Shown: one piece after another, positions 1-64,000 of the stretch
Layout: each line of letters starts with the position of its first letter
Numbering within the stretch: position 1 is the first letter of the stretch
Assembly (NCBI GenBank): GCA_032622095.1
Contig: CP136061.1
Location: 55,255,762-55,319,761 of the forward strand
DNA from: Siphonodentalium dalli
Lineage: Eukaryota; Mollusca; Scaphopoda; Gadilida; Siphonodentaliidae
Length of the DNA: 64,000 nt
Direction of reading: 5' to 3'
Translations under genes and position numbers: made by a program
Notes under the pieces: model-generated
Told to the model about the DNA's origin: nothing
What the model saw: the letters and a program-made list of their open reading frames with translations, nothing else
Databases searched by the model: none

Positions 1-32
1 GAGATGTATAAATCAATCAATCAATCAATCTA
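1..32 (+). repeat. AATC microsatellite, probable 3' tail of a LINE cut by the window edge
   Basis: Five tandem AATC units occupy 11-30. A LINE fragment at 44000-44790 ends in the same style (AATAAATCAATCAAATCAAA), so this is plausibly the 3' tail of a retroposon lying mostly outside the window. Inference from tail similarity only. Confidence 0.45.
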
Positions 33-186
33 GTTTATCATATCTTCATGAAGATACAGATGTTTTAAAGATATGTCCAGGTGCTCCTCTGTTCTGGTGC
101 AAAATACTGGCTAATCATTTTCAGTTTAAAAGAATGATGTTATGCATGTATCCATATGTATCAATGTTTGTGTCCCTCTCACCCTC

Positions 187-625
187 TAGACACCCCTGAC
201 TCGAATGCCCCCACTTTTGATATCTTTAAACCACACAATTAGACTCCTGATTTCATGGAAATTATTATTTGTAAGTTTGGTGCTAATCCACGACTAAACA
301 AATTTTTATCAAATTTAGTGCCCACCCCACCCCCATCTCTCACCAAAGCAGCACCAATATGACGTCTCTAAAATCACATGATTAGATTCCTCATATCATA
401 GATAAGAATGTGTATCAATTTGTTGGAAATTGGCGCTAAAAATATTGTGTATCAATTTTGGTGCCCCTCTCCCTTTCAGTGCACCCCTGACTCGAATGAC
501 GCCACTTTTGACAGCTTTAAGCCATGCCATTAGACACCTCATACCATGGGGATGAATTTATATAAGTTTCGTGGCAATCGGCGACTAAACCAATTCTTAT
601 CAGATTTAGTACCCACCCACCGAAC
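187..625. repeat. Diverged tandem repeat, about 150-bp unit
   Basis: The block starting ACCCCTGACTCGAATG near 187 recurs at 483 with the same following text (CACTTTTGA, ATTAGAC, CGACTAAAC, TTATCA, TTTAGT). A third, weaker copy lies between them around 355-440. Periods of about 150 and 296 bp fit a degenerate tandem array. Open readings across it are antisense chance frames. Confidence 0.6.
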
Positions 626-628
626 CCA

Positions 629-664
629 CACCCCCCCCCCCCCCAAAACAGACAGACAGACAGT
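629..664. repeat. Poly-C run followed by (CAGA)n microsatellite
   Basis: An uninterrupted C run at 631-644 is followed by AAAA and about four CAGA units. It closes the tandem repeat to its left. Such C runs recur through the window as element tips. Confidence 0.8.
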
Positions 665-715
665 CGCAAATATAGATATAGATTGTAGCAGACAATTGTA
701 GTATACTCTTCTTGC

Positions 716-1260
716 AGGAAAGGATTGCCCGAAATATGTTTGCATCGTAGGCGATTCCATGATAAAAGGGGTGTCCAATCTACATTGGACTGACGTGGAT
801 AGTTTTTCAGTGATGACACTAAGAGGCTCGCTCGCAAAGTTGCTAAAAGGGAAGTGGACGTTACTTGCGATTTCATAATGATACATGTTGGAACAAATTA
901 TATTTGGACTTACAATTCTAGTGAAATGGCGGCTGAGTTTAACAACCTTATAACGGCGATTAGAGAAGTGTCTGTGTAAAATCATAGTGTCGGCCATATT
1001 TCCACGACCAGTGGATTTCAAGTGGTCACATGACAAGAGTTATTGATTGTAACAGAGCTGTTAGAAAAGTTTGTCAACAGAGGGGAGTAGTCTTTGTGCG
1101 CACGTACAGAGCGTTTATGGAATTTAAACAAGGGGTCCCCAATAGGCACATGTTTCAGACATATGATGGAGCCTCATGGAGGGTTGCATTTAAATTTAGA
1201 AGGAACCAGAGTACTAAAAAAAATGTTCATGCAAGTCATCAGGCGTCTGAAAATTGATTT
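716..1260 (+). pseudogene. Broken SGNH/GDSL-hydrolase-like domain, retrotransposon derived
   Basis: Translating the + strand in pieces gives the blocks of the SGNH-hydrolase-like domain often carried by invertebrate retroelements. A GDSMIKG block lies at about 750 (nucleophile Ser in GDS). An IHVGTN block lies at about 885-905. A GLHLNLEGTRVLKK block lies at about 1180-1225. The reading shifts frame near 850, meets a stop near 978 and shifts again before 1180, so it cannot encode an intact protein. The DxxH catalytic pair before GLHLN is damaged (it reads MEPHG). No reverse transcriptase was found beside it. Assignment to a transposon is from known occurrence of this domain in LINE-like elements; the domain call rests on the block order. 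Confidence 0.6.
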
Positions 1261-1568
1261 TGGTTCGAAATTATTTTTTCAGATGGAGAGAGTTCTGTCC
1301 AGTGGGCGATGGCTTCCTCTTCGTTAGGTGTTTGAGGACTTTATGATTCCTCTGGCCTTCCGCTTTTTCTTACCGGATCGGTTTTTGGTGGCCTGCCGGC
1401 TCCAAATATATGTAAGTACATGTATATTATACTAACACACATTTCGTGTACGCTTGGCTTGATTGTCTGTGAACTGTATTGTATCTCTGCAACTTTGAAT
1501 TCAATTGGTATTCATGGTTAATAAGGCCACAATAAATGCATAATTATAATCACTAGTTGATTGATGTT

Positions 1569-1836
1569 ATAAGGAATCTCTTATTGCGCTTAAACGCAAT
1601 ATTTAAGAAGTATTCTTATTGGGCTTAAGCGCAATAAGGACTAATTGCGCAATTAGCCACATTACATAAACTCCCTATAAGTCAAATGGTGTAGTCCATG
1701 GTACAATGTGTGGAGCAAATATAGGATAATTCTACTATTTGCAGAGGGGCGATCTCATGAGGGAGATATTAATTGTGCTTAAGCGCAATAAGAATATTCC
1801 CAACTAGAGATTCCTTATTGCACTTAAGCACAATTA
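1569..1836. repeat. Cluster of GCGCTTAAGCGC palindromes, inverted-repeat element
   Basis: Variants of the palindrome TTGCGCTTAAGCGCAA occur at about 1584, 1622, 1777 and 1824. The outer copies are arranged as an inverted pair: AAGGAATCTCTTATTGCG on the left, and AGAGATTCCTTATTGCAC on the right. The motif recurs at 9815-9865 and 10912-11096. Confidence 0.6.
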
Positions 1837-1859
1837 TCTACTAAATGTCAATTTGGCTT

Positions 1860-4800
1860 CCCATAATTCATAAACAGGTCTGGCTGAATTCAGATATATA
1901 TTCTGCTCTCAAACTGGCTGTTTTCGATAATTAACTATAATTTATAAATGCTAATTTTAGCATAAAAACTATGTTTCGCCATTCTCGAATCCCTTCAAAC
2001 AAATCAATACTGTCACTCGTGTTGCGTATTGGCGACACAGAGATGTCCATTATGTGTGAAAACCGATGTCAGTCATAACGTTTTAATAACTCTCTTATAA
2101 GTTATAGGGGCCTACTAGTACTATACTATAGTTATACATTGCGGAATACCTTGAAAACTATATTTAATACAATATTCAACACAGAAGATGCAATGTCTTT
2201 ATTAGTTCCGGAAATAGTATCCAGTGCTGATAAAAGAAATATGATTGGTGCTCTAAAATTATTAAATAGATGAAAGGGGGACATATGATCTCTGATACTA
2301 GCCCGAGATTAACCGAGCGAGCACAACTGACTAGAGCTCACAACTTAAGCTTACCGCGCACACTATCTCTATTAAATAATGTTGTAAACGAATAGTTATC
2401 AGTATCGCTCACAACCCGTTAGAATAGAGGTGTGCGAGTTAAAATGCTTGAGGTTATGTGTGCACAATTCTGGTAATGCTCCTTTCCGTTTTAGCAGTGG
2501 GGTACGGGACTCAGGAGTGTCTTCGAGGGGGTATATCTTTGTTTTACAAGTGATTTAGTTCACTTTTTCACAGAAAATAGTCCCCACTGACCCCAGGATA
2601 TTTACATTCACACAAAATCAAAATCACTGTCTATAAATTGCAACACTTATTTAGTCACAAAACAAGTGATGTTTTTTATTTGTTTGAAAGTAACTGGATA
2701 ACACTATAATGACTATTATTATTAACATGGTGAGGGTACGGTAACCGAAATTTGATGCGCAAGTTTGCGCTTCTAGTTTTTATTGAAAAACAGCTGGTTC
2801 GAGAACAAAATATATAGCTGAATTCAGCTAGGTTGGCTGAATACAGCTATTGACTATTGTAGCTGTATCCTCATTCCTCAGTCTCACATTTGACAGACCT
2901 GGTAAAGTTCAACCGAAATTTTCAATTTCAATTCGGTTTAATTCAAAGTGAAAACAATCTAAACAAACCCGTACTATAACGAAATGTGCTGATTTTATCG
3001 GTTGTCTGAACTGAATATTTGTGAATGTACAAAACTCCTTCAATCAGAATATTATATTTTGTGAAACAACTTAGAAACTTATCGTCCAAAATAAACTTCA
3101 GCGGTCTTCCATTAGGTCTCCATAGCCGCTTTCTGGTGTCAAGTAAAACGCGCATCAGTTCTGCGCAATGAATCCAAGTATTTATTCCATTTCCGACTTG
3201 GTGAAATTTAGAGTTACTCCACTTCGTATGCAAAGATGGTGATGAGAAATTTTACACAATTTTAGGGATCACTAATTTTAGGTCTGTGTCAGTCGGGTTT
3301 AGCACCAGCTTCATCAGCTCTGGTGGCTCATGTTGACCTAATGCACCGTGTGCCTTATCAAGTGAACCACATGACGCATGCATCCCAATTGCAAGCAAGC
3401 ACTGTTCAAAGGAACAATTCCTAAAATGTGCCAGAAGCATTGCTATCGAATTGTACAGAACATTGAATCATTTATTGCCTAAATAGCCCATATAACTGCA
3501 TATAATAATAATAGTTTGCGCTGCAGCTGACGACATCACAATTATTTACCCGCAAAATGGCTGGGTCTCCAAGTTTATTGAAATAACCTAAATATAGTAC
3601 GGTACAGCGCGAAGAACCAATTCATATAGCGAGTAGGTTCTTCAATTACCGAGGAGCCAAATGAATTATGAAGAACCAATTCTGATTCGCACACAAATAG
3701 TTATATAATGGATGTGTTAAAATTTAGTTATTGCAAACTGGCCTTGAATAGTTATAATGGATGTTTTTAGTCATTGCAAACCGACCGTGATCATGCTTTA
3801 TATATATATATATTGATGTCGTTTTGCTAAAACCAAAACCAGCTATTATTAAAAAAATTAAAATCAAATCGTTCGGATTAGCGCGACCAAAGACCGCGAA
3901 AATTCCAATTTAGAAAATGATAACGGTACTTTTTCTTAACAGCCTCAGTTTACCCTACCAGCATCATATCAATTCAACAGGGCCAACAAACATCAGAGTA
4001 AACTGGCAGGACCACTTAACCAGGGGTGGCTCCTAATGTGTACAATGTCAAATTCAAGTTATTGGATACCTATCAGTAAGCTAGCCTATTATATATATAA
4101 GAACAAAATGTATCTATTTCTCATGTTCTTATTGGTGCATGGTGTTGATTTTGTGTATTTATATATTTTTGGCATATATACCCTCTAGGCCTATATACGA
4201 ATTAGGCCTTGGGTCCCTTTAAAATCATTGAATCGTGTATAGTCTTGAACAGACAAATGCGACCTGGGCGAAAGTTTAAAGATGCACTATCCGATTTGAC
4301 ACACAATAATATAGAATTTCCTAAGCAAATTTTCCGCTTATCAGGAAAAAGACAACGAAAAAATGCTTGCAATCACATGTGCTTAAACTTTCAACAGTAG
4401 AATGTGATAATATCTGAATATATGCATATATGCATGCTACAAAGAATCTCCAAATTGTAAATGACCTCTAACGCGAATCAGACTGATAGGGGAAAATATA
4501 GTACGGACATTTTACAGATTGGTATTCGGGTTGGTAAATAGTTGTCGTAGATAAATAGTCAGTCGGCACAGGTTCCTGAAACAAAATTTGTCACAACAAT
4601 ATTGTTCTAATATGACAGATTTATTATTACCAAAAAAAAAAACCTCGATAAAATGCAAATTAAGTATATATGTAGATTTAAAATTATAATTCGTGCAGCA
4701 ATTACATATTAGCATAAATTAATATAGATGAGTACCGTACTCGAAGCCTGAAATAAATACATACTAACTAAAATATCATACCCATTAGTATATATCTTGC

Positions 4801-4950
4801 ATGGTCTTTGGTGTGTTTTGCAATATACATTCTTGTATCTTGTCAATTTGGCCATGCAATTTTCTATACAAAGTTCACAACCACCGATTGGATACATGCA
4901 CGATGCCGTAAAACAGAATCTAGTTCAAGTTGGCTGTGTTGCATGATACA
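1860..4950. other. Stretch without recognisable genes
   Basis: About 3 kb of AT-rich DNA with only short, unconvincing open frames. A short TA microsatellite lies near 3800-3812. No splice-linked reading or known repeat was recognised. Confidence 0.5.
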
Positions 4951-4953
4951 ACC

Positions 4954-5425
4954 TTAAAGGTACTCAATCGGATTCGATGGTCTCCATATCATCAGATTCC
5001 AACAACAACATTTTTGTTTAAATGCCGCTTCAGTTATCAGAATCGATTAATTGCCCAAAAATAATGCTAACTATATACAGTCAACTATATAGTATAAAAT
5101 TGCCCAAAACCTGTTATTTATCAACATTTTGTTCAACGAAATTTTGCCGATTTGTCAAATATCTGACACTGTGAAACAAACAAAAAAACAACTTGATTTA
5201 TGAGTTATCCATCTTCATCCGCAATTTGGTCGGAAACAATCTTCTCGTCGACCTTTACTGGGCCACTAAATATTCCAGGATGAGAAAAATAATAGATTTT
5301 AAAAATCGATGTCTGGTCACTCCGGACTTTGATGGGTGGCTTCCTCGACTCGAATAAAATACCCCCCCCCCCACCCGAAGCCAAATAAATAGTAATTGAG
5401 TGGCGCTTAATCGGATTGAGTCTAA
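4954..5425 (-). mobile_element. Miniature TIR element, family A, copy 1
   Basis: One end reads TTAAAGGTACTCAATCGGAT. The other end reads, as its complement, AATCCGATTAAGCGCCA, an imperfect inverted match. Internal landmarks are shared with copies at 11648, 21070, 33358, 62522 and 63891: TTGTTGTTGGAATCTGAT, ATAACTGAAGCGGC, TGTTGATAAATAACA, GGATGAAGATGGATAACTC and a poly-C run. There is no coding capacity. This copy ends about 50 bp before the leader of gene 1. Confidence 0.75.
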
Positions 5426-5445
5426 GCCTTCGTTGGTGCTATAAG

Positions 5446-5715
5446 TAACGATTATTTCCACATCATTTTTTCGTGACAGCAACCACAGCCCAGCCGATGT
5501 CCGACGTGATTTCGATTTTTTTTGTCGCCCCCCCCCCCCTCCGTAGTTGCTATCGACAACGTCCTGGTAACGTTGAACGTCACGGTGATTATCTCAGTTC
5601 AGAGAAGCGCTTCAGAACACATACGTGTATTGAGCTATCATTTGTTATATTTGTCAAATTATCGTGCTATTTAATATATTTTATTGCTTATATTATTCTA
5701 AAAAACAAGAACAGG
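5446..5715 (+). promoter_or_regulatory. Upstream region / possible 5' leader of gene 1 with an X-box-like site
   Basis: Between the family A element and the proposed start codon lies about 270 bp of non-repetitive DNA. It contains GTTGCTATCGACAAC at 5546-5560, an imperfect palindrome resembling the RFX X-box, followed at once by CCTGGTAAC. RFX sites mark many ciliary gene promoters. No TATA box is obvious. The transcription start cannot be placed. Confidence 0.3.
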
Positions 5716-8700
5716 ATGAATTTATTGCGGTGAGTAAAACTTATTAGTAATATTACCGATTTTCATAGAAGTTCAAGTAAATTGTAACATCAATGTTCTT
5801 ATATATAGGGGACTTATATATGTGACACTGCGTTATCCATTCTGCCGCGGTCGAATTTTCTTGACTCTTCTTTTTTTGTGTGTGTGACAGAGCATAAATG
5901 ATTACTTATAACTCATTTAATATTATGTTTTGCTTGTCCGGATGATATTCTTTAATTAAAGGGCCATATATGACTGAGCGACTCATCACAAAATTCCCCT
6001 TTGGACGATTGCCGATAATTATTATAGTATACTGCGCACATGCCTATTTTTTTCTGTATACTGTATCAGTCCGGAAACGGTGGGCAAGTTTACTCGATAC
6101 ATACAATTCACTTGCCGATGAAACTGTCTAATATGTGTCATATCTATATAATGAACATCGTTTTTTGTTTGATTCTCAGGAACGAACGAAAATGCCCGGA
6201 CCTAAAGGAAGAGATGGATAAGATGTTAGCGGAAAGATATGTTAGAGAAGTTATCTTACCGGGGTCAATAAAGAAGTATGAAAGAGAAGGAATCGTGGAT
6301 GTGATCAAATGTATGCTGGAAAGAGTCGATAAAGTAATTAGAGAACGAGATGATCAGAAGGGAAGAGAAATTGAGAAGACTGTTTGCATGTTGGTTAGTG
6401 ACATCATTCCAGAAGCCATAGACGAGGTTGCAGAAGAAATAAGAATGAAACAAGAGGCTATTATGCAACAAGCTAAAGAGTTAGCAAGTGATGCCATTCA
6501 GGCCGCCGTATTTGAGATGGAAGAAGAGAGAGAACAAGAGAGAAGCCAGCAGGCTAAATTGCTAGTGGGAAAAGTTGTGAAGATGGCTGTGTTGGAAATT
6601 GAAGAAGAGGAAGCGGAGAGAAAAATGTTAGCGTTAGCTAAGGATTTGATACAAAACACAGTGATCCCTAATGCAGTAAAGCAATACGAAAATGAGAAGC
6701 AAAAGGCTTTATTCGAAAAGGAGTTGGCTTATGAAGCTAAGTGGTTGTGTATTGACCTTATAATACCACGTGCTCTCCATGAGGTGGAATTGGAGCTCAT
6801 TGAAGAGCAAGATAATATTATGCATGACCTTATACAGGATGTGGTTATTCCAAATGCATTCATGGAGATCGAGCAGGCGGAGTCGTTGCACAGCCATGGA
6901 CATCCTGAGATCAGACACGTCACCAAAACTGAAGATGTCGACATAGGAAATGGCGAAGAAGATGAGCCCAGAAGTATCTTGTCCCATTTGGTTCGTGGCG
7001 CCGGGGATATAGCAGGTTAGCACATATATGAACATCTCCAAATACATTTTAACCTTTTGATGACGGGAGCTGGCACAGCGTTAAAGAGCATGTGCCAGTG
7101 CATTCTCTTATATATCATATATAAAGAATGTACTAGCTTACATTAAGTTACAAGGTAGATGTAAATAATTTTAGGCCAATGCATTCTCCATATGGGAGAC
7201 TCACATATATAATAGAATGCATTGGCCCATGTGTTTTGCACAATAACGGGAAGCTCCAGTCATTGAAGGATTACAGATACAAACGTGACACCATTCCCAA
7301 ACTAAAATAATAGCAGATGTACCTATAAATGTTCCATGCATATAACGGGTTTTCTTGAATTGATGAGAACTACCATGTAATAACCACTAAAATGGAAAAT
7401 TAAAAAATATAACGATACTATATATATATATGAACAGCATCCTTTTGCCCCACTATAGCTAACAACAGGACCCGAAACAGCACAGACGTGTTGTATCTGG
7501 TCCTGTTGTTACCAGACTTGTATACGTACGCTCAATCATTCTATATTACGTTTTCAGCTGAGTGGGTGTTGGCCAACAAAGAATATGAAGGTGATGCAAG
7601 ATCATATACCAAGGTAAATTGAGTTTTTTTCTTCTGGTTCACTGTTAACATCAACCCAGTCGTTGTAATCGAATTCACTCTACATGCACGTGTCTGATGA
7701 TGTGATCACTGTTTGGAATTTGTCTCAAGGTGGTAATGTTGAATACTGTGTGTATATTTATGTACACACACCAATCAGAACACAAACTAATTATCATATG
7801 TACAAATTGTTCGATCTGGATATATATATTAATGAATGTTATATATATATATATAGTATAGTTTGGATGAACAGTTGTACTCGACGGTATAGTCTCAACA
7901 CCACGAAATAGTACATATTCTCAGAGATAGTCAATGCATTTCAGGTTAATCGTACCATTCACAACATGAGGTGGAACTACAACAACAGAGATGACTCAAG
8001 AATTTTCAAAGATGTATCATGGCAGGCTTGGCTGTTTAAAACTGCACAAATGCCAAAGAAAGGTAACAATCAGTATATATATATATCAATATGTTACACA
8101 TTCATTAATACATTTAATTTGTATTTGCTGTGCACATGGGGACAATAAATATAGGCTGTACCTGAGTGTTGGGTCAATTCATTTAAGTAATGAAAGTAAT
8201 GGAAATTTATTTAAACAAAACACTTTATATTTTACATAATAATATACGATTAAACATCGATACCATGCTATGGGCGGCCATTCGGTCGGAAATTACATGA
8301 AATAAAAGTTAATGGTGGTTTGTGAACACAATTACAATCTATTTCAAAACAATAGTCTCCATTTTCAAACCAATAGTCGTTCTTTGATTCAATAAGAGAC
8401 AATTCCGTGTTAACAGATATAGATTCATAATCAACGTTGACCGATGCTAAATTAATGTTCTATTTTAATTTAATAGCATTCATTGTTCAACTAATATCGA
8501 ATAACAAACAATTAATACAGCTTTGCTCATATTCAGTAAACGTACATTCCGTTTCAATAGCCATATTTTCTCAATCAATAGACAAATTTCAAACCGATAG
8601 ACGATTTCTCACGATCAGTGATTACCGTTATCAAACTAATAGACCTTATTGTAAAACTAATAACTCATTGTAAAACTAATAAATAAAACCGTAATTAACT

Positions 8701-11700
8701 TATTGTAAAACTAATAACTTATTGTAAAATTAATAGACCTTATTGTAAAACTAATAACTTATTGTAAAACCTATATCTAAAACCGTCATTAACTTATTGT
8801 AAAACTAATAACTTATTGTAAAATTAATATAGACCTTATTGTAAAACTAATAATCAATAGACATATTTTAAACCAATATACTCTTTCCCACGATCAATGA
8901 TTACCGTTATCAAACTAATATCTAATAGCGGAATTAACTATTTCAGGTCAAACCAATGAGCTCATTTGAAATTAATGATTAAAACACAAACCTATAAGCA
9001 ATTCGTAAATTAACGCTAGGGGCGCTGGTCACCAATTTTGTTCGCAAAATCCGTGACGTCAGAAATATAGAAATAAACATGGGAGTGCCCAATGTCATGC
9101 CGATGTGACGATTTGGAGTATGAGTTCACTCGGTGCAAATCAAACGACGATAATTATTCACTATATTATATAGGACATATAGTGGAGTAGATTAAGTCAA
9201 ATTTTCAAGGCAATTGTTCAAATTGTTACTAAAGCAATGAAGCATGAAACTTTGCACATATCATGCATGTGTACATCTTCACATACTTTTTATATTATAT
9301 ATGGAGCCACGCTGAAATTTCACTTTAACCCCTCTTTTAAGGGGTTTTCCAAATTTATAGAGCGTTTCGTGATTATATAATTTAATAAATGTCGCAATTA
9401 ATCTCACCATGAAATATACGATTTAAAATTAGGCATATTCAGTACGTGTGACTCTGAGAGATATAATGCCACATTTTTAGGGTAAAATTGGAACTCCCCG
9501 TCCAAGATGGTCGTCAAAATGGCAACTGAAAGAGGAAATTTGACGTGTTTTCGCCAATATCTTCTGGGTCAGTTTCTGCTGTATGTAACTGGTTCAGAAA
9601 TGTGACTTCATTTTGCATTGCTCATGTTAAGAGATAATTGGAGCAATGAATATATGTCATTCGTATGATCCAAGTCCCTCCCGATCCCTCAATAATTCGA
9701 TTATACAAAACTCGGTATGAAATTTAACCAAATATCACCGTTATGAATCTAGTCATATTTTAACAAGAATTTGACAGAACTTTGCAAATTATGACATACA
9801 ATTACTTATGAATTTTTGCACTTAAGTGCAAATATTTTACGTTTAATCACAAATCATTTGCGCTTAAGTGGAAATAGAAATTAATGCATTGATCTCCCTG
9901 AATTAATTTTAAATAGTATAGGCCTAACACATCACTCAAGCAAGCCTGCAAATAGCGTGTTTGTCATTTGCAGAATGAGGTCCACAGAGGGTGAATTTAG
10001 TGATGCTACCCAGCATAGCGGTCTAGCATAACAAAATTCACCCTCTGGGGACCTCATTCTGCTTAGGCCTCATCTTCTGGGAAGTAACTATGGTATCAAA
10101 TTAACATTGTTTTTAGTTACGTTTTCCCATCTGGGAAGTTTCTATATCCCCTAATTTGCAGAAGATAAAATCCATAATCGAGGCTCCAAATGGGTGAACA
10201 TCACCAACTTCAACTGGGGAACTTCAATCTGATCCTAGGACTGCCATAGCCAGTATCCAATAAACTATATCTATCTATCTATCTAGCAGTTGAGAGCCCT
10301 AAGCAGAATGAGGTCCACAGATGGTAAATTTAGTGATGCTAGCCCACTATGCGGTGTAGCGTCACTAAATTCACCCTCTGGGGACCTCATTCTGCAAATG
10401 ACAGACACGCTATTTGCAGGCTTGCACTCAAGTCTATATAGGCCCATCAGATGAGGGAAGCAATCCCCAGTGATCCCTAGATACCGGTACCTTTTATGAC
10501 CATGGAAATGGTATAGATCTGTACAGGATATGTCTCTTTTATAAAATGTAATAGATCTCTGGGATGGAGACACAAATTCTTAGGGACAGGGATGCTGATA
10601 ATATGAAAATAAGTTTTCCCCCTATTTCTATTCAATAAGTACATGTACACCACGAGGGAAGCAAGCCCCCAGTAACCCCTAATTCCCCTTCTATGACCAT
10701 GGAAATGGTATATAGTTGTGCAGGAGATGTCCATTTAATAAAATATACTAGAGCTCTGGGAATGAGGCACCAATTTTGGGACACCAGAGACAGAGATGCT
10801 TTTGACTTTTCAACTTTCGAGTCTGTATGGGCTACTACTATGGGCCCATAATAATATACTATGAGATGGACTCCATCGTTCACACTTAGAGGGAAGTAAA
10901 GGAGTAGTAGGTATTTGCGCTTAAGCGCAAATCATTTACACTTAAAGCGCAAGTGATTCTCGCTTAAACGCAAACAAATTGATAGACACATATTTGTGCT
11001 TAAGCGCAAATGACATTCGCTTAAGCCCAAATTATTTATCCTTAAGCTCAAATATTTGCGCTTAATATTTGTGCTTGAGCGCAAATAAATAATAAATGTG
11101 AAAAGGGCCTCCCATAGTAAGAGGGGACTCTAAATTTCTTGAACATTGAAATTCCCTTTGTTTGAGAATTTGTACATGTTTATATTGAATATTCTCAGTA
11201 AATAATTATTCTGTGTGTTTCAAAAGAAATCAGAATAAATTGTTATTGTTTTTAAGTATCGGTTATAGATAACAGTTAATTAGATTGACTCCCCTCTTCC
11301 CAGATGCATCCTTACTGTGGAAGACCGATCGCCCAGGTCTGTTGGATGGCTCAAACGACTTTTCCCACAATGGCCAGTTTGTACCCTTGATTTGAATGAC
11401 ACATTTAATTGTTTTGTACCATGTTTTTGGTCATTTCACACCATATATTGGTATGTTTCGTTGATTCCCAAAAATGATGAATGGTCATTCGTACATGTAT
11501 GTGAAAAATTATTTTAATCGTGTTAACTTAATGAAAGTGAACATGATTTAACGTTCGTGATGATGACAACCCGACATTTACATGTTAACATATTTCTTTC
11601 TTTTTTTTTCGAAACAAAATGAACAAATTGAAATTGTCGCGACAAAGTTAAAGATGCATAATCCGAATTAACGCCTGAATATTATTATTTCCTTGGCTTC

Positions 11701-14700
11701 GGGGTAAAACATTTTAATTGAGTTGAGGAACCCACCCATCAAAGCTGAGAGTGATCAGATATCGATTTTTGAAATCTATTATTTTTCACCTTCGATAATT
11801 TTTAGTGGCCCAATAAAAAGTCGAAAAAGGACGGATGAAGATGGATAACTCAAAAAGCAAGTGGCTTTTGTTGTGTCAGATATTTGACATACCCGCAAAA
11901 TTTCATTGAACAAAATATTGATAAATAACAGGTTTTGGGCAATTGTATACTATATTTGACTGGTTAGCATTATTTTTGGGGCATTAATGGATTCTGGTAA
12001 ACGAAGTGGCATTTCAAAAAATGGTGTTGTTGTTGAAATATGATGATATGGGAACCATCGAATCGGACTGAGTACCTTTAATGTCATTTTTTTTTTAAAT
12101 AATACCAGTATACTCAAAGGTACGAATTGTCAAAATGATACAGGAACTGGTATGAAATGTCCAGAACCCTGGTGCGAAACATCTCTATGTCAAACTTCCA
12201 TGGTATGAAATGCCAGCAACCTATTCATCCATTGTACATTATCATTGGGGAGGGGGTCCACCTTGATACATGTATGTTCCGACAGCACCCCCTTGGAAGG
12301 AAGTTTCCTACAGGTGGCTACAGGGTACATGTATATCGGTCCAAAAAAAATTCGAAAATTATTAATTAGATATGACATTTTTGCACGATATGGCTTGTTA
12401 TCAAACTCCATTTGTACTTGGGTGAATATCACTTCAATTTGCCCTAAATCGAGTAATATCACTTTACGACATCACTAATTAAAAGTAATACATGTATGAT
12501 TTTATGACATCATGATCTGAGTAATACACGGTATGGCTTTGACATGGTGCAATTCTATTTCACTTTTAGAATAGGCATAGATATCAATTTTGTGTGATGT
12601 CACTCATTAGAAAAAGTTGTCAATATTACACTGTTACTAAGAGGCGAACTACCGTAATTAATAGATACATGTAGGGTATTACTTGGTTGGTTTGATATTA
12701 TAGGCCTGATTTCAGTCCTCAGTAGCCTCATATCAGCCTTCGACGTCAGGCTGGTTGTGATATGAGGTTACCTCAGGGTGATATAGGGCCTAATATCAAA
12801 CCAACGATGTTGGCGCTGCTAGTCTACAGGGTCATTGTCTGGTTGTTCCCCTTGCCGATGAGATATAAGTGGGTACAGGACGTTTTGTATCGTCTTAAGT
12901 CATTTCGTACCATATTTTTGGTAGTTTCGTACCATATTTTTGGTAGTTTCATACCTTATTGTTTGGTCGTTTCGTACCATGTAGGAAATCAATTGGTCAT
13001 TTCGTACCATGTTACTACATGTATGTCACACCATATGGAAGCAAATAAATGATTTTCTACAAAGTACGAAATAAAAAAAAGTAACCGTACCGGTATGTAA
13101 TACCAAAAATTATGGTATGGATTACTATGGAACAATCATGGTTATGGTATCGAATACTGAAATAATGAAGTAGTCACTGCAGTTGTATATATCATTTATG
13201 TGGTCACAATATATGCATGTATAATGCAACCTGTAAGTTGACATGACCTCTGTTCTAGTTGGCTTATGATTGCGTTCTGAAGTGCTCTTCGCACTGTCAG
13301 GTTTACTTGATCAATAATCCAGCAATGTTCAGAATCCTATTCCACGACGCTCGTATGAAACGTCTAGAAAATAGAATCCATATTTAATAAATCCTTCAGA
13401 CATTCAATATTACCGATCGCCTGAATCAACATCTGACTGTTCGAAGCGGTTCCACTCAATGGTTGTTTTCAGAAGAAGTCGTCGCAATGTACAGTGCTAG
13501 TACGCACTACACAGTAGATCGAACGATTATCTTACGGTGTTAGAAATGTTGTTGTTGTTGCTGTTGTTGACATAATCATATTCATACTGCTGTTGTTAGT
13601 ACTTGTCGAACACATCCTAAGTTCTCCACCGGATTTTGACAGACAATCCCTGCATCTGGATCTGGATGGTGTACGGCGTATGATCCTCGCGGATGTGTAG
13701 AACGCCGGGAGAGAGAATTATGTTCTTTGCGGGACTGTTGAGTTGTCCGCTGCTGTTCTATTTTGAATTTCGCATGCGTCCATCTTGTTTAGAGTGTTCC
13801 ACTGAATAATAATTGTCCGTGGGAAGAATGAATTTGAGTATTCAGCAGAGTTGGTCACCATTGGCTCGTAGGACAGTGAATTATTACATTCCTGTTTTGA
13901 GACTATATTTGTGGCACTGAAATTTGCAAATTTCTTGGCTCGGATTTTTCTGCCCACCTTTTTTTGTTTAATTAAGCACTGAGTGTTTACAGCCGACACC
14001 TGCCCCTTAGCCATCTTGTGAAAGAGCTCCAGCCTCTGGTTTTTCCTTCTTTCTTCGAGTGGTCTTATCTCGCAGTCATTCATCAGTTTGGCCATGTCCT
14101 TCGATTGGTAATCGCCGGTCATGAACCGTACACCTCTTCTCAGTATTCGCTCCAGGGCGTCGATGTTCTGCTGCTGGTGAGGACCCCACACGACGGCTGC
14201 GTATTCCAGCGACGATCTTATGAGTGTCTCATACGCTACGCATTTACTCTTGAATGGGGGCTTCCTAAGGTTTCTTCTGATGAATCCGAGCGTGCTGTTA
14301 GCCTTCTTCGTGATCTTGTCTATATATGTGTGGCGACCATTTCATATCGTTTGAGAGCGTGACTCCAAGATATGGTTATTGAGTGACGCTTTGTATGATC
14401 TGGTTTCTGAGCTGGTACATGTAGGTCAGTTGGGAACAGTGATAATCACAGTAATACTGACAGTGAATGAGTTATAGATACTGACAGTGATAGTGATACA
14501 TCAACATCATACAGTCCTCAAATTCGGTTGCTTAATTCAGATCTTCGTATGACGATAATAATGACAATATTAAACACAAGCTCTCAAATGGATCTTCGGT
14601 ATCTGCTACATGTACAGGATATAGTCCACAGTCCGTATATCATCGCAGTTTTCAAGTTCAGGGTAACTTTCTGACGCGAAAATGTTCGAGAACATGCATT

Positions 14701-17700
14701 TTAATTGTTTGGCAGCGGGATATCCCATGTTGACGTCACGGATTGGTGTTTGGTGACTCCAGCAAGATTGGTGGCGGCCCTAGCGTTAATTTAAGATTGG
14801 TGGCGCCCCTAGCGTTCATTGATTTAAGAATTGTTCATTAGTTTGTAAACGGAAGCTATTAATTATGTAGACTCGTCCATTAATTCTGCATTTTTAGTCA
14901 TTGGTTTCACCGGAAATAGTTGATTCTGCTATTAGATATTGATTCGAATACGAACGTTATTAATTTTGCATTGCATAATTTATATCTTTTAAATATAAGA
15001 ATGACAATAAGGTCTATTAGTTTTATAACGATAATCATTGATCGTGGGAAATAGTCTATTGGTTTGAAATATCTTTATTGATTAAGAAAACATGGCTATT
15101 GAAACGGAATGTACGTTTATTGAATATGCGCGAATCTTACTAATTTTGTGTTGCTAGATATTAGTTGAACAATGAATACTATTAAATTAAAATAGAACAT
15201 TAATTTTGCATCGGTCAACATTGATTATGAATCTATATCTATTAAAACGGAACTGTCTCTTATTGAATCCAAGAACGATTATTGGTTTTGAAATGGAGTC
15301 TATTCGTTTGAAATAGATGGCCATTGATTAAGAAAATATGCATGCTATTGATACGGAACCGTCTCTTATTGAATCCAAGAACGATTATTGGTTTGAAAAT
15401 AGAGAATATTGGTTTTGAAATAGATTGTAATTGTTTTCACAAACCACCATTAACTTTTATTTCATGTTATTTCCGACCGAATGGCCGCCCATACCATGCA
15501 CCTATACTGCAAAGCTGTAAGAAGTTGTTATGTTTGTTTGTTTTTTTATGGTTTTATTTTATTTCGTTCTAGAATAACATGATAATTATGATTGTTAGCT
15601 GGGACAACTAAACAGAAACAAGCTGTTATCCTAGATTTTAGTAGGAATCTTAACTAACAAACAAAATGCTAAACATAACAAAACGAAGCAAACAAAATTA
15701 TTAACAGGTTTCCGTTTCTACAGCTTCTGCTCCGTCGTTGTATATATACGTTGTATATATATATATGCATACGTTGTATATATATGCAGGAAGATCTGGT
15801 GTGTTTGTGAATGAAACATCGACGTAATATTATTTATACCACACTGCATGGGTTTGGGACAAGCTATGACAATATAGTCAAATTGTTTGTCAGGCTATAT
15901 AACTTAGCATAATTTTTCATATCAGGTTTGAGTGACACTAATGTGACCAGCTTGGATACGAGACGTATGGCCAGGGGAACGTTGTGGAAGATAAACCGAG
16001 AACGTGAGGATACTGCAGATCAGATGTCCACTTGCCTAGCACCCGAATTCGTGGGAGGTAAGTGCCGGTCAACATCAACATTAAAGTTTCAATCATCTAC
16101 ATGTAGTTCTCTGTTATATAGATTAAGGGTGGATACACACATGCATGTAATCTCTGTAAATATCGTGTATTTGGAGTTTTACATGGATCATACACACCGT
16201 GTAATATGTGTCCGCTGACAACCCAATCATTGCGACTGTGTTTGACCACAGTGAGTTAAACTCTGAACCGCTGAAGAGCCGTTGACTGGGACGAAGTCGT
16301 CAGGCCGCTTAAAATAATTATTCGCGCGATAACTGAAATGGTCGACGTTCTGTTTAAATCATTGTCAGTATTCTATTGATGTTAATACCAGTGGTGGCCT
16401 CTTCCCCAACGCAGGGGGATATGACCCCCAACATGCACGGGGAGCTATATTATCCCAGAAGCTACCGAATTCACCATTGCATATTTCCTCGACGGGGGTG
16501 TGCACGCAGCACCCTGAGTCCTGACACCCTGCTTTATAAATATCGTAGTCATGTCTGTCGTGTCTGTTTTCTACGAGTGATTAATCTAATATGCAGCAAT
16601 TTATGCTATTCATATAATTATGAACATATTATACAGCTTTAAATTTGAATGCATGGTGTTGCTGTTTGTCTTCATTCGGCGAAAGGGTTGCCTAGCTATA
16701 CGAGTTCCCAACTACGTCACCTTTCCTCTCTTGTGTTATACAGTTATACATGTATACGCAAAATTTACAACTATGGAATATTTAAGTAAAACATTATATT
16801 GTAATTCTTGCCCAGATAATTCCGGCTGATACATTCAATTAACTCTCTTAGTTATTGGAAGCTTTCGAGAACCAGCCCCTCCCCCAATTATGGATTATGG
16901 TCGAAAATGTTATAATTCAAGCTGTGACAGGTAGGAGCTTGTTCAACCTTTGGCTTGAGAAACATATATATAAATGGGGGGGGGGGGTGTCACTCTTTTT
17001 AATTTCAACGCTGTACCTGCATTCTTTTTTTGGCGCTATAATGAATATTTGCAATCCCAATTGAATTAATGTTATCACATGAGCTCGCTCTCAAATTATC
17101 AGAGAAATCTCAACAAGCCGGTATCATCCTATAAAATAATTCTGCATATTTTATTTTTGTTTTGGATGACCCTGTTTCCAAGAAATGACAGAAACAAATC
17201 AAGTATAAAATCGACCGGCTCTAATCCACTTTTCGAAATGAATTATAACTCGTGAAAAACAGCAACATATATCAGACAAGAATTACTCATTTCGGCATCC
17301 ATGAAAGAAGACATGTTTATGACTGGCCTGAAATTTCTTGATGGCAGTTTGTTTGATAATGGCTTATAACTACTCACTGGTGAAATTGACCCCTCGCGCG
17401 CAGGTGATTAATTTTGTCAATTATTGGTGTGGCCATGTAAAATACATGTATTTTACATACAGACATTACATGCATGTGTGTATCCACCCTAACCTAGAAA
17501 TAATCGTTTGGAAATGGAAAAGGTTTGGGAATGTAAAAATCGATAGAACAAATCCAGGTCTGCACCCTTTGTTATATGGGTATATCTTTGTAATTCTATG
17601 TCTACATGTCTTTATTTTGGAGCTAGTACAGAAACATCAATGCGATGTATATCATGTATTGATAATAACCACATGAGGGTGGATTATATTCATGCAGAAT

Positions 17701-18847
17701 CTGTAGATTGCCTGTTATTTGTGCGATTACCAACACGCGTACGATCGATTGAAAAAAGGCAGGACTGTGGTGAGACCAGGTTTTGGGTTTGTGGCTTAAA
17801 GGGGTACTGTACGCCATTTTCAATACATTTCCAGTAATAACACCGATCTAAGATCGATAATATATAGAAACATAAGTAATTTGAGTCGAAGATGTATTCT
17901 GTAAACGCTCAGGTTAATAGGTTATCTTAAAATTTAATAATTTAAAAGTTAATAATTTGATATAAATTGAATTTATGGCTCCAGCCATAAAATGGCGTCA
18001 ATTAAATTACGAAATTCCGTAATCAAACAAACTAATTGAGGGATACTGGATTGTTAAACCGATCGCACACACGATCGCTTACAATATTATGATGATACGG
18101 GGAGAACACTCAAGCCACTCACTGACTAGCGACGATACAATAACTTAAATGATTATATGGGACTAGTATGCCTATAATATAACTTTTATTTGATTCATTT
18201 GGTTGAAAACTGTACAAAAATTACTCGACAACGACAATTTGTATTTTTGCATTCCGGTAAATTTATCATCCGTAACACTACTTCGTACTCGACAGACTTT
18301 CAAATAATGAAAAAAATGTTACCTTATTCTCCGACTCGGAGACTATAGAAACCAACAAACAACATTTGGCGTACATTACCCCTTTAACATCTATTTAACA
18401 AACTGCAGCTTACAAATTCAGACTGGAACATTTAAGTTGAGATTGTTTTGATTAGTTTATCTTTTCAATCAATATTATTATAAGTTAAAAATCATATTTT
18501 TTTGGGTTTATCGATATTTTACTTAATTTAAATCAAAATTTAGACTGAAATCTCACATGTTGGAATAATTTCGAAGTTACGGGAATTGGGATGCCATGGG
18601 TTACACGTTGACAAAACGAATCCAAATATGGTGTAAATCATATCATATATTGACAACAAGAGCATCTTTACTCATAATAGAAATTCTTGTTTCAGACAAT
18701 AATGATGTGAAACACTTGCCGCTGGCAAAGTCTGAAACAGTGCGCGCAGGAGAGGTGGGTGACGGACAAGAACCAGTTTCCAAAAAGAAAAGCCGTGGGT
18801 TCTTTCGCCGTCTGTTTAAAAGAGCATCAAAGAGAAACACGAGATGA
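5716..18847 (+). CDS. Six-exon gene for a 435-residue helical-repeat protein with basic C-terminus (unrecognised; AKAP-like helices)
   Basis: Exons are 5716-5729, 6180-7015, 7558-7613, 7945-8062, 15926-16057 and 18696-18847. All introns are GT-AG. Donors are GTGAGT, GTTAGC, GTAAAT, GTAACA and GTAAGT, and acceptors are of the TTTCAG or TATCAG type. Joined length is 1308 nt, or 435 codons plus TGA, with no internal stop. Exon 2 encodes seven copies of a module of roughly 20 residues, at about residues 21-40, 70-91, 103-121, 130-149, 158-175, 190-210 and 218-237. The consensus is A-K-x-L-(I/V)-x-D-(I/V)-(I/V)-P-x-A-(I/V)-x-E-x-E, an amphipathic helix with an acidic end. Exon 6 ends in SKKKSRGFFRRLFKRASKR, a basic amphipathic tail. 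There is no signal peptide or membrane segment. The family is not recognised. The helices look like RII-binding AKAP helices (AKELASDAIQAAV, for example), which is inference. Exon 1 encodes only MNLLR and is the least certain part. Confidence 0.85.
7060..7262. mobile_element. Decayed copy or relative of the TTAA hairpin element (family B) in intron 2
   Basis: It contains GTGCCAGTGCATTCTCTTATATATC and, 100 bp on, GGCCAATGCATTCTCC with its inverse ATAGAATGCATTGGCCCA. These are the internal hairpin sequences of the 400-bp elements at 32231 and 32773. The TTAA termini are not clear here. Confidence 0.5.
8271..9062 (+). repeat. About 790-bp dispersed repeat (family G), + copy in intron 4
   Basis: One end reads GGGCGGCCATTCGGTCGGAA and the other AAAATCCGTGACGTCAG. 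The body is a degenerate array of short AT-rich units around AAACCAATAG and TTATTGTAAAACTAATA. An inverted copy with the same two ends lies at 14731-15493 in the same intron. The ends are not mutual inverted repeats, so the class is unknown. Confidence 0.7.
9336..9356. other. Short GC hairpin
   Basis: AACCCC and GGGGTT flank an 8-base loop inside AT-rich intron 4. Only the stem is visible; no role is inferred. Confidence 0.3.
9941..10434 (+). mobile_element. hAT-like miniature element, family C, copy 1
   Basis: It starts CAAGCCTGCAAATAGCG and ends with the inverse, GCTATTTGCAGGCTTG. It is flanked on both sides by CACTCAAG (9933-9940 and 10435-10442), a perfect 8-bp target duplication. Each end also folds on itself: the AGGTCC(A/C)CAGAGGGTGAATTTAG block is followed by its own inverse. 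An 8-bp duplication and CA...TG tips fit the hAT superfamily. A (TATC)n microsatellite sits inside at 10268-10284. Confidence 0.85.
10450..10900. repeat. Tandem pair of about 200-bp diverged units
   Basis: The text GAGGGAAGCAA(T/G)CCCCAGT then TATGACCATGGAAATGGTATA recurs at about 10453 and 10656, followed in each case by a CAGGA(T/G)ATGTC block and an AGAxCTCTGGGA block. The copies are diverged, so this is an old duplication. No gene is visible. Confidence 0.55.
10912..11096. repeat. Dense cluster of GCGCTTAAGCGC palindromes
   Basis: Around nine full or half copies of TTTGCGCTTAAGCGCAAA occur in 185 bp, spaced irregularly at about 15-35 bp. Many differ by single bases. The same motif occurs at 1569-1836 and 9815-9865. 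Confidence 0.7.
11648..12082 (+). mobile_element. Miniature TIR element, family A, copy 2
   Basis: It starts TTAAAGATGCATAATCCGAA and ends CGGACTGAGTACCTTTAA; the ends are imperfect inverted repeats. The internal text matches copy 1 in inverse orientation. It lies in intron 4 of gene 1. Confidence 0.8.
12687..12804. mobile_element. 118-bp hairpin element
   Basis: TTGGTTTGATATTATAGGCC at the left is matched by GGCCTAATATCAAACCAA at the right. The two arms pair over about 55 bp with a short loop near GACGTCAGG. Size and structure fit a snapback miniature element or an RNA-hairpin source. It is in intron 4. Confidence 0.7.
12895..13020 (+). repeat. Minisatellite, about 20-bp unit around TTTCGTACCATATTTTTGG
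   Basis: Five consecutive or near-consecutive units of TTTCGTACCAT plus TTTTTGGTAG, decaying to the right. Related single units occur at about 11410-11460 and, inverted, at 12145-12205. Confidence 0.65.
13547..13570. repeat. (GTT)n microsatellite
   Basis: GTT units interrupted once by GCT. Confidence 0.8.
13718..14385 (-). pseudogene. LINE reverse-transcriptase C-terminal fragment, frameshifted, antisense in intron 4 of gene 1
   Basis: The - strand encodes the region after the RT palm of a jockey/CR1-like non-LTR element. Landmarks are YAAVVWGPHQQQN-like text near 14190, ALERILRRGVRFMTGDY at about 14150, PLEERRKNQRLELFHKMAKG at about 14050, and FFPRTIIIQWNTLN at about 13820. The reading upstream of 14190 (LGVTLSNDMKWSPHI) is in another frame, so at least one frameshift separates the parts. 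The catalytic (F/Y)ADD core is absent. The longest open part is 14191-13718, 157 codons. Confidence 0.8.
14731..15493 (-). repeat. Family G repeat, inverted copy in intron 4
   Basis: It carries the same two ends as 8271-9062 in reverse: TGACGTCACGGATT on the left and TTCCGACCGAATGGCCGCCC on the right, with the same AT-rich internal units. The two copies could pair in the pre-mRNA. Confidence 0.7.
15735..15790 (+). repeat. CGTTGTATATATA short tandem repeat
   Basis: Three spaced copies of ACGTTGTATATATA just upstream of exon 5 of gene 1. Confidence 0.6.
16058..17795. other. Intron 5 of gene 1, first part
   Basis: About 1.7 kb between exon 5 and a TTAA element. It holds a poly-G run near 16977-16987. 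Short open frames here lack coding features. Nothing else recognised. Confidence 0.5.
17796..18387 (+). mobile_element. TTAA-flanked miniature element, family H, copy 1
   Basis: It begins TTAAAGGGGTACTGTACGCC and ends GGCGTACATTACCCCTTTAA. A reverse-oriented copy at 29676-30242 shares the ends and the internal landmarks TTATGGCTCCAGCC, GAGTGGCTTGAG-type text and AATTGTCGTTGTCGAGTAA. TTAA at both borders fits a piggyBac-type target. Confidence 0.75.
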
Positions 18848-19288
18848 TAAAAAGCTTTCTGTTCAAGGGTTCCATCGCAAAGATGATGATGAGATAACTC
18901 TATTTCATTGAAACTTCCAATTGAATTGATAGAATTATGAACAACAGTGTCTGACGTATACTATATATCTACGACGAATTTGATGTTTGTGTTGATATAT
19001 TAGCGACATTTAGATCTGAAAATATTCTAACCATGAAAGTTGTTGCTGTTTTATACGAAAGCTGTTTGGACAATTCACGATTGACATTTAAGATTCAAAC
19101 TTTTCGTTTCCAGCCAAAACCAGTAAAATGATGTACAGGAATGGTGTACTTTTCTTTAATTGTATTAATAATCTGAAATGATCAGGTAGAATGCTATCTC
19201 GTCATAAACATTATAATTTCGACGGACTTATATAACCTAATTGTAAGTTCTCGGGTCTGAACTTGGGTATTATCACAGAGGGGGCCCC

Positions 19289-20122
19289 GGGGGGGGGGGG
19301 GGGTATCCGCATAATTCGGCCTTTAAAAGTTCACATATACCTACAACATGTTCGTGATTTTCCGCTGGAATTGATATTTTATAAGCGTTGTTTATCACTA
19401 TTTTAGCTAATCGTGTAAACAAAAATACCATATAATTTTTTTTCTCGGACAAATGGTTTAACTCGAATAAATTTCGAGGCCAATATGGTGTATTAACCAA
19501 CGATTACACTGGTTTATTTCATTAACTAGTGCGGTATACGCCTTTTGTTGAGTTATTCATACACATGGGTATATTGGATGTGTATAAAGTGGCCATACTC
19601 GATATATAACGATAGATTTATCATGGTGGCCGCCTTATCTATCAAGCATGGCCGCTTTATCCTCATCCAATGCACCCACATGTGTCAATAACTTCATAAA
19701 AACGTATAACGCACTAGTTTCATGAAATAAACTATAGTGTAGGGCCGAATCGTTGGTTAATATACCCCATGTCGTCTATTGACATCGAACATTTATTCGA
19801 GCTAAACCATTTGTCCGAGAAAAAAAAATGGAATTGATATGGTATTTTTTACACGATTAGCTAAAATCGTGATAAACAACGCTTATAAAATATCAATGCC
19901 AGCGGAATATCACGAACATTTTGTAGATATGTAAACTATGTAACTTTGTACACCTACCTTGTCGTTCATCATGTTTTTTTTTCGATATGTGATTTCAACG
20001 TAGTTTTTATCTGTTACAACCTAACATAATTATTGTTTGTAAGTCTGGATTATCATTCACATGGCCGGATTATCAAATTAAGGCCGAATTGTGCGGATAC
20101 CCCCCCCCCCCCCCCCCCCCCC
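19289..20122. mobile_element. About 830-bp foldback element with poly-G / poly-C tips
   Basis: The left tip is a G run (19289-19303) followed by TATCCGCATAATTCGGCCTT. The right tip is AAGGCCGAATTGTGCGGATA followed by a C run (20100-20122). The arms pair almost to the centre near 19640 (GTGGCCGCC against GGCCGC). The right arm has about 150 bp of extra sequence before the tip. No protein is encoded. Confidence 0.8.
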
Positions 20123-21069
20123 GTGATTATGTATATATGTTCCCATTGTTTAATGTACATTGCAGACGAAATCAAAAGCTCTCGACTACAATGTATATAT
20201 AATTGAATATCTAATTGAATGCTGATTGTGACCACATTTCCTTGTAAATATTTTTTGATGTTGTGCATTTATATAAAAAATGTTGACAACCACACAAACG
20301 TGTCTGTTCATCCCTATATTATACTATACTACAGATGTCTATCTTATTTTCACAAAATTTTATTAGCGCGCGCCGCGTGTATACTGTTCTGGAAATTCTT
20401 GAAAGCTGTGGTCCGATGGGCATTTTATTTATAGATAATTGTTTTTTCCGGTTTAAAAGTCGAACTGCGCGACCAGGAGGCCGAGTCCGGTAAAAGGTGT
20501 AGTTGGGAATTTCAATTTCGTTTATCGTCCTTTACATTATTAAGTCAATAATGTTGATTTTTGGTTTGTGACAATCTATGTCAATTACCAATAAAAGAAA
20601 TTTAAAAGATAATTTGTAAGTCTTATATTTCAACTTTTATAGATATGGTTCGTTCTGCAGCCCTCTGATGGTTGTGGTCGGAGACGGCCGAGTCGGCCGT
20701 CGGTTCGTTAATTAGGTGCTGGTTGTTATTGTTATTTTAACGGAATTCTGAGTTGGTCATTCGCGAAACCAATATATTTTATATTCTATAATTACAAGCA
20801 TGGGTATATAATATATGATCTTGAGCGCGTTACCATTTCTGACTATGGTTTTCTTGTAGGTTGTTGTGTGTCATTTTGAAACATTACTCTGACCAAATAG
20901 CTACGCCGAACACTTTAGTCCGAAGTGTTTACATGGGAAAAAGCGGGCTCTCTAACCGAGCTGGTTCGGTTTACAGGGCTGGCTCGCCTAATATAAACGC
21001 AAACCACATTTAACATGTGTCAGTATAGGAGACCGGGCTAGCTCGCCCCCCCCCCCCCTTAGATTATTT
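20123..21069. other. Stretch without recognisable genes
   Basis: It holds a short GC palindrome ACGGCCGAGTCGGCCGT at about 20684-20700 and a C run near 21044-21058. Nothing coding seen. Confidence 0.5.
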
Positions 21070-21504
21070 CACCAAGTTACAACAACAACATTTCTTCAAA
21101 ATACACTCTTTTTTTTATTAGAATCGATTAATTACAACAAAATAATGCTAACCCTGTCAACTATGGTATACAATTTCACAAAACGTGTTATCTATCAACA
21201 TGTTGTTCAACGAAATATATATGGCCGTATTAAATTATCACTTTGGTATCACGAAATATGGCCGTATTACCACTTGATTTTATAGTTATTCATCTTCATC
21301 CGCAATTTTGTCCGAGACAATCGGTTTGACGACTCGTTTCTGTGCCACAAATAATTAAACATTTTGAGAAATAACAAATTTCGACAATCGATATCTGATC
21401 ACTCCGGGCTTTGATGGGTGGGTTCATCGACTCGAATCAATAGTTTTCACCCGAAGCCAAAGAATTAGTCATTTGGAAGCATTATTTCGGATTATGCATC
21501 TTTA
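21070..21504 (-). mobile_element. Miniature TIR element, family A, copy 3 (one tip lost)
   Basis: The right tip GGATTATGCATCTTTAAA and the interior match the family. The left tip with AGGTACTCAATCGG is missing; the match starts inside, near ACAACAACATTTCTTC. Confidence 0.7.
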
Positions 21505-21544
21505 AATTAAATAAATGGCCCAAGATTGTCTTATCATCGGATCT

Positions 21545-22890
21545 AATATTGTGTTGCCTTCTTATGTCATATAAGATTGCACTCTGTCGAGTTTGCTAGT
21601 ATCGTGTACAGTGTAGCATGAAGTGGGCTTCACCATCAACTGCCCCTGTATGACATTGCTTACATGTGCGATTCTCTAATGCCGTTTTCGTATGCGTGGT
21701 ATGTCCACCTATCCCAACCACTAGATTAATGCAATTGACAATTGCATGTCCATTAGCAATTGTGAAATTTGTTGGCGTTCTTCAAACATGAGAACCTTAA
21801 AATGATTTGATAAACAGTAATTATTGTCATTGCAGAACAGAATCGCATTTTCCCGTCTGAAGCGTCATCTCCAACCATTGACCTGACAGTGCCCTGTGCT
21901 AAATACGTCGATGCTCTATAGCTAACTGTGTTGGAGTATTTCTAAGACTGGGAATAGCTGTCTATTTGCCGGATTCAAGTTTCGCCAGTCATTACCAAAT
22001 CCATTTCGCTCTAGAATATCTTTGATTATTCGGAGAAATGGGATAACATTATGTTCTTCAGTTCGCAAGGTACATCTATCGAAGGCACTGGTCACACCAT
22101 AGTTCACAGGAATACAAACGAATAGGTTTCACTCATGCGTCAAACAGTCTAGATTGCATGTTGGCGGAGGCCGCCCTGACGTCAATTTATATAGCATGAT
22201 ACATCTTGAAAAGGGCTTTAGATCAGCGTTATTTCGGGCCCAATATCGCATAATGTACCAATCGCCTTGACGAATGCAAACTTGGCCCCAGGTACTTGTT
22301 ATTTAACACTGACTCCAGCAGTTCGCCACCAACATCGAACCTTCGTTTCTATGCAGGTATTTCCCACTCTCGTATATAGTGTTGCTTATACATGTATATT
22401 GTTAGGTGCAATGTTTTACAATACCTACAAGAAAATCCAGCACAGTTTGCAATAATTTAGGACAGCGGGAGAGCAGAACCATGCAGGTCATCTGCATGGC
22501 TATATTCTCTCTGACAATACAGGTACGTGTATTACACATGGGGAAGTTCATGCAATTCCATGGGAAATTTGTCCACAAAGATAATGAAGAAGATAGGACT
22601 AAGATTATTCCCTTGCATTAGTCCAATGTTGCTGTGGATGGGGGTGATTAAGCCCCCATGAATTTTTATCTGCACATGTGACGTATTTGCCGATAAAAAG
22701 CTTTTATTCGTAGCACACATAATGATTACCACCTACATTGAGACACACGATTGTTTGTAAAGGAGACCCTCCACACACTGTCAAATGCTTTTCTAAAGTC
22801 GACAAAGCAGGCGTATAACCGATTGTTTTCCTCTCTGAATTGCTGGGCTACGGTTGATTTCAGTATAAAGACCAGTCTTATTAGAACTAG
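21545..22890 (-). pseudogene. Decayed LINE reverse transcriptase, palm to zinc motif
   Basis: Reading the - strand from 22890 downward gives RT palm block A, YACFVDFRKAFDSVWR (about 22830-22785). After a frameshift comes GLMQGNNLSPIFFIIFVDKF (about 22620-22560), the QG...SP block with its downstream motif. An open part at 22107-21922 reads like the post-RT domain. The C-terminal zinc-knuckle text CKQCHTGAVDGEAHFMLHC lies at about 21680-21620. The (Y/F)ADD block was not found. Stops and shifts separate all the pieces. Order and spacing fit one inactive non-LTR element of about 1.3 kb, missing its 5' part. Confidence 0.75.
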
Positions 22891-22899
22891 ACCTATTTT

Positions 22900-24128
22900 T
22901 CATTATTTCAACTTACTTTCTTGAGAGTTGACTGTAAGGAAACCTTGGTCGAGTAGTTATAATTAGACCTCATAAAGACCACCAGATTAGAACAAGATTC
23001 GCCATCACTGGACGGCTAGAGTTAGACTTACTTCCTTTTTTTATTTTCTGCAGGATGACAGTGTGGCACAAAAGCAGTTTCACTATTGTGTAATCCCCCG
23101 CTACGCTTATAAAGTAGTGTATTGTAGTCTCTCAATGTTTGAAATCCGAGACGCGAAGTAGACGGATCTAAACCCATCACCCATAAAATAACTCAATTAT
23201 ATATTAGTGATAAACCAGTTATCACCCATATGAATATCTAATGTGGAAATGACAAATATAAGCTTACAAAGCTTACAGTCAGATCCTTTTCTCATCTCTT
23301 ATATGCTGGGACACACGTGTTAACATTTTGTAATAAATATATGTGTTGTAATTCTAATTGTATAATTATGTTATAGAGAATAAAATATTGTTTACACTAA
23401 ACCCATCACCCAAAAGACCCTTTAGTCACACAATGTTCGATTGGTAACCATTTGAAATCGGAACTTCTTACCGAATGATTCCAGCTGTAAATGAGAGCAT
23501 TTTTCAAACATATGCGTTGAATCTAAATTTCTCCACGACCTGTCATGCCAAGTCTGATGAGTGTACTGTATGTCATATACACGCTACATTAATAACTGAT
23601 TTCATCACCTTCATCTCTGCTGCCGAAAAGCACCTCATATTTTATCACATTACCAGATTATATTTTGAAAACATCGAGTAGATATGCTGCGCTAATGTGT
23701 TAAGCATCCGAACATGGAACTAATTATAAGTATCGAATGTTAATTTGATGCATGTGGTGACATGTGGTCAGAAACCATGGAATATGATGGCGGTAGTCTG
23801 TTCACGGTTGGTGGAGATATAACTTCCCACGAGAATGGCCATTCTATGATTCTACGGCCATTATTATAGTAGGGTGTATAAATATCATAAGTAAATCTTC
23901 ATAATCTCTGGGATTCAGACGTCGATGCTTCCCGTGGTCTTGTTGTGGTTTTCTTGGAGAGAAAACAATCACGGACTTAGGTTTATCACAACATTCAATA
24001 ATTTATCATGGTGGTCTGTTTTACTTGTTCTATACAAACTATATAAACCGATCGATAATGTGCCAATCCGTGCTGCTTTGTTGTCTTTTCTATCAGAGTC
24101 CAACATTTTTTTCGTTTAATGTGGAACC
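22900..24128. other. Stretch without recognisable genes
   Basis: The motif TAAACCCATCACCCA occurs twice (about 23167 and 23397). No supported gene. Confidence 0.5.
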
Positions 24129-24139
24129 CAACCAAACAC

Positions 24140-24658
24140 TAGATCATGCCATGAATCTCTACTCTGGCTAACGCCCGTAGAGATCATATTCCACCTGTAC
24201 AAAACCTAGGAACTTTTTGAAGTTTTGCCAGGGAACCTTATAAAATCGAAAAAAATAACACAGGGAATATATTTATTTGTTATTATCTCTTCCTTAATAA
24301 TGTACTTCACGATTGGTGGAGGTCCCAACTCGAACTTTCATGATTTAAGTGACTTTGTGAGTGATTTTGCTTTGCGTTTCTTACAATTATGGAACTTTTC
24401 CTGGGTAATTAATTGAATGTTTATTGCGAAATCGGCTCTCAAAATTGACAGAAAGGCATGCAATTTCGAGTTGGGACCTTCACATATAATGAAGTACACT
24501 ATTAAGGAACAGATAATCATTAAGAAATACATAACCCGTGTTATTCTTTCGACTTTATAAGGTTCCCTGTCAAAACTTCAAAAGGTTTAAAGGTTGTGTG
24601 CTGGTGGAATATGATGTCTACGGGTGTTAGCCATAGTAGAGATTCACGGCATGATCTA
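24140..24658. mobile_element. MULE/foldback-like element, family D, copy 1
   Basis: Tips are TAGATCATGCC and GGCATGATCTA. The inverted arms extend for more than 200 bp each, including CTCTACT(C/A)TGGCTAACGCCC and CAGGGAACCTTATAAA. Both sides are flanked by the 10-bp repeat AACCAAACAC (24130-24139 and 24659-24668). A 9-10-bp duplication with long TIRs is typical of Mutator-like elements. There is no transposase. Confidence 0.85.
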
Positions 24659-25277
24659 AACCAAACACGCGCAACCAAGTTATATACTTTTACCATTTCG
24701 AAGATCACATTTGTGCCAATAATACTGGTGATTTATATAATTACCTTGAGTGAGATGAAAATAAATTCATTAATAAAAATGGTTTTAGAGCTTCTTGGGC
24801 TCAAATATTGATTATATTCGCCGCATATACCACGCTATGGTATCAACATGTCATTTTTAAATGTTGGCATTCTTCCCGCCGTGTTCGGACAATGTCCACT
24901 CCGGTAGCATCATCTCATCACACCTGTTATGTCAGATCAGGCCTGATTGGGCAGATTAATCATCATCGGACTGGTACGCTTCCCTGTCTTGTCAGTATCA
25001 TTAGACCGGCTCCCGCTGTGAGATGGCTTGACACGGGCAGACGCGACGTGTGGTAATTAAACCGCGGAATTTAAACGGAAAATTATCCTCGGTGAAGTCG
25101 TCATCAATTTGTCAAGAAACACTGTCAGGTACAAGTGGTATATCTCAGGGTTTTGTTCAATAATCAATATCAACACAGCATGAACTGAGAGCGTAGCAAT
25201 ATTATAAGTTTACACTGGCAACGTGAACCCCAGGAAAAATGTGGCTGCAGTGGTATTATAATAGGCTTCACTATATC

Positions 25278-25619
25278 CAAGCCTGAGTTTAGTGTGCCTG
25301 TCATTTGCAGAATGGGGTCCACAGATGGTGAATTTGGCGATGCTAGCCTACTATGCATGGCCTCGTTTGTTATGGGAGACATACTCTGATTGAAGTTCCC
25401 AAATGATGAATATTGTGATGTACACCCATTGGGAACCTCGATTATGCAATGTGTCGTCTGCAAATTTGGGGATATAGAGAAACTTAACTAAAAAAGAAAT
25501 AGAATCTTTGTGAAGAAGTTTCTATAGAAATTGTTATAATAAACTTTCCAGAGAAGATTAGGCCTAATCAGAATGAGGTCCCCAGAGGGTGAAGTTTAGG
25601 CACACTAAACTCAGGCTTG
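25278..25619. mobile_element. hAT-like miniature element, family C, short copy
   Basis: Tips are CAAGCCTGAGTTTAGTGTGC and GCACACTAAACTCAGGCTTG. A perfect 8-bp duplication, ACTATATC, occurs at 25270-25277 and 25620-25627. The interior keeps the AGAATG(A/G)GGTCC(A/C)CAGA blocks of the longer copies but is 342 bp. Confidence 0.85.
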
Positions 25620-25627
25620 ACTATATC

Positions 25628-27370
25628 GCCAGTCATATTGTGAAAACGAGCCTGACTTACAATCTCCGTTCACAACAAAATTCACAAACTTTCCATGTTA
25701 ACTCTTTATTTACTAAATAGATTACCCCATCAGTTATAAAAGAACACACTGGAATGGTCTATTGTATACCTGGAGGAATGTTGAAAAAATATAAGCAGAT
25801 GGCAGATAATACAAGTGCAGAAGGATTCCTATTCATTGGTGGGGAATGTTCAAATATTAAGTTCCACAAACTTCCTGTGCCCATTTGTTGAATTTATTAT
25901 TTGAACATTTCCTAATGAAATTACTCGTCAGTGCTGGTCAGTGGGTATTTAGTATAAAGGAATGGTTAATTAGAAACCCGGCCATTTTATCTGGGACAAA
26001 TATAACATGATTATAGTATTATTGGTCCCAGATTATATGATCAGGAAGTACTTGCTGATAAGATTTCAGTTCGTTGTACATGGTTTGCATCACAATGAAT
26101 TTCTTGACAAACATTAACGAGTTCTCTTATTTTATTTCAATTTTTCAAAGGACTTTTTCTGATGATCGTCACCGTATAACTAATGATCTCTCTTAACTTA
26201 AGTAGCTCAATCTTCCACATTACATAATTTACTTGTATAAAGGATGAACTCAGACATCACACCAAGATCACAGAGACATGAATTTAATCGAGCGAGAAAT
26301 TTGAAGGGTATATCCTGATGTGCACACAATGGGGAATACATGGCTCATTTCAGTGTCAAGGAAGGGTTATAAATAAATGAAATTGAGCGTAAAATCACAC
26401 GAATTGAGTGTGCTTTAGTGGTAGGTTAACTTCATTGTACACAACGAAATAAAGCTCATTCTCGAGTGCATTTCTAATTAAGTGATATCATCTTTCTGTC
26501 CCAACGACTGCAATCTTAAGTTCTAAATAAAAAACTGTCTACATTCGTTGTTGTATCTTAACGCTGATAGCTATAGTTGCAAACCTCCGTATGATATATA
26601 TGCAATCTGACTGATACTGTAAAAACCTGCAAGCACGGTAAAGATGTTCAGTTAATGTTGCAGTATACGTATTTTGTGGATCATTTGTGTCGTATTAGTC
26701 TTGTCCAAACTTTTGACACATGTACTTAGAATTATGTCGGTTTAATTCAATGTCGAAATAGAATTTCTGACTGGCGTTAAAATGTCAATTCCCTTATGTC
26801 CAACTTAAACTTTCCGACTGCCCCATTGATCAAGAAGAGAATTCCCAAGTTCGCGAAATTCCACTTACACCCCTTGTGTCGGCATTTTTCAAATGGTTGT
26901 CACCCCTAAATATACATATATGGTTCGAAATGTGCAGAAAATGATGATGGCCATATATACGTCCAAAATTTTGACCGAAAGTAGGAAAATGTGCGATTCT
27001 TGGTCTAAAACAAATTCCACACTAAATATTGGTTGGAACAGGGGGGGTGTAGTAAAAACAATGCTAGAAGGTATACCGTGTTTTGCATTCGTCTGGCATT
27101 TCCGGGGACCCACCACCCCAAACAATATTTTGTTTACACCCACCCACCTACCCCAATTTTACTTGGTCTAAACCGCATAAAACCCTACTGCCAACACTCA
27201 TATAACCAGATATAAGTGGAAAATTATCTCCTTTAGTTCAAATGAAAGTTTAACATGTATCAGAAGCTGTTTTAATTGAACAAATTGTTAAATGATCAAC
27301 TTGGATCAGCGTAGGTTATTGTGCAGGATACACACAATTACATCACTTCTAACTATTTCATGACAAACAT
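25628..27370. other. Stretch mostly without recognisable genes
   Basis: It includes a weak hairpin related to GGAAATGTTC...GAACATTTCC at about 25838-25912, also seen at 28958 and 29212. No coding exon is supported. Confidence 0.5.
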
Positions 27371-27374
27371 AAAA

Positions 27375-27445
27375 AAGTTCCCAGGTTTTGGACCGGTGGT
27401 GTACGATCTCTACGGCGTAGCCAGAGTAGAGATTCATAAAAAAAT
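27375..27445. mobile_element. Solo end fragment of family D
   Basis: GATCTCTACGGCGTAGCCAG followed by AGTAGAGATTCAT matches the right arm of the family D elements. The opposite arm is absent. Confidence 0.6.
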
Positions 27446-28950
27446 CATGTATTATGAGGTATAAGACTGAAATGTGAACAGACGCATTGTCCTGAGAGCA
27501 AATTACACACATGCTGCGTGATATAGCATAGCAAGGGTTTAAACCTTTAAAGTACTAAAATTGCTGGGGTTGCACAATTTTGTCTTTTGTGCATGAATCA
27601 TTTACCTCGACTTATCATTCCCTTATCTGCTGGAAGTTATGTCTCCTTTTCCGCACCCCTGAGTATACAGGTGCCATGTCATGATTCAAATCAAGTTCAA
27701 CACGCTTTAAACATATTAAAGCTATCTGGCAGTACATAAGGAAGTGTAGTATACACAATGTAGTGCCACCATTCGATGGGTCCACTTGTCTACTTGCCTA
27801 TTATTTACAGATATTGCACCAGTGTGATATCATTTATCTACATGCCAAAGATACCATACGCGGTGAGCATTCTTCAAAGTGTCATAATCCGATATGAGAA
27901 GCGATGATATGATTTATATCTGACCCGCCTCTCACGCTGACTGCCTTTCACTGATATAATTATATTTGACTAGTTTTATCTCCATCATCCATAGCAGGTT
28001 AAAGTGATACTAATCCAATAACGAACGATATATACCCCCCCCCCCGCCCCCCATACAGACGAGACTGGTATGCGGAACTCACCGACAAGGGCGGGAAGTT
28101 TGAATAGTTTTGGCATTGCTACTGGCACGTGAAGGCGACACCAATAGCGGGGAGTTTGAATGGTTATGGCATTGTTTATTCGGGTGTTGGAACCACGTGC
28201 TTCTGTGAGCTGTTACGGTCTGATAACATTCCATTTATAATTCTGTACAATTGGCTGCTGACAGCCCGAAGAAATGCCAATCAAATTAGTAGTGACTGAT
28301 CACGTCCCTGCGGAAAAAGCTGTCGGAACTAAATTTCTGACATAAACTGATGGCATGGGAATGAATTTGCAACGTGTCAGAATGTTAATCAGAATGTTAA
28401 TCAGAGACTGATTATGCGTACATAGAAACATAGATTTAACCGTCATATCAGTTGTGGATTCATAATCAATATACATATATACCTTACTCGTATTTAAATT
28501 CGCGCAGTACTATTTTTCGCTCAGTTTTGAATTCGCGCACTTTCAATTCGCGCACCAAGCTGCGCGAATTCAAAACTGACAAAAATATTTTCGTAATACG
28601 TCTGTGATATTTTCGTATATCTTGGAGCTGATGACAGTTTTGGTTCTTGGTTATCATCTTTAAAATTTATATTTCTGACTAATAATTACATAACACCGCA
28701 GACAAAGGCCAAGCTGGGTACCTAAAACACCTTTTCCTAAAGCTGGGTGCCAAACACACCAAAATGTGCCGCCAATGATCCCTTCGTGGTATTGAGACAC
28801 TGATTTAGCACAATGAATCCAGTAACTGTGAAAGTTAACACGCTTCTTCCTATATACTCATCAATGACGAGTAGATAGATAGTTTAAACCTCAACCAAAT
28901 AATATATTTAGGTATATGATATGCATGGTATATAAAAGGAAATAGTTTCA
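27446..28950. other. Stretch without recognisable genes
   Basis: It contains a C run near 28036-28051, two local copies of GCGGGAAGTTTGAATAGTTTTGG-like text (28092 and 28147), and an inverted GCGCGAATTCAAAACTGA / TTTTGAATTCGCGCA pair at 28520-28580. No supported gene. Confidence 0.5.
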
Positions 28951-28957
28951 TATCAGG

Positions 28958-29275
28958 AAATGTTCCGGATAATAAGTTCATCAAACGGGATAAATCTATT
29001 ATCTGAACATTTCCCATCAAAGAATATGACTCCTTCTGTGCTTGTATGATTGTCTCTGTATCGACTGCCTATATTTCTTGAACATCCAACCAGACGGAAA
29101 ATAGACCACTTCAGCATATACGTTTATAACTGAATGGGAAAAGCCACAGTTCAGTAAAGAAAGGGTTAAGATTATTACTAAATACTCATTGATGAGTAAT
29201 TCCCACATAGGACCTGTTCAGATAATAAATTTAACAAACTTGTTCAACTTATTATCTGAACATTTCCCTCCAATA
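28958..29275. repeat. Two copies of a short GGAAATGTTCAGATAATAA hairpin
   Basis: 28958-29012 and 29212-29270 each hold GTTC(A/C)GATAATAA, a short loop and the inverse TTATTATCTGAACATTTCC. A third diverged copy is near 25838-25912. The class is unknown. Confidence 0.6.
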
Positions 29276-29675
29276 AATATAGGACCCCTTATATTGACAT
29301 CTGTTATCTGTCATCTGCTTATTTTTCCTGAAAACCTTTCACGTAAATACTATATATAGATCATTACAATGTATACACATTTGCAACTGAGTGGGATAAG
29401 GATACGATAGTATAGGATAATTTTATTTACAATATATACACACTTGGAAAGTACAATTACAAATAAATATGATATTAATAGACTATATACATGTATATTG
29501 TTAGGGGTGATATAGTCATGGCTGACTGTCTTCCTATCACCCCTATAATCCAGTATAGGAAGGGTGAAACCCCCAAATAATGTTCGCACCTTCAAATTTT
29601 GGAGATGTGGGAATTATATCTGCTGCATACTGACCGATATAGTATGCAGCATATATCAGCAGAAAGAGCGTGAAT

Positions 29676-30242
29676 TTAAAGGGATACTGTACTCAAATGT
29701 TGTTGTTGGTGTCTATAGTCGCTGAGTCGTAGAATAAGGTAACCAGATTTCCAATATTTGAAAGTCTGTTGAGTACGAAGTAATGTTACGGATGGCATAT
29801 TAGCCGGAATGCGAAAATACAAATTGTCGTTGTCGAGTAATTTTTTTACAGTTTTGAAGCATATGTATCAAATAAATGCTGCATTATATGCATGCTAGTT
29901 TCATATACTCATTTAAGTTATTGTACAGTCACTAATCAGTGAGTGGCTTGAGTTTACGCCCTTTATCAACATATTTTTTACACGACCATGTGTGACACAA
30001 TCCACTATCCATCAATTAATTTAATTACGTCTTGTACACGGAAATTCTTAGTTTAATTTATGGCTCCAGCCTTAAATTAAATTGATATCAAATAATGAAC
30101 TTTGATTTTAAGATAACCTATTAACCTGAACGTTTATAGAATACATCTTCGACTCAAATTACTTACTTTTCTATATATTATCGACATTAGGTCGTTTTTA
30201 TTGTCGGGAATTTATTGAAAATGGCGTACAGTACCCCTTAAA
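29676..30242 (-). mobile_element. TTAA-flanked miniature element, family H, copy 2
   Basis: Reverse-oriented relative of 17796-18387, with TTAA at both borders and the tip GGCGTACAGTACCCCTT. The interior is diverged, so this family is older than the 400-bp TTAA elements at 32 kb. Confidence 0.75.
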
Positions 30243-30260
30243 AGCCAGTCACAAATTGAA

Positions 30261-31337
30261 GCCAGATTCTGCCGATTTGAAAGAAAACTGAGAATCAATA
30301 GGGCCGAGAATTAAGCTACGTATGTATATAAGGGACGGGAATCACAGTGAGCAAGCAACTATTTATATTTAGCCCAGTCGCCATCTTTTTTGGTTGAGTT
30401 ATGTGAGACATCGTGCATTCATTTTCGAGCAAATTTATATATATATATAAATGACTTATGTTCCCGGCCCTGTTCAATATAACCTCCAGTGTTTGAATAT
30501 ATACATGTATAATAACTAACTTAAATATAGTATATATATCTTTATTATCCTCCATATTTGAAGAGTTCGATACAAACTTACAATAAATTGTAAACATATA
30601 TACAAGTACATGAATTGCCACAGGCAAAAACATATTTTATACAGGAATGCATAATTACATCATGGCAACTTAAATTGACTGAAAAACGTAGGAAAACCGC
30701 GATATCAGAAAACAAAATGTAAACATAGAGGAAAAGAGACTAATGCTTTTACGCATAAGAAGAAAACAAAACTAAATTAAAGATATTGCCTTAATTCTTA
30801 TTCAACATGAAAACATCGCTTGCATACATGTATTTATTTCACATCACGTCTCTCAAGACGATCTCTGATGCACATCTGGGAGTTCCAGTTATCCAATAAT
30901 GCCATATTTGCGTGGCCTCTAGCACGAAAAAATCGACTATGGCTAGGGCATCTTCAGCTATGTCGAATAGAGCATTTGGGATGTGCCCAATAAACATGAG
31001 CATTTGATTGGAGGGAGGAATTCTATCAATACACATAAAACAGTCTATATGAAAATGGGACAAAAAACGAACCAAGAAGCCAGATTCTGGTCAGTTCTGC
31101 CGATTTGAAAGAAAACTGAGAATCAATAGGGCCGAGAATTAAGCTACGTATGTCTATAAGGGACGGGAATCACAGTGAGCAAGCAACTATTTATATTTAA
31201 CTCATTCGCCATCTTTTTTGGTTGAGTTATTTGTAACGATGAATAAACTCACTTCGATGAGAGACATCGTGCATTCATTTTCGAGCAAATTTATATATAT
31301 ATAAATGACTTATGTTCCCGGCCCTGTTAAATATAGT
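30261..31337. repeat. Direct repeat pair (about 220-260 bp) bracketing 600 bp
   Basis: 30261-30480 and 31076-31337 share AAGCCAGATTCTG, GCCGATTTGAAAGAAAACTG, AATAGGGCCGAGAATTAAGC and GACTTATGTTCCCGGCCCTG. The second copy has about 34 bp extra (GTAACGATGAATAAACTCAC region). The spacing would suit terminal direct repeats of a very small retroelement or a local duplication. No primer-binding site was identified. Confidence 0.7.
30839..31075 (-). CDS. Possible terminal exon or small ORF, unrecognised
   Basis: Between the two direct repeats, the - strand reading ends ...CASEIVLRDVM-stop, and AATAAA follows the stop immediately (30835-30829 region). A possible acceptor TTGATAG lies about 50 codons upstream of the stop. 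The reading includes GHIPNALFDIAEDALAIVDF, which looks protein-like but matches nothing I know. It may belong to the bracketing repeat or be chance. Confidence 0.2.
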   Translation of the reverse strand: MVRFLSHFHIDCFMCIDRIPPSNQMLMFIGHIPNALFDIAEDALAIVDFFVLEATQIWHYWITGTPRCASEIVLRDVM

Positions 31338-31526
31338 CACACTGTGAGGTGTCACGGGTTTTTTAACTTTTCCTTGAATAAAGTCATTCTCGTCGTCATC
31401 ATCACCAGCACGTCATTGTGATCGCCATCATCCTCATCATAACGGGGCGTAGCATGCATGTATAAATGCAGGCAATACAATTATACGATATACACATGAT
31501 AGTGAAGTGACACGTTTTATATACAA

Positions 31527-32230
31527 TTGCTCAGCCAAAACATTTCCAGACGATCTCATTCTACAACTATAAACGTATATTGCTCATATAATTTCGAAAA
31601 CATTCCAATTCCTTTAATCTGTGTCATGCATGAACGTGCATTACTTTTATACAAACGCACTAGAAAACTCCCCATCCCCATGCACTTATTTTCACGTACA
31701 AAAGACACAAGAAAAGCTATACTAAGTATGAACACATTTATATTTTACACGGATTATATAACCAAGCAATAACCGCAACTAGTTTAGTGTTACAACCAAT
31801 ATAACGCTAATCGGGGTTTGTTTGTGGAATATTATCTCTCGTAAAATCTCGTTCGTTTCGCGATTTATGGAATTGCACTCGGTCATATCTGTCTGTTCGT
31901 ATTTATATTCGTTGAGTCGTACGTCATATCTTCTGCTCCAATCTGACGGGTTTATGATGCAACGCGAGTGCAAGTTAATACTAACTCGTTGTTTGTTTAC
32001 ACTCAACCTCCAGAAAACCTTTAGTGACTGCACAGTTTATATTTCAGATTCAATTTGCACCAGGAAATTCGTAACCTTTTGACATCCATTTAAGCTTACC
32101 TTAAAGATAACATCTGACCTCTGACTGTACAAACTATTCAAAACTGGTACTCATCAGTTGAGTCACTTTGCTACGGAATGTCAACTGAGACATCCCAATC
32201 CATTATCAAAATTTATCTGTAAATTATGTA
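31527..32230. other. Region with overlapping open frames on both strands, no supported gene
   Basis: Long frames overlap on the two strands between 31779 and 32082, so at most one can be real. The - strand reading (DWSRRYDVRLNEYKYEQT...) has more ordinary composition, and a weak acceptor (CCCGTCAG) precedes it. No partner exon was found. Confidence 0.3.
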
Positions 32231-32630
32231 TTAACCCTTTACCCAACAAACCGGCCAAAACCGGCCAAATAAAGCTTCAACAGCCTAAAATATCTTCGGT
32301 CTGTCTCAATAGAACCATACAAATATGGGTATCATTGGAACCGGCTCCTTGACCACATTGTGATAGTTACAGTTATGCCCTGTGCCAATGCATTCTCTTA
32401 TATATGCGAGTCGACCATAGGTCGCCTCGCATATATAAGAGAATGCATTGGCCTAAAAAAAATCTTTTTTTAACACTTTTTACCATTTTTTCTTACATTC
32501 TTTAACAATTTTATAATTTTTAATGTGTTAAGCCAATGCATTCTCTTATATATGCGAGGCGACCTATGGTCGACTCGCATATATAAGAGAATGCATTGGC
32601 ACAGGGCCCTTCTGTTGGGTAAAGGGTTAA
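32231..32630. mobile_element. piggyBac-like double-hairpin miniature element, family B, copy 1 (400 bp)
   Basis: TTAA borders enclose perfect 14-bp inverted tips, CCCTTTACCCAACA. Two long internal palindromes, at about 32385-32453 and 32533-32601, each run from GCCAATGCATTCTCTTATAT to its inverse through a GTCGACC(A/T) centre. TTAA target and CCCTTT tips are the piggyBac pattern. There is no coding sequence. Confidence 0.9.
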
Positions 32631-32772
32631 ATCCCTAGTCTCTGACGCCAAAAATATGCCTGCATGTGCACCTTAATTATACAGGTTGACATCGATGCAA
32701 GTTGTAAGGACACTTTTATAGGTTACACACGGAACTAATTCGTGCCCCATAGCCACAGAGACAGTGTTAGGG

Positions 32773-33172
32773 TTAACCCTTTACCCAACAAACCGGCCAA
32801 ATCCGGCCAAATAAAGCTTCAACAGCCTAAAATATCTTCGGTCTGTCTCAATAGAACCATACAAATATGGATATCATTGGAACCGGCTCCTTGACCACAT
32901 TGTGATGGTTACAGTTATGCCCTGTGCCAATGCATTCTCTTATATATGCGAGTCGACCATAGGTCGCCTCGCATATATAAGAGAATGCATTGGCCTAAAA
33001 ATAATCTTTTTTTAACACTTTTTACCATTTTTTCTTACATTCTTTAACAATTTTATAATTTTTAATGTGTTAAGCCAATGCATTCTCTTATATATGCGAG
33101 GCGACCTATGGTCGACTCGCATATATAAGAGAATGCATTGGCACAGGGCCCTTCTGTTGGGTAAAGGGTTAA
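32773..33172. mobile_element. piggyBac-like double-hairpin miniature element, family B, copy 2 (400 bp)
   Basis: Same 400-bp length as copy 1, which ends 142 bp to the left. I see only about four substitutions between the copies (for example CCAAAACCGG/CCAAATCCGG and GGGTATC/GGATATC). Its open readings are palindrome artefacts. Confidence 0.9.
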
Positions 33173-33357
33173 ACCCTGCCCACGATTCATTCCGAATCTG
33201 AACCAAACTTGAGACATCGTGACGATTATAACCCATGAACGTCAGACATAATTTGTTTAAAATTGCAACAGGAGCGAGGCTCCATGTAAGTTGTAAAAAA
33301 CGTGTGCCTCACTTCCATTTGTATTGGTAAATATTGTTCAGATACATTAAAATATAC

Positions 33358-33809
33358 TTAGATGTACTCAATCCGATTCGATGGTCCCCGTATAATCAGA
33401 TTCCAACAATAACAACATTTTTAGAAATGCCGCTTCAGTTATCAGAATCGATTAATTGCCTAAAAATAATGCTACCCACTGTCAACTATAGTATAAAATT
33501 GCCGGAAACGTGTTATTAATCAACATGTTGTTCGACGAAATTTGGCCTTATTATCAACACAAAGCCTATTCATTTTAGAGTTATCCATTTGGTCCGAGAC
33601 CATCGGCTAGTCGACTTTTTACTGGGCCACTATTAAGTCTCAATGGTGAAAAATAATAGATTTCAAAAATCGATATCTAATAAGTCTGAGTTTTGATAGG
33701 CGGGTTCCTCAACTGAAATCATATATTGTTTACCGACCCCCCCCCCCCCCCCGAAACCAAATAAATAGTAATTGCATGAGCGGCGCTTAATTGGATTATG
33801 CATCTTTAG
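33358..33809 (-). mobile_element. Miniature TIR element, family A, copy 4
   Basis: It starts GATGTACTCAATCCGATTCG and ends GGATTATGCATCTTTA. It keeps the ACAACATTTTTAGAAATGCC and ATCAGAATCGATTAATTGCC landmarks and a C run at 33738-33753. Confidence 0.8.
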
Positions 33810-33916
33810 TGTAAAGTAAAGTACTTATTCCTAGAAATAAATTGGCATTTCCACACTTTCCCTTCGCTGTTCTCATTTTCCTTTACATTGAATAACCTAA
33901 AATAGTATACACAATC

Positions 33917-34150
33917 TTATATATAGTGTCGATCAGTCTATGATATTAAGCCAGAAACAAACTCTACATGTGAGGGTATAAATCTATACAATGCATGATT
34001 GTTCTGAATTCCTTCCGCTCAAAGCCGATGTAGCGGTGCATGTACTCCTGAAACAAACACAGAGTTTATAAGCATATATGCAAGGCCGTGTATATAGGGG
34101 GGGGGGGGGCTAGGTAGGGTTATGCATGTGTTGAAGTTCCATAGATCGAA
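33917..34150. repeat. Dispersed repeat, uninterrupted copy
   Basis: The block GTGTCGATCAGTCTATGATATTAAGCCAGAAACAAACTC... ends with TTGAAGTTCCATAGATC and carries a G run at 34097-34108. The same block at 35190-35628 is split by an insertion. This copy gives the pre-insertion state. Confidence 0.75.
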
Positions 34151-34300
34151 TAACCCGAACAAGTTCTTGACGATTGGAACAGATCAAGAACGTGGTCGCG
34201 GGTTTGGATCCGGGGCGTGAGAATACACACACGAGAACGCGTTCTTATGTTTGTTCCTGGTCTGTTCTCGGTGTTCGTATCCTGACACCCGGGTCAGCAC

Positions 34301-34831
34301 CAGGGTTCGCTCTGCCACTTGCCAAAGTTGCCAATGGCAAAAATAATTCACATTTGGCAAAAAATATTTCATTTGGCAAAACAGTTTTGGCAAGTAACTT
34401 TTTAATTCCTCAAGAAAGTTTGAAAAATATTGCTCAATTAATATCATTCATTTCAGGAACCTCTCACAATATAATTATATTAGTGGTGTTTTATAAGGTC
34501 TAGGAAAAGTTAACACCTCTATTAAGGTGCAGTTAATCTAATAGCGTTGGTATTGATGGGTGAGGTATTATCCGTATTTAGTGTGGTTGTGGTATGAACA
34601 TATAGCCAATCCTCTTGTCATGTGCCCTTCTGACGAAGCAATCCATTCTACAATTGTATTGTTCGGCGATTGGGTTATTGTTGTATGATAAACGACAAAA
34701 TAAGACTCAATGTTGCAGAAAATTATACTATCAAGGATAACATTTGGCAATTTCTAAAAGTATTTGGCAAAAAATATTTTCATTTGGCAAATTATTTGGC
34801 AAAAGTAAATTTTGGACCAGTGCGGACCCTG
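34301..34831. mobile_element. hAT-like miniature element, 531 bp
   Basis: Tips CAGGGTTCGC and GCGGACCCTG are inverted with one mismatch. The perfect 8-bp duplication GTCAGCAC flanks both sides (34293-34300 and 34832-34839). Subterminal TTTGGCAAA repeats, several at each end, are typical transposase-binding arrays in hAT elements. No transposase is encoded. Confidence 0.88.
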
Positions 34832-34984
34832 GTCAGCACGTCTGCTGTTCGCGAACATAGAAGAACATAGCTTCGAATACGCCCTTGAAGTAAATCCACT
34901 TGAACAGTTGGCTGTCCGATGGCACATTAGTTTATACATTGCATGCTGATAATTAATCGGTACTAAATTTTAGATTAACGCCCC

Positions 34985-35115
34985 TACTTATCATCTTTAT
35001 TGTCATTAACAGTCATTTCCCATTGAGCCGCAACTCATCACCAGCTTTTAATAGTCAATTAACCGGAAGCGGAACCAACCGAGTTATCTTCCTTGTACTG
35101 CCACGTGGCCATTTC
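34985..35115. repeat. Low-copy element with a diverged partner at 37785-37915
   Basis: CAACTCATC, TTAATAGTCAATTAACCGGA and GCGGAACCAACCGAGTTATC here match TAACTCATC, TAATGACCCATTAATCAGCA and GCGAAACCAATCGAGTTATC at 37800-37865. The match is partial but colinear. It may be an old repeat or a duplicated regulatory block. Confidence 0.4.
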
Positions 35116-35210
35116 AATCGGTCCTGGAGCATTACCACCACAGTCTTGTTAATTTGAAATGACAGTCATATATAGGGTTATAGAGATCAGTGTCGATCAG
35201 TCTATGATAT

Positions 35211-35431
35211 ACGCAACCAGAATGCAAATCCCCAATAAGACGAATAAAACCAAACTACATACAAATATATATCAATAATATGTGCGACATATGGTGTCAT
35301 GACCACAAATGAACTTATGAATACATGTCCTTTCACTACATTGTCATAAATTATGTATCTATATTATGTATGTATACATTCGACCACATTTGGTGTAACA
35401 GTATAATAAATTGATTGATTCAATGTTTGAT
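35211..35431 (+). mobile_element. 221-bp retroposon (LINE 3'-end or SINE-like) inserted in a repeat
   Basis: It splits the repeat also present at 33917-34150 and is flanked by TGATAT on both sides (35205-35210 and 35432-35437). The 3' end is AATAAATTGATTGATT. A second copy lies at 59440-59654, sharing AATGAACTTATGAATACATG-type text and the same tail. Confidence 0.75.
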
Positions 35432-35619
35432 TGATATTAAGCCAGAAACAAACTCTACATGTGAGGGTAAATCTATATACAATGATGGTTCTGAATTCCT
35501 TCCCCTCAAAGCCGGTGCAGTGGTGCATGTACTCCTGAAACAAACATAGAGTATATACGCACATGCAAGGCCGTATGAGGGGGGAGCTAGGGTAGGGTTA
35601 TGCATGGGTTGAAGTTCCA

Positions 35620-37036
35620 TAGATCATGTCATGAATCTCTACTCAACCAGCTGGCTACACCCGTCAAGCCTGCAAATAGTGTGTCTGTCATTTGCAGAAT
35701 GAGGTCCACAGAGGGTGAATTTAGTGACGCTACCACGCATAGCGGGCTAGCATCACTAAATTCACCCTATGGGGACCTCATTCTGCTTAGGCCTCATCTT
35801 CTGGGAAGTATCTATGGTATCAAATGAACATTGGTTTTAGTTACGTTTTCCCATCTTGGAAGTTTCTATATCCCCTAATTTGCAGAAGATAAAATCCATA
35901 ATCGAGGCTCCCAAATGAGTGAACATCACCAACTTCAACTGGGGAACTTCAATCTGATCCTAGGTCTTCAATCCCGTTGCCGACTGTGTGTATTTATATG
36001 CATATATGGCGAATAAATATGTTTAAACCATCCTATATAGGTCTGCCATAGCAGTTGAGGGCCTAAGCAGAATGAGGTCCCCAGAGGGTGAATTTAGTGA
36101 TGCTAGCCCGCAATGCGGGGTAGCGTCACTAAATTCACCCTCTGGGGACCTCATTCTGCAAATGACAGACACGCTATTTGCTGGCTACACCCGTGGCGAT
36201 CATATTCCACCCATTCAAAACCAGGGCAGTTTTTGATATTCCGACCTGTTCTGACAGGGAACTTTATAACATCGAACAACGCATGGAATGCATTCCATTG
36301 TTAATACTTGTTCATTGATAATCCATTCATAGGGGTATCCCAACTAGACAATGTAATCCTAATTGTGAATATTATGAGCCGATGTCGCAATAAACATTGA
36401 ATTTAGTATCCATGAGAAATTCCATGATTAGTGTAAACATATTTTATTGCATAATAATATCGCAACGGGATTGAGACACAAGTTTTACAACTTACAAATG
36501 GTCTCTCTCCCCACATAATTGTATTACACAAAATGAACATAAAATATAATCACACACAAACATTATAATTCATATGTACAACATCTTTTCACTTATACAA
36601 TATAATGATATAATCCCGAGTATGACAATAACGGTGGATATTTCTCTTTATGGGGGGGGGGGGTCGTCCCGTGGGTCGGTGGCTCAGACGAGTCTTCGCA
36701 TTCTATATATGTAGTGATAATACAGCATGTTACATTTGAAGCGTAGGTTTGCACATCAATGTGTTTACTAAAATTCCATGATTGTAAGCGAGTAAGCAAC
36801 GCAAAGCAAAATCGCTCACCAAAGTCACATAAAGCATGCAATATCTAGCAGGTACCTTCACCTACAGTGAAGTAAATTATTAGGAACAGGTATTAAGTAA
36901 GAAATATAATACCTGCACTGTTAGTGTTATATGTTATAAACTTCCCTGTCACAACATCAAAAAGTTATCAGGTTTCGCACTGGTGGAGTATGATCTCTAC
37001 GGGTGTAGCCAGAGTAGAGATTCATGACATGATCTA
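35620..37036. mobile_element. MULE/foldback-like element, family D, copy 2, interrupted by family C
   Basis: The tips TAGATCATG and CATGATCTA lie at 35620 and 37036. GAAGTTCC(A/C) flanks both (35611-35619 and 37037-37045), a 9-bp duplication with one mismatch. The left arm is split at 35664 by a family C element. The interior has a G run at 36652-36662. Open frames inside are antisense readings of the arms. Confidence 0.8.
35665..36186 (+). mobile_element. hAT-like miniature element, family C, copy 2, nested in family D
   Basis: It is bounded by the 8-bp duplication ACACCCGT (35657-35664 and 36187-36194), which is part of the family D arm (GGCTACACCCGTAGAGATC in the intact arm at 37000). Its own tips and double-hairpin ends match copy 1 at 9941; the right tip has small changes. 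Confidence 0.85.
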
Positions 37037-37160
37037 GAAGTTCCCTTACTCGAGAGTGACGGCTGCATGTTGCATAACATCAATTGGGAAAAGGTGTTCT
37101 CCTGAACGTTATGCCCCTTTTCCCTTCCGTGCTACCGCCACCCCTGTACACATGACTCAC

Positions 37161-37251
37161 GGATAATGCAGAGATTTTCCTACGGTTGTTTTCCAGCCAT
37201 ACTGTTACATCATCACTCATCAGACCCTGCACCGTCACACCTTTCCGCTTG
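37161..37251 (-). CDS. Candidate internal exon of a - strand gene (unrecognised)
   Basis: A good acceptor (TTTTACTTTCC...GTCTCTCAG) and a GTGAGT donor bound 91 nt. It reads (S)KRKGVTVQGLMSDDVTVW, then LENNRRKISALS. It needs two incoming bases and leaves in phase 0. The exon at 38635-38598 ends with exactly two spare bases (AG), completing Ser. An ATG at 37262 would allow it to be a first exon instead. The sequence has clear protein-like composition, but I cannot name the family. No downstream exon was secured. Confidence 0.5.
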
Positions 37252-37261
37252 CTGAGAGACA

Positions 37262-38597
37262 TTTAAGGGTTGGAAAGTAAAACATGCTGGGGTGATAAGT
37301 TTAGAACGAGTTTATCTAAAGTTTGACTTTACAACCGATACTCAATACAAAACATGATTTTCTTTTTTAAAATATATATATATGTAGATTCTAGACAATA
37401 TATATTATAGGGCGTGTTGATGGTGTTGTGGATTTCAATCATTTCATTTATGTCTGTTCGAAAACTAAAGTCTACAAACAAAAGTTGCAATCCGATAGAG
37501 CACACACAAATGAGTGAATATAGAGTTCAAAGAGTTAAAAAAAATTGCTCGACCTTAATTGCAAATGTGGAATTTTCTTTACCAACCCACCCGTTGGTAA
37601 AGAAGGTCATCTAACAGCACATCAGAATGCATGTGTCATTCGCCAAGGCGATGGATCCAATAAGTCAACACGTCCTTCAAAATTACATATCTCAGGCATG
37701 ACTCCATTTACACGCCATCTTCCATTTCGTTTGGTCGGTTATTAATCGGTTTTATAGATAAGAATACGGTTTATCTGACTGATTGTCGTTTCTAATCATG
37801 TTGTAACTCATCGTCTGCTACTAATGACCCATTAATCAGCAGCGAAACCAATCGAGTTATCTCCTCGGACAACCAGACGACCATGTCGTGGCCTTCCGCA
37901 ACGCTGCCAACATGATATGACAGACGAGTCGATGATTCAACTCGGACAGCCTTAAGGAGACGCCCTATTCGTGATTTTTCAAAAACTCTTGAAAAAAATC
38001 ATTATCCTTCATATCCAATGTATGCTATATATAGTATTATAACAACACATGTTTACCCCCTCACAATATGAGAGTTGCTTGAATTATCTAAAATAAAAAA
38101 GGTGCTTTAAAAAAAACAAAACATTGTGTGTCAATTCGATAATGGGACATAGTATTAATTGTGTGCACATTCCTTCATAAACAGAGTTCGATCCCATTAA
38201 CACAAATCGTATTCTCATTGCTGGACGCCCAGTTATCGAAGCCCACTGAACTGGAAATGGTTAAAACGCAGACGATATTAGCATTGTCAGTTCAAACATA
38301 TTAAACGTATATAATGTCTCGATCTTCAACCTTAAGAGTGCAATAAATTCGTAAAATTATGACATCCATTGTCCGTACGGCAGGTTTAAGGTGTCACCGA
38401 GGTGCAAATACAGATAACGCGTCCTTAACATATATGTCCATTCTTCAGAAAACAATCCAACTGAGACACATTAATCCGTACTATTATAATCGTGGTTATA
38501 ATAGCACTGCAATGAATTAATACGTGATGGGGACAAGGGCGATGTAGGTATACGCGTGCGAAATTATTCACTTCACGAGTACGTGCTAATCCCTTAC
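37262..38597. other. Stretch without recognisable genes
   Basis: It contains the diverged partner (37785-37915) of the 34985 element. Otherwise unremarkable AT-rich DNA, probably intronic if the - strand gene is real. Confidence 0.4.
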
Positions 38598-38635
38598 CTC
38601 CCGTCGAAGCCTTTCGATTTTACGAGTTGTTTGGT
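38598..38635 (-). CDS. Candidate small internal exon of the same - strand gene
   Basis: 38 nt reading TKQLVKSKGFDG plus two bases, with a GTAAGG donor and a weaker acceptor (GGACATTAG). A branch-like CTAAC lies about 50 bp upstream. It enters in phase 0 and leaves in phase 2, matching the exon at 45895 before it and 37251 after it. Short exons are easy to find by chance, so the support is the phase chain rather than the exon alone. Confidence 0.33.
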
Positions 38636-39283
38636 CTAATGTCCATACATTGTGGGGACGTGCATGGTGCTCGACACACGAATGGTTAGTGTATTTACGC
38701 CAAAGAGTGTCAATGCAAGTTCGAGATCGTTTCTTTGGTCCTCAATGTGAGAGTTGATCGACTCTCATATTTTTTCCTTAAATTGTAATCACTATCGCGG
38801 ATACCTGCAACAACATGTCTTTTTCCAGGTATATACATGTGGTCGCTATGTGGCATTAATTGCTATCTCTTATATACTAGACAAGTGACAATCAAATCAT
38901 TCATCGCCGCGAAACACCATAATCTTGTGAAACACATAGCACTAAGCTATGACATAATTAAGTAAGAAATACTAATGACGAACAGAACAATATCACCTTA
39001 CTGCGAGTGGCAAGAAGTTTGAGCGGCACGAGTTTCTCACAAAAGGAACTGTCGTTGTCAATTTTGCAAAAAAGTTTTGGACCGTCAGAAAAATTTACGA
39101 CCATGATTAGCTACCTTATCAGTAGTAAAGTGCGTTATGAGAAAGGTGCCAATTATAAATTGATAAATACAAGAAATGTCAATCTATAATTGTGTTATAT
39201 TTGCCTACCCTAAAACACATGGAGAAGTCAACTTCATATTAATTTTCCAGTGGTTTCCATTTGTCTTTTAATAGAAGTGTGAT

Positions 39284-40249
39284 AAACGATCTTTATATTT
39301 TACCATATCAGGAATAGACTAAGAAGGAACGCTCTTTGTTGCTCCAAACAGCCGACTTTTTACCCCTCTCTAAATCAGTTTAAATAATCAAAATATCCGC
39401 GTGCAAATAGGCTCATGTTGGACCTAAATATTCTCATAGGTTGGAAATAAGCCCAATAGTGGACTTACATCCATTATTCCGTGTTATGGCGCGGGCCACA
39501 GTGAAAACATAAGAAAGAGCGTACATCTGGTAAGCCAATTTAGGTTCAATTTAGGCGTAATTCATATTCAGACAAGCTCGATATGGGCTTATTTGTGTTT
39601 TTGAAATAAATTCAATATATATATATATGAGCCTATTTTCAGGAGAACATGCAGGCTTAAATATTATATTATATGACTCGAATTGTTCAAGTAATTTACT
39701 ATTATAAGTCTTTATCTGGTATATGAAGTCCGTACAGTATTTAACGTATTTATCGACCTATAGTTTGATCTCGGGAACCGGATCGAGATGTAAACCAAAC
39801 GCGAGCATAATATCGGGCTTCAAACTGCAAACATTAGAGACAAAGTCAAAGTTCACGACAAAGCAGCGTTTCTTTTGTCGAATGCGTCATCGCCCGAGCT
39901 ATTGGGATTATTATGTGTATGTATATGGGAATATATTGTCCCTATATCCATGCGTTGTAGAGTATTATTTCAGACTCCGGGATCCCAATATGGAATCGTG
40001 CATATGAAGCTCCGACTACTATATAGACTAGAGTTAAGATATGTACACGATTACCTCAGATCGAAAGATGCATATGTCGTGTTCCAGGGGTCGAAATGGG
40101 TAGACGAATACACGAAACAGAATACTTGTATAATAATATAGTTTGATAAGACTTGTGGAAGTTATAAAACTTTATTAGCCGTTTACTGCTGTTTACCGAA
40201 ACGCTCTTTATTTTTACCATATCAGGAATCGACTAGCGATAAACGCTCC
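39284..40249 (-). repeat. Two copies of a 55-bp motif bounded by AATAAAGAGCGTT
   Basis: 39284-39340 and 40200-40249 read, on the - strand, as AGAGCG, then TAGTC(T/G)ATTCCTGATATGGTA, then AATAAAGAGCGTT. Three further copies occur at 53337, 57421 and 57868. The DNA between these two copies has no supported gene. Confidence 0.6.
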
Positions 40250-40295
40250 ATCTGTTCGCGCTGAAGTAAAAATGACGATTTATTCAAAGTAATAG

Positions 40296-40490
40296 TATGG
40301 AGCCCCGGAGGTGACATCAGATTTTTTTTTATAAAGTCGTGGCCACGAGCATATGATGTCGTGACGACTTCATATTCCCGTGGTCACGACTTTATTCTTG
40401 TGGCCACAACTTTATTCTCGTGACCACGACTTTATTCTCGTGGCCACGACTTCATAAAAAACAATCGGATGTCACCTCCGGGGCTCCATA
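40296..40490. mobile_element. 195-bp miniature element with perfect 23-bp inverted tips
   Basis: The tip TATGGAGCCCCGGAGGTGAC (first 20 bases) at 40296 is matched perfectly by its inverse ending at 40490. The inside holds four or five imperfect tandem units of about 20 bp around TTCTCGTGGCCACGACTTTA. TA at the borders suggests a TA target, as in Tc1/mariner-type elements. It is non-coding. Confidence 0.85.
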
Positions 40491-40499
40491 TGATCGTGA

Positions 40500-41860
40500 T
40501 GTGATGTTATTTGAAGGGAATTGCTTTGTCTGCTTACCGACAATTTCATTGTGTCAGACGTACAGGTCGATGAGTGAATCATAACATAACGGTAATGAAG
40601 GATGAGGCAGTCATGGCATTATTTTCATATCCAAAAGCTTTCAATATGTTTCTTTTTTTCAAAACCATGTAGACATAGACCATGGAATGATTCAAATTTT
40701 ACCACTGCTGCGTGGCAACACGTATAAATTTTTTTTAGAAATTTTCATCTTCTGAACAGAAACATTTCTCGAACTCTACTCTTGTTGGCCCCGATATCAT
40801 TTCAACGCTCAGCATATCACATTAACATTGATCATCATATCGAGAGAAGATTCCCACTATTCTTTGTTTTGTGACCAATTTAATGTCACAAAAGCCTGTT
40901 TTGGACCAGGGTTACATTGGCGTGGAATTGCTCGAGAATGATATGTTCATTCTTTTTATCCCAAAAACACAACCTAGCCGAGAATGTTTAAGTGTCATTG
41001 TGACTTAATATATTGACCCAATGTCGACATGTATATCGATATATGGAAATCTGGCATATATACATACAATGAAGTAAGATTTATTTAACGCTACAAATCA
41101 GCTCTATAATTACTGACTCGTGGAAAGGGCGTATCTCCGTCGTGATCTCTGGATGCCCCGCGGACAGAAGACACCTAGCCCATCATCCCTTTGTTGTGAT
41201 TACTCAGCAGACGATATATCCGAATCATCCGCTTGTTGTCAGAAATTAGTCGTCTATTTGATTGAATCATCCTGATGATTACATATATGAAGCTGTCATT
41301 AAATCTCATCTAATTTCTTAAAATGGCAGGTCCGGACTGAAAGTCTGAAATTTGTAAAATTGTGTATGAACCGGTTTGTAAAAAAAATTCTTAGTGATTT
41401 CCATGCTGCATGATACATGTTTTTCTCTATGGTGGAAAACTATATTGTTATGATATATGAGAGCGGTTAAATAGCTGATACAGATTTGATTCCAATAATA
41501 ATTTCTAAGTCAACGTTACGCTTACCAGTCGAATAAACACGAAAAGAACTTGAAATTAACTCATTTAACGCACAAAGATGAATCACGAAGATTCCGCAAA
41601 AACATCCAAAATAATGCGATGACGGTATAGGTACATGTATATAACAACATATCTTAAGAGTGCTATTTAATATTCGCAGTTGGTTGGAATTCCCCGATAA
41701 CGAGATTTCACGTATTGAAACCTTTTTAATGTTACAGTGTCATTAGTGATCCAAGTCAAATTAGATATCAAAGTGTAATCCAAACTTGACAGTAAACGTT
41801 GGAAAAGTTCAAAGCATTGAACATTATTCTGAAAATCACAATAAGACTAAACTATTTGAA
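40500..41860. other. Stretch without recognisable genes
   Basis: A less AT-rich, non-repetitive patch at about 41100-41300 contains CCTTTGTTGTG, ATTACTCAGCA and TAATTT-type text and could be regulatory. Nothing coding is supported. Confidence 0.35.
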
Positions 41861-41867
41861 CTTACTA

Positions 41868-42333
41868 TACGACCAGCGATGTTGTTGGCAACTAACTGTA
41901 GCAGTCTTGTTTGATAACAATGGTTTCAACACGCGAAATTTCATTATTGGAAAACCATCGATAATGAATATAAGAACAAAGTTGATATATTTCTCCTTGT
42001 CGCTAAAATTGACCTTCCACAGATCATTATTTGGCTGCTGACTTATCGCAGTGAGTATTTGTTCAAAAAATGTAGATGCCTGTAAAACATAACCACTAAG
42101 AAGAAAACGGAGAAATAGCATAGTACCAACTTTGTTCTTATATTCATTATCGATGGTTTTCCAATAATGAAATTTCGCGTGTTGAAACCATTGTTATGCA
42201 AACAAAACTGCTACAGTTAGTTGCCAACAACATCGCTGGTCGTATAATAAAATCTACATTTTTTGAACAAATACCCACTGCGATAAGTCAGCAGCCAAAT
42301 GATGATCTGTGGAAGGTCAATTTTAGCGACAAA
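41868..42333. repeat. Rearranged inverted repeat, blocks in order A-B-A'-B'
   Basis: Block A (about 41868-41978, ATACGACCAGCGATGTTGTT...) has its inverse at 42126-42247. Block B (about 41995-42085, TGTCGCTAAAATTGACCTTCC...) has its inverse at 42253-42333. A simple palindrome would give A-B-B'-A'. The actual order means each block was inverted separately or the arms were swapped. Confidence 0.75.
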
Positions 42334-42339
42334 ATTTGT

Positions 42340-43690
42340 CCCGAATTCGAAATAATAACAAGAAAGTAATGCGATCTCAATTTACAACAAGCCCAGACAA
42401 AGCCGAGCATGTTATAATAATTCATTTTAAAATCGAATAATTTCCGTGACATGGTTACTGTGGTTACGGTATCAAATTTGCATGTTCCGCGGGATGAGAA
42501 CCATCGAGAGAAAGATTGCTTATCCAAAGGATATTTGCTTTATCAATTAATTACATGATATTGGCTAATGAGATTGATAGCGATTACGTCATGTTGCCAT
42601 AGATCAGACGGTAAAGCGTGTATAATTCGTAAACATTGGTAGCCTGGTCAAATTTGTGGTTCGCGGTTATACGATCGTTGGTAAGTCAACTAGATGCAAG
42701 AAAAGCAGACGACCTATTGAATGTGGTGTTGAAACATATCACCTTCGGCTTCCTTCTCCGCAGCTCGTAAACAGATGGCCATTGTGTGGTCTACACGATG
42801 AAGTGAAATAAGAGCGGAATATGGTTACACTGATTACATACGACTTACAATAGATTACTTTGTGGCTTTGTCAACAGCTTTCGGTTCTCTTGGACTTTGT
42901 TCTTATGAATTGGACTTGTTTCTTTGTCCACATTCAAGCCATGTATGGTCCAGTTGATGGATACTGACTTTCACGCATTTGTGCATGTGTTGGACATATA
43001 CGCACATTTCACATCATATATATAATAAAGAACAGAGGCATATAATAATAATATGCTGGGACAGCCTGGGTGTCGGGTATTCTGCTCACACCGTCACAAG
43101 TTAGGAAGTTCATGATCATCATAGTCCGTGTCAAAATTGAACAGTCTCGCGAATTCAGAGTGTATGGACAAGTCAACCTTCCAAAAATTAGCAAGGCCCC
43201 TCTCGTCATGTCTCTATATATCACTATAATAACACAAGAAGAGGATATTCGCCACATATAGACCGTGGCATTCACTCACAACAGGGCCGCCTGTAAATTC
43301 ATCTTCCTGATCTGATATATTCGCCCAGCACCACAATCGACCAACCGTTTTACTTTTACTTTAAACATATTTTATTTGTATATCGAATTTGTCCCATGGT
43401 CGAAATTGACCGATATAATAATGGGGTCGTCCCGTTTTGCAGACACCTATTGTTTTCGGTAGGTTAGGGTAAAGGTGTGAATAATTCTCTTAATGACTAC
43501 TTAGGCTCTTCCTAGTTGGTTTGATTGGATTCGGTTTTTTTCTGCCCTTTTTATTATGAGAAAGAACCGAGGTTTGGGTTGAATTTATGACTGTTTATTA
43601 GTTATGTATAATATAAAATACATGCAAATAATAATGACAAAAACAATGAGGTACAAACTTTAACGAATTAGAAACTTATAAATGACAACA
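42340..43690. other. Stretch without recognisable genes
   Basis: Short frames only. Nothing recognised. Confidence 0.45.
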
Positions 43691-43696
43691 ACATGC

Positions 43697-44008
43697 TCAA
43701 TGACCGCATAACTTGGCCATCTCGTCCAGGAAATATACTTCATCTATCTCGCGTGGTACACTATCTTGAAATGACGTCTGGAAATTTCTAAGGCACGACA
43801 CTTTCTCTTCTGTGGGGTCACTCATAAAATAAAGTTCTGTATCTTCATATATGTTCCCACAAATACATTTTGGATCATCAGTCAGGAATCGCTCAAACTT
43901 ATGTGCTTTTAAATCACTACAACCAAGGCGTAATCTCGCATGTATTATCTGTGTGAGACTGTGTCTCACGTTTTCCTTCATAAAAATAAACTGGAATAAT
44001 TGGATCAC
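43697..44008 (-). pseudogene. LINE C-terminal fragment (zinc-motif end)
   Basis: The reading HARLRLGCSDLKAHKFERF then DDPKCICGNIYEDTELYFMS is the C-terminal end typical of I/RTE-like LINE ORF2 proteins. The family pattern is CxC...H...C. The His is Leu here (TELYF for TEHYF) and the last Cys is Asp, so the motif is dead even though about 100 codons are open. It is antisense to, and abuts, another LINE fragment. Confidence 0.7.
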
Positions 44009-44790
44009 CCCGTTTCAGAGTGTATTTCAACAACGAAATTGATTTTTGAGTTTCAATACCTTGGTGTTTTATTTTCTCATAATGGACGTTTTTGTCAAGC
44101 AGTGAAGAAAACGTGCACGGTTGCAACAAGGGCTATGTGCGGACTCTTAAACAAAATATATAAACTTAATCTGTCTATTGACTTGTCACTTAAATTGATT
44201 GATCGTACAGTTTTACCTATCATCATCTATGGAAGTGAGATATGGGGTTTCGAAAATGTTGACTGTCTTGAAAAGATTCATCTCAAGTTTTGTAAGATAA
44301 TATTAAACATGAAGATGGATGAATTCCATTTTGTTTTAGAATGTGCCGTAATTAAAGACCTCAGAGAGAAATACATCCCACAATATTATTGGAAATATCC
44401 CGTTAGAGAGAAATTCCACGATTTACTCACTATATGTAACGTGGCAATACTAAAACGACTTTGCATATTTCTCAAACTTGCATTCAAATGGATAAAATAG
44501 TAATCTCACACGAAGGAAGCGGTGAAGCTGGAGGTACAGAACATAATGGAAAGAGCTAGTATTTCCGTTTTGTTGTGTAAATCCCGTTTCATTGTTAAGA
44601 AAAAAATGAAAATACTACCGCACTGAAATTATTCATCGAATTTTATACCCAGTGCCACTTAGCCAGTTCGGTAAAATTCATCTTTGTATATATGTATATA
44701 TATTGTTGACTAATGTATGTTATATTCATATTATGTACGTTGTCAAATACCATGTGTTATTGGTGGAGCAATAAATCAATCAAATCAAAT
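44000..44790 (+). pseudogene. LINE fragment: post-palm RT region and 3' tail
   Basis: 44000-44500 is open and reads FEFQYLGVLFSHNGRF, AVKKTCTVATRAMCGLLNKI, LSLKLIDRTVLPIIIYGSEI and LEKIHLKFCKIIL, the segment after the (F/Y)ADD block in many invertebrate LINE proteins. After about residue 112 the family pattern is lost, so a deletion is likely. A 3' untranslated part ends in AATAAATCAATCAAATCAAA at about 44770-44790. The palm is missing. Confidence 0.75.
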
Positions 44791-45107
44791 GTAACTTACA
44801 AGTGTCAACAGTATAAACACGTTTAATGTGGCCTGGACACAACACTGAATATTCACGATGAACATTAGTTAGTGTAACTTACATATGCGCGAAATACAAG
44901 TGACAACAGTTACCGTGGCCTTAGTTTTGACAAGTTGGCCTGGGGCCTGGACACAACACTTAACTTGGATCGGCCTAATTGCCAGCGTTGTAACAACACA
45001 GTCGGTCGCACCTTGAGTTAATCCCCTGCCGCATGTCTGCAAAGTGAGACCAACCCATAATAATAATTATGTGTATTATATGCATACACACGATTCGTGT
45101 AATTTGG

Positions 45108-45578
45108 TAGATCATTCCATGAATCTGTACTCTGGTTAACGCCCGTAGAGATCATATTCCACCAATACAAAACCTTGGAAATTTTTGAAGTTCTAACAGG
45201 GAACTTTATAACATTGAACAAACAAGGCAAGGGATATAGTTCATTTATATTGGTTCTTCGATGATCTACTTCAAAGTATGGGGTGGTCCCAGTTCGAAAT
45301 TGCATGCTTTTTGTATTACTTTAGTGAGCCGATATAAGTAACACAAAATTTAATTAATTACCCTGGATAAATCCATAATTGCAATTGGTGCATATCAAAA
45401 TCGCCCACAAAGTCCCTTAGATAATGTAATCTCGAGATGGGACCTTCGCCTATTGATGAATAAACTATTAAGCAACACGTATTAACAAAGAAATATATTC
45501 CATGAGTTATTTTTTCATCTCTATAGAAATAGGTATATAAAAGGTTCCCTGTCAAACTTCAAAAAGTTCCGTGATGTA
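45108..45578. mobile_element. MULE/foldback-like element, family D, copy 3 (right tip lost)
   Basis: The left tip TAGATCATTCC and arm match copy 1. The right arm stops after CAAAAAGTTCC. The 9-bp repeat GTAATTTGG lies on both sides (45099-45107 and 45579-45587). The right tip was therefore lost after insertion. Confidence 0.75.
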
Positions 45579-45820
45579 GTAATTTGGCATATATGCACTT
45601 AGGAAGTGATTGTTTCCTCAAACCGTTAGTCCACACCCTCTCCGATAACTATAATAAGCGCCAGACAGTGTTGGGAGTCAAAATCAGTCGATATATCAGT
45701 CTTTATACGGAGTATAATTATGAAAGCGAATTCATTATATTTATCAGCCATATTGGACCCTAATTAAGAAACAGAATCAAACAAAGTTAGTTTAAGTCTT
45801 GAGTAGTGTACGATCCTTAC

Positions 45821-45895
45821 ATTGTATAAACTTATCCCACTATTGTTAAAGTTTCCTTCGACGTGAACAGCCTGTGGTATCGGTTGCTCTGGATG
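45821..45895 (-). CDS. Candidate internal exon of a - strand gene (unrecognised)
   Basis: 75 nt with a strong acceptor (GGGTGTTTTTTTCAG) and a GTAAGG donor. It reads HPEQPIPQAVHVEGNFNNSG then ISLYN in phase 0-0. The other two frames contain a stop or lack character. It lies upstream, on the - strand, of the candidate exons at 38635 and 37251 and is phase compatible with them. It is not directly compatible with 47623-47476, which leaves in phase 1, so an exon between them would be needed. Confidence 0.45.
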
Positions 45896-46335
45896 CTGAA
45901 AAAAACACCCGATAACACAAGCTGGTTTACGTCGAAGGTCTATTATCCCACAAAATGAACTACATTGATGGCACAGGGAGATAAATACCGGTACATGCAG
46001 CGAACTGGTGTGGTATCGGTGACGCACCATATGCAGCATAACGCCATGTTCCGTGAGCTAAACGTTTTATTTTCAATTGTTGGAGATTTCAGTATACCTG
46101 ACACTACATTAGTTGGAAATTTCAGACAAAATAGGTTGTGATAGTTTCATTTTCCAACCAGTATATTAAAATGGCCATAATTTATGCGTGATTTTATTGA
46201 TCACTTTGAAAATTTCCAATCTTAGGGAGATTGAAAATGTCTAACAAATGGAATGGAATGGTTGCACCAGTAAATGTTGGTCTTGTTCAGGGGTCAGGGG
46301 GTGCCGTTCGAAATAGTTAGACGCCTCCTCAATGT

Positions 46336-46570
46336 AAACCCTCTAGCCACGTCTCTGCCTCTTTGCAATTTTCGTGATGGGGTATTTCGGGGGGGGGGCA
46401 GTTGGATATTCCAAGTGGGACACCCTCGATGGAAGCCCTATGGCCACGTCTCTGCCTCTTTGTATTTTTCGTGATAGGGTATTGGGGGGGGGGTGCAGTT
46501 GGATATTCGATGAAAAACCCCTATACACGACCGGCCTCTTTGCATTTTTCGTGATGGGGTCTTTCGGTTT
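46336..46570 (+). repeat. Minisatellite, about 100-bp unit, with G runs
   Basis: Three units share CCACGTCTCTGCCTCTTTG, TTTTCGTGAT(G/A)GGGTATT, a G run, and CAGTTGGATATTC. The third unit is partial. Readings on both strands are repeat artefacts. Confidence 0.8.
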
Positions 46571-47475
46571 AGCAATGTCACGATTGCAATTATCGGTTAC
46601 AAATGCTCCCTGCGCCCTATCATTCACGAACTATCAATATCTTGCTAAATCACGAGGAAGGAATGCCATTTTTGTTCTCTATAAAATCTGAGATTGACCA
46701 AGTTTGCCTCTTATCTGGAACTCTGACCAGCGTTCGATTTTCCTATCTGTACTTTTGAAACTCAGGAATCTCGAACGACGGTTAGAGGCAAACTTTTAAA
46801 AAATCAGAATTTATGAGAGTAGTAGCATGCCTTTCTCGACACTGAACAAGTTTGTTATGTTGGCAAATGATGGGGTAAATTTTGTTTCCACGGAATGGAT
46901 TATTTTTGTAAATGTCCATGATTCGACATATGGGGAGAGATATTAAATAAACGAGACAGCAATTATATTTGATGAGCATTTAATAAATATATATATATAT
47001 AGTCTTGTGATGTATAAATTAATGAAACGATATATACACACACGTGAGAATTGAAATCCGACCAGTGTTTTACAGAATGACGATTGAGTTGTTATTTCGA
47101 ACATTGTGACAATGAGCAATGAACACTGATATTGAATCTGTGCCGCCATAACTTATATATATATTAAAGACCCAATCATACCATGAATAGGAACTTTTGC
47201 TATGTTATGTTTAGTTATTTATAAGTCAATTGATTTTTTTTTATTTCATAGGTTGTAGTCTGTTATTTAAACGATGTTTTACATAATAAACGTGCATACA
47301 TTTGATGTCACAGATTCAGATCGCCTGGTTTTAAAAATTATATATTTTTGAATGAAATACTGGTCTAGATTTCAGCCCTCTATCACAGAATGAAACATTT
47401 TGGTTTTGAACCAATAAATTGAACAATGTTTGACAGAATGAACCATACACGCAACACATACACACAGACACTTAC

Positions 47476-47623
47476 GAACATGGTATATGTTTGTTGGTGA
47501 TTTGATCACCTTGTCGTTAGACGGACACATATTCCCTGTACGTAACAACACAGCCTTGGTTTTCTGGTATAGAAATAGCACCACGTTTTCCGCCGCCATA
47601 TGACTGCATCTAACACACAGCAT
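47476..47623 (-). CDS. Candidate exon of a - strand gene (Cys-containing, unrecognised)
   Basis: 148 nt with a good acceptor (CATCTATTTTCAG) and a GTAAGT donor. It reads MLCVRCSHMAAENVVLFLYQ, then KTKAVLLRTGNMCPSNDKVI, then KSPTNIYHV, leaving one base. It begins exactly at ATG after the acceptor, so it is either the first coding exon after a 5' untranslated exon or an internal phase-0 exon. CxxC near the start and Cys-33 could be metal-binding. I do not recognise the protein. It could be the 5' part of the gene represented by the exons at 45895, 38635 and 37251. Confidence 0.45.
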
Positions 47624-47639
47624 CTGAAAATAGATGGCA

Positions 47640-50330
47640 CAAAACATAAATTACTTTGTTCAACCGAAAACATGCACTGTATTGAGTGTAAGGTACATTC
47701 TCAGAAAATTGTGGCATTTAGATAGTGCGACTCTTTTATTTCCAAGACCCCCCACGAGAGCTGTCAGAAAATGGTTCCAAACATTACTGTTATGCAAGAC
47801 TGCCCTGGTTAAGTGTCAGGAGATATCAATAATTAATACAACTGATTCAAAACAGGTAACTTGTTTGGACCACATGGTAATTGCCATGTCCCCCTGGCTC
47901 AATTGCTGTAAAATCGATATGAGATATTCCAAAATGCAAAGTAGCTGGTCAGATTAAGCTTCAATTGACTTATCTCAGAGTGTTGACAGACAGCGGTCGG
48001 TAACTGTGGGTCTAAATAAACGCCTAACACAAAACGTCACAATGCGGAATTGCATGCGAAAACAATCGTCTGTTTCTTGTCATGTAACAATTGTCCATAG
48101 ATTTCAAAGGTCAACCTGGTCTATAGCCCAATTATTGATGACAATACTGACCCAGAAATTCCAATTTCGCGGGCAACTTAGTGACCTATATAGTGAACCA
48201 CTTCACCTATTTGTATCAGTGCAAAATATGTCTCGGCGCGTTCCCACGTGTATAAACAACCACTTGTCGCCGTACTACAATTCTTCAGTCGCGGATGTGG
48301 TTACCTCCCTTACATAAGCACTGTATAAAATTGCATAAAAGCGCGCGAAAAAGATGACCTACTTCAAAGACATTTGTTGAATATCTATGGCAATTTACCA
48401 CGTGCTGTTTCAATACATAAACACATTTCCACTTGAATCGAAGAATTTGTGTCAACAACCTGTTGATTGTTTACTCAACATCTGTTTTCGTTGTACTTGA
48501 GTAATTTCGTACTTAAGCCGCGCTCGAGTAATTCCACTCATTTTACAGCCCTGTTTGCACCAGCTTGCGATGAGAAAGTTCATTTGTCCTGTTTATTATT
48601 CCAGCAGATAGGCCTCCTTTAGTGGGATATAGTAGACGGTTGGGGTTTATTGACTAGTGGGAAATTGTCTACGAATTTTCTCATGTCATGCTGTGTCTTG
48701 ACTGGCTGCCGGGGAGCGCGGGAATCTAACTATTCCAGCTCTGTGAAATCTAACTTCACTCTTGATGGCGGGGAGGGTCAGACAGAAAGTGGAAGTGGGA
48801 CCGCGAAGAGTCTGTGATCAATATTTGATAGTTATGGTATACTGACGTTTATTGTTACGAAAACAACACGAGAACTGAAATCTGGCGAAAGCATGAAAAC
48901 TTACATCCCTGGTGGATATAGTTCTGATTGCAAAATACTCACCATTAAATTAAACCTCCAGAATTCAGGCTAAATCTTGGCCTCTGTTTGGGATAGAATG
49001 CCCACATCGTAGATCCACCTGGTCTGGTACTATGGATTCGGTAGCATGGAGGTCTTTGTTTTATGGACGTTTTGGGCGCCGGCATTTACCAATCACACTT
49101 AGTTCATCTAAACGTTCCAATCCATCCTCTCAACAATCAATAACTCTGTCAACTGCATGTACATCAATCTGGAAATAGACAATAATAATTAGATTTTATT
49201 CAGTAGAATATTTGCTAAATTGTTTGACATATCGCATAATGTACCAGTAATTGGCCATACAGTGGCTGATGTTGCCAACTTGCCATACCATCCTCTTAAA
49301 ATGAAATAAAGAAGTTTTTATATTTCGATAAAACTTTTGTCTCACAAGAAGAATATGGTGACACATTGCAAGGGAATATATATGGAAAATGAAGGACTAG
49401 TCAAAAAGTATGTGGTATAAATATCGTTTCCCAGAGCAGCATATAAACTTATATTTTCCCAGGAGATGGTTCAGTGGGAAATGTAGATGTAGATACCCAA
49501 AATCGTAAGTAGAAAAAGAAGTAGAAATTAACTAAATACTACAGTATCAAATGTGGATACTCGCCGAATAAATACCACGTGTTTGAATACACACTGTTCT
49601 AGCTTTGTTCGTGTTTTATCGTTTGTTTTGTTGGTATTAATGGTGCCATTATGATGGGGAAATAATTACCTCCATAGTGGGATGGCTGGATCACAGGTTA
49701 CTCTGACATCACTTTTTCATTTGCTTCGCGTATGTTCCGGCTACGTCATAAGTGCATTTTCTCTTTCTCGTCTTCATAAAATCTACAAAACATGAAATCG
49801 ATGGTGAGGCAGAGCACATCACAATGGTTGGGATGCATTGATAATAAAAGGGTGGGATTCATATTAAACCACTTTTTATCAGTTTGCAACAGAAAGGACA
49901 TATACATGTGGATGAAAAGAAAATTGACGTATTGGGTGGGGAAAGGTTATGACAAATATCTGTAGCAGAACAACTGACTATTTTAGACCAGGAATATTTC
50001 ACAATTTACAGAATATTTTCAAACATGCAGGGTATGTAGTTTTAGATTTTAATTCTTGTAAGTCAGAAATATGAGGCACCCAGTCTTTTAACGATGCAAG
50101 CATTTATGCAAATACAATTTCAGAGTTGGAATTTGATTGGGACAGCTCTGGACAATTGTTTTACAAGATTAACAAACTATTTAATACATGTATACTGATT
50201 TACATTTCAAGCTACTTGTATTTCGCGTGTCGAGCTTATAGTACACACATTCACGACTTTTATATCTTTGACAATACGCTATGGTCTAGCAAAAGGCAAC
50301 GCGTGTGTTTACGAGGGCTGAATATGGCAA
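47640..50330. other. Stretch without supported genes
   Basis: Relatively repeat-poor, mixed composition DNA. Several splice-like signals exist on the - strand but none gave a convincing exon. It may hold untranslated exons or promoter of the - strand candidate exon at 47623. Confidence 0.4.
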
Positions 50331-50339
50331 ATCAGTAGC

Positions 50340-50750
50340 TTGTCATGGACCATTGCAGCTGACTCGAGACAATAGAGAGGGGTGACGACTCCACATCAGA
50401 ATCACTCATTCGGAAAATTAAGTTGCTTCTGTTACAAAATTTCATTCCAAATGGTATCAATTTGCAGCCAGACAGGGGTCGCATAGGGTCAGTTGCTGGC
50501 CTCTTTTGACAATGGTCGCGAGGTAGGTTAATTTAAGGTCAGAGTAACATGCCATGGGGACTCGTATGGACCATTGCTGATGAAGACCCATCTATCATTA
50601 GCGATGATGGGAAATGGATGTCATTTGTCTGAACCTGTTGACAATGGTGTCCTGATGGTGGGGTCATGTCAGGTAAAAGAGGACCGCGGGAGTGGAATGA
50701 TAACGACGGGTCACCCAAGGTAACGTCAGACGTACTACGTCAGACGGTGG
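50340..50750. promoter_or_regulatory. Possible regulatory cluster near the CDK inhibitor gene
   Basis: Non-repetitive DNA with recurring motifs. ATGGACCATTGC occurs at about 50345 and 50564. TTGACAATGGT occurs at about 50506 and 50637; both carry SOX-like ACAATGG or CCATTG cores. A TTAAGGTCA half-site of nuclear-receptor type lies at about 50533. Two direct copies of ACGTCAGACG (50723-50732 and 50737-50746) are CREB/ATF-like half-sites. The function is inferred from motif clustering only. Confidence 0.3.
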
Positions 50751-51174
50751 TATACACGATGCAGTATATACGCGAGTATCGTATAATTAATTTGAGTACC
50801 TAACTGAAGAGCAAATTTATGTGTCGAATTTCGTTACATTGAGTCGATATAGATGTTTGACATTAAGTTGAAATTAATGTAAATGTGTACCGGTACCTCC
50901 GTGAATTTTGCATGCCAATCCAAATAAAAGGTCGCAAGTCAAGAAAAAATCAGCATCATGGGCAGCAAAGATTAGCAGCAATATTTATATTTCTTCCATT
51001 TCGACACATTCAATGCACGCGAATATGTCATTGAATGACACATTAGAAAATAAATATTCTACTGATCACATTGGAATAGTTTTTTTTTTTTAATCACTAG
51101 CAAACTCTATACAATTCGTTGTTAATTCGGAAAAGTGATAAATTACCAGTGCCAAACATTATATTATGTTATAG

Positions 51175-51180
51175 TTTATT
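51175..51180 (-). other. Candidate polyadenylation signal of the CDK inhibitor gene
   Basis: AATAAA on the - strand, about 330 bp past the proposed stop codon, with TG/T-rich text downstream. Confidence 0.4.
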
Positions 51181-51502
51181 ATAATGAGATTTCGAGAGTA
51201 ACTACAAGCACTTATGAGAAATAGAAAAATTCTCATTTCCAAAGATTTGTGTGCTGCATAATTGATTATGATACATATCTGGTGAAATTTGGGATCAATT
51301 AAAATACAAATTTTTGGTAAATATTAACTTCGGCAATGTGTGTGGTAAAAGGTTAACTACGGGCACTTAAATTATAAAATGTTCGCATGACATACGTCAC
51401 TAACTATAATAGCTATTGGGAATCAACACAACCACGACATGGCGACAGCGAAATTGCGCAAGCCGAAATGCATCTCAAAATAGTACACATAATATTGAGC
51501 AA

Positions 51503-52083
51503 TCAGCTTTCTAAAATCCGGGACGTGGGAAGACGTCTAAGCGAGAGTGTGCGATACGTAATATTATACAGCTAAAAGATATAGGCCACTCACCGACTAT
51601 CCTGCTCTGTAACCAGTTCTGTTTGACCTTCTTTCTCGATTTACAAATGGATCTGGTGACTTTACTATGCTTACTACGCGGGGTACTACAGCACTGTGGA
51701 TCGAAATTAGTCGTGCACTCTGCAACGCTGTCAGTGTTCGTAGATAAGTCCAAATTGTCGTCTGCATCAGGCATCGTTCGGAAAGCACGTAACACAATCT
51801 CACTACTCTTGGTTCTCCTGTGAACGTCCCTTCTGTAGAATTCAGGCACATATTCCTCTGCTGAGATAGAACTCCACTCGAGAGCGTTTGTCTCGCTTAT
51901 GTCCTCCATGGGCGTTTCCGCCGTGAAATCAAAATTCCACTTTTGTGATTTTTCTTGAATGTGTGAATCATATTCCAAATCCGACCACAAGTCATCGTGT
52001 TCAACAGGTCCGAATAAATTTCGACAAACTCCAGGTTTTCGTGTGTTTGTAGTTGAAGTTTCCATCATAGTAGAAGTTAGCAT
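51503..52083 (-). CDS. CIP/KIP cyclin-dependent kinase inhibitor (p27/p21/dacapo family)
   Basis: The product should bind cyclin-CDK complexes and restrain S-phase entry. From ATG at 52083 the reading has the whole kinase-inhibitory domain. CRNLFGP (residues 20-26) is the cyclin-groove RxL motif. SQKWNFDF (46-53) is the strand pairing with the CDK N-lobe. PEFYRR (80-85) is the ATP-pocket helix with its Tyr. The acidic middle is followed by STPRSK (133-138), placed like the p27 Thr187 CDK site, and by a basic nuclear-localisation-like KSRKKVKQ (148-155). The upstream frame to 52155 starts at TTG, so ATG 52083, or ATGs 15 and 18 nt later, is preferred. Open reading continues past 51594 to a stop at 51511. 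However, a GTGAGT donor at 51593 and an acceptor at 51512-51511 would end the protein after V163 with two more residues and TGA at 51503. Either way it is about 165-190 residues, the usual size. Confidence 0.92.
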
Positions 52084-52154
52084 GGTTGTAATAATCGAGG
52101 TCACTACAGCGTGTGTGAAACGTAAGAGTGTAATGTAGCCGGGATGCTGAGGCA

Positions 52155-52270
52155 AACAAATTTATGCAAGCGTCGTTTTCAAATGGGACCAATCAAATCG
52201 CTCTTCGCACCTTCCACGTGCGGTTTATTGACAATCGAGTTGTGCTCTTCACCAGCTAATGGGCGGAGTT
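52155..52270 (-). promoter_or_regulatory. Promoter region of the CDK inhibitor gene
   Basis: Upstream of the start lie a CCAAT motif (52189-52193 on the + strand), a CACGTG E-box (52215-52220) and a GGGCGG GC-box (52261-52266). GC- and CCAAT-boxes are also found in vertebrate p27 promoters. Activity here is inferred. Confidence 0.45.
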
Positions 52271-53330
52271 AAGCTTAAAATAACACATCGGCTTGCTGTC
52301 AGCACCGGAGGGCGTTGTCTGATTGTGTTACACCACTGGAAATGAGTATTATTTCGCGGGGTTTTGTTACCGGTATAGAGGTGATGAAAATGTTTCTTTT
52401 CACGACTTGAAGAGAGTTGTCAAGTAAGAATACGTAATTGCAATATTAATTGCCCAGAGGATGCACGCGAACGATTAAAATCAAGTGTTAATTTCGCATC
52501 AACTTTGCATTTGACGCCAGTCCGTTTCAACAAACACGTGGTGTTTTTGAAGTGACAAGTAATTTGTCGCGACGTTTGTGCACAATATCATAACATTTGA
52601 GCAAACACATGAAACTTTGAAAAGTAAAAGCTGTAATGCTGAGACCACAATGTGACGACCGTATTATTATATGTACATCTTCTGACTCAGGTAACTAGTT
52701 TGACATTCGAGGTTTGATATTCCATAAACACAGACCCTTTAGCTATGCGCACCATATTTATTTCGCGTTGAGGTAAACATGTTTTATTTCCAAAATCATG
52801 TATTAAACATAAAATGGAAGATACAATGAAACAGGGTGATGCATGGTATATATGGAAACAGAAAACTAGACAACGTGCTTTTATGTAGTCACCTCCCCTG
52901 TGGTGAATTCAAAACCACACATTCAATCAGTGAAGGAGGGGTGGCTGAAGTGCGAAAGATTGGACATTTTTAGTGAAACTGCAAAAATCCATTATATATC
53001 GTCCGTTATTTACGTTCTTTATTGTTTGTCTGTTAAGAATGAATGAAAGGCCATTTACTGCATGCAATAATTATAATTCCGTCGCCCAAATAGTAATGCA
53101 TGTATATGGGATTTTGTTTATGGTAAATTCACGATTGAGGATCTTTGATGGCAAACAAAAACATCGAAAAGACTTAATGATAGAAACTTATTAACTACTA
53201 TAACCTGTTCACACCACAGTGTTGTATCGTTACAAACTAACACACTAGGTCGGTAAGTACGTGACATACTTTTATATGGACTGTGTATGACGTGGAAAGT
53301 CATAGAATTTAGAAAATCCGCCTTCAACAC
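52271..53330. other. Stretch without recognisable genes
   Basis: Repeat-poor DNA upstream of the CDK inhibitor. No exon seen. It may include further promoter sequence. Confidence 0.4.
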
Positions 53331-53336
53331 AAAAAA

Positions 53337-53399
53337 ATAAAGAGCGTTCCTCGTGTGTATATATAGTCTATTCCCGATGCGGTTTGAATAAAGAGCGTT
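53337..53399 (+). repeat. 55-bp motif bounded by AATAAAGAGCGTT, copy 3
   Basis: AATAAAGAGCGTT at each end with TAGTCTATTCCCGATGCGGT between. See copies at 39284, 40200, 57421 and 57868. Confidence 0.65.
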
Positions 53400-54024
53400 T
53401 GTCTAACCTATGTGCGAAACACAAGAACGCTGGAAAATTCCTGACTTCTGGAAAATTTTGCAGAGTATAATTATGATATTATTTATATACGGTCTATAGA
53501 CTGGTGTTTCGTGCATGCATATCGACATAAAATTCATCCTCTCGGAACTTTAATCTACTTGACCTCATCTGCTGTACGTATACCTGATGATCAAATTACC
53601 CATATCCGTTAATGTTGAATGAATATTCTTTGTTGAGACATGTGTACATGCCCTGCAAACAAAGCAGGCCCGTTTAATTGTTTTTCTTTTTCATGAGATA
53701 AATTTTATGTGAGAAGATTATATAGTAGATTTTGATCATTGAACATTTCAGAATGAACTGTATTATCGAATATGGTACCTGGTGATGCGGTATGGCAGGA
53801 ATGGTGGGAGTGAGGGTTACCACAGTAGTTGGTAGTTGTGGGTAGATATGAGCTGCATGCATTGTTGGGATCTCCAAGTAATGTGTGTAGTTGTATTATT
53901 AGCTCTGTATTCTGTCCATCTACTCAGAATCTAAGAATAACGGATATTATAGTCGATTGCTAAAAAAGGTACAATACCCAGAAAGGGAACACAATGCCAG
54001 TGAAGCAGATTATACGGAACATTA

Positions 54025-54785
54025 TAAGTATACCCCCCGCAACGAAGTTAGGGGGGGGGGAGGGTATACTGGAGTCAGCTTGTCCGTCCGTGGACACAAA
54101 TTTGTCCGGAGTTTTTCTCAGTCGTTTTTTGATAAATTTCCGTGAAACTTGGCACAGACATCAACCACCATGGGAACCTGTGCACCTGCGATTATGACGT
54201 CTGTCGGACTTTTTTTGGTGGAGTTATCCCCCCTTTTTCGACTTAGAAAATTTTCGCAACATGTATAATTTTGTCAGAGCTGTTATTCCTACATTTTTAG
54301 GTCAATTTTTTTTTTTTAACTTGGCACAGATATTTAGTACTATGGGAACATGTGCACCTGCAATTATGACGTCTGTCCGACATTTATTGGTGGAGTTATC
54401 CCCCTTTTTCGACTTAAGACATTTTTTGGCAACATGCCTCATTTTGTCCGAGCTTTTATTCCTACATTTTTAGGTCAATGGTTTTTAATCTTGGCACTGA
54501 TATTTAGTACCATGGGAACCTGTGCACCTGCGATTATGATGTCTGTCCGACTATTTTTTTGTGGAGTTATTCCCCTTTTTCGACTAAGAACATTTTTTGC
54601 AACATGCATAATTTTTATTCCTACATTTTTCGGTCAATAGGTTTAAGATTATGGTTGTGCACCTGCAATGGGAACTGTTATTTTATTATTTTAACTAAAT
54701 GTTTACTGACATGCGAATCATCTTAGTATTTTAAAAACGGGGGGGGGTATCCTTAGTCCCATTGGGACAGTCACACCTCTAGTTT
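54025..54785 (+). repeat. Three-unit tandem repeat (about 165-170 bp) inside a G/C-run-tipped element
   Basis: It starts GTATACCCCCC...GGGGGAGGGTATACTGGAGTC and ends GGGGGTATCCTTAGTCCC. Three units at about 54135-54310, 54311-54480 and 54481-54645 share TGGGAAC(C/A)TGTGCACCTGC, ATTATGA(C/T)GTCTGTC, GGTGGAGTTATCCCCC and TTTTTCGACTTA. Open frames across it come from the repeat. The opening text CTTGTCCGTCCGTGG resembles a motif widespread in marine invertebrate genomes. Confidence 0.75.
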
Positions 54786-54789
54786 TATC

Positions 54790-55410
54790 TACATTCGTCG
54801 TCTCTGTTCAAATGTCGACAGCATGGTGGGTTGGAACTGGCACCGATTTGTATGCGTGCAACTCAGTAGAGGGACCATCTGGTGATCGATATCATATATC
54901 ATTCAACTAAAGAAACATAAATACCGAAAAGGGTCCAGGAAATCTAAACCATGCAGTACAAACAAAGATAACATGTCATGGATCAAAGTTTAACTTCCCA
55001 AGAGATTTAGAAGCCAGCCCTTCAACCCTCACTCGAGTTTTTTCCAACTGGATCATCGTCCAGATGTATATATGGTTGATGTGCTAATTCGGGTCTAGTT
55101 TTCCTGGCTACTATACGTGTGATAAAATATATATGATACATATTGGTACTTGTCTCATCTCCCCAGATGACGAATGGAGAAACCAGCCCATATATATGCT
55201 GGAAACGCGAGGGAGAGGGGAAACACAGTATACATGTACACGTTAGAAATTTTCATCACGAGAATATTTTTAATATTGATAGATATTGACCAATCGGAAT
55301 AGGAAATTTGTCCCCCTTGAAACGGGCGATTGTGCATATTTAAACAAAAATGGTGAGAAATTACTTATATAATACCTTTGATCTTATCATGACCACTACC
55401 TATACGTATA
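54790..55410. other. Stretch without recognisable genes
   Basis: No repeat or coding signal recognised. Confidence 0.4.
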
Positions 55411-55415
55411 TAGAG

Positions 55416-55486
55416 CATGGCATGGATCTCTACTCTGTATATATAGCTATGCTAGAGTAGAGAATTCATGCATGGCATTATCTAGA
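55416..55486. mobile_element. Family D tips joined without interior
   Basis: CATGGCATGGATCTCTACTC and, after a 20-bp TA-rich loop, AGAGTAGAGAATTCATGC then TATCTAGA are the two family D tips with almost no internal DNA. Confidence 0.55.
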
Positions 55487-55683
55487 CACTACCGTGTGAA
55501 CATAATTTGTGATAATTTTAGTCGTTTGTTCAAAGAGTTTTGAAACATTAAAATCACCGTTGATGCCAGGTGTCGTGTCACTTGCAGATCATATGCGTGA
55601 GGATGCATGTGCACATTCTCTTTAGAACCAAGAGTATTGAACGTGCCGAAACTGCACCTGGTGTGATACGACAGTCAAACTAC

Positions 55684-55895
55684 AGTAATACCCTAATTAA
55701 TCGACTCCTTAACCACAGCAGAATTATGGGTAACTTTTCAGGATTTAGTCGGAAATATGGCTTGTTGCCATTCATCGGAAAGCTTTCGGGGGAGAGCTTT
55801 CCGATGAATGGCAACAAGCGATATTTCCGACTAAATCTGAAAAGTTACCCATAATTCTGCTATGATTAAGGAGTCGATTAATTAGGGCATTACTT
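55684..55895. mobile_element. 212-bp near-perfect snapback hairpin
   Basis: The arms run from AGTAATACCCTAATTAATCG and return as CGATTAATTAGGGCATTACT. They pair over about 100 bp with few mismatches around a loop of about 10 bases (TCGGGGGAGA) near 55789. It could be a snapback miniature element or a source of double-stranded RNA. Confidence 0.8.
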
Positions 55896-56491
55896 TATAT
55901 CCTATTTGCACGTAACGTTTCTATGCCACAGTAATAGAAGTCAAGTAAGAAATAAAAAGAAGTGCACTTGACTCTTTTTTAAATTTAAAAGTTGAAAGAT
56001 ATCAATTACCGAAAAGGGCTATATATATAGTCAAGACAAGCGCGCTATATCAATTTCAGTGGCCAATTATTATTTTTTACGCTGACCTCATTGACTTATA
56101 ATGAGGTATCAATGTCTGAAACACGCGTCGGCTGACTCAGATTCCAGCCTTTCTGTTTTGTGAGTAATCTCATTTATTTTCTAAAACTACAAAATTCGAG
56201 TGGCGTAACCACGGATGGTGAAGTTAACAAGGTAATTATACGACAGGAAGTGTTGTTCAGAAGCGATCTGGGATGCACTCGATACCTACGCCCGGGTATC
56301 TCCGGCCATGATTTATCATACCCATATAAAATTACACCAAAACAATAATATTTCTGTTTGAAAATCATATCACACGCCTGGAATGCACCAAGCGCATACC
56401 TAACAACCCATAGACACGTGTGTGTTAAGAGGCTATAGTGTGTTTTATCGTTCGGTTGCCACTTTCAAACACTTCAAATAAACACACCGCG

Positions 56492-57262
56492 GAACAATGG
56501 ACCGAATTAGCATCCCCGTGACATGCCTGATATTCCACTTATGTGATAAACTATCTATATCGCTGACAATATATCTTCAATCACACTCAATCCATTATAC
56601 ATTCGACAAGCAGGTGTGATATGGTGCCATATATACATAACCCCCAACTTATATAAGATTCACAGATTTCGGCTAAATATATGAACATGTATTCTTATGA
56701 AAATATATGTCAGCGGAATGAGCAAGCCACATTTTTAAAAACGAAATGTTAAGAACATGAACATAACATGCATACCGTGTGAATTATAGGCACACATGTG
56801 AATATATACTTATTTCTGCCTGACGAATTATTGATATTAATGATATTAATAATGATTCCGCCAACAATATATTCATTGCATGTACATCGCTTATATCAAA
56901 GACGCTGGTTTCTGCCTATTTAGAAGCAACTTTGGATGCATGCACTCAATACATATAAGCCCGAGTAACTCAGGCCATTGAACAATGGACCGAATTAGCA
57001 TCCCCTTGACATGCCTGATATTCCACTTATGTGATAAACTATCTATATATATATAGCTGACAATATATCTTCAATCAGACTCAATCCATTATACATTCGA
57101 CAAGCAGGTACGATATGGTGCCATATATATAAATACCCCCCCCCCCCCTGCCCCATCAATATAATATTCACTGTTTACGGCTAAATTGTACGTGTATTCT
57201 GATATGAAAATGTATGTAAAGCAAGACCCGCTTTTAAAAAGAAATATTAAGAACGCGACTAG
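56492..57262 (+). repeat. Tandem duplication, 488-bp period
   Basis: GAACAATGGACCGAATTAGC and the next 230 bp or so at 56492 recur at 56980, with small changes: a TA expansion near 57047, and a C run at 57137-57149 where the first copy has a CCCCC. A weak third trace lies near 57650. Confidence 0.8.
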
Positions 57263-57420
57263 AACTGTTACATCATTTAAACAACGCATCCATACAGAGA
57301 GGGGAAGTCACTTTTACTTTATTTAGTGTGTTAAAGACTAACACTTTCTCCACCTGAAGAATGTGCCATTTCAGAGAACATAACGTCTGAACTATTAGAT
57401 CTTATATGCACATAATTGAG

Positions 57421-57922
57421 ACGATCGCTCTTTTTGTTTACCATAAAAGGAATAGTCTAATAATAAACGCTCTTTATTGTCCCATCCTGAAGAAAATTAG
57501 GACACCCCATTTCTTGAATAAGTCTTTCTGTGGTGTAAATGAAGTCCGTACAAAAGGCTTGGTTCCATGAATAACAGTTGACCGTGCAGATTATAAAAGT
57601 CATATATATCATATTTGAAGTTAGGAGTTCATAACATAACCGCACGAATGAACAATGAACATGGGTATAGCATGACATGTCGGATATTACACTGATGTGT
57701 ACCTATGTATGGTCTGATAACATTTCAGAGGAAGTGCATTCTTATGTTCCAATATAGATGCGTTCTGTATCAATATTCGAACCAATGTTCAGATTGTGAT
57801 ATATGGACTCATTATGCAACAGGAAGGCTTAATGAAGTATGACTTCAACTTTTCTTAGTATTGAACAAATAAAGAGCGTTAATAGTTAGTCTTTTCCTTA
57901 TATGGTAACAATAAAGAGCGTT
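57421..57922. repeat. Two inverted copies of the 55-bp AATAAAGAGCGTT motif
   Basis: 57421-57479 is in - orientation and 57868-57922 in + orientation. The + copy shows the design well: AATAAAGAGCGTT, then TAGTCTTTTCCTTATATGGTAAC, then AATAAAGAGCGTT. The 390 bp between have no supported gene. Confidence 0.65.
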
Positions 57923-58651
57923 AAACTCACTATTGTGTGGAATGTTCAATATATATGTCAAAGTGTTGTGAAAGATCACGAAGATAGTGATTAAATGTGT
58001 TGTTAGTTTGATATGAGGGTTCAGATCAGAAACAGATAATGCATGGTGTAAATCATTATTTTGGACTTGTTTAATATATAACGCGAGATTTACCAGTGTT
58101 CGTCTGTTGTCACAATTAAAGTTATGTGAAACACTCCGGTGGGGTGATCAAACAGAAATGGAGAATCATCTTGCTCAAAGTAGTTATTTTTACGAATACT
58201 AATCCAAATTTACAACACACACAGCCATTCTTATATATTAATTTAATGTATAATGACTTTCGATGGCGAAATCATTTGCGTTGGCTTATCGCCGATAGTT
58301 GCGTCCGGAATGGAGATGTAAATATTTACAATTGCGCATAGTTCAGACGATGTTTTCTATGGAGTGGTATTGTCGATTTCTTTGGGATTTTCGACGATGT
58401 CAGTAGGATGCTGCATTCCTCCAGCTGGTATAGCGCCTGGATACTAACTTATCAGTTTCACACACCGAACAAGTCCATAATATGTCTTTAAACAGTTCGG
58501 TTAGTTTCAACATATTCGGGCTTCTGTATATATATATAGTAATATGGTTTCAAATATTTAAATCTCAATTGATTCAGGCATGGGTAGACTAGAATAAAAT
58601 GAAATTCATCCCCTAAAGCATCTTTACATAAAGCACACAATCTTTCGTTGT

Positions 58652-58748
58652 ATGAGCTGTTTGCCCATGAACCTTTTTCGACTGGCAGTTGAAGTAAGAA
58701 GCAAGAGCCCCAGAACCAACCACCAGTCTGGGCAGTCTAAGCTCTGTA
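58652..58748 (+). CDS. Weak exon-like reading (unrecognised)
   Basis: EVRSKSPRTNHQSGQSKL is open, preceded by an acceptor-like TTCGACTGGCAG and followed by GTAAGT at 58748. The composition is plausible but no partner exon was found on the + strand nearby. Likely chance. Confidence 0.15.
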
Positions 58749-58849
58749 AGTATATAGATTACACGAATAAACAGTCAATTGGGGAATGTTTTTCGAGAGA
58801 GCAGAGTTGTAATTTTGGCGCTGCTGAGCTGATAAGTCGTAATTAGGTA

Positions 58850-59438
58850 ATTACGGCCAATAATTGTTGGGCTTTCTGATACATCCACCCAACTAGATCT
58901 CGACAGGGAGACTTAATTGTTGTAAAATATACTTCATATATAGATTTATGCTAATGCAAAGAAACCACAGGGTGGATATCTATACGCAAACTCCAATGGG
59001 AACCACACAGAAGATTCCGTGAGGCCACCCGCTGGATGATATCTCATGAGGTGGGTGGGGGTTCGCATTTGTTTTCATACGTAAGATGAGCGGCAAGTCT
59101 TCACTTAAAGAGTCCCGTGGTGATACAGGGCGGGGGTTGTTAAGGGCCCTGTGGTGATACTGGACGGGTTTGTCGAATGTGATGGATAGTATTTCGATCT
59201 TATTTCCAGATCAGGAGCGGCAAAACATCAAAAAAATTGTCCCACGATTTACCAGCTGGATATAGGGCTTGTCGCATGTTCTGGATGGTGCATGGTTTAG
59301 GATGGAATAGCCCAATTTAAACAAATAATGACATGCTCACAACCGAACGTACTAAAAGCAATTGCCCATTTTGTCTACCACGGACTTGCCAAAAAGGGAA
59401 AATGGCAACCCAGTGACCAACTGCTAGAGTCGACAGAA
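58850..59438. other. Stretch without recognisable genes
   Basis: Local repeats of CC(T/C)GTGGTGATAC at about 59107 and 59149. Nothing else recognised. Confidence 0.4.
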
Positions 59439-59439
59439 T

Positions 59440-59654
59440 ACGCGACCAGACGAATGCAAATTCCCAATAAGATGAATAAAACCAAACTCGATACAAATAT
59501 ATATAACTACAATATTATGTGCGAAATATTGTGTCAAGACCACAAATGAACTTATGAATACATGTCCTTTCACTACATTGTTATAAATTATGTTTCTATA
59601 TTATGTATGTATACACTTGACCATATTTGGTGTAAAAGTATAATAAATTGATTG
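59440..59654 (+). mobile_element. Retroposon 3'-end copy 2
   Basis: It matches 35211-35431, sharing AATGCAAATTCCCAATAAGA-type text, ACCACAAATGAACTTATGAA, CATGTCCTTTCACTACATTG and the AATAAATTGATTG tail. Confidence 0.7.
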
Positions 59655-59958
59655 TCATACTGCGATATTTCTACAACAGGGTGCCAGCATGACTACCATG
59701 CATGCAACAATGGGAAGCTTCATTTGCACCTATCCTTGATTTGAGGCTCCATACCTTCCAAGTTTTTAAAGATTTATTTTTAAAGAAATCACAATACAGC
59801 TGAGTAAGAGAAAGCAACACAGCTCACTCTTGGTCTCACAGGACGGGAATTAAGACTATAACATTATATATCGATTTTTTTTTAATGGAACCCCGCCTAA
59901 TTTTCGATATGAGTCAATAATTATTCAAACAATGGTTGAACATAGAATAGAAAAGAAT

Positions 59959-60142
59959 ATTTATTGCAATACTCCAGATATATAGGCAGTTGCAAGTTCC
60001 ATAATTAATTAAAACTTAAAACATGTAAATACAAACGAACATAAATTGTGATTTATTGCAATACTCCAGATATATAGGCAGTTGCAAGTTCCATAATTAA
60101 TTAAAACTTAAAACATGTAAATACAAACGAACATAAATTGTG
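59959..60142 (+). repeat. Perfect 92-bp tandem duplication
   Basis: ATTTATTGCAATACTCCAGA starts at 59959 and again at 60051. I see no difference between the two 92-bp units, so the duplication is recent or an assembly artefact. Confidence 0.9.
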
Positions 60143-60554
60143 TTCAATATAACTGTTTAATGCAATGCATGCATCGTCATTCAACGACCACCAGTAACTT
60201 CTCAGGTTTATCACTATAATATACTAAACTTCCAAAGACCCCCGTCTGAGAAAGAGCAACCGGATCATGTTGCATACGGTATTTATAATCTTCCATCTGA
60301 ACCTATATATTAACAAATTATCCATTCTGAAATTTTCAAATGTTCATGTTGAATTGTTTAGAAGTATTTTGGAAATGGGGTGGTTAAATACCCCTGTATC
60401 CCATGTCCTTTCCCCCATCACGACTTCCAAGTCTCTACTGTGTCTTATATATCTAACCTTTCACACCGGGATCGTTTTATTTATCGCACGCTTGTGGAAC
60501 TTTCTCGTCTTGTCAAAGTAGTAGGTTATCAGAAACCCCCCGAAGGGATCTCAC

Positions 60555-60792
60555 CTTTGTCACATGAATATTTGCTGTATCTGACGTAACTTGACAAATT
60601 CCTCATCGACCTGACGTTAACAAAAACAAAGAATAGGTGCCAAACTGGGCGAAGCATACTTAGTGTTCAAGATGTACACGACATTGTGAGTGACAAATAA
60701 CAAAATGTAATAGCCAGCGGAGATAACGGGTCCGGACTACTCACCGTGGATAATTCATTAGAAACTCATGACAGGGGAACATGATTGTATTT
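60555..60792 (-). CDS. Two phase-linked exon candidates downstream of the 61.8-kb ORF
   Basis: 60792-60745 (48 nt, donor GTGAGT) reads NTIMFPCHEFLMNYP plus two bases. 60610-60555 (56 nt, acceptor TTTTTGTTAACGTCAG, donor GTGAGA) completes Arg and reads SMRNLSSYVRYSKYSCDK. The phases join. The acceptor of the first is weak. The CxxFLxxYPR pattern faintly recalls the segment after the GGLST loop in DBH/MOXD1-type copper monooxygenases, but no copper-ligand histidines were found, so I do not assign that function. Confidence 0.25.
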
Positions 60793-61358
60793 CTGCTAAC
60801 GTGATCCTTTTTGTTGTTGTAATTTTATATCATGGAAAATAGGGAAAACACATTAAAAAGTCAACGAAAGAACTATCTGGGGACCGGGTCGCTTTGCAAC
60901 AGCTAGCTTGCTTTGTATTGAATTGTCACCCATCATAAAAATCCACTGTACCATAAAGTCGCGAGAAAATATTATATATAATCTGAGACATAGAATATGG
61001 GCATTACATTTAAAGCTCTTGTTTACGCTATCAGATGATTTATGCTTTGTGTTCTGTAGAATATGCGCATGATCCTACTGCAAACTGCAACCTTCACTTC
61101 GGGGTCAGAATTACCATGGAAAGGATAAAATAATAGCTGCTATTCCCGGGACTGCATGCGTAATTTCAAATCAATGCCACCGCTGTTTACAGTACTTGAC
61201 TCGGTGCACGCGCACTGCACGCATTTGATTAAGTGCACGTGTATTTGGTGAACTGGGTCATGATAGGTGCACGTTGTTCTTACCGCAGGTCACATGCTGG
61301 TAGAGTACATACGAATCCATTGTGTATTTAAAGTTTATCCTAATTCAAGTTGATAAGG

Positions 61359-61814
61359 CTACACACAGAATGTTAGCAACTCATCGGGCGGCGCCCTGTA
61401 TACATCAGGTCGATATGTTGCTGTTTGATAGAAATCCATGCACTGACCCGTCTTAATCTCTGGAACAGAAAGGAATATATGGACCGATAAAGGTTTTAAT
61501 CTTTTGCGGAATAGAGTCATGACGGGAATCATTTTGGGTCGACTATGGGATCGAATTTCGCTGACGCAAAGTGTATCTAACCTTGGCATTTGAAATGCTC
61601 TAGATATGTCAATCTTGAATTCTTGGGTTTGGGGTCCATATAGATTTAGCTGATATCGGAGTTCTGACAATCTTCCACTGTTTCTCGGAGCTTTATAACC
61701 ATGCCATTCCCATATGGTAGTGGCCGGTCGCGCACGCACGGCCCCATTAATAGTTACATACAGGATGAGGAATAACAAAACAACATAAGCTGCATGGAAA
61801 CTTAAATATGGCAT
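61359..61814 (-). CDS. Secreted-protein-like ORF, 151 residues (unrecognised)
   Basis: From ATG at 61814 the reading begins with a classical signal peptide: MPYLSFHAAY, then VVLLFLILYVTING, then AVRARP, a likely cleavage area around residue 25-30. A TATATAAG sequence lies about 40 bp upstream (61852-61859). The mature part is mixed and charged, with Cys in DTLCVSEI and TGQCMDFY. The ORF stops at 61359, but a possible donor ACGG|GTCAGT near 61447 could end a first exon there, and candidate exons lie 0.6-0.9 kb downstream. The longer frame starts at GTG, so this ATG is the first plausible start. No family is recognised. Confidence 0.4.
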   Translation of the reverse strand: MPYLSFHAAYVVLLFLILYVTINGAVRARPATTIWEWHGYKAPRNSGRLSELRYQLNLYGPQTQEFKIDISRAFQMPRLDTLCVSEIRSHSRPKMIPVMTLFRKRLKPLSVHIFLSVPEIKTGQCMDFYQTATYRPDVYRAPPDELLTFCV

Positions 61815-61869
61815 GAAATATCTGTTTTCAAGCACTCGTATATCTGTAAACTTATATAAGAAAATCTAA

Positions 61870-62520
61870 ACTATTTAGACGAGATCCGAACTGAAGTCTG
61901 CGTCGGATGGGTGGTGGTGACACACCCTTATATTTGTCATCTTGGCCGCTGTGTTTGAAATTTATGATAATATATCCCCACAATAGTTAGTCTGACAAGT
62001 CAATGGAGTCATGTCTTTGGGGTACACACAGTTGTGGGTTCTATACTTCTCGCTAATTTTTTCCAGATAAAGAAGAAAGACCTTCCACTATATTGAAGTG
62101 AATTCAATAAATACTAACAACATTACTAGTTTAAGTGGAAATGGCGTCGAAAATTAAAACGCATCGGCATTAAACCTGAAGAGGGCCGTTCGTGAATATT
62201 TTAAGATTCAGTTCCTTCTGCATATATATAAAGAACGGATTTTGTTATTGGGACTAATTTCTATTTTAAATTCACTTTCCGCTGACATTTAACACTCATA
62301 TCTTAAATCTTAAGCTGAAATTACGAATAATTATATGTGTCTTAAAATGTTGCCTATAAGAGTGCATGCGCATTCATATTAAATCTAATACGGAATTTAG
62401 CACGTTTTATTTTCTTGGTGTCATACACTCGTTCTTGTAATGCATTTGAATGATGTTTCCGTTAAAATATAACACTCGTATCTTCCAAGTTTGAAATTGA
62501 TCACACGGCGGCTGCACATG
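61870..62520. other. Stretch without recognisable genes
   Basis: AT-rich. The text CGCTGACATTTAACACTC(A/G)TATCTT-like recurs at about 62280 and 62459, a weak local duplication. Confidence 0.4.
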
Positions 62521-62521
62521 C

Positions 62522-62930
62522 CTTTAAAGATGCACAATCTGAATTAACGCTCTTAAAATTATATTTCTTTGGCTTCGGGTGTAAACAATATTTAATTCTA
62601 GCACTAATTTGAGTCAAGGAACCCATCAAAGCTCAGAGTTATCAGATATATATATTTTTGAAATATGTTATTTTTCACCACCTGGAATATTTGGCGGCCT
62701 GGCAAATATTCGACGAATGCCGACCGACATACTATCGATACCAAATTGCTTTGAACAAATTGTTGACATAATTATAAAACTTTTTGGGCAATTTTTGACA
62801 GTGGTTAGAATTTTTTTTTTTGGCAATTAGTTGATTCTAATAACTGAAGCAGCATTTCAAGAAATGTTGCTGCTTTTGTTGGAATCTGATGATATGGGGA
62901 CCATCGCATCGGATTGTGTACCTTTAAAGT
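62522..62930 (+). mobile_element. Miniature TIR element, family A, copy 5
   Basis: It starts TTTAAAGATGCACAATCTGA and ends GGATTGTGTACCTTTAAA. The tips are imperfect inverted repeats, and CTTTAAAG at each border is consistent with a TTAA- or TA-type target. Confidence 0.8.
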
Positions 62931-63890
62931 TTCATAGACGGCGCCTTCTCAGATGGTCTGTCGTCTAGGCACTTAAATTGCAAACATCTTTGCACATTGT
63001 TAACACAGGAAAGTCCGTCTCAATCATTGAGCAATAAAACTTGCCAATAAAACACCAATGGTGCTGAAGGATTACTATTCGAGCAAAAAATTAAATTATA
63101 ATGTAGAAATCAGTGGCTGGACATATGGCGACCAAGGACCATAAATCGGTATGATGTCGTCTGGACTTTGATAGCGTCGTCTGTAAATTTCGCGCATTGT
63201 TCTGCGTGCGAGACCAACGTGCGAATGGATTCAGATTATGGTGGTTATTACTATACACATACTTAGAGGGATTAACATTTGTGTGATCCATTGCTTTGGG
63301 GATTGATATTTGAAGACTGCTCTATGCACACGAGCTAAGCTCGTCAAAGAAACCATTGTTGCCGAAACTAGGATGAAGCGCCGACATGGCGTCGACATCT
63401 CATAACTATACTTTCCACCGCTTCTCACCCCAGTGCCATTCGGCTATACCACAAACCGTCTTAAGATGATTAATATATAGTGCTTCCAATTTAATTAAGA
63501 AATGAGTAGGTCACTGGGAATTATGCTTACATTAACTGCAAGTAATTTCATGTGAGGATGTCACTCCCTTTTCTGGTACGCGTGATTCGGTGACGTTTAA
63601 TTGGTGTGTATTATTCATAGCATCTGGTTCTCGGGATTCATGTGCCCTAGAGATTGTTGGTGGGCGCGAAGCGCCATGGATGGTCGAAAAGATCGAGTGA
63701 TCTTCTCCTTCACCATTCATGTGCCCAATTATAAACCCGGCTTTTAAAGAAAATGTGAGAACAATATCATATAGAGTGTGAAATTAATATGTCTTGTATT
63801 CAATAAATTATTAACTGGTACGCAAGATTCACCTCCTATGTTAACTGATATTCAGGATTCGGTGTAGGCGCGACACCCTCTCATGTATAT
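62931..63890. other. Stretch with unsupported - strand open frames
   Basis: Open - strand frames at 63720-63532 (MNGEGEDHSIFSTIHGAS...) and 63428-63091 lack splice partners and known motifs. CTGGTACGC(G/A)(T/A)GATTC occurs at about 63573 and 63816 and GGGCACATGAAT twice on the - strand, so part is repetitive. Confidence 0.3.
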
Positions 63891-64000
63891 TTAAAGATGC
63901 ATAATCCGAATTAACGCTCCTAAATTACTATTTCTTTGGCTTCGGGGGTAAAAAATATTTGAATCGAGTCGAGGAACCCACCCTGAGTTATCAGATATCG
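63891..64000 (+). mobile_element. Miniature TIR element, family A, copy 6, cut by the window end
   Basis: It begins TTAAAGATGCATAATCCGAA and continues with the family interior (TTTCTTTGGCTTCGGGGGTA, GAGGAACCCACC) to the last base. Confidence 0.8.

Follow-up and report, generated by a model that had tools for sequence, protein, structure and literature searches.

Here, we tentatively propose that a gene at positions 5716-18847 (+) of the window (the whole 64,000-nucleotide stretch of DNA analysed) encodes a multivalent scaffold that may dock dimerisation/docking (D/D) proteins, either PKA regulatory subunits or their ciliary relatives. The gene structure, an internal repeat of eight modules, their spacing and their hydrophobic periodicity are established by the sequence alone. 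The preliminary description had seen in the repeat a series of A-kinase anchoring helices, a label (AKAP) that appears narrower than the evidence supports, because the D/D fold, which recognises helices of this kind, is also present in many proteins other than PKA; the fold is described as a broad superfamily with many non-PKA members (PMC8339350, excerpt).

Six exons join in phase into 435 codons followed by a TGA stop, and each of the five introns begins with GT and ends with AG. The start, end, exon number and uninterrupted 435 codons given in the preliminary description were correct, and all phases agree. Splice sites were scored with a rough weight table, against every GT or AG in the window as background, and single-exon codon usage is given as the number of controls, out of 1000, that equal it:

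5716..5729, + strand: exon 1, the first 14 coding bases; ATG with A at -3; donor GCG/gtgagt in the top 0.05% of GT sites
6180..7015, + strand: exon 2, 836 bases, holding all eight helix modules; acceptor top 0.07%, donor top 1.0%
7558..7613, + strand: exon 3, in phase; acceptor top 2.3%, donor top 1.3%; codon usage 10/1000
7945..8062, + strand: exon 4, in phase; weak acceptor, top 17.6%; donor top 2.5%; codon usage 350/1000
15926..16057, + strand: exon 5, in phase; acceptor top 5.5%; donor GAG/gtaagt top 0.03%; codon usage 9/1000
18696..18847, + strand: exon 6, containing the stop; weak acceptor, top 18.9%; codon usage 42/1000

The five donors thus all rank in the top 0.03-2.5% of GT sites in the window, and the acceptors of exons 2-6 are mixed, from the top 0.07% of AG sites (exon 2) to the top 18.9% (exon 6). 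When a codon-usage score trained on exon 2 was applied to exons 3-6 joined, the predicted frame scored -0.10 per codon and its two alternatives -0.30 and -0.36. The joined exons outscored 2000 of 2000 random segments of the window, an easy control in that such segments may hold stops, and just one of 2000 stop-free pieces of like length, drawn from both strands, scored as well. Exon 4 is the least supported internal exon, with phase and splice sites as its evidence, because 350 of 1000 stop-free controls match its codon usage. The start site is less certain: another start is possible because exon 1 has only 14 coding bases and the frame of exon 2 (open over 6028-7017) reaches upstream of the exon 2 acceptor to 6028. 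It is quite improbable, in our judgement, that the chain is partly wrong, with exon 2 real and exon 1 or some of exons 3-6 belonging elsewhere. The tiny first exon, the acceptors of exons 4 and 6 (reaching only the top 18-19%) and the missing codon signal of exon 4 taken singly would fit such an error, but the phases agree throughout with no stop, the joint codon signal of exons 3-6 is rarely matched, and an inserted element explains the one long intron. A partly wrong chain would, in any case, be compatible with any functional reading of exon 2. Hence, as far as the sequence can show, the six-exon model holds. The gene is probably of animal origin.

The long intron is intron 4, whose 7863 bases are mostly the inserted element and which measures 632 bases without it:

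8269..15493, no strand assigned: terminal-inverted-repeat mobile element in intron 4, with matching inverted ends TATGGGCGGCC...

The motif CCATGC flanks this element on both sides (8263-8268 and 15494-15499). Nested in it is an open frame at 13721-14341 (-) that by eye resembles the terminal part of a LINE reverse transcriptase; its only Pfam match is DUF6293_C (E 0.056, below cut-off). A repeat occurs twice in opposite orientation, its pieces 82-93% complementary, at 4951-5360, just upstream of the gene start, and at 11711-12084, within the element. Elsewhere in the window, frames at 44000-44497 (+) and 43700-44014 (-) resemble LINE fragments by eye and have no Pfam match at E<=1, and a frame at 47634-47954 (+) has a weak, below-cut-off match to the Tc5 transposase C-terminal domain (E 0.042); nine other frames screened alongside the latter gave no Pfam match at E<=0.1. 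An open frame at 51514-52161 (-) matches the Pfam family CDI (cyclin-dependent kinase inhibitor) above cut-off at E 7.6e-9, as a KIP/p27-type gene, which suggests that the DNA is from an animal. A 168-residue frame at 61362-61865 (-) has by eye a hydrophobic, signal-like segment close to its start and no Pfam match at E<=1. Scans of the whole window for tRNAs and against Rfam gave no match.

The internal repetition of exon 2 is real. Over residues 1-255, the ten best self-matches average 39.0 against 22.96 in shuffles, a value reached by none of 300, and the single best self-match was equalled or beaten in one of 300. The preliminary description had recognised the repeat and counted seven copies; there are eight, the second (M2) being diverged and in register. 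The single pattern that it gave, A-K-x-L-(I/V)-x-D-(I/V)(I/V)-P-x-A-(I/V)-x-E, fits only loosely, as the modules fall into two spacing types:

6229..6282, + strand: M1, residues 22-39; insert/proline type; 6/7 docking positions with the insert
6304..6357, + strand: M2, residues 47-64; diverged, in register; 4/7 docking positions; no proline
6382..6435, + strand: M3, residues 73-90; canonical type; 7/7; has a proline
6472..6525, + strand: M4, residues 103-120; canonical type; 7/7; no proline
6553..6606, + strand: M5, residues 130-147; canonical type; 7/7; no proline
6637..6690, + strand: M6, residues 158-175; insert/proline type; 7/7 with the insert; AKAP7-like
6736..6789, + strand: M7, residues 191-208; insert/proline type; 7/7 with the insert
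6820..6873, + strand: M8, residues 219-236; insert/proline type; 7/7 with the insert

Anchored on their first hydrophobic pair, the modules are spaced 28.1 +/- 2.5 residues apart (steps of 25, 26, 30, 27, 28, 33 and 28). M1, M6, M7 and M8 have one extra residue mid-helix, followed by a proline; in all, five of the eight (M1, M3, M6, M7 and M8) have a proline inside the module. With a net charge of -20, the module region is strongly acidic.

Likeness to RII-binding helices was assessed with the published docking frame LxxxAxxIVxxAIxxA, which has seven hydrophobic positions (PMC3682517, excerpt), taking A, V, L, I, M, F, C, Y and W as hydrophobic by our own choice. Residues 1-255 contain six matches against 0.67 expected, a count reached by 9 of 5000 shuffles, and these lie in three helices (M3 in three registers, M4 in two, M5 in one). 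A 12-residue AKAP expression, to which we prefer the published frame, gave seven matches against 1.0 expected, with a maximum of seven in 2000 shuffles.

The hydrophobic period points in a similar direction. Over residues 20-236 it is 4.0 residues, with a power reached by none of 1000 shuffles, and the helices of AKAP7, AKAP10 and RSPH3, their letters taken from PDB alignments, have periods of 3.9-4.1. The AKAP7 and AKAP10 helices dock PKA, and the RSPH3 helix used here would dock D/D proteins. A two-stranded coiled coil has a hydrophobic period of 3.5 residues. Of two coiled-coil controls, GCN4 gave 3.5, whereas tropomyosin had a weak peak at 4.65; the discrimination is therefore poorer than the GCN4 result by itself would imply. 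The 4.0 period is thus suggestive of a docking helix and may not suffice to exclude a coiled coil. Taken singly, M3, M5 and M7 have periods of 3.8-3.9, M1, M6 and M8 of 4.4-4.5, and M2 and M4 of 3.6-3.7, nearer the coiled-coil value. The pattern emerged only from a scan over angles; at 100 degrees the hydrophobic moment gives no separation between the module region (0.27) and the remainder (0.28).

Similarity searches add to this in one module. A Pfam profile search of the 435-residue protein gave no AKAP-family match at E<=10 (the search filters discard most matches above E 0.1), and M6 alone matched the AKAP7 family AKAP7_RIRII_bdg (PF10470) at E 0.017 and 15.6 bits, below the curated cut-off of 22.7. 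The seven other modules, searched singly in Pfam, had no AKAP-family match. None of 50 pattern-preserving shuffles of M6 matched AKAP7_RIRII_bdg at E<=0.1; the same shuffles matched nine unrelated families, each a single time, with a lowest E of 0.0079. Because anchoring proteins had been named before the search, the M6 match deserves more weight than its E-value suggests, though still little. The only Pfam matches of the spliced protein, PurS and DUF4047, and a DUF1221 match of M3 alone (E 0.097) were taken as noise. Against the PDB by sequence, the whole protein had four matches (best E 0.093), a seven-module profile leaving out M2, which aligned badly with the others, had three (best E 0.53), and M6 and M5 singly had none at E<=10. 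Relatives of exon 2 were absent from viral contigs and prokaryote genomes, as expected of an animal gene.

Compared directly, M6 and the AKAP7 helix align with a score of 52 and one gap, which 27 of 20000 pattern-preserving M6 shuffles and 17 of 20000 AKAP7 shuffles reach; corrected over 24 pairs this becomes ~0.03, or 0.065 counting both alignment modes. Among the 24 module-helix pairs, four ungapped (M6-AKAP7, M4-AKAP7, M4-AKAP10 and M1-RSPH3) and three gapped (M6-AKAP7, M1-AKAP7 and M1-RSPH3) reach <=25 of 500 shuffles, against 1.2 expected, and the remaining pairs are ordinary against 500 shuffles. Summed over modules, the similarity was equalled by chance in 9 of 300 for AKAP7, 29 of 300 for AKAP10 and 176 of 300, that is at chance, for RSPH3. 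The AKAP10 helix itself matches a designed repeat of helices (E 1.8e-4), which shows that helices of this kind can be similar where no function is shared. The direct module-to-helix similarity is thin.

How does this protein compare with known systems? M6 aligns nearly full length with the RI/RII-binding helix of AKAP7/AKAP18 (PDB 4ZP3; PF10470) with one inserted residue, but the match is below cut-off and M6 carries a proline besides the extra residue. AKAP7 has a single docking helix, unlike the eight modules here. With the AKAP10/D-AKAP2 helix (PDB 3IM4, 2HWN), M3 shares M-[IL]-V-S-D and M4 aligns ungapped, a marginal likeness (37/500 and 19/500 shuffles, respectively, ungapped). AKAP10 includes an RGS domain, whereas Pfam finds none in the 435 residues. 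Multi-site AKAPs of the AKAP11/AKAP220 type have more than one PKA site per protein, few and dispersed, in contrast to the even array here. The Pfam family marking radial spoke protein 3 is the Radial-spoke 3 domain. RSP3/RSPH3 (PDB 8J07, 7JTK), the radial-spoke scaffold, has one helix with a proline after the hydrophobic pair, as in M3, but the protein described here has no Pfam relationship to it at E<=10. By Pfam, then, the protein belongs to neither the AKAP7 nor the RSP3 family. RSP3/RSPH3 docks D/D proteins via amphipathic helices (PMC8339350, PMC12399478, excerpts), and we infer that its proline-bearing helix is the one that binds DPY-30, from PMC12399478 (excerpt) and from the fact that it lies beyond the segment, residues 96-180, that served as RII-type helix construct in Chlamydomonas RSP3 (PMC4901443, excerpt). 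Among the literature matches listed, no comparable helix array is described in the titles and opening lines of the abstracts.

AKAPs are defined by binding to a PKA regulatory subunit, and the AKAP claim is supported in part. The likeness to RII helices is supported by the 4.0 period, the six frame matches and the M6 match, but only three of eight modules have the canonical spacing; four others fit once a single residue is inserted, and five of the helices contain a proline. An AKAP docking helix is expected to be unbroken, without proline. V12P variants of two ciliary AKAP helices (FAP65) did not bind (PMC9746132, excerpt). A proline does not by itself exclude docking, because the RSPH3 helix (PDB 8J07) has one too. 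M3, M4 and M5 would be the likeliest binders and M2 the least likely.

A less probable yet serious alternative to a docking scaffold is that the modules are structural, packing together as a helical bundle or oligomeric rod and binding no D/D domain. Prolines and an extra residue would suit kinked packing helices, the periods of M2 and M4 lie near 3.6, and no docking family rises above cut-off in Pfam. An AlphaFold2 model of exon 2 is mostly helical over its residues 8-236, as packing would have it, although we read the model as neither supporting nor excluding a bundle, because its pLDDT is 47 and its pTM 0.27. The period of the full module region, 4.0 and not 3.5 residues, speaks against packing, though one of the two coiled-coil controls also missed 3.5. 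That the helices instead bind lipid surfaces with help from a basic aromatic tail is very improbable: repeated amphipathic helices and such a tail are present, but typical lipid-binding repeats are not strongly acidic, unlike the net -20 of the module region.

Within the D/D scaffold reading, a narrower form would have the helices dock only non-PKA D/D proteins, in the manner of RSP3/RSPH3; the protein would then serve as a scaffold in cilia or sperm tails instead of anchoring a kinase. We consider this restriction unlikely, and its probability is part of that given to the scaffold as a whole. The RSPH3 helix (PDB 8J07) has its proline directly after the hydrophobic pair, as does M3, and M1 resembles that helix (9/500 shuffles gapped, 16/500 ungapped); the summed similarity to RSPH3, however, is at chance, and no radial-spoke Pfam domain was found at E<=10. 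Kinase-free D/D proteins do occur in cilia. SPA17-ROPN1L binds AKAP18 at 82 nM, and RSP7-RSP11 are reported to be held by RSP3 in a complex in which PKA was never detected (PMC8339350, excerpt); yet RSP3 itself is still treated by others as a PKA anchor (PMC12760996, excerpt).

In light of the D/D scaffold being our preferred explanation, what might its mechanism be? Docking, partner, geometry and location are all inferred here. The N-terminal half would consist of eight amphipathic helices in series, one every ~28 residues, and each of them would fit, or would once have fitted, into the groove of a D/D-fold dimer. Candidate partners are the PKA regulatory-subunit dimer or a PKA-free relative of the ropporin, SPA17 or Dpy-30 type. 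Several such dimers could be aligned on one polypeptide, each gripping one module, with a step of ~4.2 nm between dimers if 28 residues formed a straight helix. A stronger version, which we regard as quite improbable, is a docking rail that would carry up to eight D/D dimers, one per 28-residue interval, and on which the three canonical and four insert/proline helices would read two kinds of D/D domain, for example those of PKA regulatory subunits and of ciliary D/D proteins. At the other end of the protein, a basic tail from codon 415 (at 18782) has a net charge of +10 over the last 25 residues and includes aromatic residues. AKAPs carry a targeting region, and this tail may act as a tether; whether it would do so to membrane or to microtubules is a guess. 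The tail, SRGFFRRLFKRASKRNTR, contains KRAS, which by the PKA site consensus is a possible PKA site.

If binding is true, this protein would be an unusually multivalent anchor, with one gene setting the local density of a kinase or of ciliary proteins, and its eight natural helix variants would reveal the effects of a proline and of a one-residue insertion on D/D docking. If there is no binding, the array would show how readily repeated amphipathic helices mimic kinase anchors.
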